From: Mesorhizobium sp. GbtcB19
GTDB taxonomy: Bacteria; Pseudomonadota; Alphaproteobacteria; Rhizobiales; Rhizobiaceae
DNA length: 64,000 nt
Assembly (NCBI RefSeq): GCF_019091085.1
Contig: NZ_JAGXJY010000002.1
Span: 97,683-161,682 of the forward strand
Direction of reading: 5' to 3'
Below the pieces are notes generated by a model, which did no database searches, was not told where the DNA came from, and saw nothing but the letters and a program-made list of their open reading frames with translations. Below are positions 1-64,000 of this stretch, one piece after another (position 1 is the first letter of the stretch; every line of letters starts with the position of its first letter). The position numbers and the translations under genes are program-made.

Positions 1-2
1 CC

Positions 3-290
3 AACCAGCGCGAGCTTGCCGGCATGATCGGCATCCAGGGCGCGACACTGACGCATCACCTCAACGCCATGGAGGCGCAAGGGTTGCTGACGCGCCGCCG
101 CGATCCGGAAAACCGCAGGGTCCACCAGGTGGCGCTGACGGAAGCCGGTGAGGCGCTGTTTGAAAAGCTCCGCCTCGCCGCGGTCGCCTTCGACAAGCGG
201 CTGCGCGTGGGCATCGCCGATAACAGGCTGGCCGAATTCGCCGAGGTGCTTGCATTGCTGAGACGGAATGCCGAACCGCCTCAGTCGTAA
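3..290 (+). CDS. MarR-family transcriptional regulator, 3' part
   Basis: This open frame enters from the left edge, so the N-terminus lies outside the window. The visible part begins in the recognition region of a winged helix (a 'GATLTHHLNAMEAQGLL' stretch), followed by the wing signature R-D-P-E-N-R-R-V-H and the usual 'LTEAGEALFEKL' segment that starts the dimerisation helix in MarR proteins. About 95 residues are visible and the stop is TAA at 288-290. It converges on the polysaccharide deacetylase gene and their 3' ends overlap by about 10 bases. The ligand and targets cannot be told from this fragment. Confidence 0.85.
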   Translation, partial: NQRELAGMIGIQGATLTHHLNAMEAQGLLTRRRDPENRRVHQVALTEAGEALFEKLRLAAVAFDKRLRVGIADNRLAEFAEVLALLRRNAEPPQS

Positions 291-1015
291 CCTGCTATCG
301 CGCCGAAGGCGTAGTGGCGAAGCCTGAGCGCAGCTATCAACGCCGTCAGCTTTGCCTTGCCGTCGAAAGCGTCCTGGAACATCTCGTCATGCATGAGCAG
401 GATCAGCTTGTTCGGCTTGGCGAAATGGCCGTAGCCGAACAGATGGTCGATTTCGCTGACCAGATGGTCGACGCTCTGCACCGGCTTGCCGCTGTCCTCA
501 TGCACCCATTCGTGGTCCCAACCGTAAAGCCAGAAGCCCGATGCCGCGACGAATTCGTAATCCGGATCCTCGCGCCCGGCCTCCGCCAGCCCGAGCGAGT
601 TGTCGTCCTTGGAGTAATTGGGCAACCGGAACACGTCGCGTCCCGGCAGCCGCGCATGCACGGCCGGCTTCAGGCCGAGCACGGTATTGGCTTTCAGCAT
701 ATCGGCGACCACGCCTTCGGTGTCGCCGTAGAAATGCCGGTAGTGGTTGTAGGCGTGGCTGTAGCTGTGGTTGCCGATCGTCACCAGCGGCATCGATTTC
801 GCCCGCTGCAACAGCTCCCGGTTGGTGGCGTTGGCCTCGGCATGCATGCCGACCATGAACAGCGTCGCCGGCACCTGCTCGGCCTGCAGCACGTCGAGGA
901 TATTGCCGGTGCCGTTCAGTGGACCGTCGTCGAAGGTGAGGTAAATGGTGCGGTCGGCGGCCAGGGCCGGCGATGCGGCGAACAGCAGCAGCGGCAGGAC
1001 AAAACGAAGCGTCAT
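281..1015 (-). CDS. Secreted polysaccharide deacetylase (NodB homology, CE4)
   Basis: This is a carbohydrate esterase family 4 protein predicted to remove N- or O-acetyl groups from a polysaccharide outside the cytoplasm. I start it at 1015, where the protein opens with a clear signal peptide (MTLRFVLPLLLFAASPALAA, residues 1-20); an upstream in-frame ATG at 1069 would add 18 polar residues ahead of it. The metal/catalytic motif TFDDGP is at about 27-32 and the second motif N-H-S-Y-S-H, with the two metal histidines, at about 82-87. The mature enzyme of about 224 residues is normal for a single NodB domain. It stands alone, with no nodulation or chitin genes beside it, so peptidoglycan or an exopolysaccharide is as likely a substrate as chitin-like material. 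Confidence 0.88.
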   Translation of the reverse strand: MTLRFVLPLLLFAASPALAADRTIYLTFDDGPLNGTGNILDVLQAEQVPATLFMVGMHAEANATNRELLQRAKSMPLVTIGNHSYSHAYNHYRHFYGDTEGVVADMLKANTVLGLKPAVHARLPGRDVFRLPNYSKDDNSLGLAEAGREDPDYEFVAASGFWLYGWDHEWVHEDSGKPVQSVDHLVSEIDHLFGYGHFAKPNKLILLMHDEMFQDAFDGKAKLTALIAALRLRHYAFGAIAGYD

Positions 1016-1094
1016 TCGCGAGATCCGGTTGCGATCACAAAGGCCGCCATGCAGGCGCGATCGTGTCAAGCTCTCCGGTGAACGGGCAGGTGGA

Positions 1095-1331
1095 TCAGTT
1101 CGAAATGACCTTTTCGAACGCCACCAATTTATCCACCATGGGCTCCACCCCTGTTCTCAGCGGCTGGAACTTGCACCGCACGATGTCACCCTTTACGAAC
1201 TCCCACACAGGATCGTTCGGCGCCTCGTCCAGAATAACATAGAGGTCGTCCGCAAGGTGCCTTGCTTTCGCTGGATACCAGCAATCGACAGCCTCTTCTG
1301 GAAGGTAGACATATATCGTCGTGACCGTCAT
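1095..1331 (-). CDS. Small conserved-looking hypothetical protein
   Basis: A 78-residue protein starting at ATG 1331. It has no signal peptide or membrane segment and is mildly acidic. It reads like a compact alpha/beta fold with alternating hydrophobic strands near the N-terminus (V-T-T-I-Y-V-Y-L) and a 'VKGDIVRCKF' strand, which resembles a small beta-barrel edge. I do not recognise the family. It lies between the deacetylase and the GGDEF/EAL gene, all on the same strand, with gaps of about 50-80 bases, so it may or may not share their transcript. Codon use matches its neighbours, which supports a real gene. Confidence 0.6.
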   Translation of the reverse strand: MTVTTIYVYLPEEAVDCWYPAKARHLADDLYVILDEAPNDPVWEFVKGDIVRCKFQPLRTGVEPMVDKLVAFEKVISN

Positions 1332-1382
1332 GCCCGTCTCTCGGCATAGATCGCTCAGTGGGTGCAGTATCCTGGAATTGCT

Positions 1383-3452
1383 CTAAGCCAAGCTGCCCTG
1401 CAGCACTTTCAACTTCGCCTTCTTGGGGCTGCGCGCGATCAGCCACTCGCGCGCCTTGTCCTGCGGCATCGGGAAGGCGATCGAATAGCCCTGCACCTGG
1501 TCGCAACCGATCGCCATCAGCGAATCGAGCTCAGCCTCGGTTTCGGCGCCCTCGGCGACGATCGAGATGCCGAGCCCCCGCGCAAGCTCGGTGATGGCGC
1601 GCACGATCTTGGTGTTGTCGCCGTTCTCGTTGATGTTCTGGACGAAGCGGCGGTCGATCTTCAGCCGGTCGATCTCGTTCGGATTGACGTGGCTCAGCGA
1701 GGCATAGCCGGTGCCGAAATCGTCGAGCTCGAGATGCACGCCGGCGGCACGGATATGACGGAGCTTGGCGGCGATGCCGGTCTTTTCGTCGTCGAGGATG
1801 ACGGATTCGACGATTTCCAGCGACAGCTTCTGCGGCGTCAGCCCGGCCCGCTCCAGCGTGCCGAACAGGAAGGCGTCAAAATCGGGCTCGCGCAGCTCGG
1901 TGCCCGAGACATTGACGGCGATGCGCCCGAAATCGATGCCGGCGCGATCCCACTCGGCGGCCTCCTCGATGGCTTTGGTAATGACGATGCGGCCGATATC
2001 CGGCATGAAGCCGCATTTCTCGGCGACGGGAATGAACTCGCCGGGCGAGATCATCCCGCGCGTCTCATGCTTCCAGCGCACCAGCGCCTCGATGCCGCTG
2101 ATCTTGCCGCTGGTCAGCGATACCTGCGGCTGGAAATAGACCTCGAAGCTCTTGTTGGCGATCGCCGTGCGGATGTCCTGTTCGAGCTGCTTGCGATAGT
2201 CGAGCTCGCGCCGCAGCTCCTCCGAGAAGAAGGAGAAGTTGCCGCCGCCGAGCTTCTTGGCCGAATAGAGCGCGAGGTCGGCATGGACGAGCAGGTCCTG
2301 CGCATTGTCGGCGTCCACCGGATAGACCGCGATGCCGGCGCTGGCTCCCGGCATGATCGTCGTGCCCTGGAAGGTGATCGGCTCGTTGATCTCGCCAATG
2401 ATGCGCTTTGCCAGTGCATGGATATCCTCGGTCGAGCCCGCGCCATTGAGGATCATGACGAACTCGTCGCCGCCAAGCCGCGCGCAAAGATCCGACGCCC
2501 TGCAGGAATCGCGCATGCGCTGCGCCGTCACCACCAGCACATAGTCGCCGGCGGCATGGCCGAGCGTATCGTTGATCTGCTTGAAGCGGTCGAGATCGAA
2601 CTGGATCACCGCCAGACGCTCGCGGCGGCGGTGCGCCCCCTTGATCAGCGTGTCGAAATGGTCGGTGAGGAAGGTGCGGTTATGCAGGCCGGTCAGGCCG
2701 TCATGGACGGCGATGAAGGCCATCGAGTTGCGTGCGTCGACCAGTTCGCGTGTCTTGCGCAGGATGGCGTTGGACATCGGCCGGAAGATGAACAGCGCGA
2801 CCAGCACGATGACGCCGAGAGTGGCGAAGAACAGCGTGCGGTGCAGGTCGAGGATGCTGCTGGATTTTTCGTCGGCGAAGGCGCTGATGCGCTGGCCGAG
2901 CGCCGCATAGCCGGACATGGTCGCATTGGCGACGGAGGCATCGAGGCCGACGCGCTCGCCGCCGCCCTTGTAACCGTCGCTCTGCATGCCGAGCTGCGAT
3001 TCGAAGGACGAGACCAGCCTGTCGCCATTGGCGACGAGGCCGACCGAGAAGTAATCGAGGTGGAACGGCTTGCTGAACAGCACATATTCGATCGACTTCG
3101 GATCGTTGCGCGCCGGCGACAGCGGATCGGCGCCGGTTTCCTTGAGCAGCCGGTCGTAGCTGGTCTCGAACTCGCCCGTCGCCTGCTTGAGCGCGGTCAC
3201 CAATGCCGGCTGCTTGTCACGCGCGGCGGCGCCGGTGGCGCTGGCCAGGAAGACGATGCGCTGCGACAGCGCCTTCTGCGTCGAGACGATGTCGAGCAGC
3301 GTATCGTTATGCTGCTGCTGCGCCATCAGCTGCTGCAAGAGGACGAAGGAGGCCACCACCATGGCGGCAATGATCGTCAGCGCCAGCCAGTAGCCGGTCT
3401 TGATGAGCAGGATCAGCTTGCGTGAAACGCTATGCACTGGCTGCTGCGACAT
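1383..3452 (-). CDS. Membrane-anchored GGDEF/EAL cyclic-di-GMP protein
   Basis: A 689-residue signalling protein for cyclic di-GMP turnover. A transmembrane helix lies near residues 14-40, then a periplasmic sensor region of about 160 residues, a second helix near 205-225, a GGDEF domain with intact G-G-D-E-F at 327-331, and an EAL domain with E-A-L at 455-457. The EAL domain keeps the downstream D-D-F-G-T-G-Y loop that binds metal. Both active-site signatures look intact, so it could make and degrade the messenger; in most such fusions one activity dominates, and which cannot be read here. The periplasmic part matches no sensor I can name. It is divergent from kbl across about 300 bases. Confidence 0.93.
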
Positions 3453-3752
3453 AACTTGAGTGACCCCTCCGGTCGACGGATTCCTGCCAAGGTTCGTGGC
3501 GGGAAAACGCTTGCCTTGAAAGGGTTAACAGGTCGGCAAGGCAGGCCGGCGGCGATCGCGACGGCGCGACAAAGCTCGCAAAATGGTTATCACGTCCTTT
3601 CCCGCATACCCGATTTTTGCGCGCATCGCGGCCGCGCCGCTGCGAAACATCGCTACCGGGCTTTCGCGACGCCACCGAAGCGGTCGCTTTTGCGATGGAT
3701 TTTTCCCGGCTCCGGCGCGACAGTCCGGCCTCGAACCGAACAGGGCCGGATC
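3453..3752. other. Intergenic region between the GGDEF/EAL gene and kbl
   Basis: This 300-base spacer separates two divergent genes and must hold both promoters. An open frame reads through it into kbl, but that part is arginine-rich, unlike any Kbl N-terminus, and looks like GC-driven readthrough. I see no convincing -35/-10 pair, palindrome or terminator in it. Confidence 0.5.
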
Positions 3753-4940
3753 ATGAGCAAAGCATTCCTTTCCCATATCGACAGCGAACTGCAGGGCCTG
3801 AAATCGGCCGGGCTCTATAAGTCAGAGCGGGTGATTTCCTCGATGCAGTCCGCCGAGATCGAGGTCGGCGGCGAAAAGGTGCTGAATTTCTGCGCCAACA
3901 ACTATCTCGGCCTCGCCGACAGCCCGGACCTGCGCGACGCGGCCAAGCATGCGCTCGACCGCTACGGCTACGGCATGGCCTCGGTGCGCTTCATCTGCGG
4001 CACGCAGGAAGAGCACAAGGAGCTCGAGGCGACGATCTCCTCCTTCCTCGGCATGGACGACACTATCCTCTATTCCTCGTGCTTCGACGCCAATGGCGGC
4101 CTGTTCGAGACGCTGCTCGGCGAGGAGGACGCCATCATCTCCGATGCCTTGAACCACGCCTCGATCATCGACGGGGTCAGGTTGTCGAAGGCGAAACGCT
4201 TCCGCTACGCCAACAACGACATGGCCGATCTCGAAGCCCGCCTGAAGGAGGCGAAGGACTGCCGCTTCCGGCTGATCGCCACCGACGGCGTTTTCTCGAT
4301 GGATGGCATCATCGCCAATCTGCAGGGCGTCTGCGATCTGGCCGAAAAATACGATGCGATGGTCATGGTCGACGACAGCCATGCGGTCGGCTTCGTCGGC
4401 AGACAAGGCCGCGGCTCTGCCGAGCATTGCGGCGTCGAGGGCAGGGTGGACATCATCACCGGGACGCTCGGCAAGGCGCTGGGCGGCGCCTCCGGCGGCT
4501 ACACGTCGGGCAAGAGAGAGGTCGTCGACTGGCTGCGCCAGCGCTCGCGGCCCTATCTCTTCTCCAACACGCTGATGCCGGCGATCGCCGGCGCCTCGAT
4601 CAAGGTGTTCGACCTGATCCGCCATGGCGACGCGCTGCGCCAGCGCCTATATGCCAACGCGGAAAGATTCAGGTCTGAGATGGGTAAGCTGGGCTTCACG
4701 CTGGCCGGCGCGGATCACCCGATCATCCCGGTAATGCTGGGCGATGCGGCACTGGCGCAGGAGATGGCGGCGCGCATGCTGAAGCGCGGCATCTATGTCA
4801 TCGGCTTTTCCTTCCCGGTGGTGCCGAAAGGCCAGGCCCGCATTCGCACGCAGATGTCTGCGGCGCATTCGAGCGCCAATATCGACCGCGCGGTTGAGGC
4901 GTTTGGCGAGGTCGGGAAGGAATTGGGGGTGATCAAGTGA
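3753..4940 (+). CDS. kbl: Glycine C-acetyltransferase (2-amino-3-ketobutyrate CoA ligase)
   Basis: A PLP-dependent enzyme of the alpha-oxoamine synthase family. With CoA it cleaves 2-amino-3-ketobutyrate to glycine and acetyl-CoA, the second step of threonine breakdown. The 395-residue length fits the family (about 398 in E. coli). The start at 3753 ([13 protein letters not shown]) is the family start; the longer open frame upstream is not coding. The PLP lysine is in [10 protein letters not shown] at about residue 241, and the 'VDDSHAVGF' cofactor-binding Asp is present. It is the first gene of a kbl-small ORF-tdh unit and its stop overlaps the next start (GTGA). Confidence 0.96.
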
Positions 4941-5149
4941 ACAAAGATCCCCACGTTCAATGCTGGTTTTGCGGCAAGGGCATCGAAAAGGAAGATAAGA
5001 ACGCCGTCGAGGTATCGATTCAGAATCTTTGGTCCGACGAGGATGATCCGCCTAAGCAGTATTTCTGGCTGCACTCCGTTTGCGCCCTAGAAAAATTGCA
5101 GGGCAAAGGGCCAAAATTTGAACTGGATGTATTCACCGACAGCAGGTGA
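4937..5149 (+). CDS. Small CxxC protein embedded between kbl and tdh
   Basis: A 70-residue cytosolic protein starting at GTG 4937, which overlaps the kbl stop in a GTGA arrangement typical of translational coupling. The N-terminus holds a C-W-F-C-G-K-G knuckle, and a second possible ligand group H-S-V-C lies about 40 residues later, so a single small zinc site is plausible. The rest is polar and acidic. I do not recognise a named family. Its position suggests it is translated with the threonine-catabolic enzymes, but nothing in the sequence shows that it takes part in the pathway. Confidence 0.65.
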
Positions 5150-5197
5150 TCGTCCGCATTGACCTCAGAAAATGCCTGATTGGGTCGAGGATCGAGA

Positions 5198-6232
5198 ATG
5201 TCGAACATGATGAAGGCGCTGGTGAAGGCCAAGGCCGAGCCGGGCATCTGGATGGAAGAGGTGCCGGTGCCGGAGATCGGCCCCAACGACGTGATGATCA
5301 AGGTCAAGAAGACCGCGATCTGCGGCACCGACGTCCACATCTACAATTGGGACCAGTGGGCGCAGAAGACGGTGCCTGTGCCAATGGTGACGGGCCATGA
5401 ATTCGTCGGCACGGTCGCCGATTTCGGCGCCGCAGTCACCGAATACAAGGTCGGCCAGCGCGTCTCGGGCGAGGGCCACATCGTCTGCGGCCATTGCCGC
5501 AACTGCCGCGCAGGGCGAGGCCATCTTTGCCGCAACACGCTCGGCGTCGGCGTCAACCGCCCCGGCGCCTTTGGCGAATACATGGTCATCCCGCAGCACA
5601 ATGTCGTGCCGATCCCCGACGATGTGCCGGACGAGATCGCGGCGATCTTCGATCCGCTGGGCAACGCGGTCCACACCGCCTTGTCCTTCGATCTCGTGGG
5701 CGAGGACGTGCTGGTCACCGGCGCTGGCCCGATCGGCATCATGGGCGCGCTGGTGGCGCAATGCGTCGGCGCGCGAAAAGTCGTGATTACCGACATCAAT
5801 CCGGTTCGCCTCGATCTGGCGCGCAAGCTCGGCGTGCAGCATGTTGTCGACGCCTCGAAGGAGAAACTGCGCGACGTGATGCCCTCGATCGGCATGACCG
5901 AAGGCTTTGACGTCGGCCTGGAAATGTCGGGCGCAGCGCCCGCCTTCCGCGACATGATCGACACCATGAACAATGGCGGCAAGATCGCCATCCTCGGCAT
6001 CGCGCCCACCGGCTTCGAGATCGACTGGAACAAGGTCATCTTCAAGATGCTGCACCTGAAGGGCATCTACGGCCGCGAGATGTTCGAGACCTGGTACAAG
6101 ATGATTGCGCTGGTGCAGGGGCCACTCGATGTGTCGGGGCTGATCACGCATCGCATTGGGATCGACGATTTCCAGGTTGGCTTCGATGCGATGCGCAGCG
6201 GCAGTTCGGGCAAGGTGGTGATGGATTGGTAG
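5198..6232 (+). CDS. tdh: L-threonine 3-dehydrogenase
   Basis: A zinc-dependent medium-chain dehydrogenase that oxidises L-threonine to 2-amino-3-ketobutyrate with NAD+, feeding Kbl. The protein (344 residues) has the catalytic zinc cysteine in T-A-I-C-G-T-D-V-H, the 'GHEFVG' signature, the structural zinc cysteines in C-G-H-C-R-N-C followed by C after the R-G-H-L segment, and the Rossmann motif [10 protein letters not shown] use ATG 5198, which follows a CGAGGA ribosome-binding site by a normal spacing; a TTG six codons upstream is less likely. It is the last gene of the threonine operon and is followed by a long palindromic repeat. Confidence 0.96.
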
Positions 6233-6256
6233 GGGCCTAAAGAGACGTAGAGTTCC

Positions 6257-6423
6257 TTCGCCCCCCTCTCTGTCCTGCCGGACATCTCCCCCTCAAGGGG
6301 GGAGATCGGCCGTCACGCCGGCTTTCGCCAATCGCAGACGCTGCAAGACGAGCGCCGTCGCCAAAGCTGCCGATCTCCCCCCAAGAGGGGGAGATGTCCG
6401 GCAGGACAGAGAGGGGGGCCTCG
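6257..6423. repeat. Inverted pair of family-B intergenic repeats
   Basis: Two copies of a roughly 50-base element face each other. The left arm reads CCCCCTCTCTGTCCTGCCGG, then an internal hairpin of C-runs and G-runs (ATCTCCCCCTCAAGGGGG). The right arm (6369-6419) is its reverse complement. Each copy can fold on itself and the two can pair into a long stem. The same element recurs at 57701-57892 and 61295-61471. It lies between the 3' ends of convergent tdh and marR, where it could also stop transcription. Confidence 0.85.
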
Positions 6424-6433
6424 CGCCAGCCTG

Positions 6434-6883
6434 TCATCTCTTTTCTTCTAATGCCTCCTCCAGCGCCGCCACTCCCCTAGCAACCGCCCCGCGTTCCTCC
6501 GCGCTCGTCCTCGCCAGCAGCTCCCTCTCAAACGCTTTCGCCAGCGGCACCATCTCACGATAGGCGGCAAGCCCCGTCTTGGTCAGCGCCAAATGCTCCA
6601 CCCGCCGATCGTTCTCGTCCGGCGTGCGCGTAAGCCAGCGCCGACGTTCCAATTCCGCCACCGCGCGCGACACCTTGGTCTTGTGCATGGCCGATTGCTC
6701 GCCGAGCTCCGTCGCCGTCATCGTGCCGCGCTGTCCGAGGCCTGACAGCGTGCGCCATTCCGGCCGCGTGAGGCCGTGGCGCTCCTTGTAGATCTTCGAG
6801 AATTCGCGGCTGATGGCGTCGGCCAGCCGGTAGAGCCGGTAGGGCAGGAAGCTTTCCAGTTCCAGGATGTCGGGTTCCATCAT
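6434..6883 (-). CDS. MarR-family regulator, probably of homogentisate catabolism
   Basis: A 149-residue winged-helix regulator of normal MarR size. It has a 'LTRPEWRTLSGLGQ' N-terminal helix, the T-A-T-E-L-G-E-Q recognition lead-in, 'KTKVSRAVAELERR', and a wing with D-E-N-D-R-R-V-E. It is divergent from hmgA across a short spacer, the usual position for a local repressor that responds to a pathway intermediate such as homogentisate or a related aromatic; the ligand is my inference. The preceding codon is also ATG (MM at the start), so the true start may be 6880. Confidence 0.85.
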   Translation of the reverse strand: MMEPDILELESFLPYRLYRLADAISREFSKIYKERHGLTRPEWRTLSGLGQRGTMTATELGEQSAMHKTKVSRAVAELERRRWLTRTPDENDRRVEHLALTKTGLAAYREMVPLAKAFERELLARTSAEERGAVARGVAALEEALEEKR

Positions 6884-6926
6884 GAGCCCTCGATATAGCG
6901 TGGCCGTTGATTGTTACATTTTCGAT

Positions 6927-6942
6927 GGTTACAAATGAAACC
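6927..6942. promoter_or_regulatory. Candidate MarR operator between marR and hmgA
   Basis: An imperfect palindrome GGTTACAAATGAAACC lies in the short divergent spacer, with a related TTGTTACATT upstream giving a GTTACA repeat. MarR dimers usually bind 16-20 base imperfect palindromes like this. The match is by shape and position only. Confidence 0.4.
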
Positions 6943-7009
6943 AGTTTGGTCAACATCACCGATGGCCTCACGCAAGTGAGGCCGGCAGACTAGGGTTAGG
7001 GAGGATCGG

Positions 7010-8323
7010 ATGGGCTTTTCCTATATGCCGGGCTTCGGCAACGACTTTGAAACCGAGACGCTGCCCGGCTCGCTGCCACAGGGCCGCAACTCGCCGCAGC
7101 GGCCGGCCTACGGACTCTATGCCGAGCAGTTGTCCGGCTCGCCCTTCACCGCGCCGCGGGGCACCAATGAGCGCTCCTGGCTCTACCGCATCCGGCCGAG
7201 CGTGAAACACACCGGCCGATTCAAGGGGGCGAGCTATCCCTTGTGGAAGACCGGACCCAGCATCGGCGACCACGAGCTGGCGCTTGGCCAATACCGTTGG
7301 AACCCGACGCCGATGCCGAGCGAGCCGACCGATTTCATCTCCGGCATGCGAACCTTCACCACGGCCGGCGACGCGGTCGGCCAGTCCGGCATGGCCGCGC
7401 ATGTCTATGTCGCCAACCGTTCGATGACCGACGATCATTTCTTCAACGCCGATGGCGAGTTGCTGGTGGTGCCGCAGGTAGGCGCGCTGCGCTTCGTCAC
7501 CGAGATGGGCGTCATCGAGCTTCGCCCCGGCGAGATTGCGGTGCTGCCGCGCGGCCTCGTCTTCAAGGTCGAGCTCGCCGACAAGGAGGCGCGCGGCTAT
7601 GTCTGCGAGAACTATGGCGCCAAATTCACAATGCCCGACCGCGGGCCGATCGGCGCCAACTGCCTGGCCAATCCGCGCGACTTCAAGACGCCCTGCGCCT
7701 GGTTCGAGGAGAAGGAGACGCCGTGCCGGCTGATCGTCAAATGGTGTGGCACTTTCCACGTCACCGAGCTCGGCCATTCGCCGCTCGACGTCGTCGCCTG
7801 GCACGGCAATTACGCGCCCTATAAATATGATCTGGCGACGTTTTCGCCGGTCGGCGCCATCCTGTTCGACCATCCCGACCCGTCGATCTTCACCGTGCTG
7901 ACGGCGCCGAGCGGCGAGGAGGGCACCGCCAATGTCGACTTCGTCATCTTCCCGCCGCGCTGGCTGGTGGCGGAAAACACCTTCCGTCCGCCCTGGTACC
8001 ATCGCAACATCATGAGCGAGTTCATGGGCCTGATCCACGGCCAGTACGACGCCAAGGAGGAGGGGTTCGTGCCTGGCGGCATCAGTTTGCACAACCAGAT
8101 GCTGGCGCACGGGCCCGACGCTTCCGGCTTCGAGAAGGCGACACGGGCCGAGCTGAAGCCGGTCAAGCTCGACAACACCATGGCCTTCATGTTCGAGACG
8201 CGCTTCCCGCAGATGCTGACGCGCTATGCCGCCGAGCTCGGCACCTTGCAGGAGAACTACATCGACTGCTGGGCCGACCTGAAGAAGCGTTTTAATGGCA
8301 CGCCGGAAGGCGATTGGTCTTGA
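7010..8323 (+). CDS. hmgA: Homogentisate 1,2-dioxygenase
   Basis: A mononuclear iron enzyme that opens the ring of homogentisate to maleylacetoacetate in tyrosine and phenylalanine catabolism. The 437-residue protein begins with the family signature M-P-G-F-G-N and carries the iron ligands His331 and Glu337 (Y-H-R-N-I-M-S-E-F) and His367 (Q-M-L-A-H-G), with the same 6- and 30-residue spacings as the human enzyme. An AGGGAGGA-like ribosome-binding site precedes ATG 7010. It heads the unit hmgA-MBL hydrolase-fahA-dinB, in which every stop overlaps or abuts the next start. Confidence 0.97.
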
Positions 8324-9219
8324 GCGCCGACAAAGTGGATCGGCTCGTGCTGCTCGGCTCTAAGGGCGGTCCGGCCTTGCGGCCGGGCGGGCCATGGCCG
8401 AGTTCTTCGCTGCTGGAGTTCGGCGGACGAACCATCGTCGTCGATTGCGGACTGGGCGTCACCCGCGGCCTGGTCGATGCCGGCATCAGCCTGAAGACGC
8501 TTGACCTGATCTTCATCACACATCTCCATTCGGACCATGTTCTGGAACTCGGGCCGCTGATCCATACCGCCTGGACCGCGGGCCTGCCGACGCCGGTGAC
8601 GGTCTACGGACCGCCAGGCACCCACGACCACTGGCGGCATTTCTGCCGGGCGATGGATTTCGACATCGAGATACGCATCGTTGACGAAGGGCGGCCGGAT
8701 ATCCGTAAGCTGGTTTCGGTCGAGGAATTCGGCGAAGGATTGGCCCTGCACTCGCGTGGGCTGACGGTGGCGGCGCTGCGCGTCGACCATCCGCCGGTGA
8801 CCGACTGTTTCGCGCTGCGCTTCGAGCATGGCGGCAGGAGCGTGGTGTTTTCCGCCGACACGGCGTTCTTTCCGCTGTTGGCCGACTTTGCCAAAGGTGC
8901 TGATATCCTCGTCCACGAGGCCATGCTGGAGGAAGGCGTCGAACGGCTGGTCGCCAGGACCGGCAACGGCGCACGGTTGAAAGAGCATCTCTTCGCTAGC
9001 CACAGCTTCGCGGAGGAGGCAGGCTGCATCGCCAGCAATGCCGGGGTAAAAAGGTTGGTGCTCAATCACCTCATTCCGGCCGACGATCCGGCGATCGGCG
9101 AAGCCGACTGGATCGACGCCGTCAGGAAATCGTGGACCGGTGACTTGACGATTGCCCGCGACGGCCTTGTTGTGGGGCTAAGCAGTAAAAAGGCTGCTGG
9201 AGGAGAGGAAACCGCATGA
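8320..9219 (+). CDS. MBL-fold metallohydrolase in the homogentisate operon
   Basis: A metallo-beta-lactamase-fold hydrolase of about 299 residues, close to the RNase Z/arylsulfatase-like branch. The zinc motif T-H-L-H-S-D-H is at about residues 67-73, followed by the G-S-L-T-type region and later ligand residues in F-S-A-D-T-A-F and 'SHSFAEEAG'. I choose TTG 8320, which overlaps the hmgA stop (TTGA) and has a GAAGG site nine bases upstream; TTG 8314 is also possible. It has no signal peptide. Its substrate is unknown. Its place between hmgA and fahA suggests a side reaction of homogentisate or phenylacetate breakdown, such as lactone or thioester hydrolysis, but that is inference. Confidence 0.85.
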
Positions 9220-10229
9220 AGCTTGCCACACTGAAGAACGGGACACGCGACGGAAAGCTGGTCGTGGTCTCGCGTGATCTGACGCGGTTCACCGACGCTT
9301 CCTTCCTGGTGCCGACGCTGCAGGCCGCGCTCGACGACTGGCGCCGCATTGCGCCGCATCTGGCGGCCATGGCGGAATCGCTGGAGACCAACGCGGTGCC
9401 CTCGGCACGCTTCCATGAGCATGACGCGCATTCGCCGCTGCCGCGCGCCTATCAATGGGCGGACGGCTCGGCCTATGTGAACCATGTCGAACTGGTGCGG
9501 AAAGCGCGCGGCGTCGAGATGCCGGCAAGTTTTTGGACCGACCCGCTGATCTACCAGGGTGGCTCGGATTCCTTCATCCCTCCGCGCGATCCGATCCGCA
9601 TGGCCGACGAGGCCTTCGGCATCGACATGGAGGCTGAGGTCGCCGTGATCGTCGACGACATGCCGATGGGCGCCGGGCTGGACGAGGCGAAGGACGCGAT
9701 CCGGCTGGTGATGCTGGTCAACGACGTGACGCTGCGCGCCATCACCGGTCCTGAACTGGCCAAAGGATTTGGCTTCTTCCAGTCGAAACCGTCTTCGGCT
9801 TTCTCGCCGGTCGCGGTCACGCCGGATGAACTTGGCGATGCCTGGGACGGCGGCAAGGTCAAACTCGCGCTGCTCGCCGATCTCAACGGCAAGCCGTTCG
9901 GTCGCGCCAATGCCGGCATCGACATGACCTTCGACTTTCCAGCGCTGATCGTGCATGCCGCGAAAACCCGGCCGCTCGCCGCCGGCACCATCATCGGTTC
10001 GGGCACCGTCTCCAACAAGCTGAATGGCGGGCCGGGCAAGCCGGTTTCGGCCGGCGGCGCCGGCTATTCCTGCATCGCCGAACTGCGCATGATCGAGACT
10101 ATCGAGAGCGGCGAGCCGAAGACGCCCTTTCTGCATTTCGGCGACACGGTGCGCATCGAGATGAAGGATAAAACCGGACATTCGATCTTCGGCGCCATCG
10201 AGCAGAAGGTCGAGAAATACGAGGGTTGA
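9216..10229 (+). CDS. fahA: Fumarylacetoacetate hydrolase family protein
   Basis: Cleaves fumarylacetoacetate to fumarate and acetoacetate, the last step of tyrosine breakdown. The 337-residue protein is the bacterial long form. After an N-terminal capping region it has the FAH fold with metal-binding acidic residues in G-I-D-M-E-A-E-V and a Lys/Arg-rich active-site region around 'FGFFQSKPSSAFSP'. The C-terminal strand 'FLHFGDTVRIEMKD' is typical. The start overlaps the previous stop as ATGA. With hmgA upstream in the same operon, fumarylacetoacetase is much more likely than the other activities in this superfamily. Confidence 0.92.
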   Translation: MKLATLKNGTRDGKLVVVSRDLTRFTDASFLVPTLQAALDDWRRIAPHLAAMAESLETNAVPSARFHEHDAHSPLPRAYQWADGSAYVNHVELVRKARGVEMPASFWTDPLIYQGGSDSFIPPRDPIRMADEAFGIDMEAEVAVIVDDMPMGAGLDEAKDAIRLVMLVNDVTLRAITGPELAKGFGFFQSKPSSAFSPVAVTPDELGDAWDGGKVKLALLADLNGKPFGRANAGIDMTFDFPALIVHAAKTRPLAAGTIIGSGTVSNKLNGGPGKPVSAGGAGYSCIAELRMIETIESGEPKTPFLHFGDTVRIEMKDKTGHSIFGAIEQKVEKYEG

Positions 10230-10231
10230 AG

Positions 10232-10771
10232 GTGACCCTGCTCGAGCATCTGCGCCGCATGGCCCGCAACAATCTGTGGTCGAACGACCGGCTATATCGC
10301 GCCGTGCTCGACTTGAAGCCCGGCGAGTTCGAGGCCGGGCGCATCAGCTTCTTTCCGTCGATCAGGGAGACGCTCAACCACATCCTCGCGGTCGACCTTC
10401 TCTACCTGGATTTTCTCACGGATGGCGGCCTCGGCGCCGCCGCCTATGACGACTTCGTGCCGTTCGACGGTGCGGCAAGCCTGGCGGCGGCGCAGGCGGA
10501 TTTCGACCGCAAGCTGATCACCTTCTGCGACGGTCTGTCGGAGGCCGATCTCGATCGCCGCATCATCACCGACCGGCGCGAGGACGGCATGATCCCCGAA
10601 CGGATCGGCGACATCCTCGCCCATGTCTTCCTGCATGACATCCACCATCGCGGCCAGGTGCACGCGATGCTCTCAGGCACGTCAGTCGCGCCGCCGCAAC
10701 TGGATGAGTTCCTGCTCGACTACGACATCAAGCTGAGGAAGGAGGAGGTCGAGCGGCTGGGGCTGGAATGA
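10232..10771 (+). CDS. DinB-family metal-binding protein
   Basis: A four-helix-bundle protein of the DinB/YfiT superfamily, 179 residues from GTG 10232. A GAGGG site sits seven bases ahead of that codon; TTG 10226, which overlaps the fahA stop, is too close to it. The conserved metal triad is visible as His50 (E-T-L-N-H), His135 and His139 (F-L-H-D-I-H-H-R-G-Q). The superfamily includes thiol-dependent isomerases such as mycothiol-dependent maleylpyruvate isomerase, which is relevant because no zeta-class glutathione transferase (maiA) gene is present in this operon. Most DinB proteins have no known reaction, so isomerase activity is only a hypothesis. It ends one base before the convergent toxin gene. 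Confidence 0.83.
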   Translation: MTLLEHLRRMARNNLWSNDRLYRAVLDLKPGEFEAGRISFFPSIRETLNHILAVDLLYLDFLTDGGLGAAAYDDFVPFDGAASLAAAQADFDRKLITFCDGLSEADLDRRIITDRREDGMIPERIGDILAHVFLHDIHHRGQVHAMLSGTSVAPPQLDEFLLDYDIKLRKEEVERLGLE

Positions 10772-11146
10772 TCAAGCCAGCGCGACATCATACGCTGAAA
10801 AATGCCGATCCGCGGTAACGAGAGTCAGGCCCTCAATTTGAGCCTGCGCGATGAGCAGGCGGTCAAAGGGATCGCGATGATGGAGCGGCAAGTGTTCAAG
10901 CCTAGCCGCGTGCAGTTCATTCACGCCGAGGATTGGAATTCCATTCGATTGCAGAATGTCAACGATGTTGGCGGTGAGTGTGATCTTGCCGAGCGACTTC
11001 TTGATGGCAATCTCGGCCACTGAGATGGCGCTGACGGTCACATCCTTGCCCGCCAGAAAAATGTCGCGATGGTGATCCGAAAGACGTGTGTCCGCGTTGA
11101 GTACCCAAAGCAGAATATGGGTATCGACCAGGTATCTGGGGCTCAT
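10772..11146 (-). CDS. PIN-domain toxin (VapC-like ribonuclease)
   Basis: A 124-residue PIN-domain protein, predicted to be a Mg-dependent RNase that blocks growth when free of antitoxin. The acidic active-site residues are visible: Asp8 (Y-L-V-D-T-H), Glu45 (S-V-A-E-I), Asp95 (D-P-F-D-R) and Asp113 (V-T-A-D-R). Length and order match VapC toxins. Its start overlaps the stop of the antitoxin gene upstream by four bases, the usual coupling. The module sits between the convergent ends of dinB and hppD, as expected for a small mobile insertion. Confidence 0.93.
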   Translation of the reverse strand: MSPRYLVDTHILLWVLNADTRLSDHHRDIFLAGKDVTVSAISVAEIAIKKSLGKITLTANIVDILQSNGIPILGVNELHAARLEHLPLHHRDPFDRLLIAQAQIEGLTLVTADRHFSAYDVALA

Positions 11147-11370
11147 TTAGTGTACTCGTCCCATTCGGGACCGAGTTCATCAAAATCATCCGCTATCCAG
11201 ATTTGGCCTTGCAGCGCTCCAAGCAGGCCTTTGCTCCCGCCAGGCCGAACGGGAGCGCTCAAGGTCGCGACAACCTCTCCATGCTTTGTCAGATGGATCT
11301 TTTCACCAGCCTGGGCACGCTTCACCAACTCGGAAAGCTGCGCCTTGGCTTTTGCCATTGGAATGTTCAT
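11143..11370 (-). CDS. Phd/YefM-type antitoxin
   Basis: A 75-residue antitoxin. The N-terminal half is a Phd/YefM DNA-binding fold (A-K-A-Q-L-S-E-L-V-K-R followed by G-E-K-I-H-L-T-K-H-G). The C-terminal half is acidic and probably disordered (D-D-F-D-E-L-G-P-E-W-D-E), the part that normally wraps round the toxin. It is expressed first and the toxin follows with an ATGA overlap. A palindrome directly upstream of the start is the likely autoregulatory operator. Confidence 0.92.
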   Translation of the reverse strand: MNIPMAKAKAQLSELVKRAQAGEKIHLTKHGEVVATLSAPVRPGGSKGLLGALQGQIWIADDFDELGPEWDEYTK

Positions 11371-11374
11371 GGGC

Positions 11375-11410
11375 GACCTCTAATGACCAGAATTTAGGTC
11401 ATAAGAGGTC
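11375..11410. promoter_or_regulatory. Operator palindrome of the Phd-VapC module
   Basis: Two 14-base arms, GACCTCTAATGACC (11375-11388) and GGTCATAAGAGGTC (11397-11410), are inverted with one mismatch around an 8-base spacer. The right end of the palindrome on the coding strand is GAGGTC, just ahead of the antitoxin start, so repressor binding would cover both promoter and ribosome-binding site. This is the usual arrangement for autoregulated toxin-antitoxin operons. Confidence 0.8.
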
Positions 11411-11425
11411 AAGCCGCAAGCAGGT

Positions 11426-12541
11426 TTACGCCGCCTTGCCGTCCAGCTTGATCACGCCGCGCTTGATCTGGTCCTGCTCGATCGATTCGAACAGGGCGCG
11501 GAAATTGCCCTCGCCAAAACCTTCGTCGCCCTTGCGCTGGATGAACTCGAAGAAGATCGGTCCGATCACGGTCTTCGAAAAGATCTGCAGCAGGATCTTG
11601 GTCATCCCGCCGTCGACCACGCCTTCGCCGTCGATCAGGATGCCGTGCTTCTTCATGCGCTCGATCGGCTCTTCATGGCCGTTCACCCTGTCATGCGACA
11701 TGTCGTAATAGGTGTCGGGCGGGCCGGGCATGAACTTCAGCCCGTTGGCGGCAAGCTTGTCGGTGGCCTCGTAGATCGCATCGGTACCGACGGCGATATG
11801 CTGGATACCTTCGCCATTGTACTTCTTCAGATATTCGGCGATCTGGCTGGTCTCGTCCTTGGATTCGTTCAGCGGAATACGGATCTTGCCGCAGGGCGAA
11901 GTGATGGCGCGGCTGACAAGGCCGGTGATCTTGCCGTCGATGTCGAAGAAATGGATCTGCTTGAAGCCGAACAGGTCGCGGTAGAAATCCCACCATTTGT
12001 CCATGTTGCCGCGATAGACATTGTGGGTCAGGTGGTCGAGGAAGTAGAAGCCGACGCCTTCGGGCTTGGGGTCGCGCTCGCCCAGCCATTCGAACTCGGC
12101 ATCATAGGCCGAGCCCTTCTCGCCATAGGCTTCGATGAAATAAAGCAGCGAGCCGCCGATGCCCACGATCGCCGGCACGTCGAGCGCCTTGTCGGTGCCT
12201 TCATAGGGCGTGGCGCCTTTCGATACGGCATGGTCGAAAGCGTGCTTGGCATCGACCACGCGCCAGGCCATCGAGGCGGCGCAGGGGCCGTGCTTTTCGA
12301 CGAACTTCATCGCATGCGAGCCGGGCTCGGCATTGACGACATAGTTGATGTCGCCCTGCCGCCAGACGGTGATGTCCTTGGTGCGGTGCTTGGCTACCGC
12401 GACATAGCCCATGCGGGTGAACAGCTCGGCGAGCTTTGCCGGCTCGGCATGCGCGAACTCGACGAACTCAAAGCCGTCGGTGCCGGCAGGGTTTTGCTTG
12501 CTGATCCGGGCGGGCGGGGCGTCGTGCGGGAAGGGGCCCAT
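11426..12541 (-). CDS. hppD: 4-Hydroxyphenylpyruvate dioxygenase
   Basis: Converts 4-hydroxyphenylpyruvate to homogentisate, supplying HmgA. The 371-residue protein has two vicinal-oxygen-chelate domains and the iron ligands His170 (D-H-L-T-H-N), His248 (I-Q-H-I-A) and Glu332 (F-F-E-F-I-Q-R). I start it at ATG 12541 (MGPFPHDAPP), which follows a GGAGGA ribosome-binding site by six bases; the upstream in-frame ATG at 12580 has no such site. It is divergent from an Lrp-type regulator and separated from the hmgA operon by the toxin-antitoxin module. Confidence 0.96.
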   Translation of the reverse strand: MGPFPHDAPPARISKQNPAGTDGFEFVEFAHAEPAKLAELFTRMGYVAVAKHRTKDITVWRQGDINYVVNAEPGSHAMKFVEKHGPCAASMAWRVVDAKHAFDHAVSKGATPYEGTDKALDVPAIVGIGGSLLYFIEAYGEKGSAYDAEFEWLGERDPKPEGVGFYFLDHLTHNVYRGNMDKWWDFYRDLFGFKQIHFFDIDGKITGLVSRAITSPCGKIRIPLNESKDETSQIAEYLKKYNGEGIQHIAVGTDAIYEATDKLAANGLKFMPGPPDTYYDMSHDRVNGHEEPIERMKKHGILIDGEGVVDGGMTKILLQIFSKTVIGPIFFEFIQRKGDEGFGEGNFRALFESIEQDQIKRGVIKLDGKAA

Positions 12542-12679
12542 GGCAGTCCTCCGAAAGCTGTTGCGGCCGTGCTTGGCCATCTTTCAGCATGATAGCGCGG
12601 AGCCGCCGCACGGTGCTTGCATTCGGTCACCTGAAATGCGCATGATGTGCGTAAATTGTGCACGAGAGGAGAAAAATCC

Positions 12680-13147
12680 ATGGAAGATGCGCGCCTTGAT
12701 CAGTTTGACCGCAAGATAATGGCGCTTTTGCAGGACGATGCGCGATTCACCAACAACGATCTGGCGGAGCGCGTGAACCTGTCGCCCTCGCAATGCTCGC
12801 GCCGCCGTCTGCGGCTCGAGGACGATGGCTACATCAAGGGTTACCGCGCCGTGCTCGACCGCGATCGTCTCGGCTTTTCGCTGGTCAACGTCATCTCGGT
12901 GACGCTCGCCACCCACAACCGCGACAACGCCCGCCGCTTCGGCGAACTGGTGGCGCGCCTGCCCGAGGTGCAGGAGGCGCACGCGCTGACCGGCGAGATG
13001 GATTACATCTTGAAGGTGGTGACGCCCGATCTCAAATCATTGTCGGAGTTCGTCAACGGCGTTCTCCTGCCGCACGAATCCGTGCAACATGTGAAAACGG
13101 CGATCGTGCTGGAGACGCTCAAGGAAACCGGCGCGCTGCCGATTTAA
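12680..13147 (+). CDS. Lrp/AsnC-family regulator next to hppD
   Basis: A 155-residue Lrp/AsnC protein starting at ATG 12680 with an AGGAGA site upstream. The N-terminal helix-turn-helix reads D-A-R-F-T-N-N-D-L-A-E-R-V-N-L-S-P-S-Q-C, and the C-terminal RAM domain carries G-E-M-D-Y-I-L-K-V-V. It is divergent from hppD, the typical position of a local Lrp regulator, so it probably controls hppD in response to an aromatic amino acid or keto acid. The spacer carries GTGC-containing motifs (ATGCGCATGATGTGCG and TTGTGCAC) that could be its sites. Confidence 0.9.
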   Translation: MEDARLDQFDRKIMALLQDDARFTNNDLAERVNLSPSQCSRRRLRLEDDGYIKGYRAVLDRDRLGFSLVNVISVTLATHNRDNARRFGELVARLPEVQEAHALTGEMDYILKVVTPDLKSLSEFVNGVLLPHESVQHVKTAIVLETLKETGALPI

Positions 13148-13289
13148 AGTGTGCTGATATTCAGGTGAATCCGGCCTGCAAATGGCGGCTTCCTGCGCTT
13201 CCGGTGCTCACGTACTTTAAGTACGCTCCGCTCCGGTTCTCGGAACCCGCCATTTTCGACTCGGCCTGACCTGAATCTCAGCACACTTT
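13146..13289. repeat. Long imperfect palindrome between two gene ends
   Basis: The ends AAAGTGTGCTGA (13146-13157) and TCAGCACACTTT (13278-13289) are perfect inverse complements, followed inward by ATTCAGGT/ACCTGAAT, AATGGCGG/CCGCCATT and a centre CGTACTTTAAGTACG. The whole can fold into a hairpin of about 70 base pairs with interruptions. It fills the gap between the convergent Lrp and DUF442 genes and may act as a two-way terminator or be a small non-autonomous element. Confidence 0.75.
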
Positions 13290-13301
13290 CGCGACAAATC
13301 T

Positions 13302-13640
13302 TCACCCACGCTGCTGCTGGATCAGCCCGTAAAGGTTGGTGCAGCGCGCGCCTGAGCGGCAATAGGCAAACACCGGCCCTTCGAGCTCGTCGAGGGCGGC
13401 GGCCTGGTCCTCGACATTGTCCATGGTGATCTGGCCGCTGATGACCGGAATGTAGCGGAAAGCAAGCCCCGCCGCCTCGGCAGCGGCCTGCACGCTCTCG
13501 GCCGAAGGCTGGCCCGGTTGCTCGTCGTCCGGCCGGTTGCAGATCACGCTCTTGAAGCCGGCGTCCTTGATGGCCGCGATGTCTTGCGGCTGGATCTGGC
13601 CGGAGACCGAATAGTCGTCGCTGATCTGGCGGTATTCCAT
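13302..13640 (-). CDS. DUF442/TIGR01244-type phosphatase or sulfurtransferase-like protein
   Basis: A 112-residue cytosolic protein starting at ATG 13640 (M-E-Y-R-Q-I), which follows a GAGGA-like site; the longer open frame reads into a repeat. It has the beta-lactamase-hydrolase-associated domain fold, related to tyrosine phosphatases and rhodanese-like proteins, with a C-R-S-G-A-R-C active-site loop near residue 95 and the lead-in 'GFKSVICNRPDDE'. The domain often accompanies sulfide-oxidation or persulfide genes, but none is next to it here. Its substrate is unknown. Confidence 0.85.
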   Translation of the reverse strand: MEYRQISDDYSVSGQIQPQDIAAIKDAGFKSVICNRPDDEQPGQPSAESVQAAAEAAGLAFRYIPVISGQITMDNVEDQAAALDELEGPVFAYCRSGARCTNLYGLIQQQRG

Positions 13641-13761
13641 GGTGTCGTCCTCGCGATCTCTTTGGCGGCAGTCTTGCCACTCCGGGAGAGGGGCGGCAAT
13701 CCGCATTGAAGGAATTCTCTGCCAAATAGACATCGCGCGCAGGAAATTCCAACCGCCGCCG

Positions 13762-13870
13762 TTTTCCCTTCTCCCCGTTCACGGGGAGGTGAGGCGTGGT
13801 CCGCGCAGCGGACGAAAAGCCAATTGCTTGGCTTTTCGAACAACGAACGCCCGAAGGGCGGATGAGGGGC
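13762..13870. repeat. Family-A intergenic repeat, single degenerate copy
   Basis: Begins TTTTCCCTTCTCCCCGTTCA and ends GGCGGATGAGGGGC, with internal hairpins (GAAAAGCCAATTGCTTGGCTTTTC and CGCCCGAAGGGCG). It belongs to the same family as the inverted pairs at 17143-17334 and 36543-36692. Confidence 0.7.
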
Positions 13871-13910
13871 AGCGCCGGCATCGACAGTCTTCGCTGAACC
13901 GTCGCTCGGC

Positions 13911-14852
13911 TCAACTTCCCTGGATCGCGCCTTTGATCTGCGTGATGTTGTTGTGCATCATGTCGATATAGCTCGAGGCCGGGCCGTCCGAACCCGACAG
14001 CGCGTCCGAATAGAGCGTGCCGCCGACCTTGATGCCGGTTTCACCGGCGATCTGCTCGATCAGTCGCGGATTGGTGATGTTTTCGACGAAGATCGCCGCG
14101 GCCTTGTCCTGCTTGACCTGCTTGACCAGCTTGGCGACGTCGGCGGCCGAGGGCTCGGAATCGGTCGAGATGCCTTGCGGCGCCAGGAAGGTCAGCCCGT
14201 ATTCGTGCTCGAAATAACCGAAGGCGTCATGCGAGGTGATGACGACGCGCTTGGCCTCCGGGATCGACTGGATTGCTGCCTTCACTTCGCCTTCCAGCGC
14301 ATCGAGCTTGGTGGTGTAGGCGGCGGCGTTGGCCTTGTAGCTGTCACAGCCCTCACGATCGGCCGAGCAGAAAGCGTCGGCGATGTTCTTCACATAGATC
14401 CTGGCGTTGGCGATCGACTGGAAGGCGTGCGGATCGGTGACGGTCTTGCCGCCGCTGGTGTCGGCGCCTTCGGCCGCGTCCGCATCGGCGAATTCCGGCT
14501 TGAAGTCGATCGGCGTCACACCCTTGGTCAGCGTCACGATCGACGCCTTGGTGGCGCTGGCGTCGACCAGGCGCTGCAGGAAACCCTCGAAATGCAGTCC
14601 GTTGACCAGCACGACATCGGCTTTGGCCATCGCCACCGCGTCGGCCGGGCTCGGCTCATAGACATGCGCGTCGCCATCCGGCCCGACGATGGTGGTGATG
14701 TTGACGCGGTCGCCGCCGACATTTTTCGCGAAGTCGGCAATGACCGTGAAGCTCGCCACCACTTTCAGCGGCGCCGCGATGGCCGATGAGGTTGCGAAGG
14801 CGCTTAATGTTATAACGCTCAACGCCAAGGCGGCACGGAAGGATTTCAACAT
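13911..14852 (-). CDS. Zinc/manganese ABC transporter substrate-binding protein
   Basis: A cluster A-I metal-binding protein (ZnuA/TroA/MntC type) of 313 residues that delivers Zn(II) or Mn(II) to the membrane transporter. The start at 14852 gives a clear signal peptide ending A-I-A-A, preceded by an AAGGAG site. Likely metal ligands are the histidine in D-A-H-V-Y-E-P, that in N-G-L-H-F-E, that in T-S-H-D-A-F, and the aspartate in S-T-D-S-E-P. The loop between the lobes is Asp/Glu-rich with one D-P-H rather than the long His-rich loop of ZnuA, so the choice between Zn and Mn is open. It is the last gene of a three-gene operon. Confidence 0.9.
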   Translation of the reverse strand: MLKSFRAALALSVITLSAFATSSAIAAPLKVVASFTVIADFAKNVGGDRVNITTIVGPDGDAHVYEPSPADAVAMAKADVVLVNGLHFEGFLQRLVDASATKASIVTLTKGVTPIDFKPEFADADAAEGADTSGGKTVTDPHAFQSIANARIYVKNIADAFCSADREGCDSYKANAAAYTTKLDALEGEVKAAIQSIPEAKRVVITSHDAFGYFEHEYGLTFLAPQGISTDSEPSAADVAKLVKQVKQDKAAAIFVENITNPRLIEQIAGETGIKVGGTLYSDALSGSDGPASSYIDMMHNNITQIKGAIQGS

Positions 14853-14875
14853 TGGGTGGTCTCCTTGCTTGGGGA

Positions 14876-15751
14876 TTATGCGGTGCGGTGGCGGTGATGC
14901 ACGATGCGGGCGCGCAGAACGCCGCGGGTGCCGAACAGGATCGAGCAGAAATAGACGACGCCGGCGGAAAGGATGATCGCCGGGCCGGAAGGCAGCGAGG
15001 CGTGGTAGGACAAAAGCAGCCCGGCGATGCAGGAGGCAAAGCCGGTCAGCACCGCCAGCACGCACATTGGTTCAACCCGCGCCGTCCAGAAGCGGGCGGC
15101 GGCGGCCGGCAGCATCATCAGCCCGACCGAGAGCAGCGTGCCCAGCGCCTGGAAACCGCCGACGAGGTTGAGCACGACAAGCCCGAGGAAGATGAAATGC
15201 ACCGGGCTGCCCATGCGGCTCACCGAGCGCAGGAACAGCGGGTCGAGGCATTCGGCGACCAGCGCGCGCCAGAAGACAGCGAGACTGGCGAGCGTCACCA
15301 CCACGATGCCGCAGATCAGCGTCAGCGCCTCGTTGTTGAGCGCCAGCACGGTGCCGAACAGCACATGCATGAGGTCGACGCTGGAGCCGCGGATCGACAC
15401 CATGAGCACGCCGACGGCGAGCGAGATCAGATAGAAGGCCGCCATCGAGGCGTCCTCGCGCTGGATGGTGAAGCGCGAGACTGCGCCCGCGCCGAGCGCG
15501 ACGATGACGCCGGCGATCAGCCCGCCGATCGTCATCGGCAGGATTTCCAGGCCATAGAGCAGGAAGCCGGCGGCAGCGCCAGGCAGGATGGCATGCGCCA
15601 TCGCGTCGCCTGACAGGCTCATGCGCCGCAGCATCAGGAAGACGCCGACCGGGCAGGCGCCGAGCGACAGCATCAGCGAGCCGAACAGCGCCCGCTGCAT
15701 GAAAGCGAAATCGGCGAAAGGCGCGATGAACAGGCCGTAAAGGAACTCCAT
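14876..15751 (-). CDS. Zinc/manganese ABC transporter permease
   Basis: A 291-residue polytopic membrane protein of the ZnuB/MntB family, which imports divalent metal ions. Seven to nine hydrophobic helices are visible, with the typical 'GDAMAHAILPGAAAGFLL' segment that contacts the ATPase. ATG 15751 overlaps the ATPase stop by one base (TGATG). The binding-protein gene follows 23 bases later. Confidence 0.92.
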   Translation of the reverse strand: MEFLYGLFIAPFADFAFMQRALFGSLMLSLGACPVGVFLMLRRMSLSGDAMAHAILPGAAAGFLLYGLEILPMTIGGLIAGVIVALGAGAVSRFTIQREDASMAAFYLISLAVGVLMVSIRGSSVDLMHVLFGTVLALNNEALTLICGIVVVTLASLAVFWRALVAECLDPLFLRSVSRMGSPVHFIFLGLVVLNLVGGFQALGTLLSVGLMMLPAAAARFWTARVEPMCVLAVLTGFASCIAGLLLSYHASLPSGPAIILSAGVVYFCSILFGTRGVLRARIVHHRHRTA

Positions 15752-16560
15752 CACGCCGCCCTCGGTCCGGAGCCATGCTGATGGTCGTGGTGGTGATCGT
15801 GCGCGTGATCATGGCCATGGTCGTGAGCATCTGGCTCGCACCACGGCGCGTTCTCTTCCCATGCCTCGTGGAAACGCCTCGCCTTGAGCAGGTTTTCCGG
15901 CCGCAGCGTTTCCTTGGTGTCGCCCCAGGCCACGGGCTGGCGCGCGAGCAACAGCGTCTCGGGAAAATTCTGCCGCACCAGATCTAGGTCGTGCACCACG
16001 ACCATGATCGTGCGTTCCTCGCCATGCCAGCGCTTTATTAGCGCAATCAGGTCGCCAACCGTCTTGGCGTCGACCGCGTTGAACGGCTCGTCGAGCAGGA
16101 TCAGGTCGGCGTCCTGCAAAAGCACGCGGGCAAACAGCGTGCGCTGCAACTGGCCGCCGGACAGCGTGTCGATCGGCCGCTTCTCAAAGCCGCCAAGCCC
16201 GACCGCCATCAGCGCCTTGCTGACGGATTCGCGGTCTTCCTTGGTGTAGCGGCCGAGCATGCCGCGCTTCGGCCACAGCCCGAGCGAGACCAGGTCGACG
16301 ACCCGCGCCGGAAAGGAACGGTCGAGTTCCGACTGCTGCGGCAGATAAGCGGTGCGCACGCCTTGCATGCGAACCACCGCGCCTTCCATCGGCTTGAGCA
16401 CGCCCACGATGCCCTTCATCAGCGTCGACTTGCCCGACCCATTGGCGCCGACGACCGCCGTCAGCGAGCCTTTGCGGACGATGCCGTTGAGGTGATGGAT
16501 CGCCGGATGGCTGCCATAGCCGAGCGTCAGGTCGCGAAAGGTCAGGCAGGCATTGGTCAT
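15751..16560 (-). CDS. Zinc/manganese ABC transporter ATP-binding protein with His-rich tail
   Basis: A 269-residue ABC ATPase that powers metal uptake. Walker A is G-A-N-G-S-G-K-S-T, the signature is L-S-G-G-Q-L-Q-R, and Walker B is L-I-L-L-D-E-P-F. The C-terminus ends in a histidine/aspartate-rich tail (H-D-H-G-H-D-H-A-H-D-H-H-H-D-H-Q-H), which probably binds zinc in the cytoplasm and favours Zn as the substrate. I start it at ATG 16560 (M-T-N-A-C-L), where similarity to the family begins; the open frame extends further but reads across the promoter. It is the first gene of the operon. Confidence 0.93.
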   Translation of the reverse strand: MTNACLTFRDLTLGYGSHPAIHHLNGIVRKGSLTAVVGANGSGKSTLMKGIVGVLKPMEGAVVRMQGVRTAYLPQQSELDRSFPARVVDLVSLGLWPKRGMLGRYTKEDRESVSKALMAVGLGGFEKRPIDTLSGGQLQRTLFARVLLQDADLILLDEPFNAVDAKTVGDLIALIKRWHGEERTIMVVVHDLDLVRQNFPETLLLARQPVAWGDTKETLRPENLLKARRFHEAWEENAPWCEPDAHDHGHDHAHDHHHDHQHGSGPRAA

Positions 16561-16591
16561 CAGACGGTGGTCCGCGAAATCGAATGCGTCG

Positions 16592-16620
16592 TCGATATGT
16601 GATGTTATTACATTAGTCAA
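16592..16620 (-). promoter_or_regulatory. Promoter of the metal importer with a Zur-like palindrome
   Basis: On the minus strand a -35 TTGACT (16615-16620) is followed after exactly 17 bases by TATCGA (16592-16597). Between them lies ATGTAATAACAT (16602-16613), a near-perfect palindrome one base from ATGTTATAACAT, which resembles the core of Fur-family Zur sites. Repression by zinc-loaded Zur is the likely regulation; the assignment is by resemblance. Confidence 0.6.
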
Positions 16621-16783
16621 CACGGCGGCCGGGCGCAATTATGTCACGACCGGTCAACTCGCCGTGTACGCAAGCAGGGCAGGGCCACACAATTGGCTCA
16701 ATTGGTTTCGCGCCCGCCGGCCTTGCCCCAAGTCGGCCCGGACTCTAAAGAGCAGCGATCCCCATAACGAAGGAACCTCTCGA

Positions 16784-17128
16784 ATGAGCATTCGTCGCAT
16801 CGATGTCGGCCCGCGCATGAGCCAGATCGTCATTCACGGCAACACCGTCTATCTGGCCGGCCAGGTCGGCGAGCCCGGCGGCAACGTCGCTTCGCAGACC
16901 CGCGATATCCTGAAGACCATCGACGAATTGCTGGCCAAGGCCGGCACCGACAAGACCAAGATCGTGCAGACGATCATCTGGCTGGACGACATGAAGACCT
17001 TCGCCGAGATGAACGCCGAATGGGACAAGTGGGTGCCGCAGGGCCACACGCCCGCCCGCGCCACCGGCGAAGCCAAGCTCGCAACGCCGGAATATCTGGT
17101 CGAGATCATTGTGACGGCGGCGCTGTAA
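16784..17128 (+). CDS. Rid-family (YjgF/YER057c/UK114) protein
   Basis: A 114-residue single-domain protein of the Rid family, which forms trimers with active-site clefts between subunits. Classical RidA hydrolyses reactive enamine/imine intermediates. The start at 16784 (MSIRRIDVGPRMSQ) follows an AAGGAA site; the long upstream open frame is not coding. The family core 'VYLAGQVGE' and 'IVQTIIWLDDMKTFAEMN' is clear. In the C-terminal region, where RidA has the substrate arginine in a V-A-R-L-P segment, this protein reads G-E-A-K-L-A-T-P, so that arginine seems absent. It may belong to another Rid subfamily without imine deaminase activity. Confidence 0.88.
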   Translation: MSIRRIDVGPRMSQIVIHGNTVYLAGQVGEPGGNVASQTRDILKTIDELLAKAGTDKTKIVQTIIWLDDMKTFAEMNAEWDKWVPQGHTPARATGEAKLATPEYLVEIIVTAAL

Positions 17129-17142
17129 AGCGCGGCGGCACT

Positions 17143-17334
17143 TCTCCCTTCTCCCCCCTGTGGGAGAAGGTGGCCGCGAAGCGGCCGGATGAGGGGTGTT
17201 GGAAGGTTCGCTGCGTCGAAGAAATGGGCGCTTGAAGCACCCTGTTCTTTAGCGCCTCGTTTCTTCCAACACCCCTCATCCGTCTCGGCGCTGCTGCGCG
17301 CCGATCCACCTTCTCCCCGCAAGGGGAGAAGGGG
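17143..17334. repeat. Inverted pair of family-A intergenic repeats
   Basis: The left copy starts CTTCTCCCCCCTGTGGGAGA and continues through GGCCGGATGAGGGGTGTTGG; the right copy is the inverse, with ACACCCCTCATCC and CTTCTCCCCGCAAGGGGAGA. The copies can pair into a long stem with a loop of about 60 bases. It fills the gap between the convergent rid and hutC genes. Confidence 0.85.
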
Positions 17335-17343
17335 GCGCAGGCG

Positions 17344-18090
17344 CTATCCCTGCGACGGCGTGAATCTCGCCACCAGCGTATGGCTCTCCGCCGGATAGAT
17401 GAACCGCACATGCGTCACTGGATGCTCGGCGCTCCAGGTGCGGCGCTCGACCACCAGGCAGGGCGCGCTCGCGTCGATGTCGAGCGCGTCGGCGATTGTC
17501 TCGTCCGCTGCCATGGCGCGGATGCGGTGCTCGGCCTCGCTCCACGGCACGCGGCCGATCAGCCAGGGGCCGGGGGCGATGTCGAGAAATTCTTCTTCGG
17601 CTGCCTCGGCCACGGCTGAGAGGTTGATCAGACGCTGCTCGAGCGCGAACGGCCGCTCGCCGGCAAAATGCAGGCTCTCCAGCGCAAGCACCGGACCGGG
17701 TGCGCTAAGACCCAATAGCGCGCGGTCCTCGGCGCCGCTGCGTCGCTTGATGCGCGCCAGCCGCTCATAGCGATAGGGCAGGCCGAGCGCCTCGACTTCG
17801 ATCCTGATGTCATGCAGTTCCAGCACCGCCGCCTGCGATTGCGGCTGGCGCACGAAACTGCCGGAGCGGCGGCGGCGCTCGATCAGTCCGGCCTTGGCGA
17901 GCTGCGACAGCGCCTTGTTCACCGTCATGCGCGAGCAATTATACTGAGCCGTCAGCTCATGCTCGAAGGGGATGCGATGCCCAGGCGCCCACGCGCCCGA
18001 CAGGATCTTGTCGCGAATGTCGGACAGGATGCGCTGATGCAGCGATATGCTCTCGCCGCCCTCGATATCGTCTGTCTCGACCAAGCTCAT
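17344..18090 (-). CDS. hutC: Histidine utilisation repressor (GntR/HutC family)
   Basis: A 248-residue GntR-family repressor. The N-terminal winged helix spans about residues 15-85 (H-Q-R-I-L-S-D-I-R-D-K-I and 'CSRMTVNKALSQLAKAGLIE'), followed by a UTRA effector domain that in HutC binds urocanate. It lies just after hutF (7 bases between stop and start) on the same strand and so is probably made from the same transcript. Its likely target is the TATGTATATACATA palindrome between hutF and hutI, so it would repress both arms until urocanate accumulates. Confidence 0.93.
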   Translation of the reverse strand: MSLVETDDIEGGESISLHQRILSDIRDKILSGAWAPGHRIPFEHELTAQYNCSRMTVNKALSQLAKAGLIERRRRSGSFVRQPQSQAAVLELHDIRIEVEALGLPYRYERLARIKRRSGAEDRALLGLSAPGPVLALESLHFAGERPFALEQRLINLSAVAEAAEEEFLDIAPGPWLIGRVPWSEAEHRIRAMAADETIADALDIDASAPCLVVERRTWSAEHPVTHVRFIYPAESHTLVARFTPSQG

Positions 18091-18097
18091 CGAATGT

Positions 18098-19453
18098 TCA
18101 GCCTTGCGACAGGGCGGTCATGACGGCGCGGAATCGGTTGGCAACTGCCTCGCGTTTCGCATGCCTGCCGCCGCTGACCTGCTTTTTGCCATGCACCCAG
18201 ACGCAATCGACCTTGCTGCCATTGGCAAAGATCCAGGCGTCGAGGATCGCGTCTCCCGCCTTGCCGGCAAGCGAAGGGTGGCCGGCATCGAGCGAGACGA
18301 AGTCGGCCGGACCGCCGGCGGCAATCCGTGACGGGGCGGCACCGAGCGCCTGGCTGCCGCCGTCGAGCGAAGCGTCGAACAGCGCGCGCCCGGTCGAGCC
18401 GCCGGCCCGCGCCATCACGTTGCGGGCACGGTGGGCGAGGCGCTGCGAATATTCGAGCTGGCGAAGCTCGTCCGGCAGGCCGATCAGCACATTGGAATCG
18501 GAGCCGACGCCGAAACGGCCGCCATGCTCGACGAACAGCGGGGCCGCGAAAGTGCCGTCGCCGAGATTGGCCTCGGTGATCGGGCAGAGCCCGGCGATGG
18601 CGCCGGCCTTGGCCATGGCGATTGTCTCGGCCTCGGTCATATGCGTGGCGTGGATCAGGCACCAGCGATCGTCAACCTTGGCATTGGCCAGCAGGAACTC
18701 GACCGGACGCTTACCCGACCAGGCAATGCAGTCCTCGACCTCCTTCACCTGTTCGGCGACATGGATGTGGACCGGCCCGCCCGGCGCCATCGCGGCAACG
18801 GCATTGAGCTCGTCCGGTGTCGCGGCGCGCAGGCTGTGCGGCGCGACACCGACGACGGCCTGCTCGAGCGGGCGAACAGCCTCGCGGCCTTTCTCAAGCA
18901 GGCGCCCGAAGCGCCCGACATCGTTGATGAATCGCCGCTGGCCTTCATTCGGCGCGGCGCCTCCGAAGGATGAATGGGCATAAAAAACCGGCAGCAGCGT
19001 CAGGCCGATGCCGGTGTCGGCCGCGGCGGCCGCGATCCGCTCCGCCATCTCGGCGATGTTGGCGTAGGGCCGCCCGTCGCGGTCGTGATGCAGATAGTGG
19101 AACTCGCCGACGCGAGAGAAACCGGCTTCGAGCATCTCGACATAAAGCTGCGCCGCCACCGCCTCGACCTGGTCCGGCGTCATCGAAAGCGCGAAGCGGT
19201 ACATCACCTCTCGCCAGCTCCAGAAACTGTCGGCCGAAGGCCCCCGCAGTTCGGCCAGCCCCGCCATGCCGCGCTGGAAGGCGTGACTGTGCAGATTGGG
19301 CATGCCGGGTACCACGATGGCGTGACGCTCGTCGCCGGCCTGCGCATGAGCGTCGGCCTCGACTGTCGAGATACGGCCGCCATCGAAGGCGATCCTGACA
19401 TTGCCCTGCCAACCGCCGGGCAGCAGCGCCTGTTCCGCAAAGATCGCCGTCAC
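18098..19453 (-). CDS. hutF: Formimidoylglutamate deiminase
   Basis: A zinc-dependent amidohydrolase that converts N-formimino-L-glutamate to N-formyl-L-glutamate and ammonia, the fourth step of the five-step histidine pathway. I start it at GTG 19453 (451 residues), which follows a GAGAGGA site; the upstream ATGs have none. The metal motif H-S-H-A-F-Q, the active-site region 'VAPHSLRAA' and the late G-S-D-S-N-V-L-I segment are all present. It is divergent from hutI and cotranscribed with hutC. Its presence with hutG shows the pathway runs via formylglutamate rather than releasing formamide. Confidence 0.95.
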   Translation of the reverse strand: MTAIFAEQALLPGGWQGNVRIAFDGGRISTVEADAHAQAGDERHAIVVPGMPNLHSHAFQRGMAGLAELRGPSADSFWSWREVMYRFALSMTPDQVEAVAAQLYVEMLEAGFSRVGEFHYLHHDRDGRPYANIAEMAERIAAAAADTGIGLTLLPVFYAHSSFGGAAPNEGQRRFINDVGRFGRLLEKGREAVRPLEQAVVGVAPHSLRAATPDELNAVAAMAPGGPVHIHVAEQVKEVEDCIAWSGKRPVEFLLANAKVDDRWCLIHATHMTEAETIAMAKAGAIAGLCPITEANLGDGTFAAPLFVEHGGRFGVGSDSNVLIGLPDELRQLEYSQRLAHRARNVMARAGGSTGRALFDASLDGGSQALGAAPSRIAAGGPADFVSLDAGHPSLAGKAGDAILDAWIFANGSKVDCVWVHGKKQVSGGRHAKREAVANRFRAVMTALSQG

Positions 19454-19508
19454 GTTCCTCTCCGAATCTGAATGCCTGGATGACATTACCACTTGCGTCG
19501 CGTTTCAA

Positions 19509-19522
19509 TATGTATATACATA
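19509..19522. promoter_or_regulatory. HutC operator in the hutF-hutI divergent region
   Basis: A perfect 14-base palindrome TATGTATATACATA sits in the 85-base spacer between hutF and hutI. It contains TGTA-N2-TACA, the core described for HutC sites in other proteobacteria. It overlaps TATACA and CATAAT, which could serve as -10 elements toward hutI, and on the other strand lies just downstream of a TTGGAT -35-like motif for hutF, so one repressor could control both directions. Confidence 0.85.
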
Positions 19523-19538
19523 ATCGCCATCCAAGCAA

Positions 19539-20780
19539 ATGGAAAAGATGATGGGTGGAGCAAACGGGAAGAGCGGCCTTCGTGTCTGGCGCAATGCGCG
19601 CCTGGCGACCATGGCCGATGGCGAGGCCGGGCTCGGTATCGTCGAGAAGGGCGTGGTCGCCGCGCGCGGCGGGCTTATTATTTACGCCGGTCCCGAGGTT
19701 GATATGCCGGCTGCTGCCGGGCAGGGCGCCGAGACTATCGATTGCCAGGGACGCTGGATCACGCCCGGCCTGATCGACTGCCATACGCACCTTGTCTATG
19801 CGGGAAACCGCGCCAACGAATTCGAGATGCGTCTGGCCGGCGCCACCTATGAAGAAGTGGCCCGCGCCGGCGGCGGCATCGTCTCCTCGGTCAAGTCGCT
19901 GCGCGCCGCGAGCGAGGACCAACTCGTCGCCCAGACGCTGCCGCGCCTCGATGCGCTGATCGCGGAAGGCGTCACCACCGTCGAGGTCAAGTCCGGCTAT
20001 GGCCTCGATGCCGACAATGAAAAAAAGTCGCTGCGCGCCGCCCGTCGCCTGGCTGGCGAGCGGCCCGTCACGATCCGCACCACTTGTCTCGCCGCGCATG
20101 CGCTTCCGCCGGAAGCCAAGGGCGACAAGGACGCTTTCATCGATCTGGTCGCCGGCACGATCCTCCCCGAGGTCGCCGCTGAAAATCTCGCCGATGCCGT
20201 CGACGGCTTCTGCGAAGGCATCGCCTTCTCGCCGCAGCAGATGGCGCGCGTCTTCGACAAGGCGAAGGCCCTCGGCCTGCCCGTGAAACTCCACGCCGAC
20301 CAGCTTTCCAACCTGCATGGCGCGGCCCTTGCCGCCCGCTATGGCGCGCTTTCCGCCGATCATCTCGAATACACCGACGAGGCCGGCGCCGCAGCTATGG
20401 CCGAGGCGGGCACCGTGGCGACTATCCTGCCCGGCGCCTACTATTTCATCCGCGAGACCAAGAAGCCGCCGGTCGACCTGTTCCGCCGCCACGGCGTGAA
20501 GATGGCGGTCGCGACCGACTCCAACCCCGGCACCTCGCCGCTCACCTCGCTGCTGCTCACCATGAACATGGCAGCGACCCTGTTCGGCATGACTGTCGAC
20601 GAATGCCTGGCCGGCGTCACCCGCGAGGCCGCGCGCGCGCTTGGCCTGCTTGGCCAGACCGGCACGCTGGAAGCCGGCAAATCGGCCGATCTGGCCATCT
20701 GGGACATCGAGCGCCCGGCCGAACTCGTTTACCGCATGGGCTTCAACCCGCTCCATGCCCGCATCTGGAGAGGACAATGA
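19539..20780 (+). CDS. hutI: Imidazolonepropionase
   Basis: A metal-dependent amidohydrolase that opens imidazolone-5-propionate to formiminoglutamate, the third step of histidine breakdown. It has the metal motif [12 protein letters not shown], followed by family segments '[15 protein letters not shown]' and '[10 protein letters not shown]' near the C-terminus. I keep ATG 19539 (413 residues); in-frame ATGs at 19548 and 19551 are also possible because the ribosome-binding site is not clear. It is the first gene of the rightward hut operon and overlaps hutH by ATGA. Confidence 0.96.
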
Positions 20781-22318
20781 CGGAACTTACCCTGACGCCC
20801 GGCAACGCCACGCTTGCCGACTGGCGCGCCATCTATCGCGGCGCCGTGCCGAAGCTCGACGCTGCTTGCCGCCCGAAGATCAAGGCCAGCGCCGAGGCGG
20901 TTGCCCGCATCGTCGCCAAGGGCGAGCCGGTCTATGGCATCAACACCGGCTTCGGCAAGCTCGCCAGCGTTCGCATCCCGTCCAACGATCTCGAAACGCT
21001 GCAGCGCAACATCGTGTTGTCGCATGCCGCCGGCGTCGGCGAGGCAATGCCGGTCGCGGTGGTGCGGCTGATGATGGCGCTGAAGCTTGCCAGCCTCGCA
21101 CAGGGCGCTTCCGGCGTGCGGCCTCAGACCATCGAATTGCTGGAGGCCATGCTCGCCAACGACGTCATTCCGGTGGTGCCGGCGCAAGGCTCGGTCGGCG
21201 CTTCCGGCGACCTCGCGCCGCTCTCGCATATGACGGCCGTGATGATCGGCGTCGGCGAATGCTTTACCCCGCATGGCCGCTTCCCCGCCAAGGTCGCCTT
21301 TGTCTCGCATGGGCTGGAGCCGGTGACGCTCGGCGCCAAGGAAGGGCTGGCGCTGCTCAACGGCACCCAGTTCTCGACGGCTTTCGCGCTGGCAGGCCTG
21401 TTCGAGGCCGAGGTGCTCTACCAGTCGGCGCTGGTCGCCGGTGCGTTGTCGACCGACGCGGCGCGCGGCTCCGACGCGCCCTTCGATCCGCGCATCCATC
21501 TGCTGCGCAGGCATCGCGGCCAGATCGAGACTGCCGATGCTCTGCGCAACCTGATGGCCGGCAGCGCCATCCGTGAATCGCACCGTATCGGCGACGAGCG
21601 CGTGCAGGATCCGTACTGCCTGCGCTGTCAGCCGCAGGTGATGGGCGCGGCACTCGACGTGCTGCGCAAGGCCGCCGACACGCTTCAGACTGAGGCCAAC
21701 GGCGTCACCGACAATCCGCTGATCTTCGCCGAGGACGACACCGCGCTTTCCGGCGGCAATTTCCACGCCGAGCCGGTCGCCTTCGCCGCCGACATGATCG
21801 CGCTCGCCGTCTGCGAGATCGGCTCGCTGTCGGAGCGTCGCATCGCCATGCTGGTAGACCCGGCGCTCTCCGGCATGCCGGCCTTCCTGACGCCGAAGCC
21901 CGGTCTGAATTCCGGCTTCATGATCCCGCAGGTGACGGCGGCAGCGCTCGTTTCGGAAAACAAGCAGAAGGCCTATCCGGCGAGCGTCGATTCCATCCCG
22001 ACCTCGGCCAACCAGGAAGACCATGTCTCGATGGCCGCCCACGGCGCGCGCCGGTTGCTCGGCATGATCGAGAACGCAACCGCCGTCATCGGCATCGAAC
22101 TCTTGGCCGCGGCGCAAGGCTGCGATTTCCATCAGCCGCTCGCCTCCAGCGTCGCGCTCGAAGCCGTGCGCAAGCTGGTGCGGGCCGAGGTGCCGCATCT
22201 CGACAACGACCGCCATTTCCATCCCGACATGGAAAAGGCGATCGCCTTGGTCCGCAGCGGCGCCACGGTGAAGGCGGCAGGTGCCGTGTCGCTGCCTTCG
22301 ATTGCGGGAGCGGCCTGA
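20777..22318 (+). CDS. hutH: Histidine ammonia-lyase
   Basis: Removes ammonia from L-histidine to give urocanate, the first step of the pathway. The 513-residue protein forms the electrophilic MIO group from Ala142-Ser143-Gly144 in [12 protein letters not shown], the same positions as in Pseudomonas HutH. Start at ATG 20777, overlapping the hutI stop as ATGA with GGAGAGGA upstream. A longer open frame begins inside hutI but has no family similarity. Its stop overlaps hutG (TGATG). Confidence 0.97.
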
Positions 22319-23136
22319 TGGCAACGCCGTCCTGGCTCACCATCACCCAAGGCAGAGCGCCGCTGCTAGTCTCGATCCCGCATACGGGCATCGACCTTGC
22401 CGGCCTCGACAGCCGGCTGGTCTCGACCTGGCTGGGGCGGCGCGACTGCGACTGGTGGATCGACAATCTCTATGACTTCGCCAAGGACCTCGGCGCGACT
22501 GTCGTGCACACCGCCATCTCGCGCACCGTCATCGACGTCAACCGCGATCCGTCGGGCGTCTCGCTTTATCCGGGACAGGCAACCACCACCCTTTGCCCGA
22601 CCGATACCTTCGACGGCGACCCGCTCTATCGCATGGGTGAGGAGCCGACGCCGGCCGAGATCGACCAGCGCCGCGAGAAATATTTCGTGCCCTACCACAC
22701 CGCCTTGCAGGCCGAGATCGATCGGCTGCGCGGCATGCACGAGAACATCGTTGTCTACGATTGCCATTCGATCCGCTCGGTGCTGCCGCGCCTCTTCGAA
22801 GGCACGCTGCCGGTGTTCAATCTCGGCACCAATGACGGCAAGAGCACCGATCCGCTGCTGCAGCAGAAAGTCGCCGCCATCCTCGCCGCGACCGGCGAGA
22901 CCTGGGTGGTCAACGGCCGCTTCAAGGGCGGTTTTATCACCCGCAGCTTCGGCAAGCCGCAAAACGGCGTGCACGCGCTGCAGATGGAACTCTCCAACCG
23001 CGGCTACATGCGCGAGCCGTCGGAAAAGGGTTCGCCGGAAAACTGGCCTGTTCCTTACGACGCGACCTATGCCGCGCCGATCCGCGCCACGCTGAAGACC
23101 ATCCTCGAAACCGCCATTGAATGGGCCGGGCGCTGA
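22318..23136 (+). CDS. hutG: N-formylglutamate deformylase
   Basis: Hydrolyses N-formyl-L-glutamate to glutamate and formate, the last step of the five-step histidine route. The 272-residue protein shows the family start with 'LLVSIPHTGIDL', the D-W-W-I-D region, 'DVNRDPSG', and the conserved 'YDCHSIRSVLPRLFEG' zinc-binding segment. Start at ATG 22318 shares a base with the hutH stop, so the two are translationally coupled. hutU follows after 25 bases. Confidence 0.96.
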   Translation: MATPSWLTITQGRAPLLVSIPHTGIDLAGLDSRLVSTWLGRRDCDWWIDNLYDFAKDLGATVVHTAISRTVIDVNRDPSGVSLYPGQATTTLCPTDTFDGDPLYRMGEEPTPAEIDQRREKYFVPYHTALQAEIDRLRGMHENIVVYDCHSIRSVLPRLFEGTLPVFNLGTNDGKSTDPLLQQKVAAILAATGETWVVNGRFKGGFITRSFGKPQNGVHALQMELSNRGYMREPSEKGSPENWPVPYDATYAAPIRATLKTILETAIEWAGR

Positions 23137-23161
23137 CGCGCCGCCTTGCTAGAAAGGGACA

Positions 23162-24831
<1,670 letters not shown>

Positions 24832-24835
<4 letters not shown>

Positions 24836-24945
24836 AGCATGATGCCGAAAGTGTGAAACGGTTTTCGGACAACATCATGCTGCCCACCAAGAAGACAGAG
24901 GCGGATGATTTCAGGTCGAATCGACTTGAAATCGTCCGGCTCTAG
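24832..24945. repeat. Palindromic repeat element overlapping the hutU stop
   Basis: The element is bounded by CTAGAG (24832-24837) and CTCTAG (24940-24945). Inside are two hairpins: 24836-24881, with arms AGCATGATG and CATCATGCT around CCGAAA/TTTCGG, and 24907-24933 (GATTTCAGGTCGAATCGACTTGAAATC). Elements with this core recur widely in Mesorhizobium and related genomes in my experience. It separates hutU from hutD within the operon. Confidence 0.8.
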
Positions 24946-24949
24946 GCCG

Positions 24950-25537
24950 ATGCGCATCCTTCGTGCCGCCGGCTACCGCGTCATGCCGTGGAAGAATGGC
25001 GGCGGCACGACCACCGAAATCGCCGTCTCGCCGGACGGCGCCGGGCTCGACGATTTCGACTGGCGTATCTCCATGGCGTGCGTCGAAAGCAGCGGGCCGT
25101 TCTCCAGCTTTGCTGGCATCGACCGAACGTTGTCGGTGCTGGAGGGCGATGGCGTCGTCCTCGATATCGCCGGCCAGCCCCCGGCGCGGCTGACTAAGGC
25201 TTCGTCGCCGCTCGCCTTTCCGGGCGATGTGCCGACCGGTGCCACGTTGATCGGCGGTCCGATCACCGATCTCAACGTCATGACTCGTCGCGGCCGCATG
25301 GCGCATGAGGTCGGGCGCCGGCCGCTCTCCGGCGAGATTCGCATTGCGCCGCGTGCCGACACGACGCTTATTCTTGCCGTCGACGCCGGGGTCACGCTGT
25401 TCACGCACGATGCGTCGGAGCTCGGACCGCTCGATACGCTGGTCCTCGACCGCGATGGCCCGGAATTGCGGCTTCAGCCCAAGGGGCCGGGCCAGCTTTT
25501 CGTGATCGAACTCCACCGCCTCGCCGCCAACCGTTAA
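24950..25537 (+). CDS. hutD: HutD-family cupin protein
   Basis: A 195-residue bicupin of the HutD/Ves family, found beside histidine utilisation genes. It has no proven enzyme activity; in Pseudomonas it is thought to limit the level of hut expression, perhaps by binding a pathway metabolite. The start at 24950 gives M-R-I-L-R-A-A-G-Y-R-V-M-P-W-K-N-G-G-G-T-T, the diagnostic N-terminus. It follows the palindromic repeat by a few bases; I see no good ribosome-binding site, so translation may be weak. It is the last gene of the hut operon. Confidence 0.9.
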   Translation: MRILRAAGYRVMPWKNGGGTTTEIAVSPDGAGLDDFDWRISMACVESSGPFSSFAGIDRTLSVLEGDGVVLDIAGQPPARLTKASSPLAFPGDVPTGATLIGGPITDLNVMTRRGRMAHEVGRRPLSGEIRIAPRADTTLILAVDAGVTLFTHDASELGPLDTLVLDRDGPELRLQPKGPGQLFVIELHRLAANR

Positions 25538-25807
25538 CGGCTGTTGCCAAACATGATCGCGGCTGGGGCGAATTATCGCCCGGCCCCTTGCATGTATCAC
25601 GAAAAAGCCTGAATCCTTGCCCTGATCCAACCGGGGGCGAAGAGCGAGGGGCGTTCGCCCACGAGCTGTCGAAAGGGCACGCCCCTATAATGGTGCGCAA
25701 CACAAACTTTCGGCCAAACCGTCATGCAACCAATTGCAATTGAACCGGTTTTAGGGGCATTGCCGTGGCGGTGACGCCGCATTGCGCCCCGCCTTACGGA
25801 ATTTTCA

Positions 25808-28800
25808 ATGAACATTCAGACGAACCCCAACAAGATCGAACATGCAAGCGCCGGTTTCCCGGCGGTGACGGACGCGCCGATACGCTCCAACTTCCTGCCT
25901 GAGGACCGCCTGCGCGCTCTTGGCGTCGCCTTAGCCAAGGGCGAGGTCAAGGAACTGTTCGGCCTCGCCCCGTTCGAGTTCCAGGCCCGCATCCGCGACA
26001 GCGCCAAGAAGATTCTCGAAGTCTACCGCTCGACCAATGCCGCCCAGGCCAAGGGCGAAACCATCACGCCGGCCGCGCAGTGGCTGCTCGACAACAATTA
26101 CCTCGTCGAGGAAACCATTTTCCAGGTCAAGCGCGACCTGCCGCGCCGCTTCTACCGGCAACTGCCGACGCTGACGCTCGGCGACGGCACCGTGCTGCCG
26201 CGCGCCTTCGTCGTGGCCTGGAGCTATGTCGAGCATTCCGACAGCTCCGTCTCCGCCAACATGTTCAAGGCGATCGTCGAGGGCTTCCAGTCCGTCGAGC
26301 CGATGAAGATCGGCGAGCTGTGGGCGCTGCCTTCGCTCTTGCGTTTCGTGCTGATCGAGAACCTTCGCCGCATCGCGGTGCGCGTCGAGCGCACCAGGCA
26401 GATGCGCCACATCGCTAACGAAGTCGCCGACCGGGTGCTCGCGACCGACGACAATGCCGACCGGACAAGGATCCTGTCGACCTACAGCGCGCATGCGCAG
26501 GACACCACCTTCGCCACCCAGTTGCTCTACCGCCTGCGCGACGGGTCGCAGAATGCCGGCCGCGCGCTGGAATGGCTGGAAGGCGAGTTGGAAAAGACCG
26601 GTTCGGATGCCGAGGAGATCATCATCTCCGAGCATCAGACGCTGTCCAGCGGCAACGTCACCACCGGCAACATCATCCGCGGCCTGCGCCTTATCAACGA
26701 CGTCGACTGGACGGTCTGGTTCGAGGGCGTCAGCCGCATCGACACGCTGCTGCGTGAGAAGACCGATTTCGCCGCGCTGGACTTCTTCTCGCGCGACCAG
26801 TACCGCACCGCGATCGAGCAGCTGGCGCGCCGCTCCGAGCTTTCCGAATACCGGGTGGCCGAAAAGGCGATCGAGCTTGCCGGCCACACGCCCGGCGTCA
26901 CCGATGCCTCCGGCGTGCCCGAAACCGCCGATCCTGCCGTCCACACCGATGTCGGCTTCTTCCTGGTCGGCCCGCGCCGACAGGAACTGGAAAAGGCGAT
27001 CGGCTACCGGCCGCCTTTCTATGTGACCTTCAAGCGTGGCTTTGCCAGCGCCGGCTGGCTGGGCATCGTCGTGCCGGTGTTCCTGCTGACGGCGCTGCTT
27101 CTGGTGCTGTCGGGCAGGGCGCTCGCCAATCTCGGCCTGTCGGTGGAATCGATCACTTTGATGCTGGCGCTGTTCGCGGTGCCGGCCAGCGAGGGCGCTC
27201 TGGCCTTCTTCAACACCGTGGTTGCGATGTTCCTGAAGCCGACCCGGCTTGTTGGCTACGACTACAACAAGCACGGTATTCCTGCCGAGTCGCGCACGCT
27301 GGTCGTGGTGCCTTCGCTGATCGGCTCGCGCGACGATGTCGAGGAAAACATCCGCAACATCGAAGTGCATCACCTCGCCAACACGGCGGAGGAGATCCAT
27401 TTCGCGCTGTTGTCCGACTGGCCGGATTCCAAGACCGAGATCGACGCCGCCGACATCGAGATCCTGCAATATGCCCGCGACGAGATCGCCAGGCTCAACG
27501 CCCGCTATCCGTCGGAAGGCTCGCCGCGCTTCTATCTTCTGCACCGCCGCCGCCTCTACAACCAGGCGCAGGGCTGCTGGATGGGTTGGGAGCGCAAGCG
27601 CGGCAAACTGCACGAGCTGAACCTTCTGCTGCGCGGCGACAGCGACACCACCTTCCTGCCGCTCGACGTGCCGCTGCCGGAAAAGGTCGTCTATGTGATG
27701 ACGCTCGATGCCGACACGCGCACCACGCGCGATGCGGTTTCGAGCCTGGTCGGCAAGCTTGCGCACCCGCTGAACCGCCCGCATTTCGACCCGGTCAAGC
27801 GCGTCGTCAGCGCCGGCTACACCATCCTGCAGCCGCGCATCACCGCTTCGCTGACAAGCGGCGACGACGCCTCCTTCTTCCAGCGCGTCTTCTCGGCCAA
27901 TCGCGGCCTCGACCCCTATGTGTTCGCCGTCTCCGACGTCTATCAGGACGTCTTCGGCGACGGCTCCTTCACCGGTAAGGGCCTCTACCATGTCGATGCC
28001 TTCGAGGCAGCGCTGAAGGAGCGCATCGACGAAAACACCATCCTCAGCCACGATCTGCTCGAGGGCGCCCTGGCGCGCGCCGCGCTGGTCACGGACGTGG
28101 AGCTGGTCGAGGACTATCCGACCCGCTACTCGGTCGACGCCTCGCGCCACCACCGCTGGGCGCGCGGCGACTGGCAACTGCTCGGCTTCATCTTCGACCC
28201 GCGCTCCGGCGTCCCGGCGCTGTCGCGCTGGAAGATGGTCGACAATCTGCGCCGCTCGGTCACTCCGATCTTCTGGGTCATGGCCTGTGTCGCCGGCTGG
28301 ACGCTGCTGCCTTTCACCCAGGCCGCGCAGTGGCAGGCGCTGATGATCCTCAGCCTGTTCATGGCGCCGACCTTCGACATCGTGAACGGCATCCTGCCGA
28401 AGAGCGGCGACCAGACGCCGCGCGGCCATTTCTCCGCGCTTGCGCGCGACACCGTTTTCGGCACCGCGCTTGTGGCGCTGAAAGTGCTGTTGATGGCGCA
28501 TCTGGCCTGGATGATGGGCGACGCCATTGTCCGCACCATCTACCGCCTCTTCGTCAGCCGCCAGAACCTCCTCGAATGGCGCACCGCCTCGCAGGCGGCC
28601 AAGGGCGGCAACGATCTCGGCGCCTATTACGGCATGATGTACGGCGCGGTGATCATCGGCGTCGTCGGCCTCGCTATCCCGGTGCTCGCCGATTCCACCG
28701 GCGCCTTCGTCGCCTTCTTCTTCGCCATCTTCTGGATCGCTTCGCCCGCCGTCGCCTGCTGGATCAGCCGCTCGGCCGAGACCGAGGACAGGCTGCGCAT

Positions 28801-31800
28801 CTCGAGCGCCGACATCCATGCGCTGCGCACCTTCGCGCGCCGCACCTGGCATTATTTCGAGACCTTCGTCACGCCCGAGCAGCATCATCTGCCGCCTGAC
28901 AATTTCCAGGAAAGCCCGGCGCCCGTGGTGGCGCCGCGCACCTCGCCGACCAATATCGGCGTCTATCTTCTGTCGGTGGTGTCGGCCCGCGATTTCGGCT
29001 GGATCAGCCTGTCGGATGCCATCACCCGCATCGACGCCACGATGACGACCATCGAGAACATGCCGCGCGATCGCGGCCATCTCTACAACTGGTATGACAC
29101 GACGACGCTGAAGCCGCTCTATCCGCTCTATATCTCGGCGGTCGACAGCGGCAACCTCGCCGGCCACCTGGTCGCGGTGGCGGCGTCCTGCGCCGAATGG
29201 GCCGAGGCGCCCTCCGTCCATCTGCAGGGCGATTTCGAAGGCATCATCGATACCGTCACCATTCTCGACGAAAGCCTGGACGAGTTGCCGGATGACCGGC
29301 GCCAGCTGCGGCCGCTGCGCCAGCGGCTGGCCGACCGTCTCGACGGCATGCGCCGCGCGGTTACGACCATCAAGGCGCAGCCCGAGATGGCCTCGATCCG
29401 CACCATCAATCTTGCCGTGCTCGCCGGCGAGATCCGCAAGCTCGCCACCGCCATCCACACCGAGGCGGCCTCGCCGAAGAGCGATATCATCGCCGACTGG
29501 GCGGAACGGCTGGAAGCGACCTGCGAAGCGCATGTGCACGATTCGCACAATGACGAGGGCGCGGTCGCCGCGCTGCGCGCCAAGCTGCTCGCCCTGCGCG
29601 AGCGCTGCCGCCGCTACGCCTTCGAGATGGATTTCTCCTTCCTGATGCGCCAGGAGCGCAAGCTTCTGTCGATAGGCTACCGGGTCGAGGACCGCCAGCT
29701 CGACGAGAGCTGCTACGACCTGCTCGCCTCCGAGGCGCGGCTCACCAGCCTGTTCGCCATCGCCAAGGGCGACCTGCCGACCGAGCATTGGTTCCGCCTG
29801 GGACGCCCGATCGTCGAGATCGGCTTCCAGGGCGCGCTGATGTCCTGGTCGGGCTCGATGTTCGAGTATCTCATGCCGCCGCTGGTGATGAAGGAGCCGC
29901 AGGGCTCGATCCTCAACCAGACCAGCAAGCTCATCATCAAGCGCCAGATCCAGTATGCGCGTTCCAAGAACGTGCCCTGGGGCATTTCGGAAGCGGCCTA
30001 CAACGCCCGCGACCGCGAGCTCACCTACCAGTACACCAATTTCGGCGTGCCCGGCCTCGGCCTGAAGCGCGGCCTTGGCCAGAACACGGTGATCGCGCCT
30101 TATGCGACGATTCTCGCGGCGCAGTTCAGCCCGCGCGAGGCGGTGCAGAACCTGCAGCGGCTGCGCTCGATCGGCGCGCTCGGCCGCCACGGCTTCTACG
30201 ACGCGGTCGATTTCACGCCGCAGCGCGTGCCCGAAGGCACCGACCACGCCGTGGTGCAGAACTACATGGCGCACCATTCCGGCATGTCGATCGCGGCCGT
30301 CGCCGACGCCATTTTCGAGGGCCGGCTGCGCGAGCGTTTCCACAGCGACCCGGTGATCGAGTCGGCCGAGCTCCTGTTGCAGGAGAAGGCGCCGCGCGAC
30401 ATCCCGACCGCCACCGTCAGGACGGAAGCCGACGAGCGCGCCAAGGACGAAACCGAGGCCGAGAGCCCCGACAGCCGCGTCGTGCTCGACCCGATCAAGG
30501 CGCTGCGCGCCACCAACGTCATGTCCAATGGCCGTTATTCGGTCATGGTCACCGCCACCGGCTCCGGCTACAGCCGCTTCGGCGAGCTTGCCGTCACCCG
30601 CTGGCAGCCGGACCCGAGCGAGGACCGCCTCGGCTCCTACATCTTCCTGCGCGACACCGCGACGGGCGACTGGTGGTCGGCCACCGCCGAGCCGAAGCGC
30701 GCCGAGGGCGAACGCGTCCAGACGCTGTTTGGCGACGACAAGGCGAGCTTCACCAAGTCGGTCGGCTCGCTGCGTTCGGAGGTCGAGTGCATCGTCATTT
30801 CCGAGGGCAATGGCGAGGGCCGCCGCATCACGCTCTACAATGACAGCGCCACCGACCGGCATATCGAGATCACCTCCTTCGCCGAGCTGGTGCTCGGCAA
30901 CGAGGCTTCGGACAACGCGCATCCGGCGTTCTCCAAGATGTTCATCGAGACCGAGATCGCGCCGAACAATGGCGCGATCTTCGCCACGCGGCGCAAGCGC
31001 GACAAGAACGAGCCCGACCTCACCATGGTGCATTTCGTCACCGACCCGGCGGGCCCGTCGCGCGATGCCGAGGCCGAGACCGACCGGCGCGCCTTCATCG
31101 GCCGTGGCCGCACCATTGCCGACGCCGTCGCCTTCGACCCCGGCGTCAGGCTGTCCGGCAGCCAGGGCTTCACGCTCGACCCGGTGGCGGCGCTGCGCCG
31201 CCAGGTGCGCGTGCCGGCCAACAAGAAGATCTCGCTGACCTTCTGGACCGCCGTCGGCGCCAATCGCGGCGAGCTCGACGAGGCGATCGCCCGGCTCGAC
31301 CACCAGGAGAGCTTCGCCCGCCAGGCCATGCTTGCCTGGACGCGCAGCCAGGTGCAGACGCGCCACCTCGGCCTCAGCCTCACCGACGCCGCCAATGTGC
31401 AGAAACTGGCGCGCTACCTGATCTATCCCGATCCGTTCCTGCGCCTGCCGGCGGAGTCCATCGCGTCGGGCCTCGGTCGCCAGTCGAGCCTGTGGCCGAC
31501 CAGCATCTCCGGCGATTTCCCGATCTTCCTCGTGCGCATCGGCGACGTCGCCGATCTCGAGATCGTCGCCCAGGCGCTGCGCTTCCAGGAATATATGCGT
31601 GCCCGCGGCATGATGATCGACTTCGTCGTCGTCAACGAGCAGGCCTCATCCTATGTGCAGGACCTGCAGCGCGCGGTGGAGACGCTGTGCGAGAACAGCC
31701 GCCTGCGCGGCCGCGAACTCGGACCCCGCCAGCACATCTTCGCGGTGCGCCGCGACCTGATGGACGAGCCGACCTACAAGACCTTGCTGTCGGTGGCGCG

Positions 31801-34387
31801 CGTCGTTCTGCATACCCGCAACGGCACGATCTTCGACCAGCTCGAACGCGCCGAGACGGCGGCCCTCCAGGCCCGCGATGCCTTGCTGCAGGCGGACGGC
31901 GGCAGCCCGCGCGAGCCCACGCCGCCGCTGCCCTTGCCGGTGCCGGCAAGCCGGGATGGCGGCGACATCGCCGCCGACGGCAGCGGCCTCAGCCTCTGGA
32001 ACGGCTTCGGCGGCTTCGATGGCGACGGCCGCCACTATGTGACGCGGCTGACCGGGCGGCGTTCGACGCCGCAGCCCTGGATCAACGTCATCTCCAACGC
32101 CTCTTTCGGCTTCCACGTCTCGGCCGAAGGCGCCGGCTTCACCTGGAGCCGCAACAGCCGTGACTACCAGCTGACGCCATGGTCGAACGACCCGGTGTCG
32201 AACCGGCCGGGCGAGGGCTTCTATATTTTCGACCAATCGAGCGGCAAGGCGTTCTCGCCGATGGCCGCGACGGTTCGCGATCCGTCGATGACCTATGAGA
32301 CCTGGCATGGCCAGGGCTTCTCGACCTTCCGCTCGAGGCGCGGCTCGCTGTCGATGGACCTGACGCAGGTGGTCGACCCGGCCGATCCGGTGAAGATCAG
32401 CCGGTTGCGCATCCAGAATGCCGGCGCCGCGCCGGCGCGGCTGCGCGTCTACGCCTATGCCGAATGGGTGCTGGGCGGCCACCGCTCGCGCACCGCGGCG
32501 ACCATCGTGCCCGCGCGGGACGCGGCAACAGGGGCCATGCTGGCGCAGAATCCTTACGGTCTCGACTTCGGCGAGCGGGTGGCCTTCCTGGCGGCGGCCC
32601 ATCCGGTCCATTCGGTGACGGCCGACCGCTCCGAGTTCATCGGCAGGCACGGCACGACCGAGTATCCACAGGCCGTGCTGGGCGGGCTCGCGCTGTCCGG
32701 GCGCATCGAGGCGGGCGACGATCCATGCGCGGTCGTCGCCAGCGACATCGACATCCCGGCCGGCGGCGACGTGACGCTGTTCTGGCTGCTCGGCGACGCG
32801 GCCACGCCCGCCGAGGCCAGCGCCCTGGTGCAGACCCATCGCGGCAAGGATTTCGACCAGCGCCTGGCCGACAACGAAAAGGCCTGGCGCGGCTTCCTCG
32901 ACACAATCCAGGTCGAGACGCCGGACGAGGCAATGAACGCCATGGTCAACCACTGGCTGCCTTATCAGAGCCTGGCCTGCCGTATCCGCGCGCGCTCGGC
33001 TTTCTACCAGGCGAGCGGCGCCTTCGGCTTCCGCGACCAGTTGCAGGACACGCTTGCGCTTCTGGCGCATGACCCGAAGCTGGCGCGCGACCAGATCCTC
33101 AATGCCGCGCGCCGGCAGTTCCCGGAAGGCGACGTGCAGCATTGGTGGCTGCCGCGCACCGATGCCGGGGTGCGCACCATGATCTCGGACGATGTGGTCT
33201 GGCTGGCGCATGCGACCGCCCGCTACATCGAAGTGACCGGCGATGCCGCGATCCTCAAGGAGCAGTTGCCTTTCATCGACGGGCAGGAGCTCGGTGAGGG
33301 CGAGCACGACGCCTTCTTCACGCCCGAGATCACCAAGAACACCGCTTCGCTCTATGATCATTGCGCGCGGGCGCTCGACCTCGCGATCAAGCGCAGCAGC
33401 CCTGCCGGCCTGCCGCTCATCCTCGGCGGCGACTGGAACGACGGCATGAACCGTGTCGGCGAGGGCGGCAAGGGCGAGAGCGTGTGGCTGGGCTGGTTCC
33501 TCCTGAAGACGCTCACCGACTTCGCGCCCGTCGCCAGGGGGCAGGGCGACACCAAGCGGGCGCAGGCGTGGATGAAGCACGCGGACGTGCTGAAGCGGGC
33601 GCTGGAAAGCACCGCCTGGGACGGCCAGTGGTACCGGCGCGGCAGCTTCGACGACGGCTCGCCGCTCGGCTCGCACAATTCGGACGAGTGCAATATCGAC
33701 TCCATCGCCCAGTCCTGGAGCGTGCTGTCGGGCGAGGGCGATCCGGCGCGCTCGACGACGGCCATGGAACAGGCGACCAACATGCTGGTCGACGACGAGC
33801 TCAAGATCGTCAAGCTGTTCACGCCGCCCTTCTCGAAGAGCGAGAAGGACCCCGGCTACATCAAGAGCTATCCGCCGGGCGTGCGCGAGAATGGCGGCCA
33901 GTACACCCATGCCGCCACCTGGTTCGTGATCGCGCTGGCCGAAATGGGCCGCACCGACGAGGCCTATCGCTGCTTCTCGATGCTGAACCCGGTCAACCAC
34001 GCTTCTGACGAGGCTGCCGCCGAACACTACCGCGTCGAGCCTTATGTCGTGGCCGCAGACATCTATTCCGGCCAAGGCAAGGGCGGGCGCGGCGGCTGGA
34101 CCTGGTACACGGGCTCGGCCGGCTGGCTTTACCGCGCCGCGGTGGAAGGCATCCTCGGCATCGAGCGGCGTGGCAAGGAGATCACGTTTAGGCCGAAGCT
34201 GCCCGGGCACTGGGACGGCTACGCCGCGACGCTCAAGATGTTCGGCGGCGAAATCAAGGTTCGCGTCATCCGCGACAAAAAGACCAAGTCGATCTCGCTA
34301 GAAGTCGATGGTTCGAAGAAAAAATCGGCGTCTTTCGAGCCGAAAGCCGGCGACAAGACCGAAGTCGTCGTCAGGATACCAGCGTAA
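25808..34387 (+). CDS. ndvB: Cyclic beta-1,2-glucan synthase
   Basis: A giant inner-membrane enzyme of 2,859 residues (about 2,830 in Sinorhizobium NdvB) that makes cyclic beta-1,2-glucan from UDP-glucose for the periplasm, needed for osmotic adaptation and for nodule invasion in rhizobia. After an N-terminal cytoplasmic region come membrane helices near residues 410-470, a GT84 glycosyltransferase region (V-M-T-L-D-A-D-T-R) with the acceptor motif H-H-R-W-A-R-G-D-W near 780, further helices near 815-990, a glycoamylase-like domain near 1300-1600, and C-terminal GH94 phosphorylase-like modules with the catalytic G-G-D-W-N-D-G-M near 2540 and N-G-G-Q-Y-T-H near 2695, which set ring size. A strong terminator follows. 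Confidence 0.98.
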   Translation: MNIQTNPNKIEHASAGFPAVTDAPIRSNFLPEDRLRALGVALAKGEVKELFGLAPFEFQARIRDSAKKILEVYRSTNAAQAKGETITPAAQWLLDNNYLVEETIFQVKRDLPRRFYRQLPTLTLGDGTVLPRAFVVAWSYVEHSDSSVSANMFKAIVEGFQSVEPMKIGELWALPSLLRFVLIENLRRIAVRVERTRQMRHIANEVADRVLATDDNADRTRILSTYSAHAQDTTFATQLLYRLRDGSQNAGRALEWLEGELEKTGSDAEEIIISEHQTLSSGNVTTGNIIRGLRLINDVDWTVWFEGVSRIDTLLREKTDFAALDFFSRDQYRTAIEQLARRSELSEYRVAEKAIELAGHTPGVTDASGVPETADPAVHTDVGFFLVGPRRQELEKAIGYRPPFYVTFKRGFASAGWLGIVVPVFLLTALLLVLSGRALANLGLSVESITLMLALFAVPASEGALAFFNTVVAMFLKPTRLVGYDYNKHGIPAESRTLVVVPSLIGSRDDVEENIRNIEVHHLANTAEEIHFALLSDWPDSKTEIDAADIEILQYARDEIARLNARYPSEGSPRFYLLHRRRLYNQAQGCWMGWERKRGKLHELNLLLRGDSDTTFLPLDVPLPEKVVYVMTLDADTRTTRDAVSSLVGKLAHPLNRPHFDPVKRVVSAGYTILQPRITASLTSGDDASFFQRVFSANRGLDPYVFAVSDVYQDVFGDGSFTGKGLYHVDAFEAALKERIDENTILSHDLLEGALARAALVTDVELVEDYPTRYSVDASRHHRWARGDWQLLGFIFDPRSGVPALSRWKMVDNLRRSVTPIFWVMACVAGWTLLPFTQAAQWQALMILSLFMAPTFDIVNGILPKSGDQTPRGHFSALARDTVFGTALVALKVLLMAHLAWMMGDAIVRTIYRLFVSRQNLLEWRTASQAAKGGNDLGAYYGMMYGAVIIGVVGLAIPVLADSTGAFVAFFFAIFWIASPAVACWISRSAETEDRLRISSADIHALRTFARRTWHYFETFVTPEQHHLPPDNFQESPAPVVAPRTSPTNIGVYLLSVVSARDFGWISLSDAITRIDATMTTIENMPRDRGHLYNWYDTTTLKPLYPLYISAVDSGNLAGHLVAVAASCAEWAEAPSVHLQGDFEGIIDTVTILDESLDELPDDRRQLRPLRQRLADRLDGMRRAVTTIKAQPEMASIRTINLAVLAGEIRKLATAIHTEAASPKSDIIADWAERLEATCEAHVHDSHNDEGAVAALRAKLLALRERCRRYAFEMDFSFLMRQERKLLSIGYRVEDRQLDESCYDLLASEARLTSLFAIAKGDLPTEHWFRLGRPIVEIGFQGALMSWSGSMFEYLMPPLVMKEPQGSILNQTSKLIIKRQIQYARSKNVPWGISEAAYNARDRELTYQYTNFGVPGLGLKRGLGQNTVIAPYATILAAQFSPREAVQNLQRLRSIGALGRHGFYDAVDFTPQRVPEGTDHAVVQNYMAHHSGMSIAAVADAIFEGRLRERFHSDPVIESAELLLQEKAPRDIPTATVRTEADERAKDETEAESPDSRVVLDPIKALRATNVMSNGRYSVMVTATGSGYSRFGELAVTRWQPDPSEDRLGSYIFLRDTATGDWWSATAEPKRAEGERVQTLFGDDKASFTKSVGSLRSEVECIVISEGNGEGRRITLYNDSATDRHIEITSFAELVLGNEASDNAHPAFSKMFIETEIAPNNGAIFATRRKRDKNEPDLTMVHFVTDPAGPSRDAEAETDRRAFIGRGRTIADAVAFDPGVRLSGSQGFTLDPVAALRRQVRVPANKKISLTFWTAVGANRGELDEAIARLDHQESFARQAMLAWTRSQVQTRHLGLSLTDAANVQKLARYLIYPDPFLRLPAESIASGLGRQSSLWPTSISGDFPIFLVRIGDVADLEIVAQALRFQEYMRARGMMIDFVVVNEQASSYVQDLQRAVETLCENSRLRGRELGPRQHIFAVRRDLMDEPTYKTLLSVARVVLHTRNGTIFDQLERAETAALQARDALLQADGGSPREPTPPLPLPVPASRDGGDIAADGSGLSLWNGFGGFDGDGRHYVTRLTGRRSTPQPWINVISNASFGFHVSAEGAGFTWSRNSRDYQLTPWSNDPVSNRPGEGFYIFDQSSGKAFSPMAATVRDPSMTYETWHGQGFSTFRSRRGSLSMDLTQVVDPADPVKISRLRIQNAGAAPARLRVYAYAEWVLGGHRSRTAATIVPARDAATGAMLAQNPYGLDFGERVAFLAAAHPVHSVTADRSEFIGRHGTTEYPQAVLGGLALSGRIEAGDDPCAVVASDIDIPAGGDVTLFWLLGDAATPAEASALVQTHRGKDFDQRLADNEKAWRGFLDTIQVETPDEAMNAMVNHWLPYQSLACRIRARSAFYQASGAFGFRDQLQDTLALLAHDPKLARDQILNAARRQFPEGDVQHWWLPRTDAGVRTMISDDVVWLAHATARYIEVTGDAAILKEQLPFIDGQELGEGEHDAFFTPEITKNTASLYDHCARALDLAIKRSSPAGLPLILGGDWNDGMNRVGEGGKGESVWLGWFLLKTLTDFAPVARGQGDTKRAQAWMKHADVLKRALESTAWDGQWYRRGSFDDGSPLGSHNSDECNIDSIAQSWSVLSGEGDPARSTTAMEQATNMLVDDELKIVKLFTPPFSKSEKDPGYIKSYPPGVRENGGQYTHAATWFVIALAEMGRTDEAYRCFSMLNPVNHASDEAAAEHYRVEPYVVAADIYSGQGKGGRGGWTWYTGSAGWLYRAAVEGILGIERRGKEITFRPKLPGHWDGYAATLKMFGGEIKVRVIRDKKTKSISLEVDGSKKKSASFEPKAGDKTEVVVRIPA

Positions 34388-34762
34388 AATCAAAGGCTTG
34401 GCTTGTTAGCCGCGCATCCCGAGGGATGCGCGGCCAATCGCTGTTTTTTACTTGGCGTGGGCACCGCGCCCCACCGCTTGCCTTCCTTTAGGGCAGACTA
34501 AGCAAGCAGCCGGTGATTAAAAATGTGGCAGCCCGGGGCAAGTGCCATTATTTTGCCGCAAGGCTGACATTTCACCTTTTATCTCAAACCGTTAGGCGAT
34601 CACGTCAGATTTCGTACCGTCGTCATCTTTTGTTCGCTAAATGGGAACTGAAGGGATAGACGACGCATTGTTTCGCGACACATTTACCGTTACGTGTCAA
34701 AAAATGGTGCGGTGCACAATAGCGGCATTGAGCACGGACAAGAGTTTGGCGGAGTAGCTGAA
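34388..34762 (+). other. Intergenic region between ndvB and ndvA
   Basis: This 375-base spacer begins with the ndvB terminator (34409-34449) and must then hold the ndvA promoter, so the two glucan genes are separately transcribed. The second half is AT-richer than its surroundings, as expected of a promoter. An open frame beginning at GTG 34694 runs into ndvA but adds residues without family similarity. I cannot point to a firm -35/-10 pair. Confidence 0.5.
34409..34449 (+). terminator. Rho-independent terminator after ndvB
   Basis: GCCGCGCATCCC (34409-34420) and GGGATGCGCGGC (34423-34434) form a perfect 12-base stem, followed nine bases later by a run of six T (34444-34449). It begins 21 bases after the ndvB stop. 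Confidence 0.85.
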
Positions 34763-36532
34763 GTGTCACTTCTGCAGATCTACTTTAGAGCGCTGGGTTA
34801 TCTGGCGGCCGACAAGAAGCGCGTCGCGCTGATTTGCGGCGCCAACGTCGCGCTCGCGGCGATTGCGATCCTCGAGCCGATCCTGTTGGGTCGGGTGATC
34901 GGTGCCATTTCCGAAAAAGGCGCGGTGTTCTCGACGCTCGCCGTCTGGGCCGCTCTCGGTGCCTTCAATGTCGTCGCTTTCGTGCTGGTGGCGCGCGGCG
35001 CCGACCGTTTCGCTCATGCCCGTCGCTCCGAAGTGCTGTGCCAGTCCTTCGAGCGCGTCATCACGATGCCGCTCGCCTGGCATCAGCAGCGCGGCACGTC
35101 CAATTCGCTGCACACGCTGTTGCGCGCCGTCGAGACCCTGTTCAGCCTCTGGCTCGAATTCATGCGCGTGCATCTCTCGACCGCCATCGCGCTGGTGCTG
35201 CTGGTGCCGACCGCGCTTGCCATGGACGTCCGCATGTCCATCGTGCTGCTTGGCCTCGGCGTGCTTTACGTCGGCATCGGCCGTATCGTCATGCGCCACA
35301 CCAAGTCGGGGCAGACGGCCGTCGAGCGCCACTACCACACCGTCTTTGCCCATGTGACCGACAGCGTCAGCAATGTCGCCGTGCTGCAGAGCTACAACCG
35401 CATCGGCCATGAGACCGCGACGCTGAAGCGTTACGTGAAGGACCTGCTCGACGCGCAGAATCCGGTGCTCGACTGGTGGGCGATCGCCAATGCGCTGAAC
35501 CGCCTGTCCTCGACCATCTCGATGATGATCGTGCTCTCGATCGGCGCTTATCTCGTCACCCGTGGCCAGCTCCGCGTCGGCGATGTCGTCGCCTTCACGG
35601 GCTTTGCCGGAATGCTGATCGCCCGTCTCGACCAGATGTCGGCCTTCACCACGCAGATTTCCGAGGCGCGTGCCAAGCTGGAAGACTTCTACCGCCTCGA
35701 GGACTCGGCCGCCGAGACCGCCGAGCCCGATGGTCTGCGCGAGCTGACCAATGTCACCGGCCATGTCCGCTTCGAGGACGTCAGCTTCGAGTTCGCCAAT
35801 TCCGGCCACGGCATCGAGGACGTCTCCTTCGAGGTCCAGGCCGGCCAGACGGTTGCCATCGTCGGCCCGACCGGCGCCGGCAAGACGACGCTCATCAATC
35901 TGTTGCAGCGCGTCTTCACGCCGTCCAGCGGCCGCATCCTGATCGACGGCATCGACACCCGCACGGTGACCCGCAAGTCGCTGCGCCACTCGATCGCCAC
36001 CGTCTTCCAGGATGCCGGCCTGCTCAACCGCTCGATCGAGGACAACATCCGTGTCGGCCGCGCCGACGCGAGCAATGACGAGGTGCACGCCGCAGCCAAT
36101 GCCGCCGCCGCGCAGGACTTCATCCTGTCCAAGAGCTGCGGCTACGACACCGTCGTCGGCGAGCGTGGCGGCCAGCTCTCGGGCGGCGAGCGCCAGCGTA
36201 TCGCCATCGCCCGCGCCGTGCTGAAGGACGCGCCGATCCTGGTGCTCGACGAGGCGACCAGCGCGCTCGACGTCGAGACCGAGGACCGCGTCAAGGAAGC
36301 GATCGACGAGCTGCGCCGCAACCGCACGACCTTCATCATCGCCCACCGTCTGACCACCGTCCGCGACGCCGATCTGGTCGTCTTCATGGACAAGGGCAAG
36401 GTGGTCGAGATGGGCGGCTTCACCGAACTGTCGCTGCGCAACGGTCGTTTCGCCAGCCTGCTGCGCGCCGGCGGCCTGCTCAACGACGAGGAAGTTCGCC
36501 GCCTCAGCCGCACGGTTACGGAAGCGGCGTAA
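34763..36532 (+). CDS. ndvA: Cyclic beta-1,2-glucan export ABC transporter
   Basis: A fused membrane/ATPase half-transporter (589 residues, close to Agrobacterium ChvA at about 588) that exports cyclic glucan from the cytoplasm to the periplasm as a homodimer. Six membrane helices occupy roughly residues 20-300. The nucleotide-binding domain follows, with Walker A G-P-T-G-A-G-K-T-T, signature L-S-G-G-E-R-Q-R and Walker B I-L-V-L-D-E-A-T. I choose GTG 34763, giving the family start S-L-L-Q-I-Y, with GGAG eight bases upstream; GTG 34694 would add 23 residues. It works with NdvB just upstream. Confidence 0.96.
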   Translation: MSLLQIYFRALGYLAADKKRVALICGANVALAAIAILEPILLGRVIGAISEKGAVFSTLAVWAALGAFNVVAFVLVARGADRFAHARRSEVLCQSFERVITMPLAWHQQRGTSNSLHTLLRAVETLFSLWLEFMRVHLSTAIALVLLVPTALAMDVRMSIVLLGLGVLYVGIGRIVMRHTKSGQTAVERHYHTVFAHVTDSVSNVAVLQSYNRIGHETATLKRYVKDLLDAQNPVLDWWAIANALNRLSSTISMMIVLSIGAYLVTRGQLRVGDVVAFTGFAGMLIARLDQMSAFTTQISEARAKLEDFYRLEDSAAETAEPDGLRELTNVTGHVRFEDVSFEFANSGHGIEDVSFEVQAGQTVAIVGPTGAGKTTLINLLQRVFTPSSGRILIDGIDTRTVTRKSLRHSIATVFQDAGLLNRSIEDNIRVGRADASNDEVHAAANAAAAQDFILSKSCGYDTVVGERGGQLSGGERQRIAIARAVLKDAPILVLDEATSALDVETEDRVKEAIDELRRNRTTFIIAHRLTTVRDADLVVFMDKGKVVEMGGFTELSLRNGRFASLLRAGGLLNDEEVRRLSRTVTEAA

Positions 36533-36542
36533 CCAGCGCCTT

Positions 36543-36692
36543 TCCCTTCTCCCCTTGTGGGAGAAGGTGGATCGGCGCGACAGCGCCGAGACGGATGAGG
36601 GGTGTTCCAGCGGAGTGAGGCGCTGGCTTTCCCTGGAGCACCCCTCATCCGTCGCCTTCGGCGACACCTTCTCCCACAAGGGGAGAAGGGGA
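36543..36692. repeat. Inverted pair of family-A intergenic repeats
   Basis: The left copy starts CCCTTCTCCCCTTGTGGGAG and contains GGATGAGGGGTGTTCC; the right copy is its inverse, ending CTTCTCCCACAAGGGGAGAA. The two outer arms are nearly perfect inverse complements and can form a stem of about 60 base pairs. It lies between ndvA and ccmC on the same strand. Confidence 0.87.
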
Positions 36693-36748
36693 AGAGTGCG
36701 ACACTCCCCCGATTGCTCCTGTCGCGTCACCGGTCTATTTAGATCGGC

Positions 36749-37507
36749 ATGAGCGACACCACCTCACGCTTGAGCGCCTGGACCGATCTCGCCAACCCGA
36801 CACGCTTCGTCGGGCTCGCCGGCAAGGTCATTCCGTGGCTGGCGGGGACAGCCGCCATCCTGCTCGCTGTCGGTCTCTATATGAGCTTCACGGCGCCGGA
36901 GGATTTCCAGCAGGGCATCACCGTGCGCATCATGTACATCCACGTGCCTTTCGCCTGGCTCGCCATGATGTGCTACACGATCATGGCGATCTCGGCGCTG
37001 GGAACGCTGGTCTGGCGCCATCCGCTGGCCGATGTCGCGCTGAAATCGGCGGCGCCGATCGGCGCCACCTTCACCGCGTTGGCGCTGGTCACCGGCTCGA
37101 TCTGGGGTAAGCCGATGTGGGGCACCTGGTGGGTGTGGGACGCCCGGCTGACCTCGGTCTTCGTGCTCTTCCTGATGTATCTCGGCATCATCGCGCTGAC
37201 CCGCGCGCTGGACGACGCCGGCCGCGCCGCCTGGGCCGCCGCAATCATCACCCTGGTCGGCTTCATCAACATCCCGATCATCAAATTCTCGGTCGACTGG
37301 TGGAACACGCTGCACCAGCCGGCGTCGGTCTTCCGCCTTGGCGGCCCGACAATCGATCCCTCGATGCTGTGGCCGCTGGCCGTGATGGCGCTGGGTTTCA
37401 CGGTGCTGTTCTTCGCGCTGCATCTGATGGCGATGCGCACGGAGATTTTCAGGCGCAGGGTGACGGCGATGCGCAGGGTTGCGGCCAGGCAGGCGGAGCG
37501 GCAGTAG
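36749..37507 (+). CDS. ccmC: Heme exporter/chaperone protein CcmC
   Basis: A 252-residue inner-membrane protein with six helices that presents heme to CcmE during cytochrome c maturation (System I). The periplasmic tryptophan-rich motif is intact (W-G-T-W-W-V-W-D-A-R-L-T, near residues 126-137), as are the flanking histidines in I-H-V-P-F and L-H-Q-P. Normally it is coded with ccmA, ccmB, ccmD and ccmG. Here the gene upstream is ndvA and downstream is a repeat and a convergent gene, so ccmC stands alone. The short stretch after its stop holds no ccmD-like membrane peptide. Confidence 0.94.
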   Translation: MSDTTSRLSAWTDLANPTRFVGLAGKVIPWLAGTAAILLAVGLYMSFTAPEDFQQGITVRIMYIHVPFAWLAMMCYTIMAISALGTLVWRHPLADVALKSAAPIGATFTALALVTGSIWGKPMWGTWWVWDARLTSVFVLFLMYLGIIALTRALDDAGRAAWAAAIITLVGFINIPIIKFSVDWWNTLHQPASVFRLGGPTIDPSMLWPLAVMALGFTVLFFALHLMAMRTEIFRRRVTAMRRVAARQAERQ

Positions 37508-37554
37508 CGATGCCGAGCGCTGACGTCGGCGATTAGCCGAGCCTCTTATGCCTT

Positions 37555-37754
37555 CGTCATCCTAGGGCGGAGCGACGCGTAGCGGAGCGCAGACCCTAGG
37601 ATCCATTCCGTTATTTCTCCACTTTGCAGCCATCGGACTCTTGGCGCCCGATGCCGATGCCCGTTCTGCAGCGTGGCGTTTGTCGTTCACGTCACGGAAT
37701 GGATCCTAGGGTCTGCGCGCGTCGCTTCGCTCCTTGCTCCGCCCTAGGATGACG
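37555..37754. repeat. Family-C intergenic repeat, inverted pair
   Basis: The left arm CGTCATCCTAGGGCGGAGCG and the inner segment GCGCAGACCCTAGGATCCAT are mirrored at the right by ATGGATCCTAGGGTCTGCGC and GCTCCGCCCTAGGATGACG. The arms are about 55 bases each around a loop of roughly 85 bases. The same family occurs at 59626-59806. It lies between convergent ccmC and the aldolase gene. Confidence 0.85.
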
Positions 37755-37780
37755 AACGATCGTGGGTTCTCGCCGCTTGA

Positions 37781-38839
37781 CTACCCCATTCGCCCCCTTG
37801 CCGCCACCGGCAGTGTTTCCAGCACCTTGTCGCCGTCGATCAGATGCACCTGGTCGAACAAATTCGTCACCACGCAGCAGTGATCGGGCACCACGCGCAC
37901 GCGCTCGCCGATGCGAAGGCCTGCGCCATCCAAGAGTGTCACAGTGCCATGCTCTTCGCTCAATCCCGTGACGCGGGCGCCGGGGATGCCCAGCAACTCG
38001 CCGAACTCCGGCAGCCCGAGCGTATCGGAGGACAGCGCCTTGCTGCCGCTGTCGAGGATGGCGCGGGTCGCCGTCGGGTGGCTGACCACCGTGGCAAGCA
38101 CCGTCAGCGCGCAATCGTCGAGCGTGCCAACGCCTTTGGCGACCTGGTAGCGGTCGAGATAGATGTAAGTGCCAGGGCGGTATTCGGTGACCACGCGGTC
38201 TTCGCCTGACCTCCACATGTCCGGCGTGCCGCCACTGGAAATGCGGGCACACTCGAGCCCGGCCGCGGCAAGCGCATCGCGCGTGGTCTTCAGCCATGCA
38301 TCGGCTTCCGCCGCGCGGCCCGCCGCCGGATAGGTCATCAGTCCGCCGAAGGCGAGCCCCTTCGCCTGATCGATCACCTTTGCAAGGGCCAGCGCTTCGT
38401 CGGGGCTCTGCACACCGCAGCGGCCCATGCCGGTATCGCACTCGACCAGAACGGACAGCGGATGGCCGGCATCGGTGAAGGTAGCGGCCAGCCCTTCCAG
38501 CGTCTCATGGCTGTCCGCCGTTACGGATAGCGTGACGCGCCCGTGCAGCGCCTTCAGCCGCTCCAGCTTGGCGCGCCCAAGGATGTTGTAGGGGATAAAA
38601 ATGTCGGTCAGCCCGGCATCGGCCATCACCTCGGCCTCGCCGATCTTCTGGCAGGTGATGCCGACGGCGCCCGCCGCCACCTGCTTCTTCGCCCAATAGG
38701 GCAATTTGTGCGTCTTGATGTGCGGACGGAGCTTCAGCCCATGCGCGTCGGCATGCGCCTGCGCCTTGTTGATGTTCGCTTCGGCGCGGACCGCGTCGAT
38801 CAGGATCGCCGGTGTGTCGAGGTCGTCTATGCTTGGCAT
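37781..38839 (-). CDS. DSD1-family PLP enzyme (D-threonine/3-hydroxy-D-aspartate aldolase-like)
   Basis: A 352-residue fold-type III PLP enzyme with an alanine-racemase-like barrel and a C-terminal metal-binding domain. The family includes D-threonine aldolase, 3-hydroxy-D-aspartate aldolase and eukaryotic-type D-serine dehydratase. The PLP lysine is probably in R-P-H-I-K-T-H-K-L near residue 42, and the metal pair H-C occurs in V-P-D-H-C-C-V-V near the end. The exact substrate cannot be read from the sequence, but a D-beta-hydroxy amino acid is likely. It is divergent from a D-lyxose isomerase gene. Confidence 0.88.
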   Translation of the reverse strand: MPSIDDLDTPAILIDAVRAEANINKAQAHADAHGLKLRPHIKTHKLPYWAKKQVAAGAVGITCQKIGEAEVMADAGLTDIFIPYNILGRAKLERLKALHGRVTLSVTADSHETLEGLAATFTDAGHPLSVLVECDTGMGRCGVQSPDEALALAKVIDQAKGLAFGGLMTYPAAGRAAEADAWLKTTRDALAAAGLECARISSGGTPDMWRSGEDRVVTEYRPGTYIYLDRYQVAKGVGTLDDCALTVLATVVSHPTATRAILDSGSKALSSDTLGLPEFGELLGIPGARVTGLSEEHGTVTLLDGAGLRIGERVRVVPDHCCVVTNLFDQVHLIDGDKVLETLPVAARGRMG

Positions 38840-38866
38840 GAAATCACCGTTCAGGGGATGTCTTCC

Positions 38867-38883
38867 GAACGGCGAACCCGTTC
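38867..38883. promoter_or_regulatory. Candidate operator between the aldolase and D-lyxose isomerase genes
   Basis: An inverted repeat GAACGG-N5-CCGTTC lies 28 bases upstream of the aldolase start in the divergent spacer. Its size fits a dimeric regulator site, but no regulator gene is adjacent. Confidence 0.3.
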
Positions 38884-39045
38884 CGGGACAAAGACATTCG
38901 CGTTAAATCAAATCAGTTGGTTTATGGCCCCGAACGCAGCCGATGTCACCGGGCCAGAGGCGTGAGTTTGCGTCGACAGCGGGCCGGCATTGGGCTATTC
39001 GGAGGGGCAGATTTCAGCAGGCAGCGGCCGGAAGGAAGAGAACTC

Positions 39046-39732
39046 ATGAAGCGCTCCAAGATCAACGACATCATCCGCGAAGCCGACGCCTTCATCCGCT
39101 CCTTCGGCTATATCATGCCGCCCTTCGCCTATTGGTCGCCGGAAGAGATGAAGGCGCGCAAGGCCGACTCCTCGGCCATCTTCACCTCGCGTCTCGGATG
39201 GGACATCACCGACTACGGCCAGGAGAAGTTCGACGAGCTCGGCCTGTTCCTGTTCACCGTGCGCAATGGCCGCTACGAGGACATGAAGCTCGGCATGGGC
39301 ATGCTCTATGCCGAAAAAATCATGATCTCGCGCAAGGATCAGCTCTCGCCGATGCATCGCCACAACATCAAGGCCGAGGACATAATCAACCGCGGTGGCG
39401 GCAAGCTGGTGCTGGAACTGTTCATGCACGACCGCGACGGCGGCATCGACCCGAAGGCCGAAGTGTCGGTGCCGGTCGACGGCACGATCACCAGATTGCC
39501 GGCCGGTGGCCTGCTGAAGCTCGATCCCGGCCAGAGCGTCACGCTGCTACCCGGTGTCTGGCACGCCTTCTGGGCCGAGGGCAAGGACGTGCTGATCGGC
39601 GAGGTCTCGACCGTCAACGACGACCTCACCGACAACGTCTTCCGCGAGCCGATCGGCCGCTTCTCCAACATCGACGAGGATGTCGCGCCGGTGCACCTGC
39701 TGGTCTCGGACTATGAGAAGTGGGTCGGGTAG
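39046..39732 (+). CDS. D-lyxose ketol-isomerase
   Basis: A cupin-fold sugar isomerase of 228 residues that interconverts D-lyxose with D-xylulose and often D-mannose with D-fructose. Metal ligands are the histidines in M-H-R-H-N, the glutamate in K-A-E-D and the histidine in G-V-W-H-A-F-W. The start at ATG 39046 follows GGAAGGAAGAG; the longer open frame upstream lacks similarity. It is the only sugar gene nearby, so its pathway partners are elsewhere. Confidence 0.9.
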   Translation: MKRSKINDIIREADAFIRSFGYIMPPFAYWSPEEMKARKADSSAIFTSRLGWDITDYGQEKFDELGLFLFTVRNGRYEDMKLGMGMLYAEKIMISRKDQLSPMHRHNIKAEDIINRGGGKLVLELFMHDRDGGIDPKAEVSVPVDGTITRLPAGGLLKLDPGQSVTLLPGVWHAFWAEGKDVLIGEVSTVNDDLTDNVFREPIGRFSNIDEDVAPVHLLVSDYEKWVG

Positions 39733-39743
39733 GCGAGGGGTTC

Positions 39744-39777
39744 ATCGGCCGACAGTCCGCGTGGCCGGTCGGCCGAT
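39744..39777. terminator. Hairpin between convergent gene ends
   Basis: ATCGGCCGAC (39744-39753) and GTCGGCCGAT (39768-39777) form a perfect 10-base stem with a 14-base loop, just after the D-lyxose isomerase stop and before the convergent orphan gene. There is no T-run, so termination here is only suggested. Confidence 0.4.
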
Positions 39778-39794
39778 CCTGGAACTGCGCCCTC

Positions 39795-40334
39795 TCAAAT
39801 TATTCCGAAGTGGATCCTAACAGCGGAAAGCCAGCGAGGGTCGGAGTCCAGGATGGCCTTCGACACATACACGCTTTTGACACTCCCGATTAATTCCCTG
39901 CGACACAGTGACTTGATGGATCGTACCGCGGTTTTATAGATCTCAATGAGATTCTTGGGCGGCTGTATGTGCGTTCCATTTTTCGTAACGAAAAAAGAGG
40001 TATAGCCAATCGCGAAGTAGAAATACGGGTCCTCCGTGAATTTTCTTGAATTTATCTTGATATGCCCATCCCCATGTAATTCCTTAAATTGATACCAATT
40101 GGTATCGCCATTTTTGTAAATTACGACCTCTGGCTCGTCGGTGGCGAAGGAGGGATGTTTTAACGCCATGGCAGCGCCTCGCCTGCCGATAACTTCAGCA
40201 ACTGAATCGGCATTCAGGTAGCGAATCTTAGTTCCATCAAAAACATCATAGGAAATTCTTGAGCCTGAATTGATAAGGGTGCGGAGAGTTATTTCGTATT
40301 GCTCCTTCGTAATTACGAATTCAGACGAAGCCAT
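39795..40334 (-). CDS. Orphan hypothetical protein in an AT-richer patch
   Basis: A 179-residue protein with no signal peptide or membrane helix. It is a mixed alpha/beta protein rich in Lys, Ile, Asn and Tyr, unlike the Ala/Arg/Gly-rich proteins around it. Its DNA is visibly richer in A and T, with many AAA, ATT and AAT codons, which points to recent acquisition. The second half has a basic segment (K-T-A-V-R-S-I-K-S-L-C-R-R-E-L). I recognise no domain. It lies between convergent D-lyxose isomerase and tandem RDD genes. Confidence 0.65.
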   Translation of the reverse strand: MASSEFVITKEQYEITLRTLINSGSRISYDVFDGTKIRYLNADSVAEVIGRRGAAMALKHPSFATDEPEVVIYKNGDTNWYQFKELHGDGHIKINSRKFTEDPYFYFAIGYTSFFVTKNGTHIQPPKNLIEIYKTAVRSIKSLCRRELIGSVKSVYVSKAILDSDPRWLSAVRIHFGII

Positions 40335-40364
40335 ATTGGGAGACCTTCAATAACTCGCGCCCGG

Positions 40365-41246
40365 CTAACGCGCGTACTTATCCGCCTTGCGGTTTCCGAG
40401 CAGCAGCTTGCGTTCCAGATGCGCGCGGAGTTCGCCGTAATAAGCGGTGAGGAAAGCCTTTGAATCGATCGGCTCGACCCTGGCGCCGATCTTGCGGCTG
40501 ATTGTTTCCGCCACCGCCTTGAGCGCCGAATAATCGTCACGGCGCAGCACTTCCTCGAGCTTCTGCAGCTCGGCGATGCCGTAGGCGTCGAGCTGCGCCG
40601 GGCTGAACTGGAAGCGGGCCGCGACCGGGTCCTTGCGCAGCGAAAGGTCCTCGACCAGCGCCACCTTCGGCGCCTCGACCACCCAGGTGCCGGCGAGCAG
40701 GTCGCCGATTCTGAGCCGGTCGCGGTTGAACAGCGGGAACAGCGAGAACAGCAGCGCCCACACCAGCCCGAAGATGGTCGTCAGCGTGTCGGCGACATCG
40801 GCGCTGGCGCGCGCGGCGAGGATCGACAGCGGCAGGAACACTTCGATCTCGCGCATCAGGTTGCGCGCGATGACCTGGTCGATGGTAAGGCCGGCGCCGC
40901 TGCGCGAGGCGACCCTGGTGCCGACCATGCGCTTGCCCGGCGTCGCTGCTCGCCGCCCTGCCTCGAAGGCGATGAAGTAGACGTTGCGCAGGAAGAAGAT
41001 GAAGATGATCCAGACGATGAACAGCGGTTCCGCGTCCTTCACGCCGAGGCCGCCAAGGCCGAAGATCGTGACCAGCGAGACGACCACGGCCGCCACGATG
41101 ACGACCACCACATCGAGCAGGAATCCCGAAGCGCGCGTGCCGGCATCCGCCAGCTTGACCCTGAGGTCGACGCCCTCCGGCGTGACCAGAGGACGGGTCA
41201 GCGCGGCCGGGTTCCTGGTCTTCACCTTGGCCTTAGCGGTCGCCAT
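40365..41246 (-). CDS. RDD-family membrane protein of the MoxR operon
   Basis: A 293-residue protein with an RDD domain (roughly residues 25-190). The R-x-x-x-x-L-D-D-like start reads T-R-A-S-G-F-L-L-D and is followed by hydrophobic helices near 45-70, 80-100 and 135-165. About 95 soluble residues follow (an E-L-Q-K-L-E-E-V-L-containing helical region), an extension not seen in simple RDD proteins. RDD proteins are often linked to transport or membrane complexes but have no general function. It is the last gene of the six-gene unit and its start overlaps the SpoIIM-like gene by 14 bases. Confidence 0.85.
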   Translation of the reverse strand: MATAKAKVKTRNPAALTRPLVTPEGVDLRVKLADAGTRASGFLLDVVVVIVAAVVVSLVTIFGLGGLGVKDAEPLFIVWIIFIFFLRNVYFIAFEAGRRAATPGKRMVGTRVASRSGAGLTIDQVIARNLMREIEVFLPLSILAARASADVADTLTTIFGLVWALLFSLFPLFNRDRLRIGDLLAGTWVVEAPKVALVEDLSLRKDPVAARFQFSPAQLDAYGIAELQKLEEVLRRDDYSALKAVAETISRKIGARVEPIDSKAFLTAYYGELRAHLERKLLLGNRKADKYAR

Positions 41247-42249
41247 GCCGCACCATACGGAAAAGGTAGAAATATGAGATCCAGAAAGCCAGCATGCCGA
41301 CGCCGATCGAATAGCGAACGATGTCGCTGGTGATGGTCTGCCGGCCGATCCCTTCGAGCAGGCCGGCGAAAAGCAGCATCACCGTGACGCCGATCATGGC
41401 GGTAGCGGCCACGCGTCCGGCCCGGGCGGCGGCGGCCATGCGGGTCAGCTCGCCGGGAAAGGCGATGCTGGTGCCGATGCGCATGCCGGCCGCGCCCGCG
41501 ATGGCGATGGCGAAAAGCTCCGTCGTGCCGTGGATCGACAGCCAGCCGCCCAGCTCGAAGCCGAGGCCCTTGGCGGCATAGATCTGGAAAATGGCGCCGA
41601 GCATGCAGCCATTCATCAGGATGATCAGCACGCTTGGCACCGCAAAGGCGAAACCCAGCGCGAAGGCCAGGATCGAGACCTGCGTGTTGTGGGTGAAGAG
41701 ATAGGCCGCAAAGCCCGACAGAAAGTGGTCGCCGCCGCCGTAAAGCACGCTGCGCAGCGTCTCGGCCGACGAATCCGGGTTGCGCCCGCCGGCAAGGCTC
41801 GGCGCGATGATGGCGTCGTACCAGCGCTTGTCGGAGGCGACCAGCCAATAGCCGGCAATCGCGCCCACCACGGTGAGGGCGACCGATGTCCACACTTCGC
41901 GCCAAAGGTCGCGGATCGCCGCCGGCCAGTCGTGCAGGAAGAAGTCGCCGATGCGCGTCCGCAAGGACCTCCGTGCGCCGTAGAGATAGAAATAGCCGCG
42001 CAGGCAGAGCGCCTCGAGATAGGCGATCAGCGCGCTGTCGAGCGAGGTCGCGCGCGCCACCGAAAGCGAGGACAGCGCCGAACGATAAAGGAGTGGCAGC
42101 GACAGGAGCTCGTCTTCCGACAGCGCGCGCGGCGCGCGCCTTTCGACGCGCGCCAGCAGCGCCTCGAAGGCTTTCCAGTCGGCCTCCCGCTCCTGGCGGA
42201 AGCTGGCCAGCGACTGGCGCACCGCATCGGTGCCGACGGACAGCGTCAT
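41233..42249 (-). CDS. SpoIIM-like (DUF95) membrane protein of the MoxR operon
   Basis: A 338-residue membrane protein of the stage II sporulation M superfamily. A soluble helical N-terminal domain of about 110 residues is followed by several helices, including 'SVALTVVGAIAGYWL' and the family core 'LFTHNTQVSILAFALG' and 'LIILMNGCMLGAIF', then the conserved 'HGTTELFAIAIAGAAGMRIG'. The name does not imply sporulation; such proteins are common in non-spore formers next to MoxR genes. Start at 42249 overlaps the DUF58 stop as ATGA. It is predicted to be an integral partner of the MoxR complex. Confidence 0.87.
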   Translation of the reverse strand: MTLSVGTDAVRQSLASFRQEREADWKAFEALLARVERRAPRALSEDELLSLPLLYRSALSSLSVARATSLDSALIAYLEALCLRGYFYLYGARRSLRTRIGDFFLHDWPAAIRDLWREVWTSVALTVVGAIAGYWLVASDKRWYDAIIAPSLAGGRNPDSSAETLRSVLYGGGDHFLSGFAAYLFTHNTQVSILAFALGFAFAVPSVLIILMNGCMLGAIFQIYAAKGLGFELGGWLSIHGTTELFAIAIAGAAGMRIGTSIAFPGELTRMAAAARAGRVAATAMIGVTVMLLFAGLLEGIGRQTITSDIVRYSIGVGMLAFWISYFYLFRMVRHGDR

Positions 42250-43550
42250 AAGAGGTTCTCCTCCTTGAGCTGGATGTAGCGCTCGACGAGCGCCGGGCCG
42301 AGCCGTTGGTGATCGGCCTCGATGACATGCGCGCCGAGCAGCCTGAGCCTGCCGATCACCACTTGCCGCTGCCTCAAAAGGTCGCCGGCGGTGACGGAGC
42401 GGGCGACATCCTCGGGTGTTGCCGGCGCCATGTCGGCCAGCGTTTCGAGCTCCACGTCCCGCATCAGCATGAACAGCACCAGATGCCGCTCGGTCAGCCG
42501 GCCGACGGTGCGCAGCATCAGTTCGGCGCTGATCGGATCGACGAAATCGGTGAAGATGATGACCAGCGAGCGGCGGTCGAGCTTGGCCGAGAGCGTGGTG
42601 AGCGCCAGGGTGAAGTTGGTCTCCTCGGTCGAATAGTCGATCTCGGCGGCGCGCTTCTGGATCATGGTGAAGTTCGGCGAACCGCGCACCGCGCCGCTGG
42701 AAACGCGCGGCCTTGCGTCGAAGGAAAACAGGCTGACGAGGTCGCCGCCCTTGAGCGCAATGAAGGCCGACAGAAGTGCTGCCGTCACCGCGCGATCGAC
42801 CTTCGGCACGCCGTCGACCGGCTCGCACATCAGGCGGCCGCTATCGATGGCCAGAACGATGTTGTTGTTCTCCTCGATCCGGAATTCGCGCGCCAAAAGC
42901 TTGCCGTGGCGGGCGCTGCGCTTCCAGTCGATCATGCGCCGGCCCATGCCGGGCTGATAGTCCTTCAGCGCTTCGAACTCGCGGCCTTGGCCGGCGCGCT
43001 TCTGCGCATGGCCGTCGGCAAGGGCCGAGCGCTGCAACAGCGTGATCGCCTCGTCGCGCGCGCTGTTGACGTTGGGCAGCACCGCCACCTTGCGGTCGAC
43101 GGGCAAGATGACCTGGTTCCACACCAGTCCGAACGGGCCCTGCCAGCGCAGCCACAGCCGGTCGAAACTGGCGATGCCGCGGCGGATGGCCTCGAATTCG
43201 AGGTCGAGCGTGCCGCCATTGGCAGGCAGCGCGCCGCCGGTGCCCGCGACCGGCTGCACCCGCTGATCATGGCCGACGCGCGCCTGCAGGCGCCGCAGCC
43301 TGGCGCCGAGGCCGGCCGCGATGTGCAGCGTGAAGCGCCCGCCGACGCCGACCTGCGGTGGCGCCGTCAGCGTCGCGTTGAGCGAGGCGCGGCCTCGTCC
43401 GGCGGCGGCGTCCACCGCCAGGAAGGCAAGCAGCAGGCAGATCCACAACAGGCCGAGATACCAGACAGAGGGCAGCGCGAGCGCGACCAGGAAGGCGGGG
43501 ATCGCCCCCCCCGCCGCCGCCCAGACTGCTCGACCGCTCGGATAGATCAA
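42246..43550 (-). CDS. DUF58 protein of the MoxR operon
   Basis: A 434-residue membrane-anchored protein. Two hydrophobic segments near residues 10-45 are followed by a beta-rich region and the DUF58 signature D-Y-Q-P-G-M-G-R-R-M-I-D-W-K-R-S-A-R near 205-222, then a von Willebrand A-like domain whose 'LAIDSGRLM' replaces a canonical metal site D-x-S-x-S. DUF58 proteins almost always follow MoxR genes and are thought to be client adaptors or substrates of the ATPase. Start overlaps the moxR stop by four bases. Confidence 0.92.
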   Translation of the reverse strand: MIYPSGRAVWAAAGGAIPAFLVALALPSVWYLGLLWICLLLAFLAVDAAAGRGRASLNATLTAPPQVGVGGRFTLHIAAGLGARLRRLQARVGHDQRVQPVAGTGGALPANGGTLDLEFEAIRRGIASFDRLWLRWQGPFGLVWNQVILPVDRKVAVLPNVNSARDEAITLLQRSALADGHAQKRAGQGREFEALKDYQPGMGRRMIDWKRSARHGKLLAREFRIEENNNIVLAIDSGRLMCEPVDGVPKVDRAVTAALLSAFIALKGGDLVSLFSFDARPRVSSGAVRGSPNFTMIQKRAAEIDYSTEETNFTLALTTLSAKLDRRSLVIIFTDFVDPISAELMLRTVGRLTERHLVLFMLMRDVELETLADMAPATPEDVARSVTAGDLLRQRQVVIGRLRLLGAHVIEADHQRLGPALVERYIQLKEENLL

Positions 43551-44503
43551 CGTGGCGCTTCCGTGTGGTCGACGAGGTCGGAGACGATCTGCTCGACCAG
43601 CCGTCCGTCGATCTGCGCTGCCGGCGAAAGAACGACGCGGTGGCGCAGCGCCGGCACGGCCAAGGCCTTGACGTCGTCCGGAATGACGTAGTTGCGGCCG
43701 TCGAGCGCCGCCCTGGCGCGCGCGGCCCGCGCCAGCATGGCGCCCGCGCGCGGACTTGCGCCGACCTCGAGGTCGGGGCTTTCGCGCGTGCCGCGCACGA
43801 GTGCCGCGATATAACCGACGACATCGTCGACCAGCGTGACGTCGCCGACCGTGGCGACCGCTGCTTCGAGCGACTTGCGGTCGGTCTGCGCCTTGATGCC
43901 GTATTGCTCGATATCATGCGAGGCCGAGCCGCCGCCATGATGGACGATGATGGCACGCTCTTCCTTGGGGTCCGGATAGCTCACCCTGTGCTTGAACAGG
44001 AAGCGGTCGAGCTGCGCTTCGGGCAACGGATAGACGCCCTGATGCTCGATCGGGTTCTGCGTCGCCACCACCATGAAATTCCGGCCGAGCGAATGCGTGG
44101 TGCCGTCGAAGGTGACGGCGTGCTCCTGCATGGCTTCGAGTAGGGCGGCCTGCGTCTTCGGCGGCGTGCGGTTGATTTCGTCGGCGAGCAAGAGGTCGCA
44201 GAAGATCGGGCCACGCGTCAGCGTGAACTGCCCGGTCTGGAAATTGTAGATGTTCGCGCCGACGATGTCGCCGGGCATCAGGTCGGGCGTGAACTGGATG
44301 CGGCCATAGGTGACGCCGAGCGCCTGCGCGAAGCAGCGCGCCGTCATGGTCTTGGCGGTTCCGGGCGGACCTTCGAGCAGGATGTGGCCGCCGGCGAACA
44401 GCGCCGTCAGCATCAGGTCGACCGTGTCGCGCTGACCGGTGATTGCTTTTGCCACTTCTTCCCTGATCGCGTTCGCCAGGGCCTTCACTTCATCGACGTT
44501 CAC
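43547..44503 (-). CDS. MoxR-family AAA+ ATPase
   Basis: A 318-residue AAA+ ATPase of the MoxR group, chaperone-like proteins that help assemble or activate complexes, often with VWA-domain partners. Walker A is G-P-P-G-T-A-K-T (about 45-52), Walker B is L-L-L-A-D-E-I-N-R, sensor 1 is V-V-A-T-Q-N-P, and the arginine-containing 'ASPRAGAML' sensor 2 region is present. I start it at GTG 44503 with GGAGG upstream; the longer frame runs through the preceding gene. It overlaps the DUF4350 gene by 14 bases and is the core of the unit. Confidence 0.95.
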
Positions 44504-45704
44504 CGAGCCTCCTTGCCGTCCAGTCATGCAGCTGTTCGGCTGCCTCATGCATTGCGGCCAAATTGTTGGATTCGTTCGCGGCCTTGAAGCGCTGGCTGAA
44601 TCCGTGCGTCTCGCCCTTGTCGCGGGAATCGAGCCAGCGGTCGAGCGCTTCGCCCTGCAGGCCATGCGGCGCGCCGAGCAGGGCGCCGGCGCGCTGCCGC
44701 ACCAGCGCCGCATAGCGGTCGCCAAGCCCTTGCAGGCGGCCGGCGCGCCTCAGCAGCATCGCCGTGGTGTCGACCAGCGCCCTCTTGCCGAAGGCGATGG
44801 CGCGGTCTTCCGCGCGCGGCGGGCCGAAGCGGCCGAGCCCGTGCAGGAAGGCAAGCGCGGCCGCCACCAGCACGGAGAGCGTCAAAGCCAGGAAGGGCGG
44901 TTCGACCAGGAGCTTGGCGAGATCGTATTTCTGGCCGATGCCGTGCAGCGTCAGGTCGAACATGACCGCACCCTTGGCGGGCTCCAGCATGGCGATCATG
45001 TCGAGCGCGGCGGCCGCCTTCTGCTCGTCGCCCAGTGCCGCATTGTTGATGAAGTCGGGATCGGTCAGGATGTAGTGCGGCTCGTCGTCGAGCTCGGTCA
45101 AGATGGCCTTGCCGTCGCTCGTCGCGATCAGCGGGTCATCGTCCGCCACCCATTGCAGTTCATCCGGTACGGCGATCTTGCGGCCTTGGATATCGATCTT
45201 GTCGACCGCCGGCTTGCCTTCGCCGAGCTTCGCCTTGGCGATACGGCCCAGCCAGTCGTTGACCACGGTATTGGGAAGCCGTTCGACCTTGGTCTCCCAG
45301 CCGTCATGCCCGAGCAAGGGAAGGGTCTGCCATTTCGGCAGCACGAACAGGGTGTCCTTGCCGCTGCGCAGCTTGATGATGTGGTCGAGCGCGGCCGGGT
45401 CGCTGTCCGGCGCGATGGTGACGATGAGCAGGAACGTCTCTGCCAGCGGTGAAGCAAGGTCCTTCTCGCCGCGTTCCATCGGCGGCGCCTGTCCATTGGT
45501 GAGCTTCAACCATTCGACAAGTCCGGCGTAACCGGTGCCGCCTTTCGAAAACGGCGTGGCGCCACCTTCAGGCTGGCGGAAATCGGGCGCATAGGTGGAC
45601 AAAAGGAAGAAGCCGGCCGCCGCCAGCAGGCTGGCGAAAATGCCCCAGAAAAGCGTCTTGCGGCTGAACGGTTCTTGCGTTGCTTCCGTCGTTGCCGTGC
45701 TCAT
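44490..45704 (-). CDS. DUF4350 membrane protein of the MoxR operon
   Basis: A 404-residue protein with an N-terminal membrane helix near residues 18-40 and a second near 272-294. Between them is a soluble domain of about 230 residues resembling DUF4350, a Rossmann-like fold related to glutamine-amidotransferase-like modules but without a visible catalytic cysteine. The C-terminal cytosolic 110 residues are helical. It lies between DUF4129 (4-base overlap) and moxR (14-base overlap). It would place a domain in the periplasm; function is unknown. Confidence 0.87.
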
Positions 45705-46393
45705 GCCCAGGCGTCCCGGAAGGCGAAGCGCTCATAGGCGCCGCGTGCCTGCTGCCAGCCTTCGGCGCCGACCGGTCGCCGGGCAAACAGCGCGGCTTCG
45801 ACGATGCGCGCGATCTCGCTGAAGGCGGCGCGGGGCCGGGTGGGGATCGAGCCAGCCGCCGCGATGTCGCGCGCTGTGAGCGACGGGCGCAGGAAGTCCG
45901 GCAGCCGGGTGGCGATGTCGGCGACGCTGCGGCGCAAGAGAAGATGCACCGCCTCGTCATACTCGCCGCGCGCGGCAAGCGCATCGGCCTCGGAAAGCAG
46001 GATTTGGGCGACTTCAGCGTCCGGACGCCATTCTTCCTTCGCTGCCTCGGTTTCCTGGCGTTTCCGCCACCATGGCAGACGCCAGGCGACACCCTGTGCC
46101 TCAAGAACGAGAAGCAGCACTATGATCGCGACGCCGATGATCACCGCGCCCCAGAACAGATAGATCATGTAGGGGCCGAGCTTGGCCAGGCCGTCCAGCA
46201 GCGGCTTCAGCCATTCAGGCGGCTCGGGCCGCACAAACCTCGGCAAGGCAAACTGGATCGAATCGTCCGCCAGCAGCTGCTTGTGCAGCTGCGCCAGTCG
46301 TTCGGCATCTTGCGTCGCTGCCTGTACGGCTGCCACCCGCTCGTTTCCCCCTGCAACCTGCGGTTCGGCGCCGACACTGGCAATACGCGCCAT
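45701..46393 (-). CDS. DUF4129 membrane protein of the MoxR operon
   Basis: A 230-residue protein, the first gene of the six-gene unit. A short N-terminal segment is followed by one strong membrane helix (Y-L-F-W-G-A-V-I-I-G-V-A-I-I-V-L-L) near residue 80, then a cytosolic DUF4129 domain with A-R-G-E-Y-D-E-A-V-H-L-L-L-R-R-S-V and the conserved 'LTARDIA' and 'YERFAF' pieces. The start is uncertain: ATG 46393 lacks a good site, while GTG 46408 has GAAGGG nine bases ahead. The longer open frame overlaps the divergent gene and is rejected. Confidence 0.82.
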   Translation of the reverse strand: MARIASVGAEPQVAGGNERVAAVQAATQDAERLAQLHKQLLADDSIQFALPRFVRPEPPEWLKPLLDGLAKLGPYMIYLFWGAVIIGVAIIVLLLVLEAQGVAWRLPWWRKRQETEAAKEEWRPDAEVAQILLSEADALAARGEYDEAVHLLLRRSVADIATRLPDFLRPSLTARDIAAAGSIPTRPRAAFSEIARIVEAALFARRPVGAEGWQQARGAYERFAFRDAWA

Positions 46394-46486
46394 CAATTGC
46401 AAGTGCACTGGACGCAGCCCTTCAATCTTGGCAAATTTACTTTGAAGTCGCCGGTTGGATACGGCGGTGACTCGGGGGAAATTATC

Positions 46487-47269
46487 ATGACCACTGCAAC
46501 ACTGGGACGACCCGGCAGATTCGAGATCGGCAGGGTGTTCAACACCACCTTCGGCGTCATTACCCGCAATATCGGGATTTGCGCAGGGCTGGCGTTGTTG
46601 TTTTCGGGACTGCCGGCATTCCTCATCAGGCTGTGGACGCAGCCGCAGCTGGACGCAGTGCTGCATGGCGATCCGGGCGCAATGGCCGACCCCAATGCGG
46701 TGTGGCGCAATTCATCTGCCAGCGTGATCGGCGGGCTGGTCGCTTTCGTCTGCTCGCTGCTCTTGCAATCGGCCCTGGTGCGAGCAACCATCGAAGACCT
46801 CAACGGCAAGCGGCCGTCCTTCGGCGACTGCATTCAGATCGCGATCCGCTTCCTGCTGCCGACGCTGGCGATAGGTCTGCTTGTCTATTTTGGTTCCATC
46901 CTTGCGATGGTCGCTCTTATCGTACCCGGCATCATCCTGTGGCTTGGCTGGTCGATGTCGGTTCCGGTCCTCATCCAGGAGCGGCGGGGCGTCTTCGGCT
47001 CGATGTCGCGCAGCCGCGCGCTCACCAAAGGCAGCCGCTGGTCGCTGTTCGGCCTGTTCCTCATTCTCATCATCATTGCGATGATCGTCCAATGGGGGAT
47101 GTTGCTGCTTCTGGTGCTGTTCGGCGGCATCATTGCCGAGATCGGCGCCGCGCTGGTGCAGACCGTGGTGTCGATGGTGCTGTCGATCGCTGCCGCAGTG
47201 AGCTACGTCGAACTGCGCCAGGCGAAGGAAGGTACCAGCATCGACGAGTTGGCGGAGATTTTCTCGTAA
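46487..47269 (+). CDS. Tandem membrane paralogue 1 (multi-helix, C-terminal E-L-A-E-I-F-S)
   Basis: A 260-residue membrane protein with about five or six helices, resembling the glycerophosphodiester phosphodiesterase membrane domain/DUF975-like group without any phosphodiesterase domain. It shares with its two neighbours an N-terminal F-x-I-G-R-V-F motif, the loop 'RATIEDLNGKRPSFGDC', the segment 'LIQERRGVFGSMSRSRALTKGSRW', and the C-terminus Y-V-E-L-R-Q-A-K-E-G. ATG 46487 is used; the large upstream frame overlaps two genes on the other strand. It is divergent from DUF4129 across about 90 bases, which suggests a shared role with the MoxR operon. Confidence 0.85.
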   Translation: MTTATLGRPGRFEIGRVFNTTFGVITRNIGICAGLALLFSGLPAFLIRLWTQPQLDAVLHGDPGAMADPNAVWRNSSASVIGGLVAFVCSLLLQSALVRATIEDLNGKRPSFGDCIQIAIRFLLPTLAIGLLVYFGSILAMVALIVPGIILWLGWSMSVPVLIQERRGVFGSMSRSRALTKGSRWSLFGLFLILIIIAMIVQWGMLLLLVLFGGIIAEIGAALVQTVVSMVLSIAAAVSYVELRQAKEGTSIDELAEIFS

Positions 47270-47462
47270 CCGAGCGCCCATCCCGCCCGGCATGCGAAGA
47301 ACGGAACCGTCGCCAGACTGGCGGGGAAGGCTTCGGCTGCCTCCGCTTATCGGCGGCGACATCAGCAATACGATTGGAGAATTGCAACGCCCTCGAACCG
47401 CAAGTATCAATCTTGCGGATACTGTTTAATTTTGCATATTCATTAGTTTGGGGGAATATAAG

Positions 47463-48344
47463 ATGGCGTCGATCGCAAGCGGCAGGCCGGAAAAATTCCG
47501 CATCGGCCGGGTGTTCAGCAACACATTCTCGGTTATCAGCCGCAGCTTCGGCCCGCTTGCGGCGATCGTTGGCTTGTTTTCCGCTGCGCCCACGTTGATC
47601 TACAATTTTTGGAACCTCACCCAGCTCGCCAGGATGCGCGAGGCCGCGGGCGCCTCTGCCTTCGAAAGGCCGGACATGGCAAGGCTGGCGGCCGTATCGG
47701 CGATTGCTGGGCTGGTGTTTCTGGTGCTCGGCTTGCTCGCGCAGGCAGCATTGGTCCGGCTGACGGTCGAGGACATGAACGGCAGCCGTCCGGCGGTCGG
47801 CGACTGTATCCAGATCGCGTTGCGCAGGTTCTTTCCGATGCTGGGCATAGGCTTCATTGTTTTTCTTGCCCTGATACTGGCCGGCATCGTGATCGGCATC
47901 GTCGCCTCCATTTTCGCCTTTGGCGGCGCCTTCGTCGGTGCGCTCATCGGGATTGCCGTGGCCGCTATCCCGGCGGCAATGTGGTTCATCAGCATATCGG
48001 TTGCGATACCGGTGGCGGTCCAGGAAAGGCTCGGCGTGTTCGGTTCGATATCGCGCAGCCGGGCGCTGACCAAAGGCAGCCGTTGGCCGATCTTTGGCCT
48101 GCTTTTGGTCATTGGCATCGCGGCCGGCCTGCTTCAGGCGGCATTCTCGCTGCTGTTCAGGTTTGCCCTGGCAACGGCCAGCGGCCTCAGCGGTACCGGT
48201 ATCTTCGTCGGGGCCGTGGGAGGCAGCCTGCTGTCGAGCATCTTCTCGGCGGTGATTTCGGTGGCGATCGCCGTCATCTATGTCGAATTGCGTCAGGTCA
48301 GGGAAGGCGCCAGCGTCGACGAACTGGCGGAGATATTCTCGTAA
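47463..48344 (+). CDS. Tandem membrane paralogue 2
   Basis: A 293-residue paralogue of the proteins on either side, with the same N-terminal F-R-I-G-R-V-F, the loop 'RLTVEDMNGSRPAVGDC', the block 'VQERLGVFGSISRSRALTKGSRW' and the C-terminus 'YVELRQVREGASVDELAEIFS' minus small changes. Extra residues widen the first loop and the middle helices (rich in Gly, Ile and Ala). ATG 47463 follows GGGGGAA by a normal spacing. Its 193-base leader suggests it may also have its own promoter. Function is unknown. Confidence 0.85.
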   Translation: MASIASGRPEKFRIGRVFSNTFSVISRSFGPLAAIVGLFSAAPTLIYNFWNLTQLARMREAAGASAFERPDMARLAAVSAIAGLVFLVLGLLAQAALVRLTVEDMNGSRPAVGDCIQIALRRFFPMLGIGFIVFLALILAGIVIGIVASIFAFGGAFVGALIGIAVAAIPAAMWFISISVAIPVAVQERLGVFGSISRSRALTKGSRWPIFGLLLVIGIAAGLLQAAFSLLFRFALATASGLSGTGIFVGAVGGSLLSSIFSAVISVAIAVIYVELRQVREGASVDELAEIFS

Positions 48345-48371
48345 GCCACAGCGCACAGGGACGATAACATC

Positions 48372-49124
48372 ATGGCATCAGCGGCACTGAACCCGGCTGA
48401 TCGCTTTCGCATCGGCCGGGTGTTCCACGACAGTTTTGCGGTGATTGGCCGCAATCCGCTTCTGTGTGTCGGACTGGCGCTGATCTTTTCCGGCCTGCCG
48501 CGGTTCGCCATCCAGTTTCTGGTGCTGAAGCGGATCGTCCATTTCACGCGATACTCGCCTCAGCACATTGCCTTTGCCGTTACCGCCGCCCTGGTCGCTA
48601 TGATCCTGGCGGCCGTTCTGCAGGCCGCGCTGGTACGGGTCACCATCGAGGATCTCAACGGTAAGCGGCCGACTCTCGGCGACTGCCTGGCCGTTGCCAT
48701 CTCCTTCTTGTTGCCAACGATCGGCATCGCGCTGCTCGCTACCTTTGGCGCCGCCTTTGCGCTGCTGGCGCTTGTCGTCCCCGGGGTCATCCTGTTCCTG
48801 CGCTGGTCGGTGGCTGTGCCAGCCCTGGTGCAGGAACGGCTCGGCGTCCTCGGCTCTATGGCGCGCAGCAGTGATTTGACCAAGGGAAGCCGCTGGGCGC
48901 TGTTCTGGCTATGGATAGTCCTCATCACCGCCGCCTACGCCGTCCAATTCGCGCTGGTCGCGATCGTGCCTGCTGTCGGAGCGATGGCAGGCATGTCGCT
49001 GGACGCATTAGCGAGCGCCGTCCTTTACATGTTGACCTCGATCGCGCCGGCCGTCTGCTACGTCGAATTGCGGCGGGTCAAGGAAGGCACCAGCGTTGAG
49101 GACCTGGCGGAGATATTCTCTTAA
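48372..49124 (+). CDS. Tandem membrane paralogue 3
   Basis: A 250-residue third paralogue, 27 bases after the second. It again carries F-R-I-G-R-V-F, 'RVTIEDLNGKRPTLGDC', 'VQERLGVLGSMARSSDLTKGSRW' and a C-terminus 'YVELRRVKEGTSVEDLAEIFS' minus small changes. The loops between blocks are much less alike than the blocks themselves, so selection appears to hold the cytosolic motifs. It ends 13 bases before a convergent TPR gene. Function is unknown. Confidence 0.85.
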   Translation: MASAALNPADRFRIGRVFHDSFAVIGRNPLLCVGLALIFSGLPRFAIQFLVLKRIVHFTRYSPQHIAFAVTAALVAMILAAVLQAALVRVTIEDLNGKRPTLGDCLAVAISFLLPTIGIALLATFGAAFALLALVVPGVILFLRWSVAVPALVQERLGVLGSMARSSDLTKGSRWALFWLWIVLITAAYAVQFALVAIVPAVGAMAGMSLDALASAVLYMLTSIAPAVCYVELRRVKEGTSVEDLAEIFS

Positions 49125-49137
49125 GCCTGTACTGCGC

Positions 49138-50835
49138 TCAGTCACAGCAGCTGTGTTCTGATCGTCCGTCCAGCGTCACGCTCGTCCGGCATAAGCACGA
49201 CGAAGTGATCGCCACGTCCGCCTTCGCAAGCGCAGCCGCAAGCTTCGCCTGCAGGCCCTGCAGATCCTCCTTTTCGCCACGCCGCTTGAGGCATTCGACC
49301 AGCCCGTGCAGTGCCCAGACATTGTCCGGATGCTGGGCGCAACGCTGCACGGCGCCGCTTAAGCCGAGATCGTCGCGATAGACGTGCTCGGCCTCGGTCG
49401 CATGGCCCTGGTCGAGCAGAAGTGCGGCCAGCGCGTGGCGTGGCGGGTGCATCCAGGCCCATGGCTCGGTGTAGGACAGATTGTCGTCGAGTTCGACCGC
49501 GCGGCGCAGGTGGTCGTAGGCCTCGTCGTGCCGGCCCTGGTGGTAGGCGAACTCGCCGTCGAGCAGCGCCGCGCCCACCGCGAGCGACGCTTTCGTCGGG
49601 TTGCTGAGGAAGCGGCGCTCGGGCGAAATGCGTTCGATTTGCCGGCTAAAGAGATCGCGTTCGCGCTCGGCATCGGCGAATTCGCGCAGCGTCGCATGCG
49701 CCACGCCCTTGGCGTAGTGCTGCATGGCGGTGGTCAGGACATAGAGTTCAGGCTCGCCATTCATCGGTTCGTCGATGATCTCGCGCCAGCGCCCGAAGCG
49801 CACCTGAACATGCGATTTCATCGCGTGATAGCCCTCAACCGTCTGGGTGAGCTTCGGCCGCTCCGGAATGGCGACGACATCGCGCGTCACCAGGCTGCGC
49901 ACCTTGTCGGCCGCCCATAGGGCAGGGCGATATTGGCCAAGGAACATACAGGTGAACATCATCAGATGCAGATCATGGCAGCATCCAAGCAGGTAGTAAG
50001 TCGGTTCGCCGGCATAGGCGAGGTAAAGGTCGTTGGCGCGCACAGCCTTCTCGCTGGCGATTTTTGCCTTCTCATATTCGCCGCAGAGCACGTAAATGTG
50101 CCCCGGCATGTGGTTCATATGGCCGGCATCCGGGCACATCGTCCCCAGCCGCTCCGCCGAGCGTATGCCGCGCTCCGGCTGCGTCGACATTTCGAGCAGG
50201 TGGATGTGAAGATGCAGCGCCGCCGGATGCGGCGCAGCGCCTGCCTCGTCCGACATCCGGATCGAACGCTCGCAGATCTCCAGCGCCTCGATCACGTCCG
50301 AGTTCGGCGCCGGCGCGCCAGTCTTGAGGTTCCACAGCCGCCTGACCGTGCGCATCATCAGCGCCTCGACGGTGAGCGCCATCACGTCATGGTCGTCGGG
50401 GAACGCGCGAAAAACCTGCCGCATCGCGGTGGCATAGGCATTATCCCATTGCTCGAACTCGGCCGGGCTCACTCCATGCGGCTGCTGGAAACGCGCGGCT
50501 AGCGCCTCGATCAACCGCTGCTCGACAGGGCTTGCGCTTGCCGCATTGGCCCGCGCCAGTTCGACATGCTCGAAGCAGCGCCTGGCGGCCTGGTCGGCCT
50601 CCGCCTTGCCATGCTCCTTCCAGGTCAGGTTGTAAAAAGGCCCGGCGGCATAGGCGATGCCCCAATGCACGAAGGCGCAGCCGGGATCGGTCTCCAGCGC
50701 CTTCTCGAAGCACTTTATCCCTTCCTCGTGGTTGAAGCCGTAGCACCAGTTCAGCCCGATATCGAACCAGCGCTGCGTCTCGGCTGAGGAGGTGGAGATA
50801 GCGCGGCGATATGCGCCGAGGTCGAAGTGATCCAT
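49138..50835 (-). CDS. Tetratricopeptide-repeat protein
   Basis: A 565-residue cytosolic protein built of helical pairs with TPR character, for example W-C-Y-G-F-N-H-E-E-G-I-K-C-F-E-K-A-L-E-T-D-P near residues 31-52 and later units around 'GEYEKAKIASEKAVRAND' and 'GRHDEAYDHLRRAVELDD'. It has no signal peptide or enzymatic domain. The last 20 residues are unusual: C-L-C at about 547-549 and C-C at 563-564, with no counterpart in the rest of the protein. I start it at 50835. It lies after the amino-acid transport operon with an 83-base gap and may be its distal gene. Confidence 0.85.
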   Translation of the reverse strand: MDHFDLGAYRRAISTSSAETQRWFDIGLNWCYGFNHEEGIKCFEKALETDPGCAFVHWGIAYAAGPFYNLTWKEHGKAEADQAARRCFEHVELARANAASASPVEQRLIEALAARFQQPHGVSPAEFEQWDNAYATAMRQVFRAFPDDHDVMALTVEALMMRTVRRLWNLKTGAPAPNSDVIEALEICERSIRMSDEAGAAPHPAALHLHIHLLEMSTQPERGIRSAERLGTMCPDAGHMNHMPGHIYVLCGEYEKAKIASEKAVRANDLYLAYAGEPTYYLLGCCHDLHLMMFTCMFLGQYRPALWAADKVRSLVTRDVVAIPERPKLTQTVEGYHAMKSHVQVRFGRWREIIDEPMNGEPELYVLTTAMQHYAKGVAHATLREFADAERERDLFSRQIERISPERRFLSNPTKASLAVGAALLDGEFAYHQGRHDEAYDHLRRAVELDDNLSYTEPWAWMHPPRHALAALLLDQGHATEAEHVYRDDLGLSGAVQRCAQHPDNVWALHGLVECLKRRGEKEDLQGLQAKLAAALAKADVAITSSCLCRTSVTLDGRSEHSCCD

Positions 50836-50918
50836 GCCTTGCTGCTTCTCGCATTCGGGGCGGCGAGGCCGCTCAGGCGCAATCTGAGCCAAGAGACACG
50901 GGCATGGCAAACAGCTTC

Positions 50919-52043
50919 TCAGCCGTCGAACCGCGCAGGACGAAACGGTTGCAGCAGCGGGCTGGCCTTGCCACCGACGATCTCGCCCGCCAGCAATTCG
51001 CCGGCGATCAGCCCGAGCGTTGCGCCGCTGTGGCTGAAGACGACGTAATAGCCGGGAATGCCGGTCAACTGGCCGATCACCGGTTCGCCGTCGGCCGGTA
51101 TCGGCTTCGGTCCCATGTGACGGCTTTCAAGCTCCAGCGTGGGGTTGCCCTCCAGCACCTTCGAGGCTTCCTCGAGCAGGCCCGCGAATGTCGACGGCTT
51201 GGCCTCGTAGCTACCGTCGTCACGCACGATCACTTCATCCTCCGACCAGGCCGAGTCGAGCGCGAACGCGCCGTTCGGCGTCGGCCGGATGGCGACGCGC
51301 GGGGTGTTGAGCACGGCGCGCAGCGGGTGGCGGATCGGTTTGCTGAAGAGAAGCAGTGCGCGCGTCGTGCCGTCGCCGATGCGCCGCCCGGCTTTCGCCG
51401 CCATGGCCGGCACCGCCGGGCCGGTCGCGACCACCACGGCATCGGCGTCGATGACCTGGCCCGACGCTGCCCTCACGCCAGTCGCGCGGCCATTGGCGAG
51501 GATCACATCGGCGGTGCCGCCATCGGTCAGGACGCGTCCACCGCGTTCGCCGAATTCGCGCAGCAGGAAGCCGATAAGCGAAGGCAGGTCGACCCAACCT
51601 TCGCCGGCATTGAAGATGGCGCCTTGGCGAGAAACGGCCTTTGTGTCGATGCCTGGCGTGACAGCGGCGATCTCGGCGGGCGCAAGCAGCCGGGTCTCGT
51701 AGCCGATCGCCTTTTCGTGGCGGAAGATTTCCGCGATCTGGTTGGCGGCGTTGTCGGCGTCCCAGGTGAGCCCGCCGTCCAGGCGCAGCCAGGCGCCGCA
51801 CTCCTGTCCGGCGGCGAGCTTTCGGTAGCGGTCGAGGCCCGCGATGCGCAGTGCATGGTAGCCGGCCGAACGCTTGCGCGCCGAGTTCAGCCAGGCAAGC
51901 GAGCGCGATGACGCGCCATTGGCGACCGGCCCGTCGCTGACGATCGTCACCTGCGCGCCGAGCCGGACGAGATGAACGGCGGTTGAGACGCCGAAGATGC
52001 CGGCGCCGATGACGGCGACCTTGAGGGCGGATTTTTCAGTCAT
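50919..52043 (-). CDS. FAD-dependent amino-acid oxidoreductase (DAO family)
   Basis: A 374-residue flavoprotein of the D-amino-acid oxidase/DadA-like family. The FAD dinucleotide motif G-A-G-I-F-G-V-S-T is at about 13-21, the 'SSRSLAWLNS' segment follows, and the C-terminal FAD-contact 'FSHSGATLGLIAGELLA' is typical. It oxidises an amine or amino acid to the imino form; the substrate is not determined, though the adjacent polar amino-acid transporter points to the same compound. ATG 52043 is used. It is the third gene of the unit that starts at 54549. Confidence 0.9.
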   Translation of the reverse strand: MTEKSALKVAVIGAGIFGVSTAVHLVRLGAQVTIVSDGPVANGASSRSLAWLNSARKRSAGYHALRIAGLDRYRKLAAGQECGAWLRLDGGLTWDADNAANQIAEIFRHEKAIGYETRLLAPAEIAAVTPGIDTKAVSRQGAIFNAGEGWVDLPSLIGFLLREFGERGGRVLTDGGTADVILANGRATGVRAASGQVIDADAVVVATGPAVPAMAAKAGRRIGDGTTRALLLFSKPIRHPLRAVLNTPRVAIRPTPNGAFALDSAWSEDEVIVRDDGSYEAKPSTFAGLLEEASKVLEGNPTLELESRHMGPKPIPADGEPVIGQLTGIPGYYVVFSHSGATLGLIAGELLAGEIVGGKASPLLQPFRPARFDG

Positions 52044-52098
52044 GATTGCAGCTTTCGATGATCGGGCTTTGGCTTGGGAGAGGGCGCGGCGGCATCGC

Positions 52099-53613
52099 TC
52101 ACAGCACCTCGGCGAGGAATTGCCGGAGTCTCGGGCTCTTCGGCCGGTCGAAGATTTCCGCCGGCGGGCCGACCTCGACGATACGGCCCTCGTCCATGAA
52201 GGCGACCTGGTCGGCCACCTTGCGGGCGAACCCCATCTCATGGGTGACGACGATCATCGTCATGCCGCGCCGGCCGAGATCGGCCATCAGGTTCAGCACG
52301 CCCTTGACCAGTTCGGGATCGAGCGCGCTGGTCACCTCGTCGAAGAGGATGACTTCGGGCTCCATGGCGAGCGCGCGGGCGATCGCCACGCGCTGCTGCT
52401 GGCCGCCCGAAAGGCGACTCGGACGGTAGTCCGCGCGAGCGGCAAGACCTACTTCTGAAAGACGGGCTTCGGCCGCGCGCCGCGCCTGGCTTCCCGCCAT
52501 GCCTTTGATCCTGGTCAGCGCCAGCGTGACGTTCTCGATTGCCGTGTGGTTCGGAAACAGATTGAAATGCTGGAAGACCATGCCGACGCGCCGGCGCAGC
52601 ATCTCCGGTTTCATCGCCAGGATGCTCTGGCCGTCGAGCAACACGTCGCCGGCCTTCGGTTCGACCAGCCGGTTGAGGCAGCGCAGCAGCGTCGACTTTC
52701 CCGAACCCGACGGCCCGATGACGCAGGTGACAGTGCCGGGTTCGACCTTGAGCCTTATTTGCTTCAGCACCTGCAACTCGCCATAGGCCATGTCGAGATC
52801 GCGCACTTCGAGGCTGCCGGCCTTGATCGCCGGCCGCGCCGCGCCGGACGAGGCCGTGTCCTTCAACTCGCCGACCTCGACCAACCCGCTGACCACGCCG
52901 CCCGGCTTCTGCTTGCCGAGCCGCAGGCGGTTGTCGATGGTGTTGACCACATGGGTCAGCGGCACGGTGATGATGAGGTAGAACATGCCGGCCAGAAGCA
53001 GCGGCGACAGGTTGCCGGTGACCACCGCCTGGTCCTGGCCGATGCGGAAAATCTCGCGTTCCGACGCGAGCAGGCCGAGGAAATAGACGAGACTGGAATC
53101 CTTGACGTTGCCGATGAACTGGTTGACCAGGGCAGGCAGTACGCGGCGCACGCCTTGCGGAATGACGATCAGCCGCATGCCCTGGCCGTAGCTCATGGAG
53201 AGCGCGCGGCAGGCTTCCATCTGGCCGCTTTCGACGCTCTGGATGCCCGAGCGAAAGATCTCGCCGATATAGGCGCCGGCGATCAGGCTGAGCGCCAGTA
53301 TGCCGAGCGGGTAAGGGGAGGGGCCGAACAGCTCGCGACCGATGCGGGCAAAGCCCTGGCCGATCAAGAGGATCGTCAGGATGGCGGGGAGTCCACGAAA
53401 AATGTCGGTGTAGACGCGTGCCGGAATGCGCAGCCAGGCGGAGCGCGAGATGCCCATGACGGCAAGCACCATGCCGATGAAGATGCCGAGCACCGTTGAG
53501 GTCGCGGCGAGGATCAATGTATTCTTCAGCCCAACGGCAAGCAGCGACGGCAGCACCTCGGCCATCGCGTCCCAATCGAAAAAGCTGCGCTGAAGGTTTT
53601 CTAACCAGTCCAT
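52099..53613 (-). CDS. Polar amino-acid ABC transporter, fused permease and ATPase
   Basis: A 504-residue fusion. Residues 1-235 are a HisM/GlnP-type permease with about five helices and the contact loop 'EACRALSMSYGQGMRLIVIPQG'. After a linker of about 30 residues, the rest is an ATPase with Walker A G-P-S-G-S-G-K-S-T, signature L-S-G-G-Q-Q-Q-R and Walker B V-I-L-F-D-E-V-T. These parts are usually separate genes. The reading frame is continuous with no sign of a stop between the domains. It imports an amino acid delivered by the binding protein coded just upstream. Confidence 0.94.
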   Translation of the reverse strand: MDWLENLQRSFFDWDAMAEVLPSLLAVGLKNTLILAATSTVLGIFIGMVLAVMGISRSAWLRIPARVYTDIFRGLPAILTILLIGQGFARIGRELFGPSPYPLGILALSLIAGAYIGEIFRSGIQSVESGQMEACRALSMSYGQGMRLIVIPQGVRRVLPALVNQFIGNVKDSSLVYFLGLLASEREIFRIGQDQAVVTGNLSPLLLAGMFYLIITVPLTHVVNTIDNRLRLGKQKPGGVVSGLVEVGELKDTASSGAARPAIKAGSLEVRDLDMAYGELQVLKQIRLKVEPGTVTCVIGPSGSGKSTLLRCLNRLVEPKAGDVLLDGQSILAMKPEMLRRRVGMVFQHFNLFPNHTAIENVTLALTRIKGMAGSQARRAAEARLSEVGLAARADYRPSRLSGGQQQRVAIARALAMEPEVILFDEVTSALDPELVKGVLNLMADLGRRGMTMIVVTHEMGFARKVADQVAFMDEGRIVEVGPPAEIFDRPKSPRLRQFLAEVL

Positions 53614-53712
53614 CCGCCAACCTGCCTTGCTCGGCGACGGACCTCTCCGTCGCGCGATCTCTCACGGCCTGCCTGAAAGGCCGCCGGCATTCGCGCCGGC
53701 GGCAATTGCAGG

Positions 53713-54549
53713 TCAGTTCTTCTTGGGGAGATATTGCTCCGGCATCGGCGATCCGGGGAACCATTTCTGGTAGAGGTCGCGCCAGGTGCCGTCCTGCATG
53801 GCTTCGTGGATGCCCTTGTTCAGCGCCTCGCGGAAAGCGTCGTTGCCCTTGCGGATAACGAAGCCGGCCGGCGCGTCGAAGGACGGGATGTTGACGGCAA
53901 TCTTCAGCGCCGGATAGCGCTCGCCATATTGCTTGGCCGCCTCATAGTCGAGGAAGTGCCCGTCGACCGTGCCGTTGTTGAGCGCGGCGATGGCCGAGTT
54001 GTTGTCCGGGAATTTTACTAGGTCGGTATTGGTGAAATTCTTGGTGGCGTAGATTTCCTGCAGCGTGCCCTGGACGACGCCGAGGCGCTTGCCGGCAAGG
54101 CCTTCGGCGTTTGTGATCTTGGGGTCGGACGTCAGCACCGACAGGTACCCGGCAAGATAGCCGTCGGAAAAGTCGACCGTCTGCTTGCGCTTGTCCGTCG
54201 TGCCGATCGCCGCGACCGCCACGTCGAAGCGCTGGTTGGCGACCGAAGGCATCAGTGCCGAGAACTCCTGGCCGGTGAAGGTCACCTGGTCCGATTTGAA
54301 GCCCATGCGGCCGACCACGTTGAGGAAGAATTCGAGATCGAAACCGGTGAATTTGCCGTCGGCGGTGGTGAAGGCATAGGGCTTGGCGTCGCCCATCGTG
54401 CCGACGCTGATCGTCTTGGGGTCGATGAGATTGTAGGGATTGTCCGCCGCCCAGGCCTTGGGGAGCGAAAGCGCTGCCAGCGCGATGGCGAAGAAGATCG
54501 AGCCGATGCGCTGCCGCCGGCTCGCTGTGAAAAGACCTCTTATGCTCAT
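53713..54549 (-). CDS. Amino-acid ABC transporter substrate-binding protein
   Basis: A 278-residue periplasmic family 3 solute-binding protein. ATG 54549 gives a signal peptide ending P-K-A-W-A near residue 34 and follows a GGAGA site. The fold markers are '[15 protein letters not shown]' with the ligand-carboxylate region, '[16 protein letters not shown]' containing a substrate-binding Arg/Lys, and 'LGVVQGT'. The ligand is an amino acid or related amine, unknown. It is the first gene of the uptake/oxidation operon and is controlled from the region with two palindromic operators. Confidence 0.93.
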
Positions 54550-54656
54550 TGGTTGTTCTCCACTCTGAAGATCGGTTTCTCGCCAGGCCAAAAGCTGCCT
54601 GACGGTCAATTTCGACACGGCTTCCGATGCGGCGCCTCCCAGCGCTCTTATTCTTA

Positions 54657-54670
54657 TGAGACCGGTCTCA
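54657..54670. promoter_or_regulatory. LacI-family operator, site 1
   Basis: TGAGACCGGTCTCA is a perfect 14-base palindrome with the central CG typical of LacI-family sites. It lies about 110 bases upstream of the binding-protein gene. Confidence 0.85.
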
Positions 54671-54678
54671 AATGCGAA

Positions 54679-54692
54679 TGAGACCGGTCTCT
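54679..54692. promoter_or_regulatory. LacI-family operator, site 2
   Basis: A second copy of GAGACCGGTCTC (54680-54691), centred 22 bases from site 1 (two helical turns), directly abuts a TTGACA -35 box (54692-54697) that points to the LacI gene. The two copies on one DNA face suggest cooperative binding by the regulator coded next door. Confidence 0.83.
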
Positions 54693-54753
54693 TGACATTT
54701 GTAGGCACAGCGGCGACCATTCGTCAACGCGTTTGAAAGCGACTTTCCAAGGA

Positions 54754-55827
54754 ATGAAGCGTCCTCCCAAGGCTCCCTCCGTCACCGTCAGCGACGTCGC
54801 CCGCCTAGCCAAGGTTTCAAAGGCGACGGCTGCGCGCGTGCTGGGCGGCTACGGCACCGTGAGCGAGACAGTCCGCGCGGCTGTGCTGAAAGCCGCGAGG
54901 GCGCTCGACTACCGGCCGAACGAACTGGCGCGCAGTATGACGACCGGGCGCTCCGGCAGCATCGGCGTGGTCGTCGGCGATATCGAGAACCCGTTCTTCT
55001 CGCTTGCCGTGCGCGGCATAAGTGACGTCGCGCGCCTGTCCGGCATCAACGTGATCCTCGCCAATTCGGGCGAGGACGTCGAAGCGGAAAAGAATGCGAT
55101 CCGCGTCCTCCTGGCCAAGCAGGTCGACGGCCTGATCGTGACGCCGGCCCAGTCCGGTGAGATCGCGCATCTCAAGGAGATCGCTTGCCCGCTGGCGCTG
55201 CTCGACCGCGCCCTGCCGGAGCTGGCCGTCGACACGGTCACGGTCGACGACCGCAATGCCGCGTTGCGGGCCACGCGTATCCTGACCCAGGCTGGGCATC
55301 GAAGGATCGCCTATGTCACCGCGGCGGTGTTGTCGGGAGACTTTCGCGGCGCGGCGTCCAGGATCAACACCTCGACGGTGCGCGAGCGCATTCTCGGCTT
55401 TATCGAAGCCTGCCGCGAAGCGGGCATGGAAGGAGCGGAGCGCAACATCCATTTCGGCAGCGGGCGATCGGAGAGCGCACACAATCTGATGCAGCGCCTG
55501 CTCAAGAGCGCGGACCGGCCGACGGCGATCTTGGCGTCCGACAGCGTCGTGGCGCTGGATCTGTTCAAGGCGATCCGCGAATGCGGCCTCAGCATTCCGC
55601 GCGACATGTCGCTGATCACCTTCCACGATGCCGACTGGACGAGCGTGACGACGCCGCCCATCACCGTCATCGACCAGCCGGTCTATGCGCTGGGCAAATC
55701 GGTGGCGGAGCTGTTGATACGCCGCCTGAAAGGCGACGACCGGCCGCCCGAGCGGATCGTGCTGCCGACGACGATCATCGAGCGGATGTCGGTCGGTCAG
55801 TCGCCGCAAGGCTCCAAGCGGCCCTGA
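54754..55827 (+). CDS. LacI-family transcriptional regulator
   Basis: A 357-residue LacI/GalR protein. The helix-turn-helix and hinge helix are in V-S-D-V-A-R-L-A-K-V-S-K-A-T and 'ALDYRPNELARSM', followed by a periplasmic-binding-protein-like effector domain ('IGVVVGDIENPFFSLAVRGI'). The start is uncertain: ATG 54754 comes directly after AAGGA, which is very close, and TTG 54733 is an alternative. It is divergent from an amino-acid transport operon, with two identical palindromes between, so it probably represses that operon and itself. LacI-type control of amino-acid uptake is less usual than of sugar uptake. Confidence 0.92.
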   Translation: MKRPPKAPSVTVSDVARLAKVSKATAARVLGGYGTVSETVRAAVLKAARALDYRPNELARSMTTGRSGSIGVVVGDIENPFFSLAVRGISDVARLSGINVILANSGEDVEAEKNAIRVLLAKQVDGLIVTPAQSGEIAHLKEIACPLALLDRALPELAVDTVTVDDRNAALRATRILTQAGHRRIAYVTAAVLSGDFRGAASRINTSTVRERILGFIEACREAGMEGAERNIHFGSGRSESAHNLMQRLLKSADRPTAILASDSVVALDLFKAIRECGLSIPRDMSLITFHDADWTSVTTPPITVIDQPVYALGKSVAELLIRRLKGDDRPPERIVLPTTIIERMSVGQSPQGSKRP

Positions 55828-55900
55828 TGATCGCGGCAAGATCGGCAAACGGCCGGCGCGGCCGAACTGAGCCACGCCGGCCGTTTCAGCCCCGGGAGGA

Positions 55901-57541
55901 TCAGCTCTCCAGCCACACTTTCTCGAAATGCTGCTCGAGCGACTGGTGCTGTTCGCAGCCCTGCACGCCCTTGCGATAGGTGCGGTAGACCGAGCGCCAG
56001 TAGGGCTGGATGATGATACCGGAATCGCGCAGGTTGGTCTCGATCTTGGCCATGATCTCCTTGCGCTGGCTGGCGTCGGGCGTGGCAAGCGCCTTGTCGA
56101 GAAGTTCGTCGAACTCCTTGTTCGCATAGGCGCTTTCGTTCCACGCCGCGCCCGATTTGTAGGCTAAGGCCAGCACCTGCACGCCGAGCGGGCGACCGAG
56201 CCATTCGGTGCAGGAATAGGGGAACTTGCTCCAGTCGTTCCAGAAGGTCGCGGCCGGCAGCACCGTGCGCTTGATCTTGAAGCCCGCCTCGCGGATCTGC
56301 GCCGCGATGGCGTCGGCGGTGGTCTTTTGCCATTCGATATCGACCGAGATCAGCTCATATTCGTGGTCGGCCTTGCCGGCTTCCGCGATCAGCTTCTTGG
56401 CCTGTTCGACATCGCGCTTGGCCGGGCCGATATCGGCGAATTCCGGATGCATCGGGCCGACATGGTGGTTGTCGGCGGGTTTTCCGCGACCATCGAGTCC
56501 GAGCTTCAGCACCGCTGCATTGTCGACGGCAAGCTGGGCGGCGCGGCGCACCTTGACGTCGTCATAGGGCGCATTGCCGACATTGAAGCGCGCGACGATG
56601 GTCGAGCCGGTGGCGATCTCGGAGTTCTGCAGGCCCATCTTGTCGGTCTGCGACACGGCGTCCGACGCGGTCTCGTGGTCGGTATCGATCTCGCCGGATT
56701 CGAAGGCCGACAGCATGGCGTTGGGGTCGGAGCCGTAGTCGACCCATTTGATGCCGTCGAGATAGAACTCGCCCTTCCACCAGGGCTTGTCCTTGCGCTT
56801 CACCTCGGCACCGGTCTCGGCGTCCCAGCTCACCAACTCGCACGGGCCGGTGGTGATGGCCAGCGCCTTCTTCGGGTCGCCGTCACCCTCATAGGAGCGG
56901 TGCATGATCAGCGCCGGATAGTCGGCCATGCCGGCAATCAGCGAGATGTCGGGCTTGGGCAGGTTGAGCTTGACGGTATAGTCGTCGACTTTCTGGATGC
57001 CGCCATCGACCGGCTTCTTGGTGTCGGCATTGACCAGCGCGCCCATGCGCGCGGCAACCGAATTGCCGGCGACCGAGGCATCGCACCAGCGGTTGAGGTT
57101 GTGCATCACGTCGTCGGCATTGAAAGTGTCGCCATTCGACCAGGTGATGCCCTTGCGCACATGCAGCGTGATCGTCCTGGCGTCGTCGCTGGTCTCCCAG
57201 CTTTCCAGCAACCACGGCTCGAACGAGAAGTCGGTCTTCCAGCGCACCAGATATTCGTTGCAGTGGCGCGCGACATTCGACATCTCGACGCCGTCGAAAG
57301 TGCGCGGGTCTTTAAAACCCTTGACGTTCATGGCGACGCGCAGCACGCCGCCCTTTTTCGGTTCGGCGGCGCGGGCGGGCGAGGGGACGATCCCGCCCAG
57401 CGCCATCGCGCCGGCGGCACTGACGCCGAGGCCGGCCATTAGCGCCAGATATTCGCGCCGGCTGATCGCGCCCGCCTTGAAATCGTCGGCGGTCGGCTTG
57501 GCCCGCGGGTGCAGTTTTCTGTCGGTCAGCATGAATTTCAT
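55901..57541 (-). CDS. Tat-exported oligopeptide-type ABC substrate-binding protein
   Basis: A 546-residue family 5 solute-binding protein. The N-terminus has a twin-arginine motif (I-S-R-R-E-Y-L, Arg28-29), a hydrophobic stretch and a cleavage-like S-P-A-R-A-A near 55-60, so it is probably exported folded. The core '[23 protein letters not shown]' and '[16 protein letters not shown]' are typical of peptide/opine/nickel-type binding proteins. No permease or ATPase gene lies next to it, so its partners are elsewhere or were lost. Substrate unknown. Confidence 0.93.
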
Positions 57542-57700
57542 CGTCGTTCCCTCTGTTGTTGGGCGCCCCGGGATCGCCAGGCGCGGGGGCGGATGCGACC
57601 GCCGGGACGCCGTTGCCTGCCGAGCAATGATAGGTCTGCTTTCCGCGGCGAAATGTTTGGTTTTCCGCAGTTCTTGTGCGCTGTTCCGCAGGACGTTGAA

Positions 57701-57892
57701 GCTGCCAATCTCCCCCCTTGTGGGGGAGATGCCCGGCAGGGCAGAGGGGGGGGCGCTGTCCCGCCGACGTCTCAGCCGATTGAAACCATGTTGCAGATAG
57801 TTCGGAAGGCTAGGAAGCCGAAGGGTTGCGATCCTTCGCGCCCCCCTCTGGCCTGCCGGCCATCTCCCCCACGAGGGGGGAGATTAGCGCTG
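57701..57892. repeat. Inverted pair of family-B repeats, one copy inside a gene end
   Basis: The left member (57701-57760) reads GCTGCCAATCTCCCCCCTTG and the right (57834-57892) is its inverse, ending AGATTAGCGCTGC. The right member overlaps the 3' end of the alpha/beta hydrolase gene and codes for its last residues ([15 protein letters not shown]). Confidence 0.85.
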
Positions 57893-58853
57893 CATCGCTG
57901 GCGCCCAGTGCGCCGATATCCGCAATAATCCTCGCAAACGCCTCCGCCGCGCGCGGCACGGTCGGGCGGGCGCGCAGAAAGCTGTGCACCAGCCGCGGCT
58001 CCTCGCGCCACCAGGCGCAGCCACCTGTGGCCAGAATGCGGTCGCGGTAGGCTTCACCGTCCGACGACAGCGGATCGCATTCGGCAGTGACGATCACCGT
58101 GGGCGGCAGGCCGGAAAAGTCGCGATCCCTGAGCGGCGAGAACGTCGGGTCGTCCAAAACCTGACCCGGTGCCGAACGGACACGGCGGTAGAATTCGATA
58201 TCGGCGAGCGTCAGCAGCGGCGCCTCGGCATGCTCGATGTAGGAACGGCCGCCCTCGTCGCCGCCAAGACTGGGATAGATCAGCACTTGGCCAACGGCAG
58301 GCCGCGCATGCTGCCGCGTCGCTCGTGCCACCGCCGCGGCCAGATTCCCGCCGGCGCTTTCGCCGCAAAGCACGATCGGCAGCGTGCTTATCGCCGCGGC
58401 CCACTCGAACACGGCCAGCGCATCGTCGAACGAAGCGGGGTGCAGGTATTCCGGCGCCAGCCGGTAGTCGGCCGAGATCACCTCGAATCCGGTGCCGGCG
58501 CAGATTTCCGCGCAGATATCGTCATGGCTGTCGAGGTCGCCGAGCACAAAGCCGCCGCCGTGATAATAGACGACGATTGCCGCGGCCGCCTTGCCCACCA
58601 TGCGATAGCGACGGACCGGAATGGCCTGGGCAGCCGTCGCGACGACGCCATCGCTGGTGGTCACACCCGCCGGGCGGCCTTGGTGGAATGCCACGCACAT
58701 CCGATCATAAACCGCGCGCTGCTCCGCGATGGGCGCGGCCACGATCTCCGGCGGGTACCAGCTGTTGACCTTGTCGATATAGTCCCAGAGCTCCGGGTCG
58801 AGCCGGTCGGCATATTTGCCGCGCTCTGCCGGATCGGCTGGGTCGCTGTTCAT
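57810..58853 (-). CDS. Alpha/beta hydrolase (HSL family) with a repeat-encoded tail
   Basis: A 347-residue carboxylesterase of the hormone-sensitive lipase family. It has the oxyanion motif H-G-G-G-F, the nucleophile elbow G-E-S-A-G-G, the acid in A-E-C-D-P-L and the base in L-V-H-S-F. The last 26 or so residues are coded by a family-B intergenic repeat in reverse orientation and are not part of the fold, so the natural stop was probably lost when the repeat was inserted. ATG 58853 lies 5 bases after the isochorismatase gene, so the two are coupled. Substrate unknown. Confidence 0.9.
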
Positions 58854-58858
58854 CGCCG

Positions 58859-59536
58859 TCAGAGCTCTGCGTAAAGCCGCGCCGCGTTCTCGAAGGTGAA
58901 GCGCAGCGGCACGGAGCCCTCGACCTGCCACACATTGACCGTGTCGCCGGCCATCAGCCGGCAGGCGTCGAGCGTGTTGGTGACGGCGCCGCCATAGAGC
59001 CGGTTGGCGAGGTTGAGGATGCCGGTCTGGTGCATGGCGGCGCTCGCGCTGCCGCAGGCGTCCTTGACCAGCAGCACGCGAAACCCAAGCGCCACCGCGT
59101 CCTTCACGGTGGCGTCGATGCAGGCCTCGGTCCACACCCCGGCGATCACCAGCCATTCGATGCCGGACGCCTTGAGTTTTTGGGCAAAATCGTTCTTGCC
59201 GAAGGCGCTCGCTTCCTGCTTGACCAGCGTGGCTTCTCCGTTCTGCGGCGCCACTTCATGGCAGATCGCCGTCAGCGGATCGTCCTTGTCGGAAAAGGCC
59301 GACTTGCCGCTATCGTCCACAGGGTGGAACGGCCGCGCCTCGGCGAGATCGACGATATAGGCCCAGTGATGGAGCGGCACGAAATTGCGCCGCGCCGCCT
59401 CCTGCAGCCGCTGGACGTTGGCGAGGATGTCGGCAAACCCCTCGACCAGATAGCGTCTGTCCTTGCGATGTTCCTCCTGGAGATCGATGAACACCGCGGC
59501 CACCGTGCCGCGCCGGATGGAAATTGGATTCTTCAT
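58859..59536 (-). CDS. Isochorismatase-family cysteine hydrolase
   Basis: A 225-residue hydrolase of the isochorismatase/nicotinamidase superfamily. The catalytic triad is visible as Asp18 (F-I-D-L-Q), Lys106 (T-L-V-K-Q-E) and Cys139 (W-T-E-A-C-I-D-A-T). A cis-peptide-like 'GVWTEAC' precedes the cysteine. The superfamily hydrolyses amides and ureido compounds (nicotinamide, N-carbamoylsarcosine, biuret, isochorismate), and the substrate here is not clear. ATG 59536 is used. It lies upstream of the esterase gene (5-base gap) and downstream of the M24 gene. Confidence 0.9.
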   Translation of the reverse strand: MKNPISIRRGTVAAVFIDLQEEHRKDRRYLVEGFADILANVQRLQEAARRNFVPLHHWAYIVDLAEARPFHPVDDSGKSAFSDKDDPLTAICHEVAPQNGEATLVKQEASAFGKNDFAQKLKASGIEWLVIAGVWTEACIDATVKDAVALGFRVLLVKDACGSASAAMHQTGILNLANRLYGGAVTNTLDACRLMAGDTVNVWQVEGSVPLRFTFENAARLYAEL

Positions 59537-59625
59537 GCTGATGCGCCTGTGCTTGTGGCCGCCAACGCTGCTCCGTTCAGCGAATTGGCGCAAACGGTGG
59601 TGATTGGCCGGTGCCTCCCCAGCTT

Positions 59626-59806
59626 CGTCATCCACGGGCGAAGCAGGAGCGCAGCGACGCGGCGCAGACCCGAGGATCCATGCCGTGACGTTGGCCAAGT
59701 AACATAGCGGAGCAGAATTTGCACCGTTGCGGCACTTGGGAGTCCCGGCATGGATCCTAGGGTCTGCGCCGCGTCGCTGCGCTCCTTGCTTCGGCCTAGG
59801 ATGACG
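59626..59806. repeat. Family-C intergenic repeat, inverted pair
   Basis: Left arm starts CGTCATCCACGGGCGAAGCA, with GCGCAGACCCGAGGATCCAT inside. The right arm is ATGGATCCTAGGGTCTGCGC and ends CTTCGGCCTAGGATGACG. It is the second copy of the family seen at 37555-37754 and fills most of the 337-base gap between the isochorismatase and M24 genes; nothing else is visible there. Confidence 0.85.
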
Positions 59807-59873
59807 ATGGCGCAAGCGCTGCAGCTACTCACCAGGGTTTGCGATACACCCGAGCCAAGAGTGGATACCGCCA

Positions 59874-61178
59874 TCAAACCTGCGGCTCCAGGAATTCATC
59901 CTCATACGGAAACCGCGAGAGCAGCTCCGTCCCGGTCTCGGTAATGAGAATCTCGTCCTCCAGTTTGACGCCTTCGCGGCCGCCTTTCTCGCCGATATAG
60001 CTTTCGACGCTGACCACCATGCCCGGCACGATGACGCCGTCGCGGCCATAGGTCTCGTAGTCCATCGCATGCGCGATGAAAGGCGTCTCGCCATGCATGC
60101 CGACGCCGTGCATGACCGACGTGTAGCGCTGATCGACGAAGCGGTCGGGGATTTTCCAGGCTTTCTCGGCGATCTCGCGGAAGGCCATGCCGGGCTTCAC
60201 GATACCGATATTGTGCTGCACCTGGTCATGCGCCATCCGGTAGAGCGACTTCTGGTAAGGCGTCGGCTTGCCCGGGCCGCACCGGAAGGTGCGCGAGAAG
60301 TCGGAATAATAGCCGTAGCAACCGATCGTGTCGGTATCGAGCGCCAGCAATTCGCCCGGCCGGATTTTGCGGCCGCTCGCTTCGTTGAACCATGGATTGG
60401 TGCGCTGACCCGAGGTGAGCAGGCGGGTCTCGATGAACTCGCCACCCTGGCGGATGACCTCGCCATACATGATGGCGAAAAGCTCGTTCTCGGAAACGCC
60501 GGGCTTGATCGCCTCGCGCACCGCCGCCACCGCGGCTTCGGCGCCCGCCATCGATGCCAGCAGGCATTTCACTTCCTCGGGCGTCTTCACTGCGCGCACG
60601 GCCAGGATCTCGCCCTGGCAGTCCTTCACCTCGCAGCCGCGCTTTTCCAGCGCCAGCGCCTGCAGATGGCTGCAGCGGTCGAGCCCGAGCTTCATCGAGC
60701 CGCCGCCATGCTTCTTGAGCAACTCGGCGATCTCGTCGGCGAAAGGCCCGGCGGTCTCGTCGTCACGGCCCGACACCGAGGACCAGACCAGCTTCGAAGG
60801 CCGCGCCTCGTCGATCGTGTCGAGCACCATCGAGACATGGTAGCTCTGCGGATATTCGAACAGCACGATCGGCCCGTCGGGCGGGATGAAGAAATAGCGG
60901 GTCGAATTGCGCAGGAAATAGCCGAACATGTTGCGCGAGCCGGTGGCGTAGCGCTGGTTGTAGGGATCGAACAAAACAATGCCGCCATAGCCCGCCTCGC
61001 GCATCCAGGCGCGAAGCTTTGCCAGCCGCCCCTTGCGCAGCGCATCGGCATCGATGAAGGACGGCTCGGTGTCCGATAGCCACATGCCGCCCGCTGGGTC
61101 GGCCGCGGCCGGGTGGCGCATGCGGTCCTTGAAGTCCACATCCTCGGTGCTGTCGGGGTCGAATACGACGATGCTCAT
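59874..61178 (-). CDS. M24-family protein of the DddP-like group
   Basis: A 434-residue protein with an N-terminal creatinase-like domain and a C-terminal pita-bread M24 domain. The two-metal ligands are Asp281, Asp283, Asp293, His357, Glu392 and Glu407. Their spacing is identical to that I recall for the DMSP lyase DddP (Asp295 to Glu421), and flanking segments such as 'RQGGEFIETRLLTSGQRTNPWF' resemble it. However, the position of the DddP catalytic Asp377 is Gly363 here (H-G-V-G-M-H-G-E-T-P). It is therefore related to DddP, but DMSP lyase activity is doubtful; Xaa-Pro peptidase or creatinase-like hydrolysis is possible. Confidence 0.87.
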   Translation of the reverse strand: MSIVVFDPDSTEDVDFKDRMRHPAAADPAGGMWLSDTEPSFIDADALRKGRLAKLRAWMREAGYGGIVLFDPYNQRYATGSRNMFGYFLRNSTRYFFIPPDGPIVLFEYPQSYHVSMVLDTIDEARPSKLVWSSVSGRDDETAGPFADEIAELLKKHGGGSMKLGLDRCSHLQALALEKRGCEVKDCQGEILAVRAVKTPEEVKCLLASMAGAEAAVAAVREAIKPGVSENELFAIMYGEVIRQGGEFIETRLLTSGQRTNPWFNEASGRKIRPGELLALDTDTIGCYGYYSDFSRTFRCGPGKPTPYQKSLYRMAHDQVQHNIGIVKPGMAFREIAEKAWKIPDRFVDQRYTSVMHGVGMHGETPFIAHAMDYETYGRDGVIVPGMVVSVESYIGEKGGREGVKLEDEILITETGTELLSRFPYEDEFLEPQV

Positions 61179-61294
61179 GGGAAGTCTCCTGTTGGGGAGA
61201 CCATAGCCGGGCGGGGCGTTGAGCTTGTGCGGAATCCCGCGATTGTTGTGCCAGATGCCGCAGGAGTGCTGGGCGAGAAACGGTAGGCGCCGCG

Positions 61295-61471
61295 TTCCTT
61301 CGCGCCCCCCTCTGTCCTGCCGGACATCTCCCCCACGAGGGGGGAGATTGGCAGCTTCGGCGCCGGCTGTCCCTTTCAACGTTGGAGATTGGCGAAAGCC
61401 GGAGCGACATCTGATCTCCCCCCAAGTGGGGGATGTCCGGCAGGACAGAGGGGGGCGCTGTCCCACCTGCG
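61295..61471. repeat. Inverted pair of family-B intergenic repeats
   Basis: Left copy CGCGCCCCCCTCTGTCCTGC through ACGAGGGGGGAGATTGGCAG, right copy the inverse, ending GATGTCCGGCAGGACAGAGG. It occupies most of the 316-base gap between the M24 gene and the AraC regulator, and no gene is visible in that gap. Confidence 0.85.
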
Positions 61472-61494
61472 TCTCATCGCGCAGCGCGCACCAC

Positions 61495-62472
61495 CTAATG
61501 CCTCCTCATCGCCTTAGGCGCATGCCCATGCTCCTCGCGAAAGGCCCTTGCAAAACTCGACATCGAGGCAAACCCGCACGCCAGTGCCACGTCGCGCACC
61601 ATCAGCGTCGAATGCGCGAGCAGGTCGGCGGCGCGCTTCAGCCGGAGCCGCCGGTAATAGCCGTTGGGCGAGATATCGAGTTCGGCGCGGAAATTGCGCT
61701 CCAGCTTGTCGGGGGACACGCCAAGCCTTGTCGCAAGCTCGGCCATGCCGAGCCGCTCCTCGACAGCGTCCTCCATAATGGCGATGGCCGACAGCACCAG
61801 CTCGTTCTGCACGCCCGTGCGCAGCCTGAGCGGCATCAGCTTGCGATCGACGCTAGAGCGCAGCGGGGAGTGGACGAACCATTCCGCGACACCCGCCGCG
61901 ATCTCGGCGCCATAGTCGCGCGTGATGATCTCCAGCATCATGTCGAGGCTGCCGACACCGCCGGCCGACGTGAAGCGCTTGCGGTCGATGACGAAGAGGT
62001 CGCGCCGGAGCTCGATGTCCGGAAAGGCCTCGGTGAAGGCGGCCTGGCTGGTCCAGTGCAAGGTGCAGGCATGGCCGTCGAGCAGGCCGGCGCGGGCCAG
62101 GAAGAACGCGGCATCCGCCACCGCGCCGATATGCGCGCCGCCGCGCAGGCTTTTGCGGATCCAGCTCATCGCCTCGTCGGCGACGACATGGTCGGCATCG
62201 CCGCCGGAGCACACCACGATGCGATCGACCTTCGGCGCGTCGACAGCTGAGAAACCCGGCTGGATGACGACACCGTTGGACGCCTCGACCGTGCCTCGAT
62301 CGGCGCCGACAATCACCCAACGATAGCATTCGCGCCCGGCAAGCACGTTGGCGGCGCGCAGCGGCTCGATGACGGACGAAAACGCCATCATCGGAAAGCC
62401 CGGAAAGACCAGCACGGCGAAAGTGAGGGGAGATGCGGTGGGCTTCGACCCGCCATGCGAAGGGACACTCAT
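61495..62472 (-). CDS. GlxA-family AraC-type transcriptional regulator
   Basis: A 325-residue regulator with an N-terminal DJ-1/PfpI-like (glutamine-amidotransferase-like) domain of about 190 residues and a C-terminal AraC DNA-binding domain with two helix-turn-helix motifs ('MAELATRLGVSPDKLERNF' and 'VRDVALACGFASMSSFARAF'). This architecture is shared by regulators of glycine betaine, carnitine and related quaternary-amine catabolism. The same-strand M24 gene starts about 320 bases downstream, so it may control that cluster. ATG 62472 is used. Confidence 0.92.
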   Translation of the reverse strand: MSVPSHGGSKPTASPLTFAVLVFPGFPMMAFSSVIEPLRAANVLAGRECYRWVIVGADRGTVEASNGVVIQPGFSAVDAPKVDRIVVCSGGDADHVVADEAMSWIRKSLRGGAHIGAVADAAFFLARAGLLDGHACTLHWTSQAAFTEAFPDIELRRDLFVIDRKRFTSAGGVGSLDMMLEIITRDYGAEIAAGVAEWFVHSPLRSSVDRKLMPLRLRTGVQNELVLSAIAIMEDAVEERLGMAELATRLGVSPDKLERNFRAELDISPNGYYRRLRLKRAADLLAHSTLMVRDVALACGFASMSSFARAFREEHGHAPKAMRRH

Positions 62473-62522
62473 GGGGTCAATATCTCGGGCAAGACGGTCA
62501 CAATCCGCACAGGGCAGTTTTC

Positions 62523-62551
62523 TTGACTTGTACGTCCTTGTGACGTACATA
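62523..62551 (+). promoter_or_regulatory. Promoter and operator of the DUF1778-GNAT toxin-antitoxin pair
   Basis: A perfect inverted repeat TGTACGTC-N5-GACGTACA (62529-62549) lies between a -35 TTGACT (62523-62528) and a -10-like TACATA (62546-62551) at 17-base spacing. The repressor complex would therefore block RNA polymerase directly. The antitoxin start is 26 bases downstream. Confidence 0.83.
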
Positions 62552-62576
62552 GCGCGGATAAAGGAGAGCAGAAAAC

Positions 62577-62885
62577 ATGGAAAGTTTCCATGATGAAATT
62601 CGAGAGATCGAGGAGCGCAGCAGCGAGCGGATGAACTTCCGCACGAAACCGCGCATCAAGAAAGCCATTCAACAAGCTGCGGCTCTCGCCGGTGTCGACG
62701 ACTCGGTTTTCACCATGAATGCCGCTTACAAGGCAGCCATGGAAACGATCGAAGCTCACGAGCGCACCATGCTGCGGCCTGTCGATCATGCTGTTTTCTT
62801 TGCGGCGATCGACAATCCCCCGGAGCCGACGGCTCGGCTCCGCGCCTCGTTTGATCGATACGGCAAAACCGTCGTCTCCCGGTGA
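62577..62885 (+). CDS. DUF1778 antitoxin (TacA-like)
   Basis: A 102-residue antitoxin of the DUF1778 family. The N-terminal half holds a ribbon-helix-helix fold (R-M-N-F-R-T-K-P-R-I-K-K-A-I and a second helix A-L-A-G-V-D-D-S-V-F). The C-terminal half (M-L-R-P-V-D-H-A-V-F-F-A-A-I) wraps and blocks the acetyltransferase. A GGAGA-type site precedes the start, and the stop overlaps the toxin start as GTGA. It represses its own promoter with the toxin. Confidence 0.93.
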   Translation: MESFHDEIREIEERSSERMNFRTKPRIKKAIQQAAALAGVDDSVFTMNAAYKAAMETIEAHERTMLRPVDHAVFFAAIDNPPEPTARLRASFDRYGKTVVSR

Positions 62886-63430
62886 CTGCGAAGCCAAACC
62901 TCATAGAGCCGTTCGATCCTGAAAAGCACGATCGAACGGCTTTTTCCTGTGGCGTGGATCAGGTCGACAATTTCTTCAAAAGGACCGCCAACAAGCTATC
63001 CAAGGCCGACAATCTTCGTGTCTTCGTGATGCTCAGTCCAGCCCGGGATCTGATCGGCTTTTATGCTATCAATTCGCACTCGGTGGATTATAGCGAACTG
63101 CCGCACAAATATGCGAGGACCCGCCCCGGGCATGGAAGCATCCCCGCGGCCTATTTATCTATGATGGGCGTCGACCTGCGATTTGCGGGCAAGGGATATG
63201 GCGGCGATCTCTTGCTTGACGCGCTCGTGCGCATCGCAAGGGTCGCCGAGCAGATCGGTATTGCCGTCGTGATGTTGGACGTGTTGGACTGCGGCGATCC
63301 GGCCAAGGTAACGAGCAGAAAGAAGCTCTATGTCGATCATGGCTTTAGCGCGCTGCCATCGAATGAACTTAGACTGTTTCTGCCGGTCAGAACGGTTCTG
63401 GAACTAATGATGATGCACAGCAACCGGTAA
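62882..63430 (+). CDS. GNAT acetyltransferase toxin (TacT-like)
   Basis: A 182-residue GCN5-related acetyltransferase toxin predicted to acetylate the amino group of aminoacyl-tRNA and stop translation. The acetyl-CoA binding loop is D-L-R-F-A-G-K-G-Y-G (about 98-107) and a catalytic-type tyrosine occurs in K-L-Y-V-D-H-G-F (Tyr150), aligned with those in TacT and AtaT. The N-terminus 'PFDPEKHDRTAFSCGVDQVDNFF' is diagnostic. It starts at GTG 62882, coupled to the antitoxin. The amino-acid specificity for tRNA is unknown. Confidence 0.93.
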   Translation: MTAKPNLIEPFDPEKHDRTAFSCGVDQVDNFFKRTANKLSKADNLRVFVMLSPARDLIGFYAINSHSVDYSELPHKYARTRPGHGSIPAAYLSMMGVDLRFAGKGYGGDLLLDALVRIARVAEQIGIAVVMLDVLDCGDPAKVTSRKKLYVDHGFSALPSNELRLFLPVRTVLELMMMHSNR

Positions 63431-63464
63431 GCCAGATTATCCGGCTTGCAACGGAGACGACAAA

Positions 63465-63971
63465 ATGTTTGCGGCAACCGCCATCGACACCAAGGACAAG
63501 CCGGCCTTCTACAATGAGCTGGCGACACAGCTGAAGGCATTGCTGGAAGGCGAGGGCGATTCCATCGCCAATGCCGCCAACACGGCGGCGCTGATCTACC
63601 AGATGGTGCCTGACCTCAACTGGGCCGGCTTCTATTTCCTCGCCTCCGACGACGAACTGGTGCTCGGGCCGTTCCAGGGCAAGCCGGCCTGCGTCCGCAT
63701 CGCCGTCGGCAAGGGCGTTTGCGGCACCGCCATCGAGCTCGACATGTCGATGCTGATCAAGGACGTGCACGAATTCCCCGGCCACATCGCCTGCGATGCC
63801 GCCTCGCGTTCGGAGCTGGTGGTGCTGTTGCGCGACGCCGAAGGCGCGTTCGGCGTTCTCGACCTCGACAGCCCGACGCCCGGCCGTTTCGACAAGGAGG
63901 ACCAGGCCGGCATCGAAAAGCTCGCCGCGATCTATGTCGCGGCAAGCTCGTTCGAGGACGGTGACAACTAA
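63465..63971 (+). CDS. msrC: Free methionine-(R)-sulfoxide reductase
   Basis: A 168-residue GAF-domain enzyme that reduces free methionine-R-sulfoxide, part of oxidative-damage repair in the cytoplasm. The three cysteines used in catalysis and recycling are at Cys76 (G-K-P-A-C-V-R-I), Cys86 (G-K-G-V-C-G) and Cys110 (H-I-A-C-D), each eight positions before E. coli fRMsr Cys84, Cys94 and Cys118. The family core 'LNWAGFYFL' and 'DAASRSELVV' is present. ATG 63465 has a GGAGAC-type site upstream. It follows the toxin gene by 34 bases and could receive read-through. Confidence 0.94.
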   Translation: MFAATAIDTKDKPAFYNELATQLKALLEGEGDSIANAANTAALIYQMVPDLNWAGFYFLASDDELVLGPFQGKPACVRIAVGKGVCGTAIELDMSMLIKDVHEFPGHIACDAASRSELVVLLRDAEGAFGVLDLDSPTPGRFDKEDQAGIEKLAAIYVAASSFEDGDN

Positions 63972-64000
63972 GCCGACCGGCCCAGAACCTCAGGCGAACT

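Follow-up and report, generated by a model that had tools for sequence, protein, structure and literature searches.

Our data imply that P0001, a protein encoded in the 64,000-nucleotide stretch of Mesorhizobium sp. GbtcB19 DNA analysed here (the window), belongs to a branch of the DddP superfamily that is distinct from the DMSP lyases. Judged from its sequence and its gene context, it is probably a betaine-pathway enzyme that has not been described before, and not a DMSP lyase. We tentatively read it as an M24B-fold enzyme with a dimetal site and a catabolic role, which may hydrolyse a C-N bond of a betaine-like substrate.

The gene lies on the minus strand and runs from the ATG at 61178 to its stop codon without an internal stop; on the plus strand of the same interval a stop is present in the frame that was read. 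The minus-strand frame stays open upstream as far as 61466. We place the start at 61178, because the N-terminal residues that follow it are kept in 26 aligned Mesorhizobium-type proteins and an AGGAG is found immediately upstream of this ATG. When the gene was compared over 430 codons with its M. metallidurans counterpart (L067), 115 of the 136 nucleotide differences fell on third positions, therefore P0001 is a coding sequence under constraint. The nearest relatives are from Mesorhizobium at nearly all of 80 loci (94-99% identity), and each of the eight Mesorhizobium genomes in the order sample, that of the host (6.72 Mb) counted, carries a gene of this type. A gene of at least 90% identity is also carried by 65 of the 179 matching plasmid records, which, among the records listed, are mostly from Sinorhizobium. 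It is nevertheless named only as a peptidase: the NCBI names of the orthologues are "Xaa-Pro peptidase family protein" or "aminopeptidase P family protein", where the preliminary description of this DNA had expected either Xaa-Pro dipeptidase or DddP. Among the titles and abstract openings searched, none was found that treats the His-Gly-Glu branch of DddP-like proteins.

Table 1. The P0001 gene, its neighbours and the repeat elements in the window.
Feature	Position	Strand	Details
DddP-like M24 (pita-bread) metalloenzyme P0001	59874..61178	-	434 aa; ligands D281, D283, D293, H357, E392, E407
GlxA/AraC-type regulator, GbdR-like	61495..62472	-	NCBIfam GbdR 291.9 bits, cut-off 480
Isochorismatase-family hydrolase	58859..59536	-	225 aa
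HSL-type alpha/beta hydrolase	57810..58853	-	LipP1 model 225.7 bits, cut-off 350 (score from the scan of a longer ORF reading)
DppA-like (family 5) solute-binding protein	55901..57541	-	
Inverted-repeat element	59645..59786	.	45-nt arms, 96% complementary; between the M24 and isochorismatase genes
Two related palindromic intergenic sites	57698-57888 and 61292-61476		inverted pairs: 52-nt arms 90%, 44-nt arms 86%

The top solved relatives of P0001 are the Ruegeria DddP structures 4s01, 4rzy and 4s00 (E 2e-72 to 5e-71), followed by 4b28 (E 7e-68). The phmmer match to RlDddP (PDB 4s01) covers residues 43-427 with an E-value of 2.1e-72 and 247 bits, at 36% identity over the aligned part; the best prolidase structure reaches E 5.6e-21 and 78 bits. 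Pfam assigns Peptidase_M24 (PF00557; 118.4 bits, cut-off 23) and Creatinase_N to the protein. The NCBIfam DddP model NF043017 scores 312.7 bits, below its cut-off of 600; PepQ, the best Xaa-Pro peptidase equivalog, scores 68.8 bits against a cut-off of 630, and the DoeA model 51.3 bits against 575. Creatinase and the ectoine hydrolase DoeA are M24-fold enzymes acting on small zwitterions, but both match P0001 only weakly in sequence (36 bits for the creatinase structure 1chm), and creatinase is not known to have the metal ligands that are present in P0001.

P0001 is like RlDddP (4rzy, 4s01) and RdDddP in the M24 fold, as judged by sequence, in the spacing of the metal ligands and in Tyr366, which is kept as Tyr352. 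The preliminary description had claimed that all six ligands match those of DddP in order and exact spacing, and this is what we find: the residues listed in Table 1 correspond, in the same order, to RlDddP D295, D297, D307, H371, E406 and E421, and an offset of 14 holds at all six as well as at Tyr366 and E378 (E364 in P0001). Alignment, including that to the solved structure, likewise confirmed the claim that the catalytic Asp377 of DddP is replaced by Gly363, flanked by His362 and Glu364; His362 takes the place of Cys376. In addition to the points made there, the sulfonium-binding Trp95 is replaced by Tyr87. According to the part of a review cited here (PMC5395565), Trp and Tyr bind the DMSP sulfur in DddP and Asp takes the proton; the numbers 95 and 366 for these residues were matched by us. 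The RdDddP study, in the passage cited, favours Asp377 as the base with Tyr366 as the alternative and describes both as invariant in DddP lyases (PMC4108388). An AlphaFold2 model of P0001 built from 26 near-identical sequences has a mean pLDDT of 41.7, therefore the position of His362 is not fixed by the model.

The loss of both residues is not a peculiarity of P0001: Gly363 together with Tyr87 is a trait of its whole clade. Among 96 aligned rows, the residues at positions 377 and 95 (DddP numbering) are Asp/Trp in 51, Gly/Tyr in 34 and Gly/Phe in 5. Gly/Asn, Asp/Phe, Val/Arg and Gly/Trp occur once each, the last in L175, where one additional residue in the motif makes the alignment unsure, and two incomplete rows show a gap. 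The ligand set DDDHEE is kept in 93 of the 96 rows, the exceptions being the incomplete L148 and L211 and, again, L175. Every intact row that is 56-100% identical to P0001 has His-Gly-Glu and a Tyr at position 95. In a tree of 85 rows, calculated with the residue columns of interest masked, the P0001 clade (clade B) comprises 21 rows with a support of 98/100, and a second Gly-type group (clade A), with Thr or Ala ahead of the Gly, comprises 8 rows (96/88). The remaining 51 ingroup rows, DddP among them, lie across one branch (96/98), and 49 of them are of the Asp type, the two others being L175 and one gene of L207. Forcing clade B together with 13 rows of the DddP side, a group picked after the tree had been viewed, lowered the log-likelihood by 139.7 and was rejected (p-AU 2.49e-59). 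The sister branch that had been suggested earlier is therefore recovered as a separate clade. The different reaction proposed for it also appears likely from the residues, with Gly in all intact clade members and the sulfonium-binding Trp replaced too. The outgroup attaches weakly (80/57) and has an Asp aligned at column 377 in three of its five rows, thus we make no claim on whether Asp or Gly is ancestral.

The host genome itself carries a DddP-like gene of the other type. This paralogue (C1:371525-372673) shares the ligands and 42% identity with P0001, but it keeps Asp and Trp (motif ADEY) and groups in the tree with the DddP side; it scores 471.9 bits with the DddP model, below the cut-off of 600. 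It adjoins MttB and a DMGDH-like gene, and farther along lies one whose product scores 565.9 bits with the betaine-homocysteine methyltransferase model, above the cut-off of 338. Here and below, "DMGDH-like" is our name, taken from domain architecture, for a DAO-GcvT oxidase.

We compared gene neighbourhoods by clustering the genes around 27 clade-B loci (7 from the deep group B2, L139-L145, and 20 from B1), 10 loci filed under A, of which L214 is actually Asp-type, and 19 C loci, of which L165 yielded no genes. The gene caller was trained on the genes of L180 and L181, and it recovers 25 of 25 L180 genes, themselves in the training set. The preliminary description had placed an isochorismatase-family hydrolase, an esterase and a GlxA-type regulator near the M24 gene, and all of them are present in the window. 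They are conserved beyond it: at all 20 B1 loci a GlxA-type gene stands just before the M24 gene and an isochorismatase-family gene after it, and an HSL-type hydrolase homologue is found at 19. Eleven Mesorhizobium-type loci have the set GlxA, M24, isochorismatase and HSL, followed in 10 of them by the DppA-like binding protein. The M24 gene ends and the isochorismatase gene begins on one shared base in Sinorhizobium meliloti LMB1 and in Shinella. Besides the GlxA-type regulator and the isochorismatase, the islands there encode MttB, a DAO-GcvT oxidase, an ABC transporter of the ProU/OsmF type, an enzyme of the MR family and an oxidoreductase of the Ldh family. The small-molecule catabolic set that had been suspected is supported and can be narrowed, as the M24 gene stands with genes for glycine-betaine transport or demethylation in Sinorhizobium, Shinella and several other lineages; these neighbours are a trait found outside Mesorhizobium itself.

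The deep group has another partner. A HalD-family protein is encoded directly upstream of the M24 gene at all seven B2 loci, and the HalD-type and M24 pair recurs at two of the nine Gly-type A loci (L162 and L213), with OpuAC next to it at L213. One member of this family scores 67.5 bits with Pfam (cut-off 26), and the hydroxylase-type HxD motif is present in all nine members checked, six of them from B2 loci (L139 not among them). The HalD-family Fe/2OG protein and the Gly-type M24 protein form a conserved pair. A uniform betaine set for clade A (Thr/Ala-Gly-Glu) was ruled out by its mixed neighbourhoods, riboflavin and chorismate genes at L153 and unrelated genes at other loci. Asp-type relatives other than DddP proper sometimes do have such neighbours: among the 19 C loci MttB is found at 5 and a ferredoxin-type reductase at 4, the close relatives L159, L160 and L177 not being independent cases; at Rhizobium L215 the reductase is annotated beside a ring-hydroxylating dioxygenase, with formaldehyde genes near. 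Four loci (L169, L170, L172 and L178) encode M24 proteins that share 66-85% identity with RlDddP; within about 8 kb of these, no MttB, ProU, isochorismatase or HSL cluster was found, and the gene neighbourhood is a further point in which P0001 differs from DddP.

The proximity of betaine genes exceeds what random placement, our chance model, would give. OpuAC, the glycine-betaine binding protein, lies within about 10 kb of the M24 gene at 8 of 14 clade-B loci outside the genus of the window (expected 0.32, P 1.5e-10); for MttB the count is 5 of 14 (expected 0.12, P 5e-8). Counted per family, with a hit at any locus sufficing, the figures are 4 of 6 for OpuAC (expected 0.31, P 6e-5) and 3 of 6 for MttB (expected 0.12, P 9e-5), and these are the safer ones. 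The 14 loci omit the Sinorhizobium and Shinella plasmid loci, where both genes are present, the genus of the window, and the Mesorhizobium-type L042, L048 and L080, where neither was seen. The window's own locus lacks both MttB and OpuAC near the M24 gene and has a binding protein of the peptide type instead; on the same contig of the host genome the nearest MttB and OpuAC are about 74 and 67 kb away. Within 10 kb of the M24 gene, MttB was found in none of nine Mesorhizobium genomes and OpuAC in two, G209 (about 7 kb, 74.8 bits) and G537 (about 10 kb, 69.8 bits), both weak matches when most others in these genomes exceed 150 bits.

The metal site is kept, two DddP residues are lost and betaine genes are found in several lineages, therefore a C-N hydrolase fits best. 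Such an enzyme would cleave a C-N bond of a small betaine-like substrate, quaternary or N-methylated, by metal-activated water at the dimetal site. An ABC system of the glycine-betaine type would bring the substrate into the cell in the orthologous clusters, and the M24 enzyme would trim it together with its partners, the isochorismatase-type hydrolase and the HSL esterase in one lineage and the HalD-type Fe/2OG protein in another. Enzymes of the MttB and DMGDH type would then demethylate the product, under a GlxA-type regulator, and the Mesorhizobium copy may have the same role as its relatives. We count for this reading the ligands, the loss of Asp and Trp, the clade, the low DddP score, the GbdR-like regulator, the proximity of OpuAC and MttB and the island genes; we count against it the rarity of OpuAC and MttB near the gene in Mesorhizobium, the recurrent family-5 binding protein and His362 as a possible lyase base. 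To our knowledge, no M24 step is known in betaine demethylation, and therefore our confidence in the C-N hydrolase stays somewhat below one half. As regards the demethylating partner, in Desulfitobacterium the MttB-family (PF06253) proteins function as methyltransferases for glycine betaine, such proteins are increased in R. pomeroyi on glycine betaine, and a set of this kind occurs in S. meliloti, according to the part of PMC12478193 cited here. An mttB gene of M. alhagi is reported in the cited section of PMC4302635 to go up under salt, yet growth of the mutant was normal, which counts against a simple osmolyte role.

One would argue that the DddP-like mechanism was retained and that P0001 is an onium lyase for another substrate, with His362 or Tyr352 as the base in the beta-elimination of a trimethylammonium or dimethylsulfonium group. 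The similarity and spacing shared with DddP agree with this, as do the His362 that adjoins Gly363 in all intact rows of the clade, the betaine-type transporters close to several relatives, and the retention, as Tyr352, of the very Tyr366 that the RdDddP authors name as alternative base in the passage cited (PMC4108388). However, neither the proposed base nor the Trp that binds the sulfonium is kept, and the isochorismatase and esterase partners point to hydrolysis. Thus we consider an onium lyase unlikely. That P0001 is a DMSP lyase after all is highly improbable: its phmmer E-value to RlDddP is below the E < 1e-70 used for a DddP survey in the cited part of the review (PMC5395565), but Asp377 and Trp95 are lost, the HMM score is about half the cut-off and the protein lies outside the DddP clade by the AU test. 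We reject this assignment on the two active-site residues, the HMM score and the tree.

A plain M24B Xaa-Pro dipeptidase or aminopeptidase, as in the NCBI naming, is quite unlikely. The Pfam domains would suit it, prolidases are the next-best solved structures, and family-5 (DppA/OppA-type) binding proteins are encoded after the cluster in Mesorhizobium and near L143 of the deep branch, near L146 and L147, and near the clade-A L161. However, P0001 is far nearer to DddP than to the best prolidase, and betaine-type genes are the neighbours in other lineages. The M24 domain of the Xaa-Pro dipeptidase 3q6d aligns with P0001 over residues 141-426, but its HGIGLEIHE, with His directly ahead of Glu, finds no counterpart of equal length for the HExP motif: the stretch HGVGMHGETP of P0001 is one residue shorter, has Gly at that place and has His362 two residues ahead of the Glu. 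Even RlDddP itself is inactive on Val-Pro, as stated in the cited part of PMC5395565.

Compared with the C-N hydrolase, a wider evolutionary scheme is doubtful. It could be that DddP is a marine offshoot of an older betaine-catabolic M24 family, and that a quaternary amino acid is the substrate of a new reaction in the His-Gly-Glu branch, with HalD-type hydroxylation followed by M24 cleavage in some lineages and release of a simple betaine for demethylation. If true, this would go some way towards explaining why the Km of DddP for DMSP is high, and the branch suggests where the DMSP lyase may have originated. Of more immediate use is the residue rule, Asp with Trp against Gly with Tyr or Phe, which would keep non-DddP proteins out of DMSP-lyase surveys that use the E-value alone. 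P0001 reaches 2e-72 where the review's survey, run with a different program and database, took E < 1e-70 (PMC5395565, part cited), and a metagenome study, in the text cited, ascribes most ddd genes in sediment to Rhizobiales, Rhodobacterales and Pseudomonadales, with candidates filtered on trees (PMC7039863). The analysis also pinpoints, in the model symbiont S. meliloti, a gene cluster that is short and open to experimental test.

Several further observations were made at the loci compared. In L148 (G126, about 7700-9115) the frame of the clade-B gene is lost near residue 345, through a frameshift or a sequencing error, and the cluster around it is otherwise typical. L207 has two DddP-like genes close together (centres about 2126 and 3679), the second of which carries Val (377) and Arg (95) and represents a further active-site type. 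The MR-family neighbour in the S. meliloti island (L180, 25714-26838) matches 2pgw, named muconate cycloisomerase, with E 1.2e-251, and its gene context suggests a betaine-related role rather than that activity. We did not retain it as an HpbD-type hydroxyproline-betaine epimerase: 2pgw is its best solved relative, and 2pmq and 4h2h, which we take to be the HpbD structures, are absent among the best 60 of 65 matches.

Within the window, one 504-aa protein (52099-53613) fuses an ABC permease (BPD_transp_1) with an ATPase domain, and its gene adjoins those of an amino-acid binding protein and a DAO-type oxidoreductase. The inverted-repeat element between the M24 and isochorismatase genes differs from the related pair of palindromic sites, and all three look like the rhizobial intergenic mosaic repeats that insert into operons.
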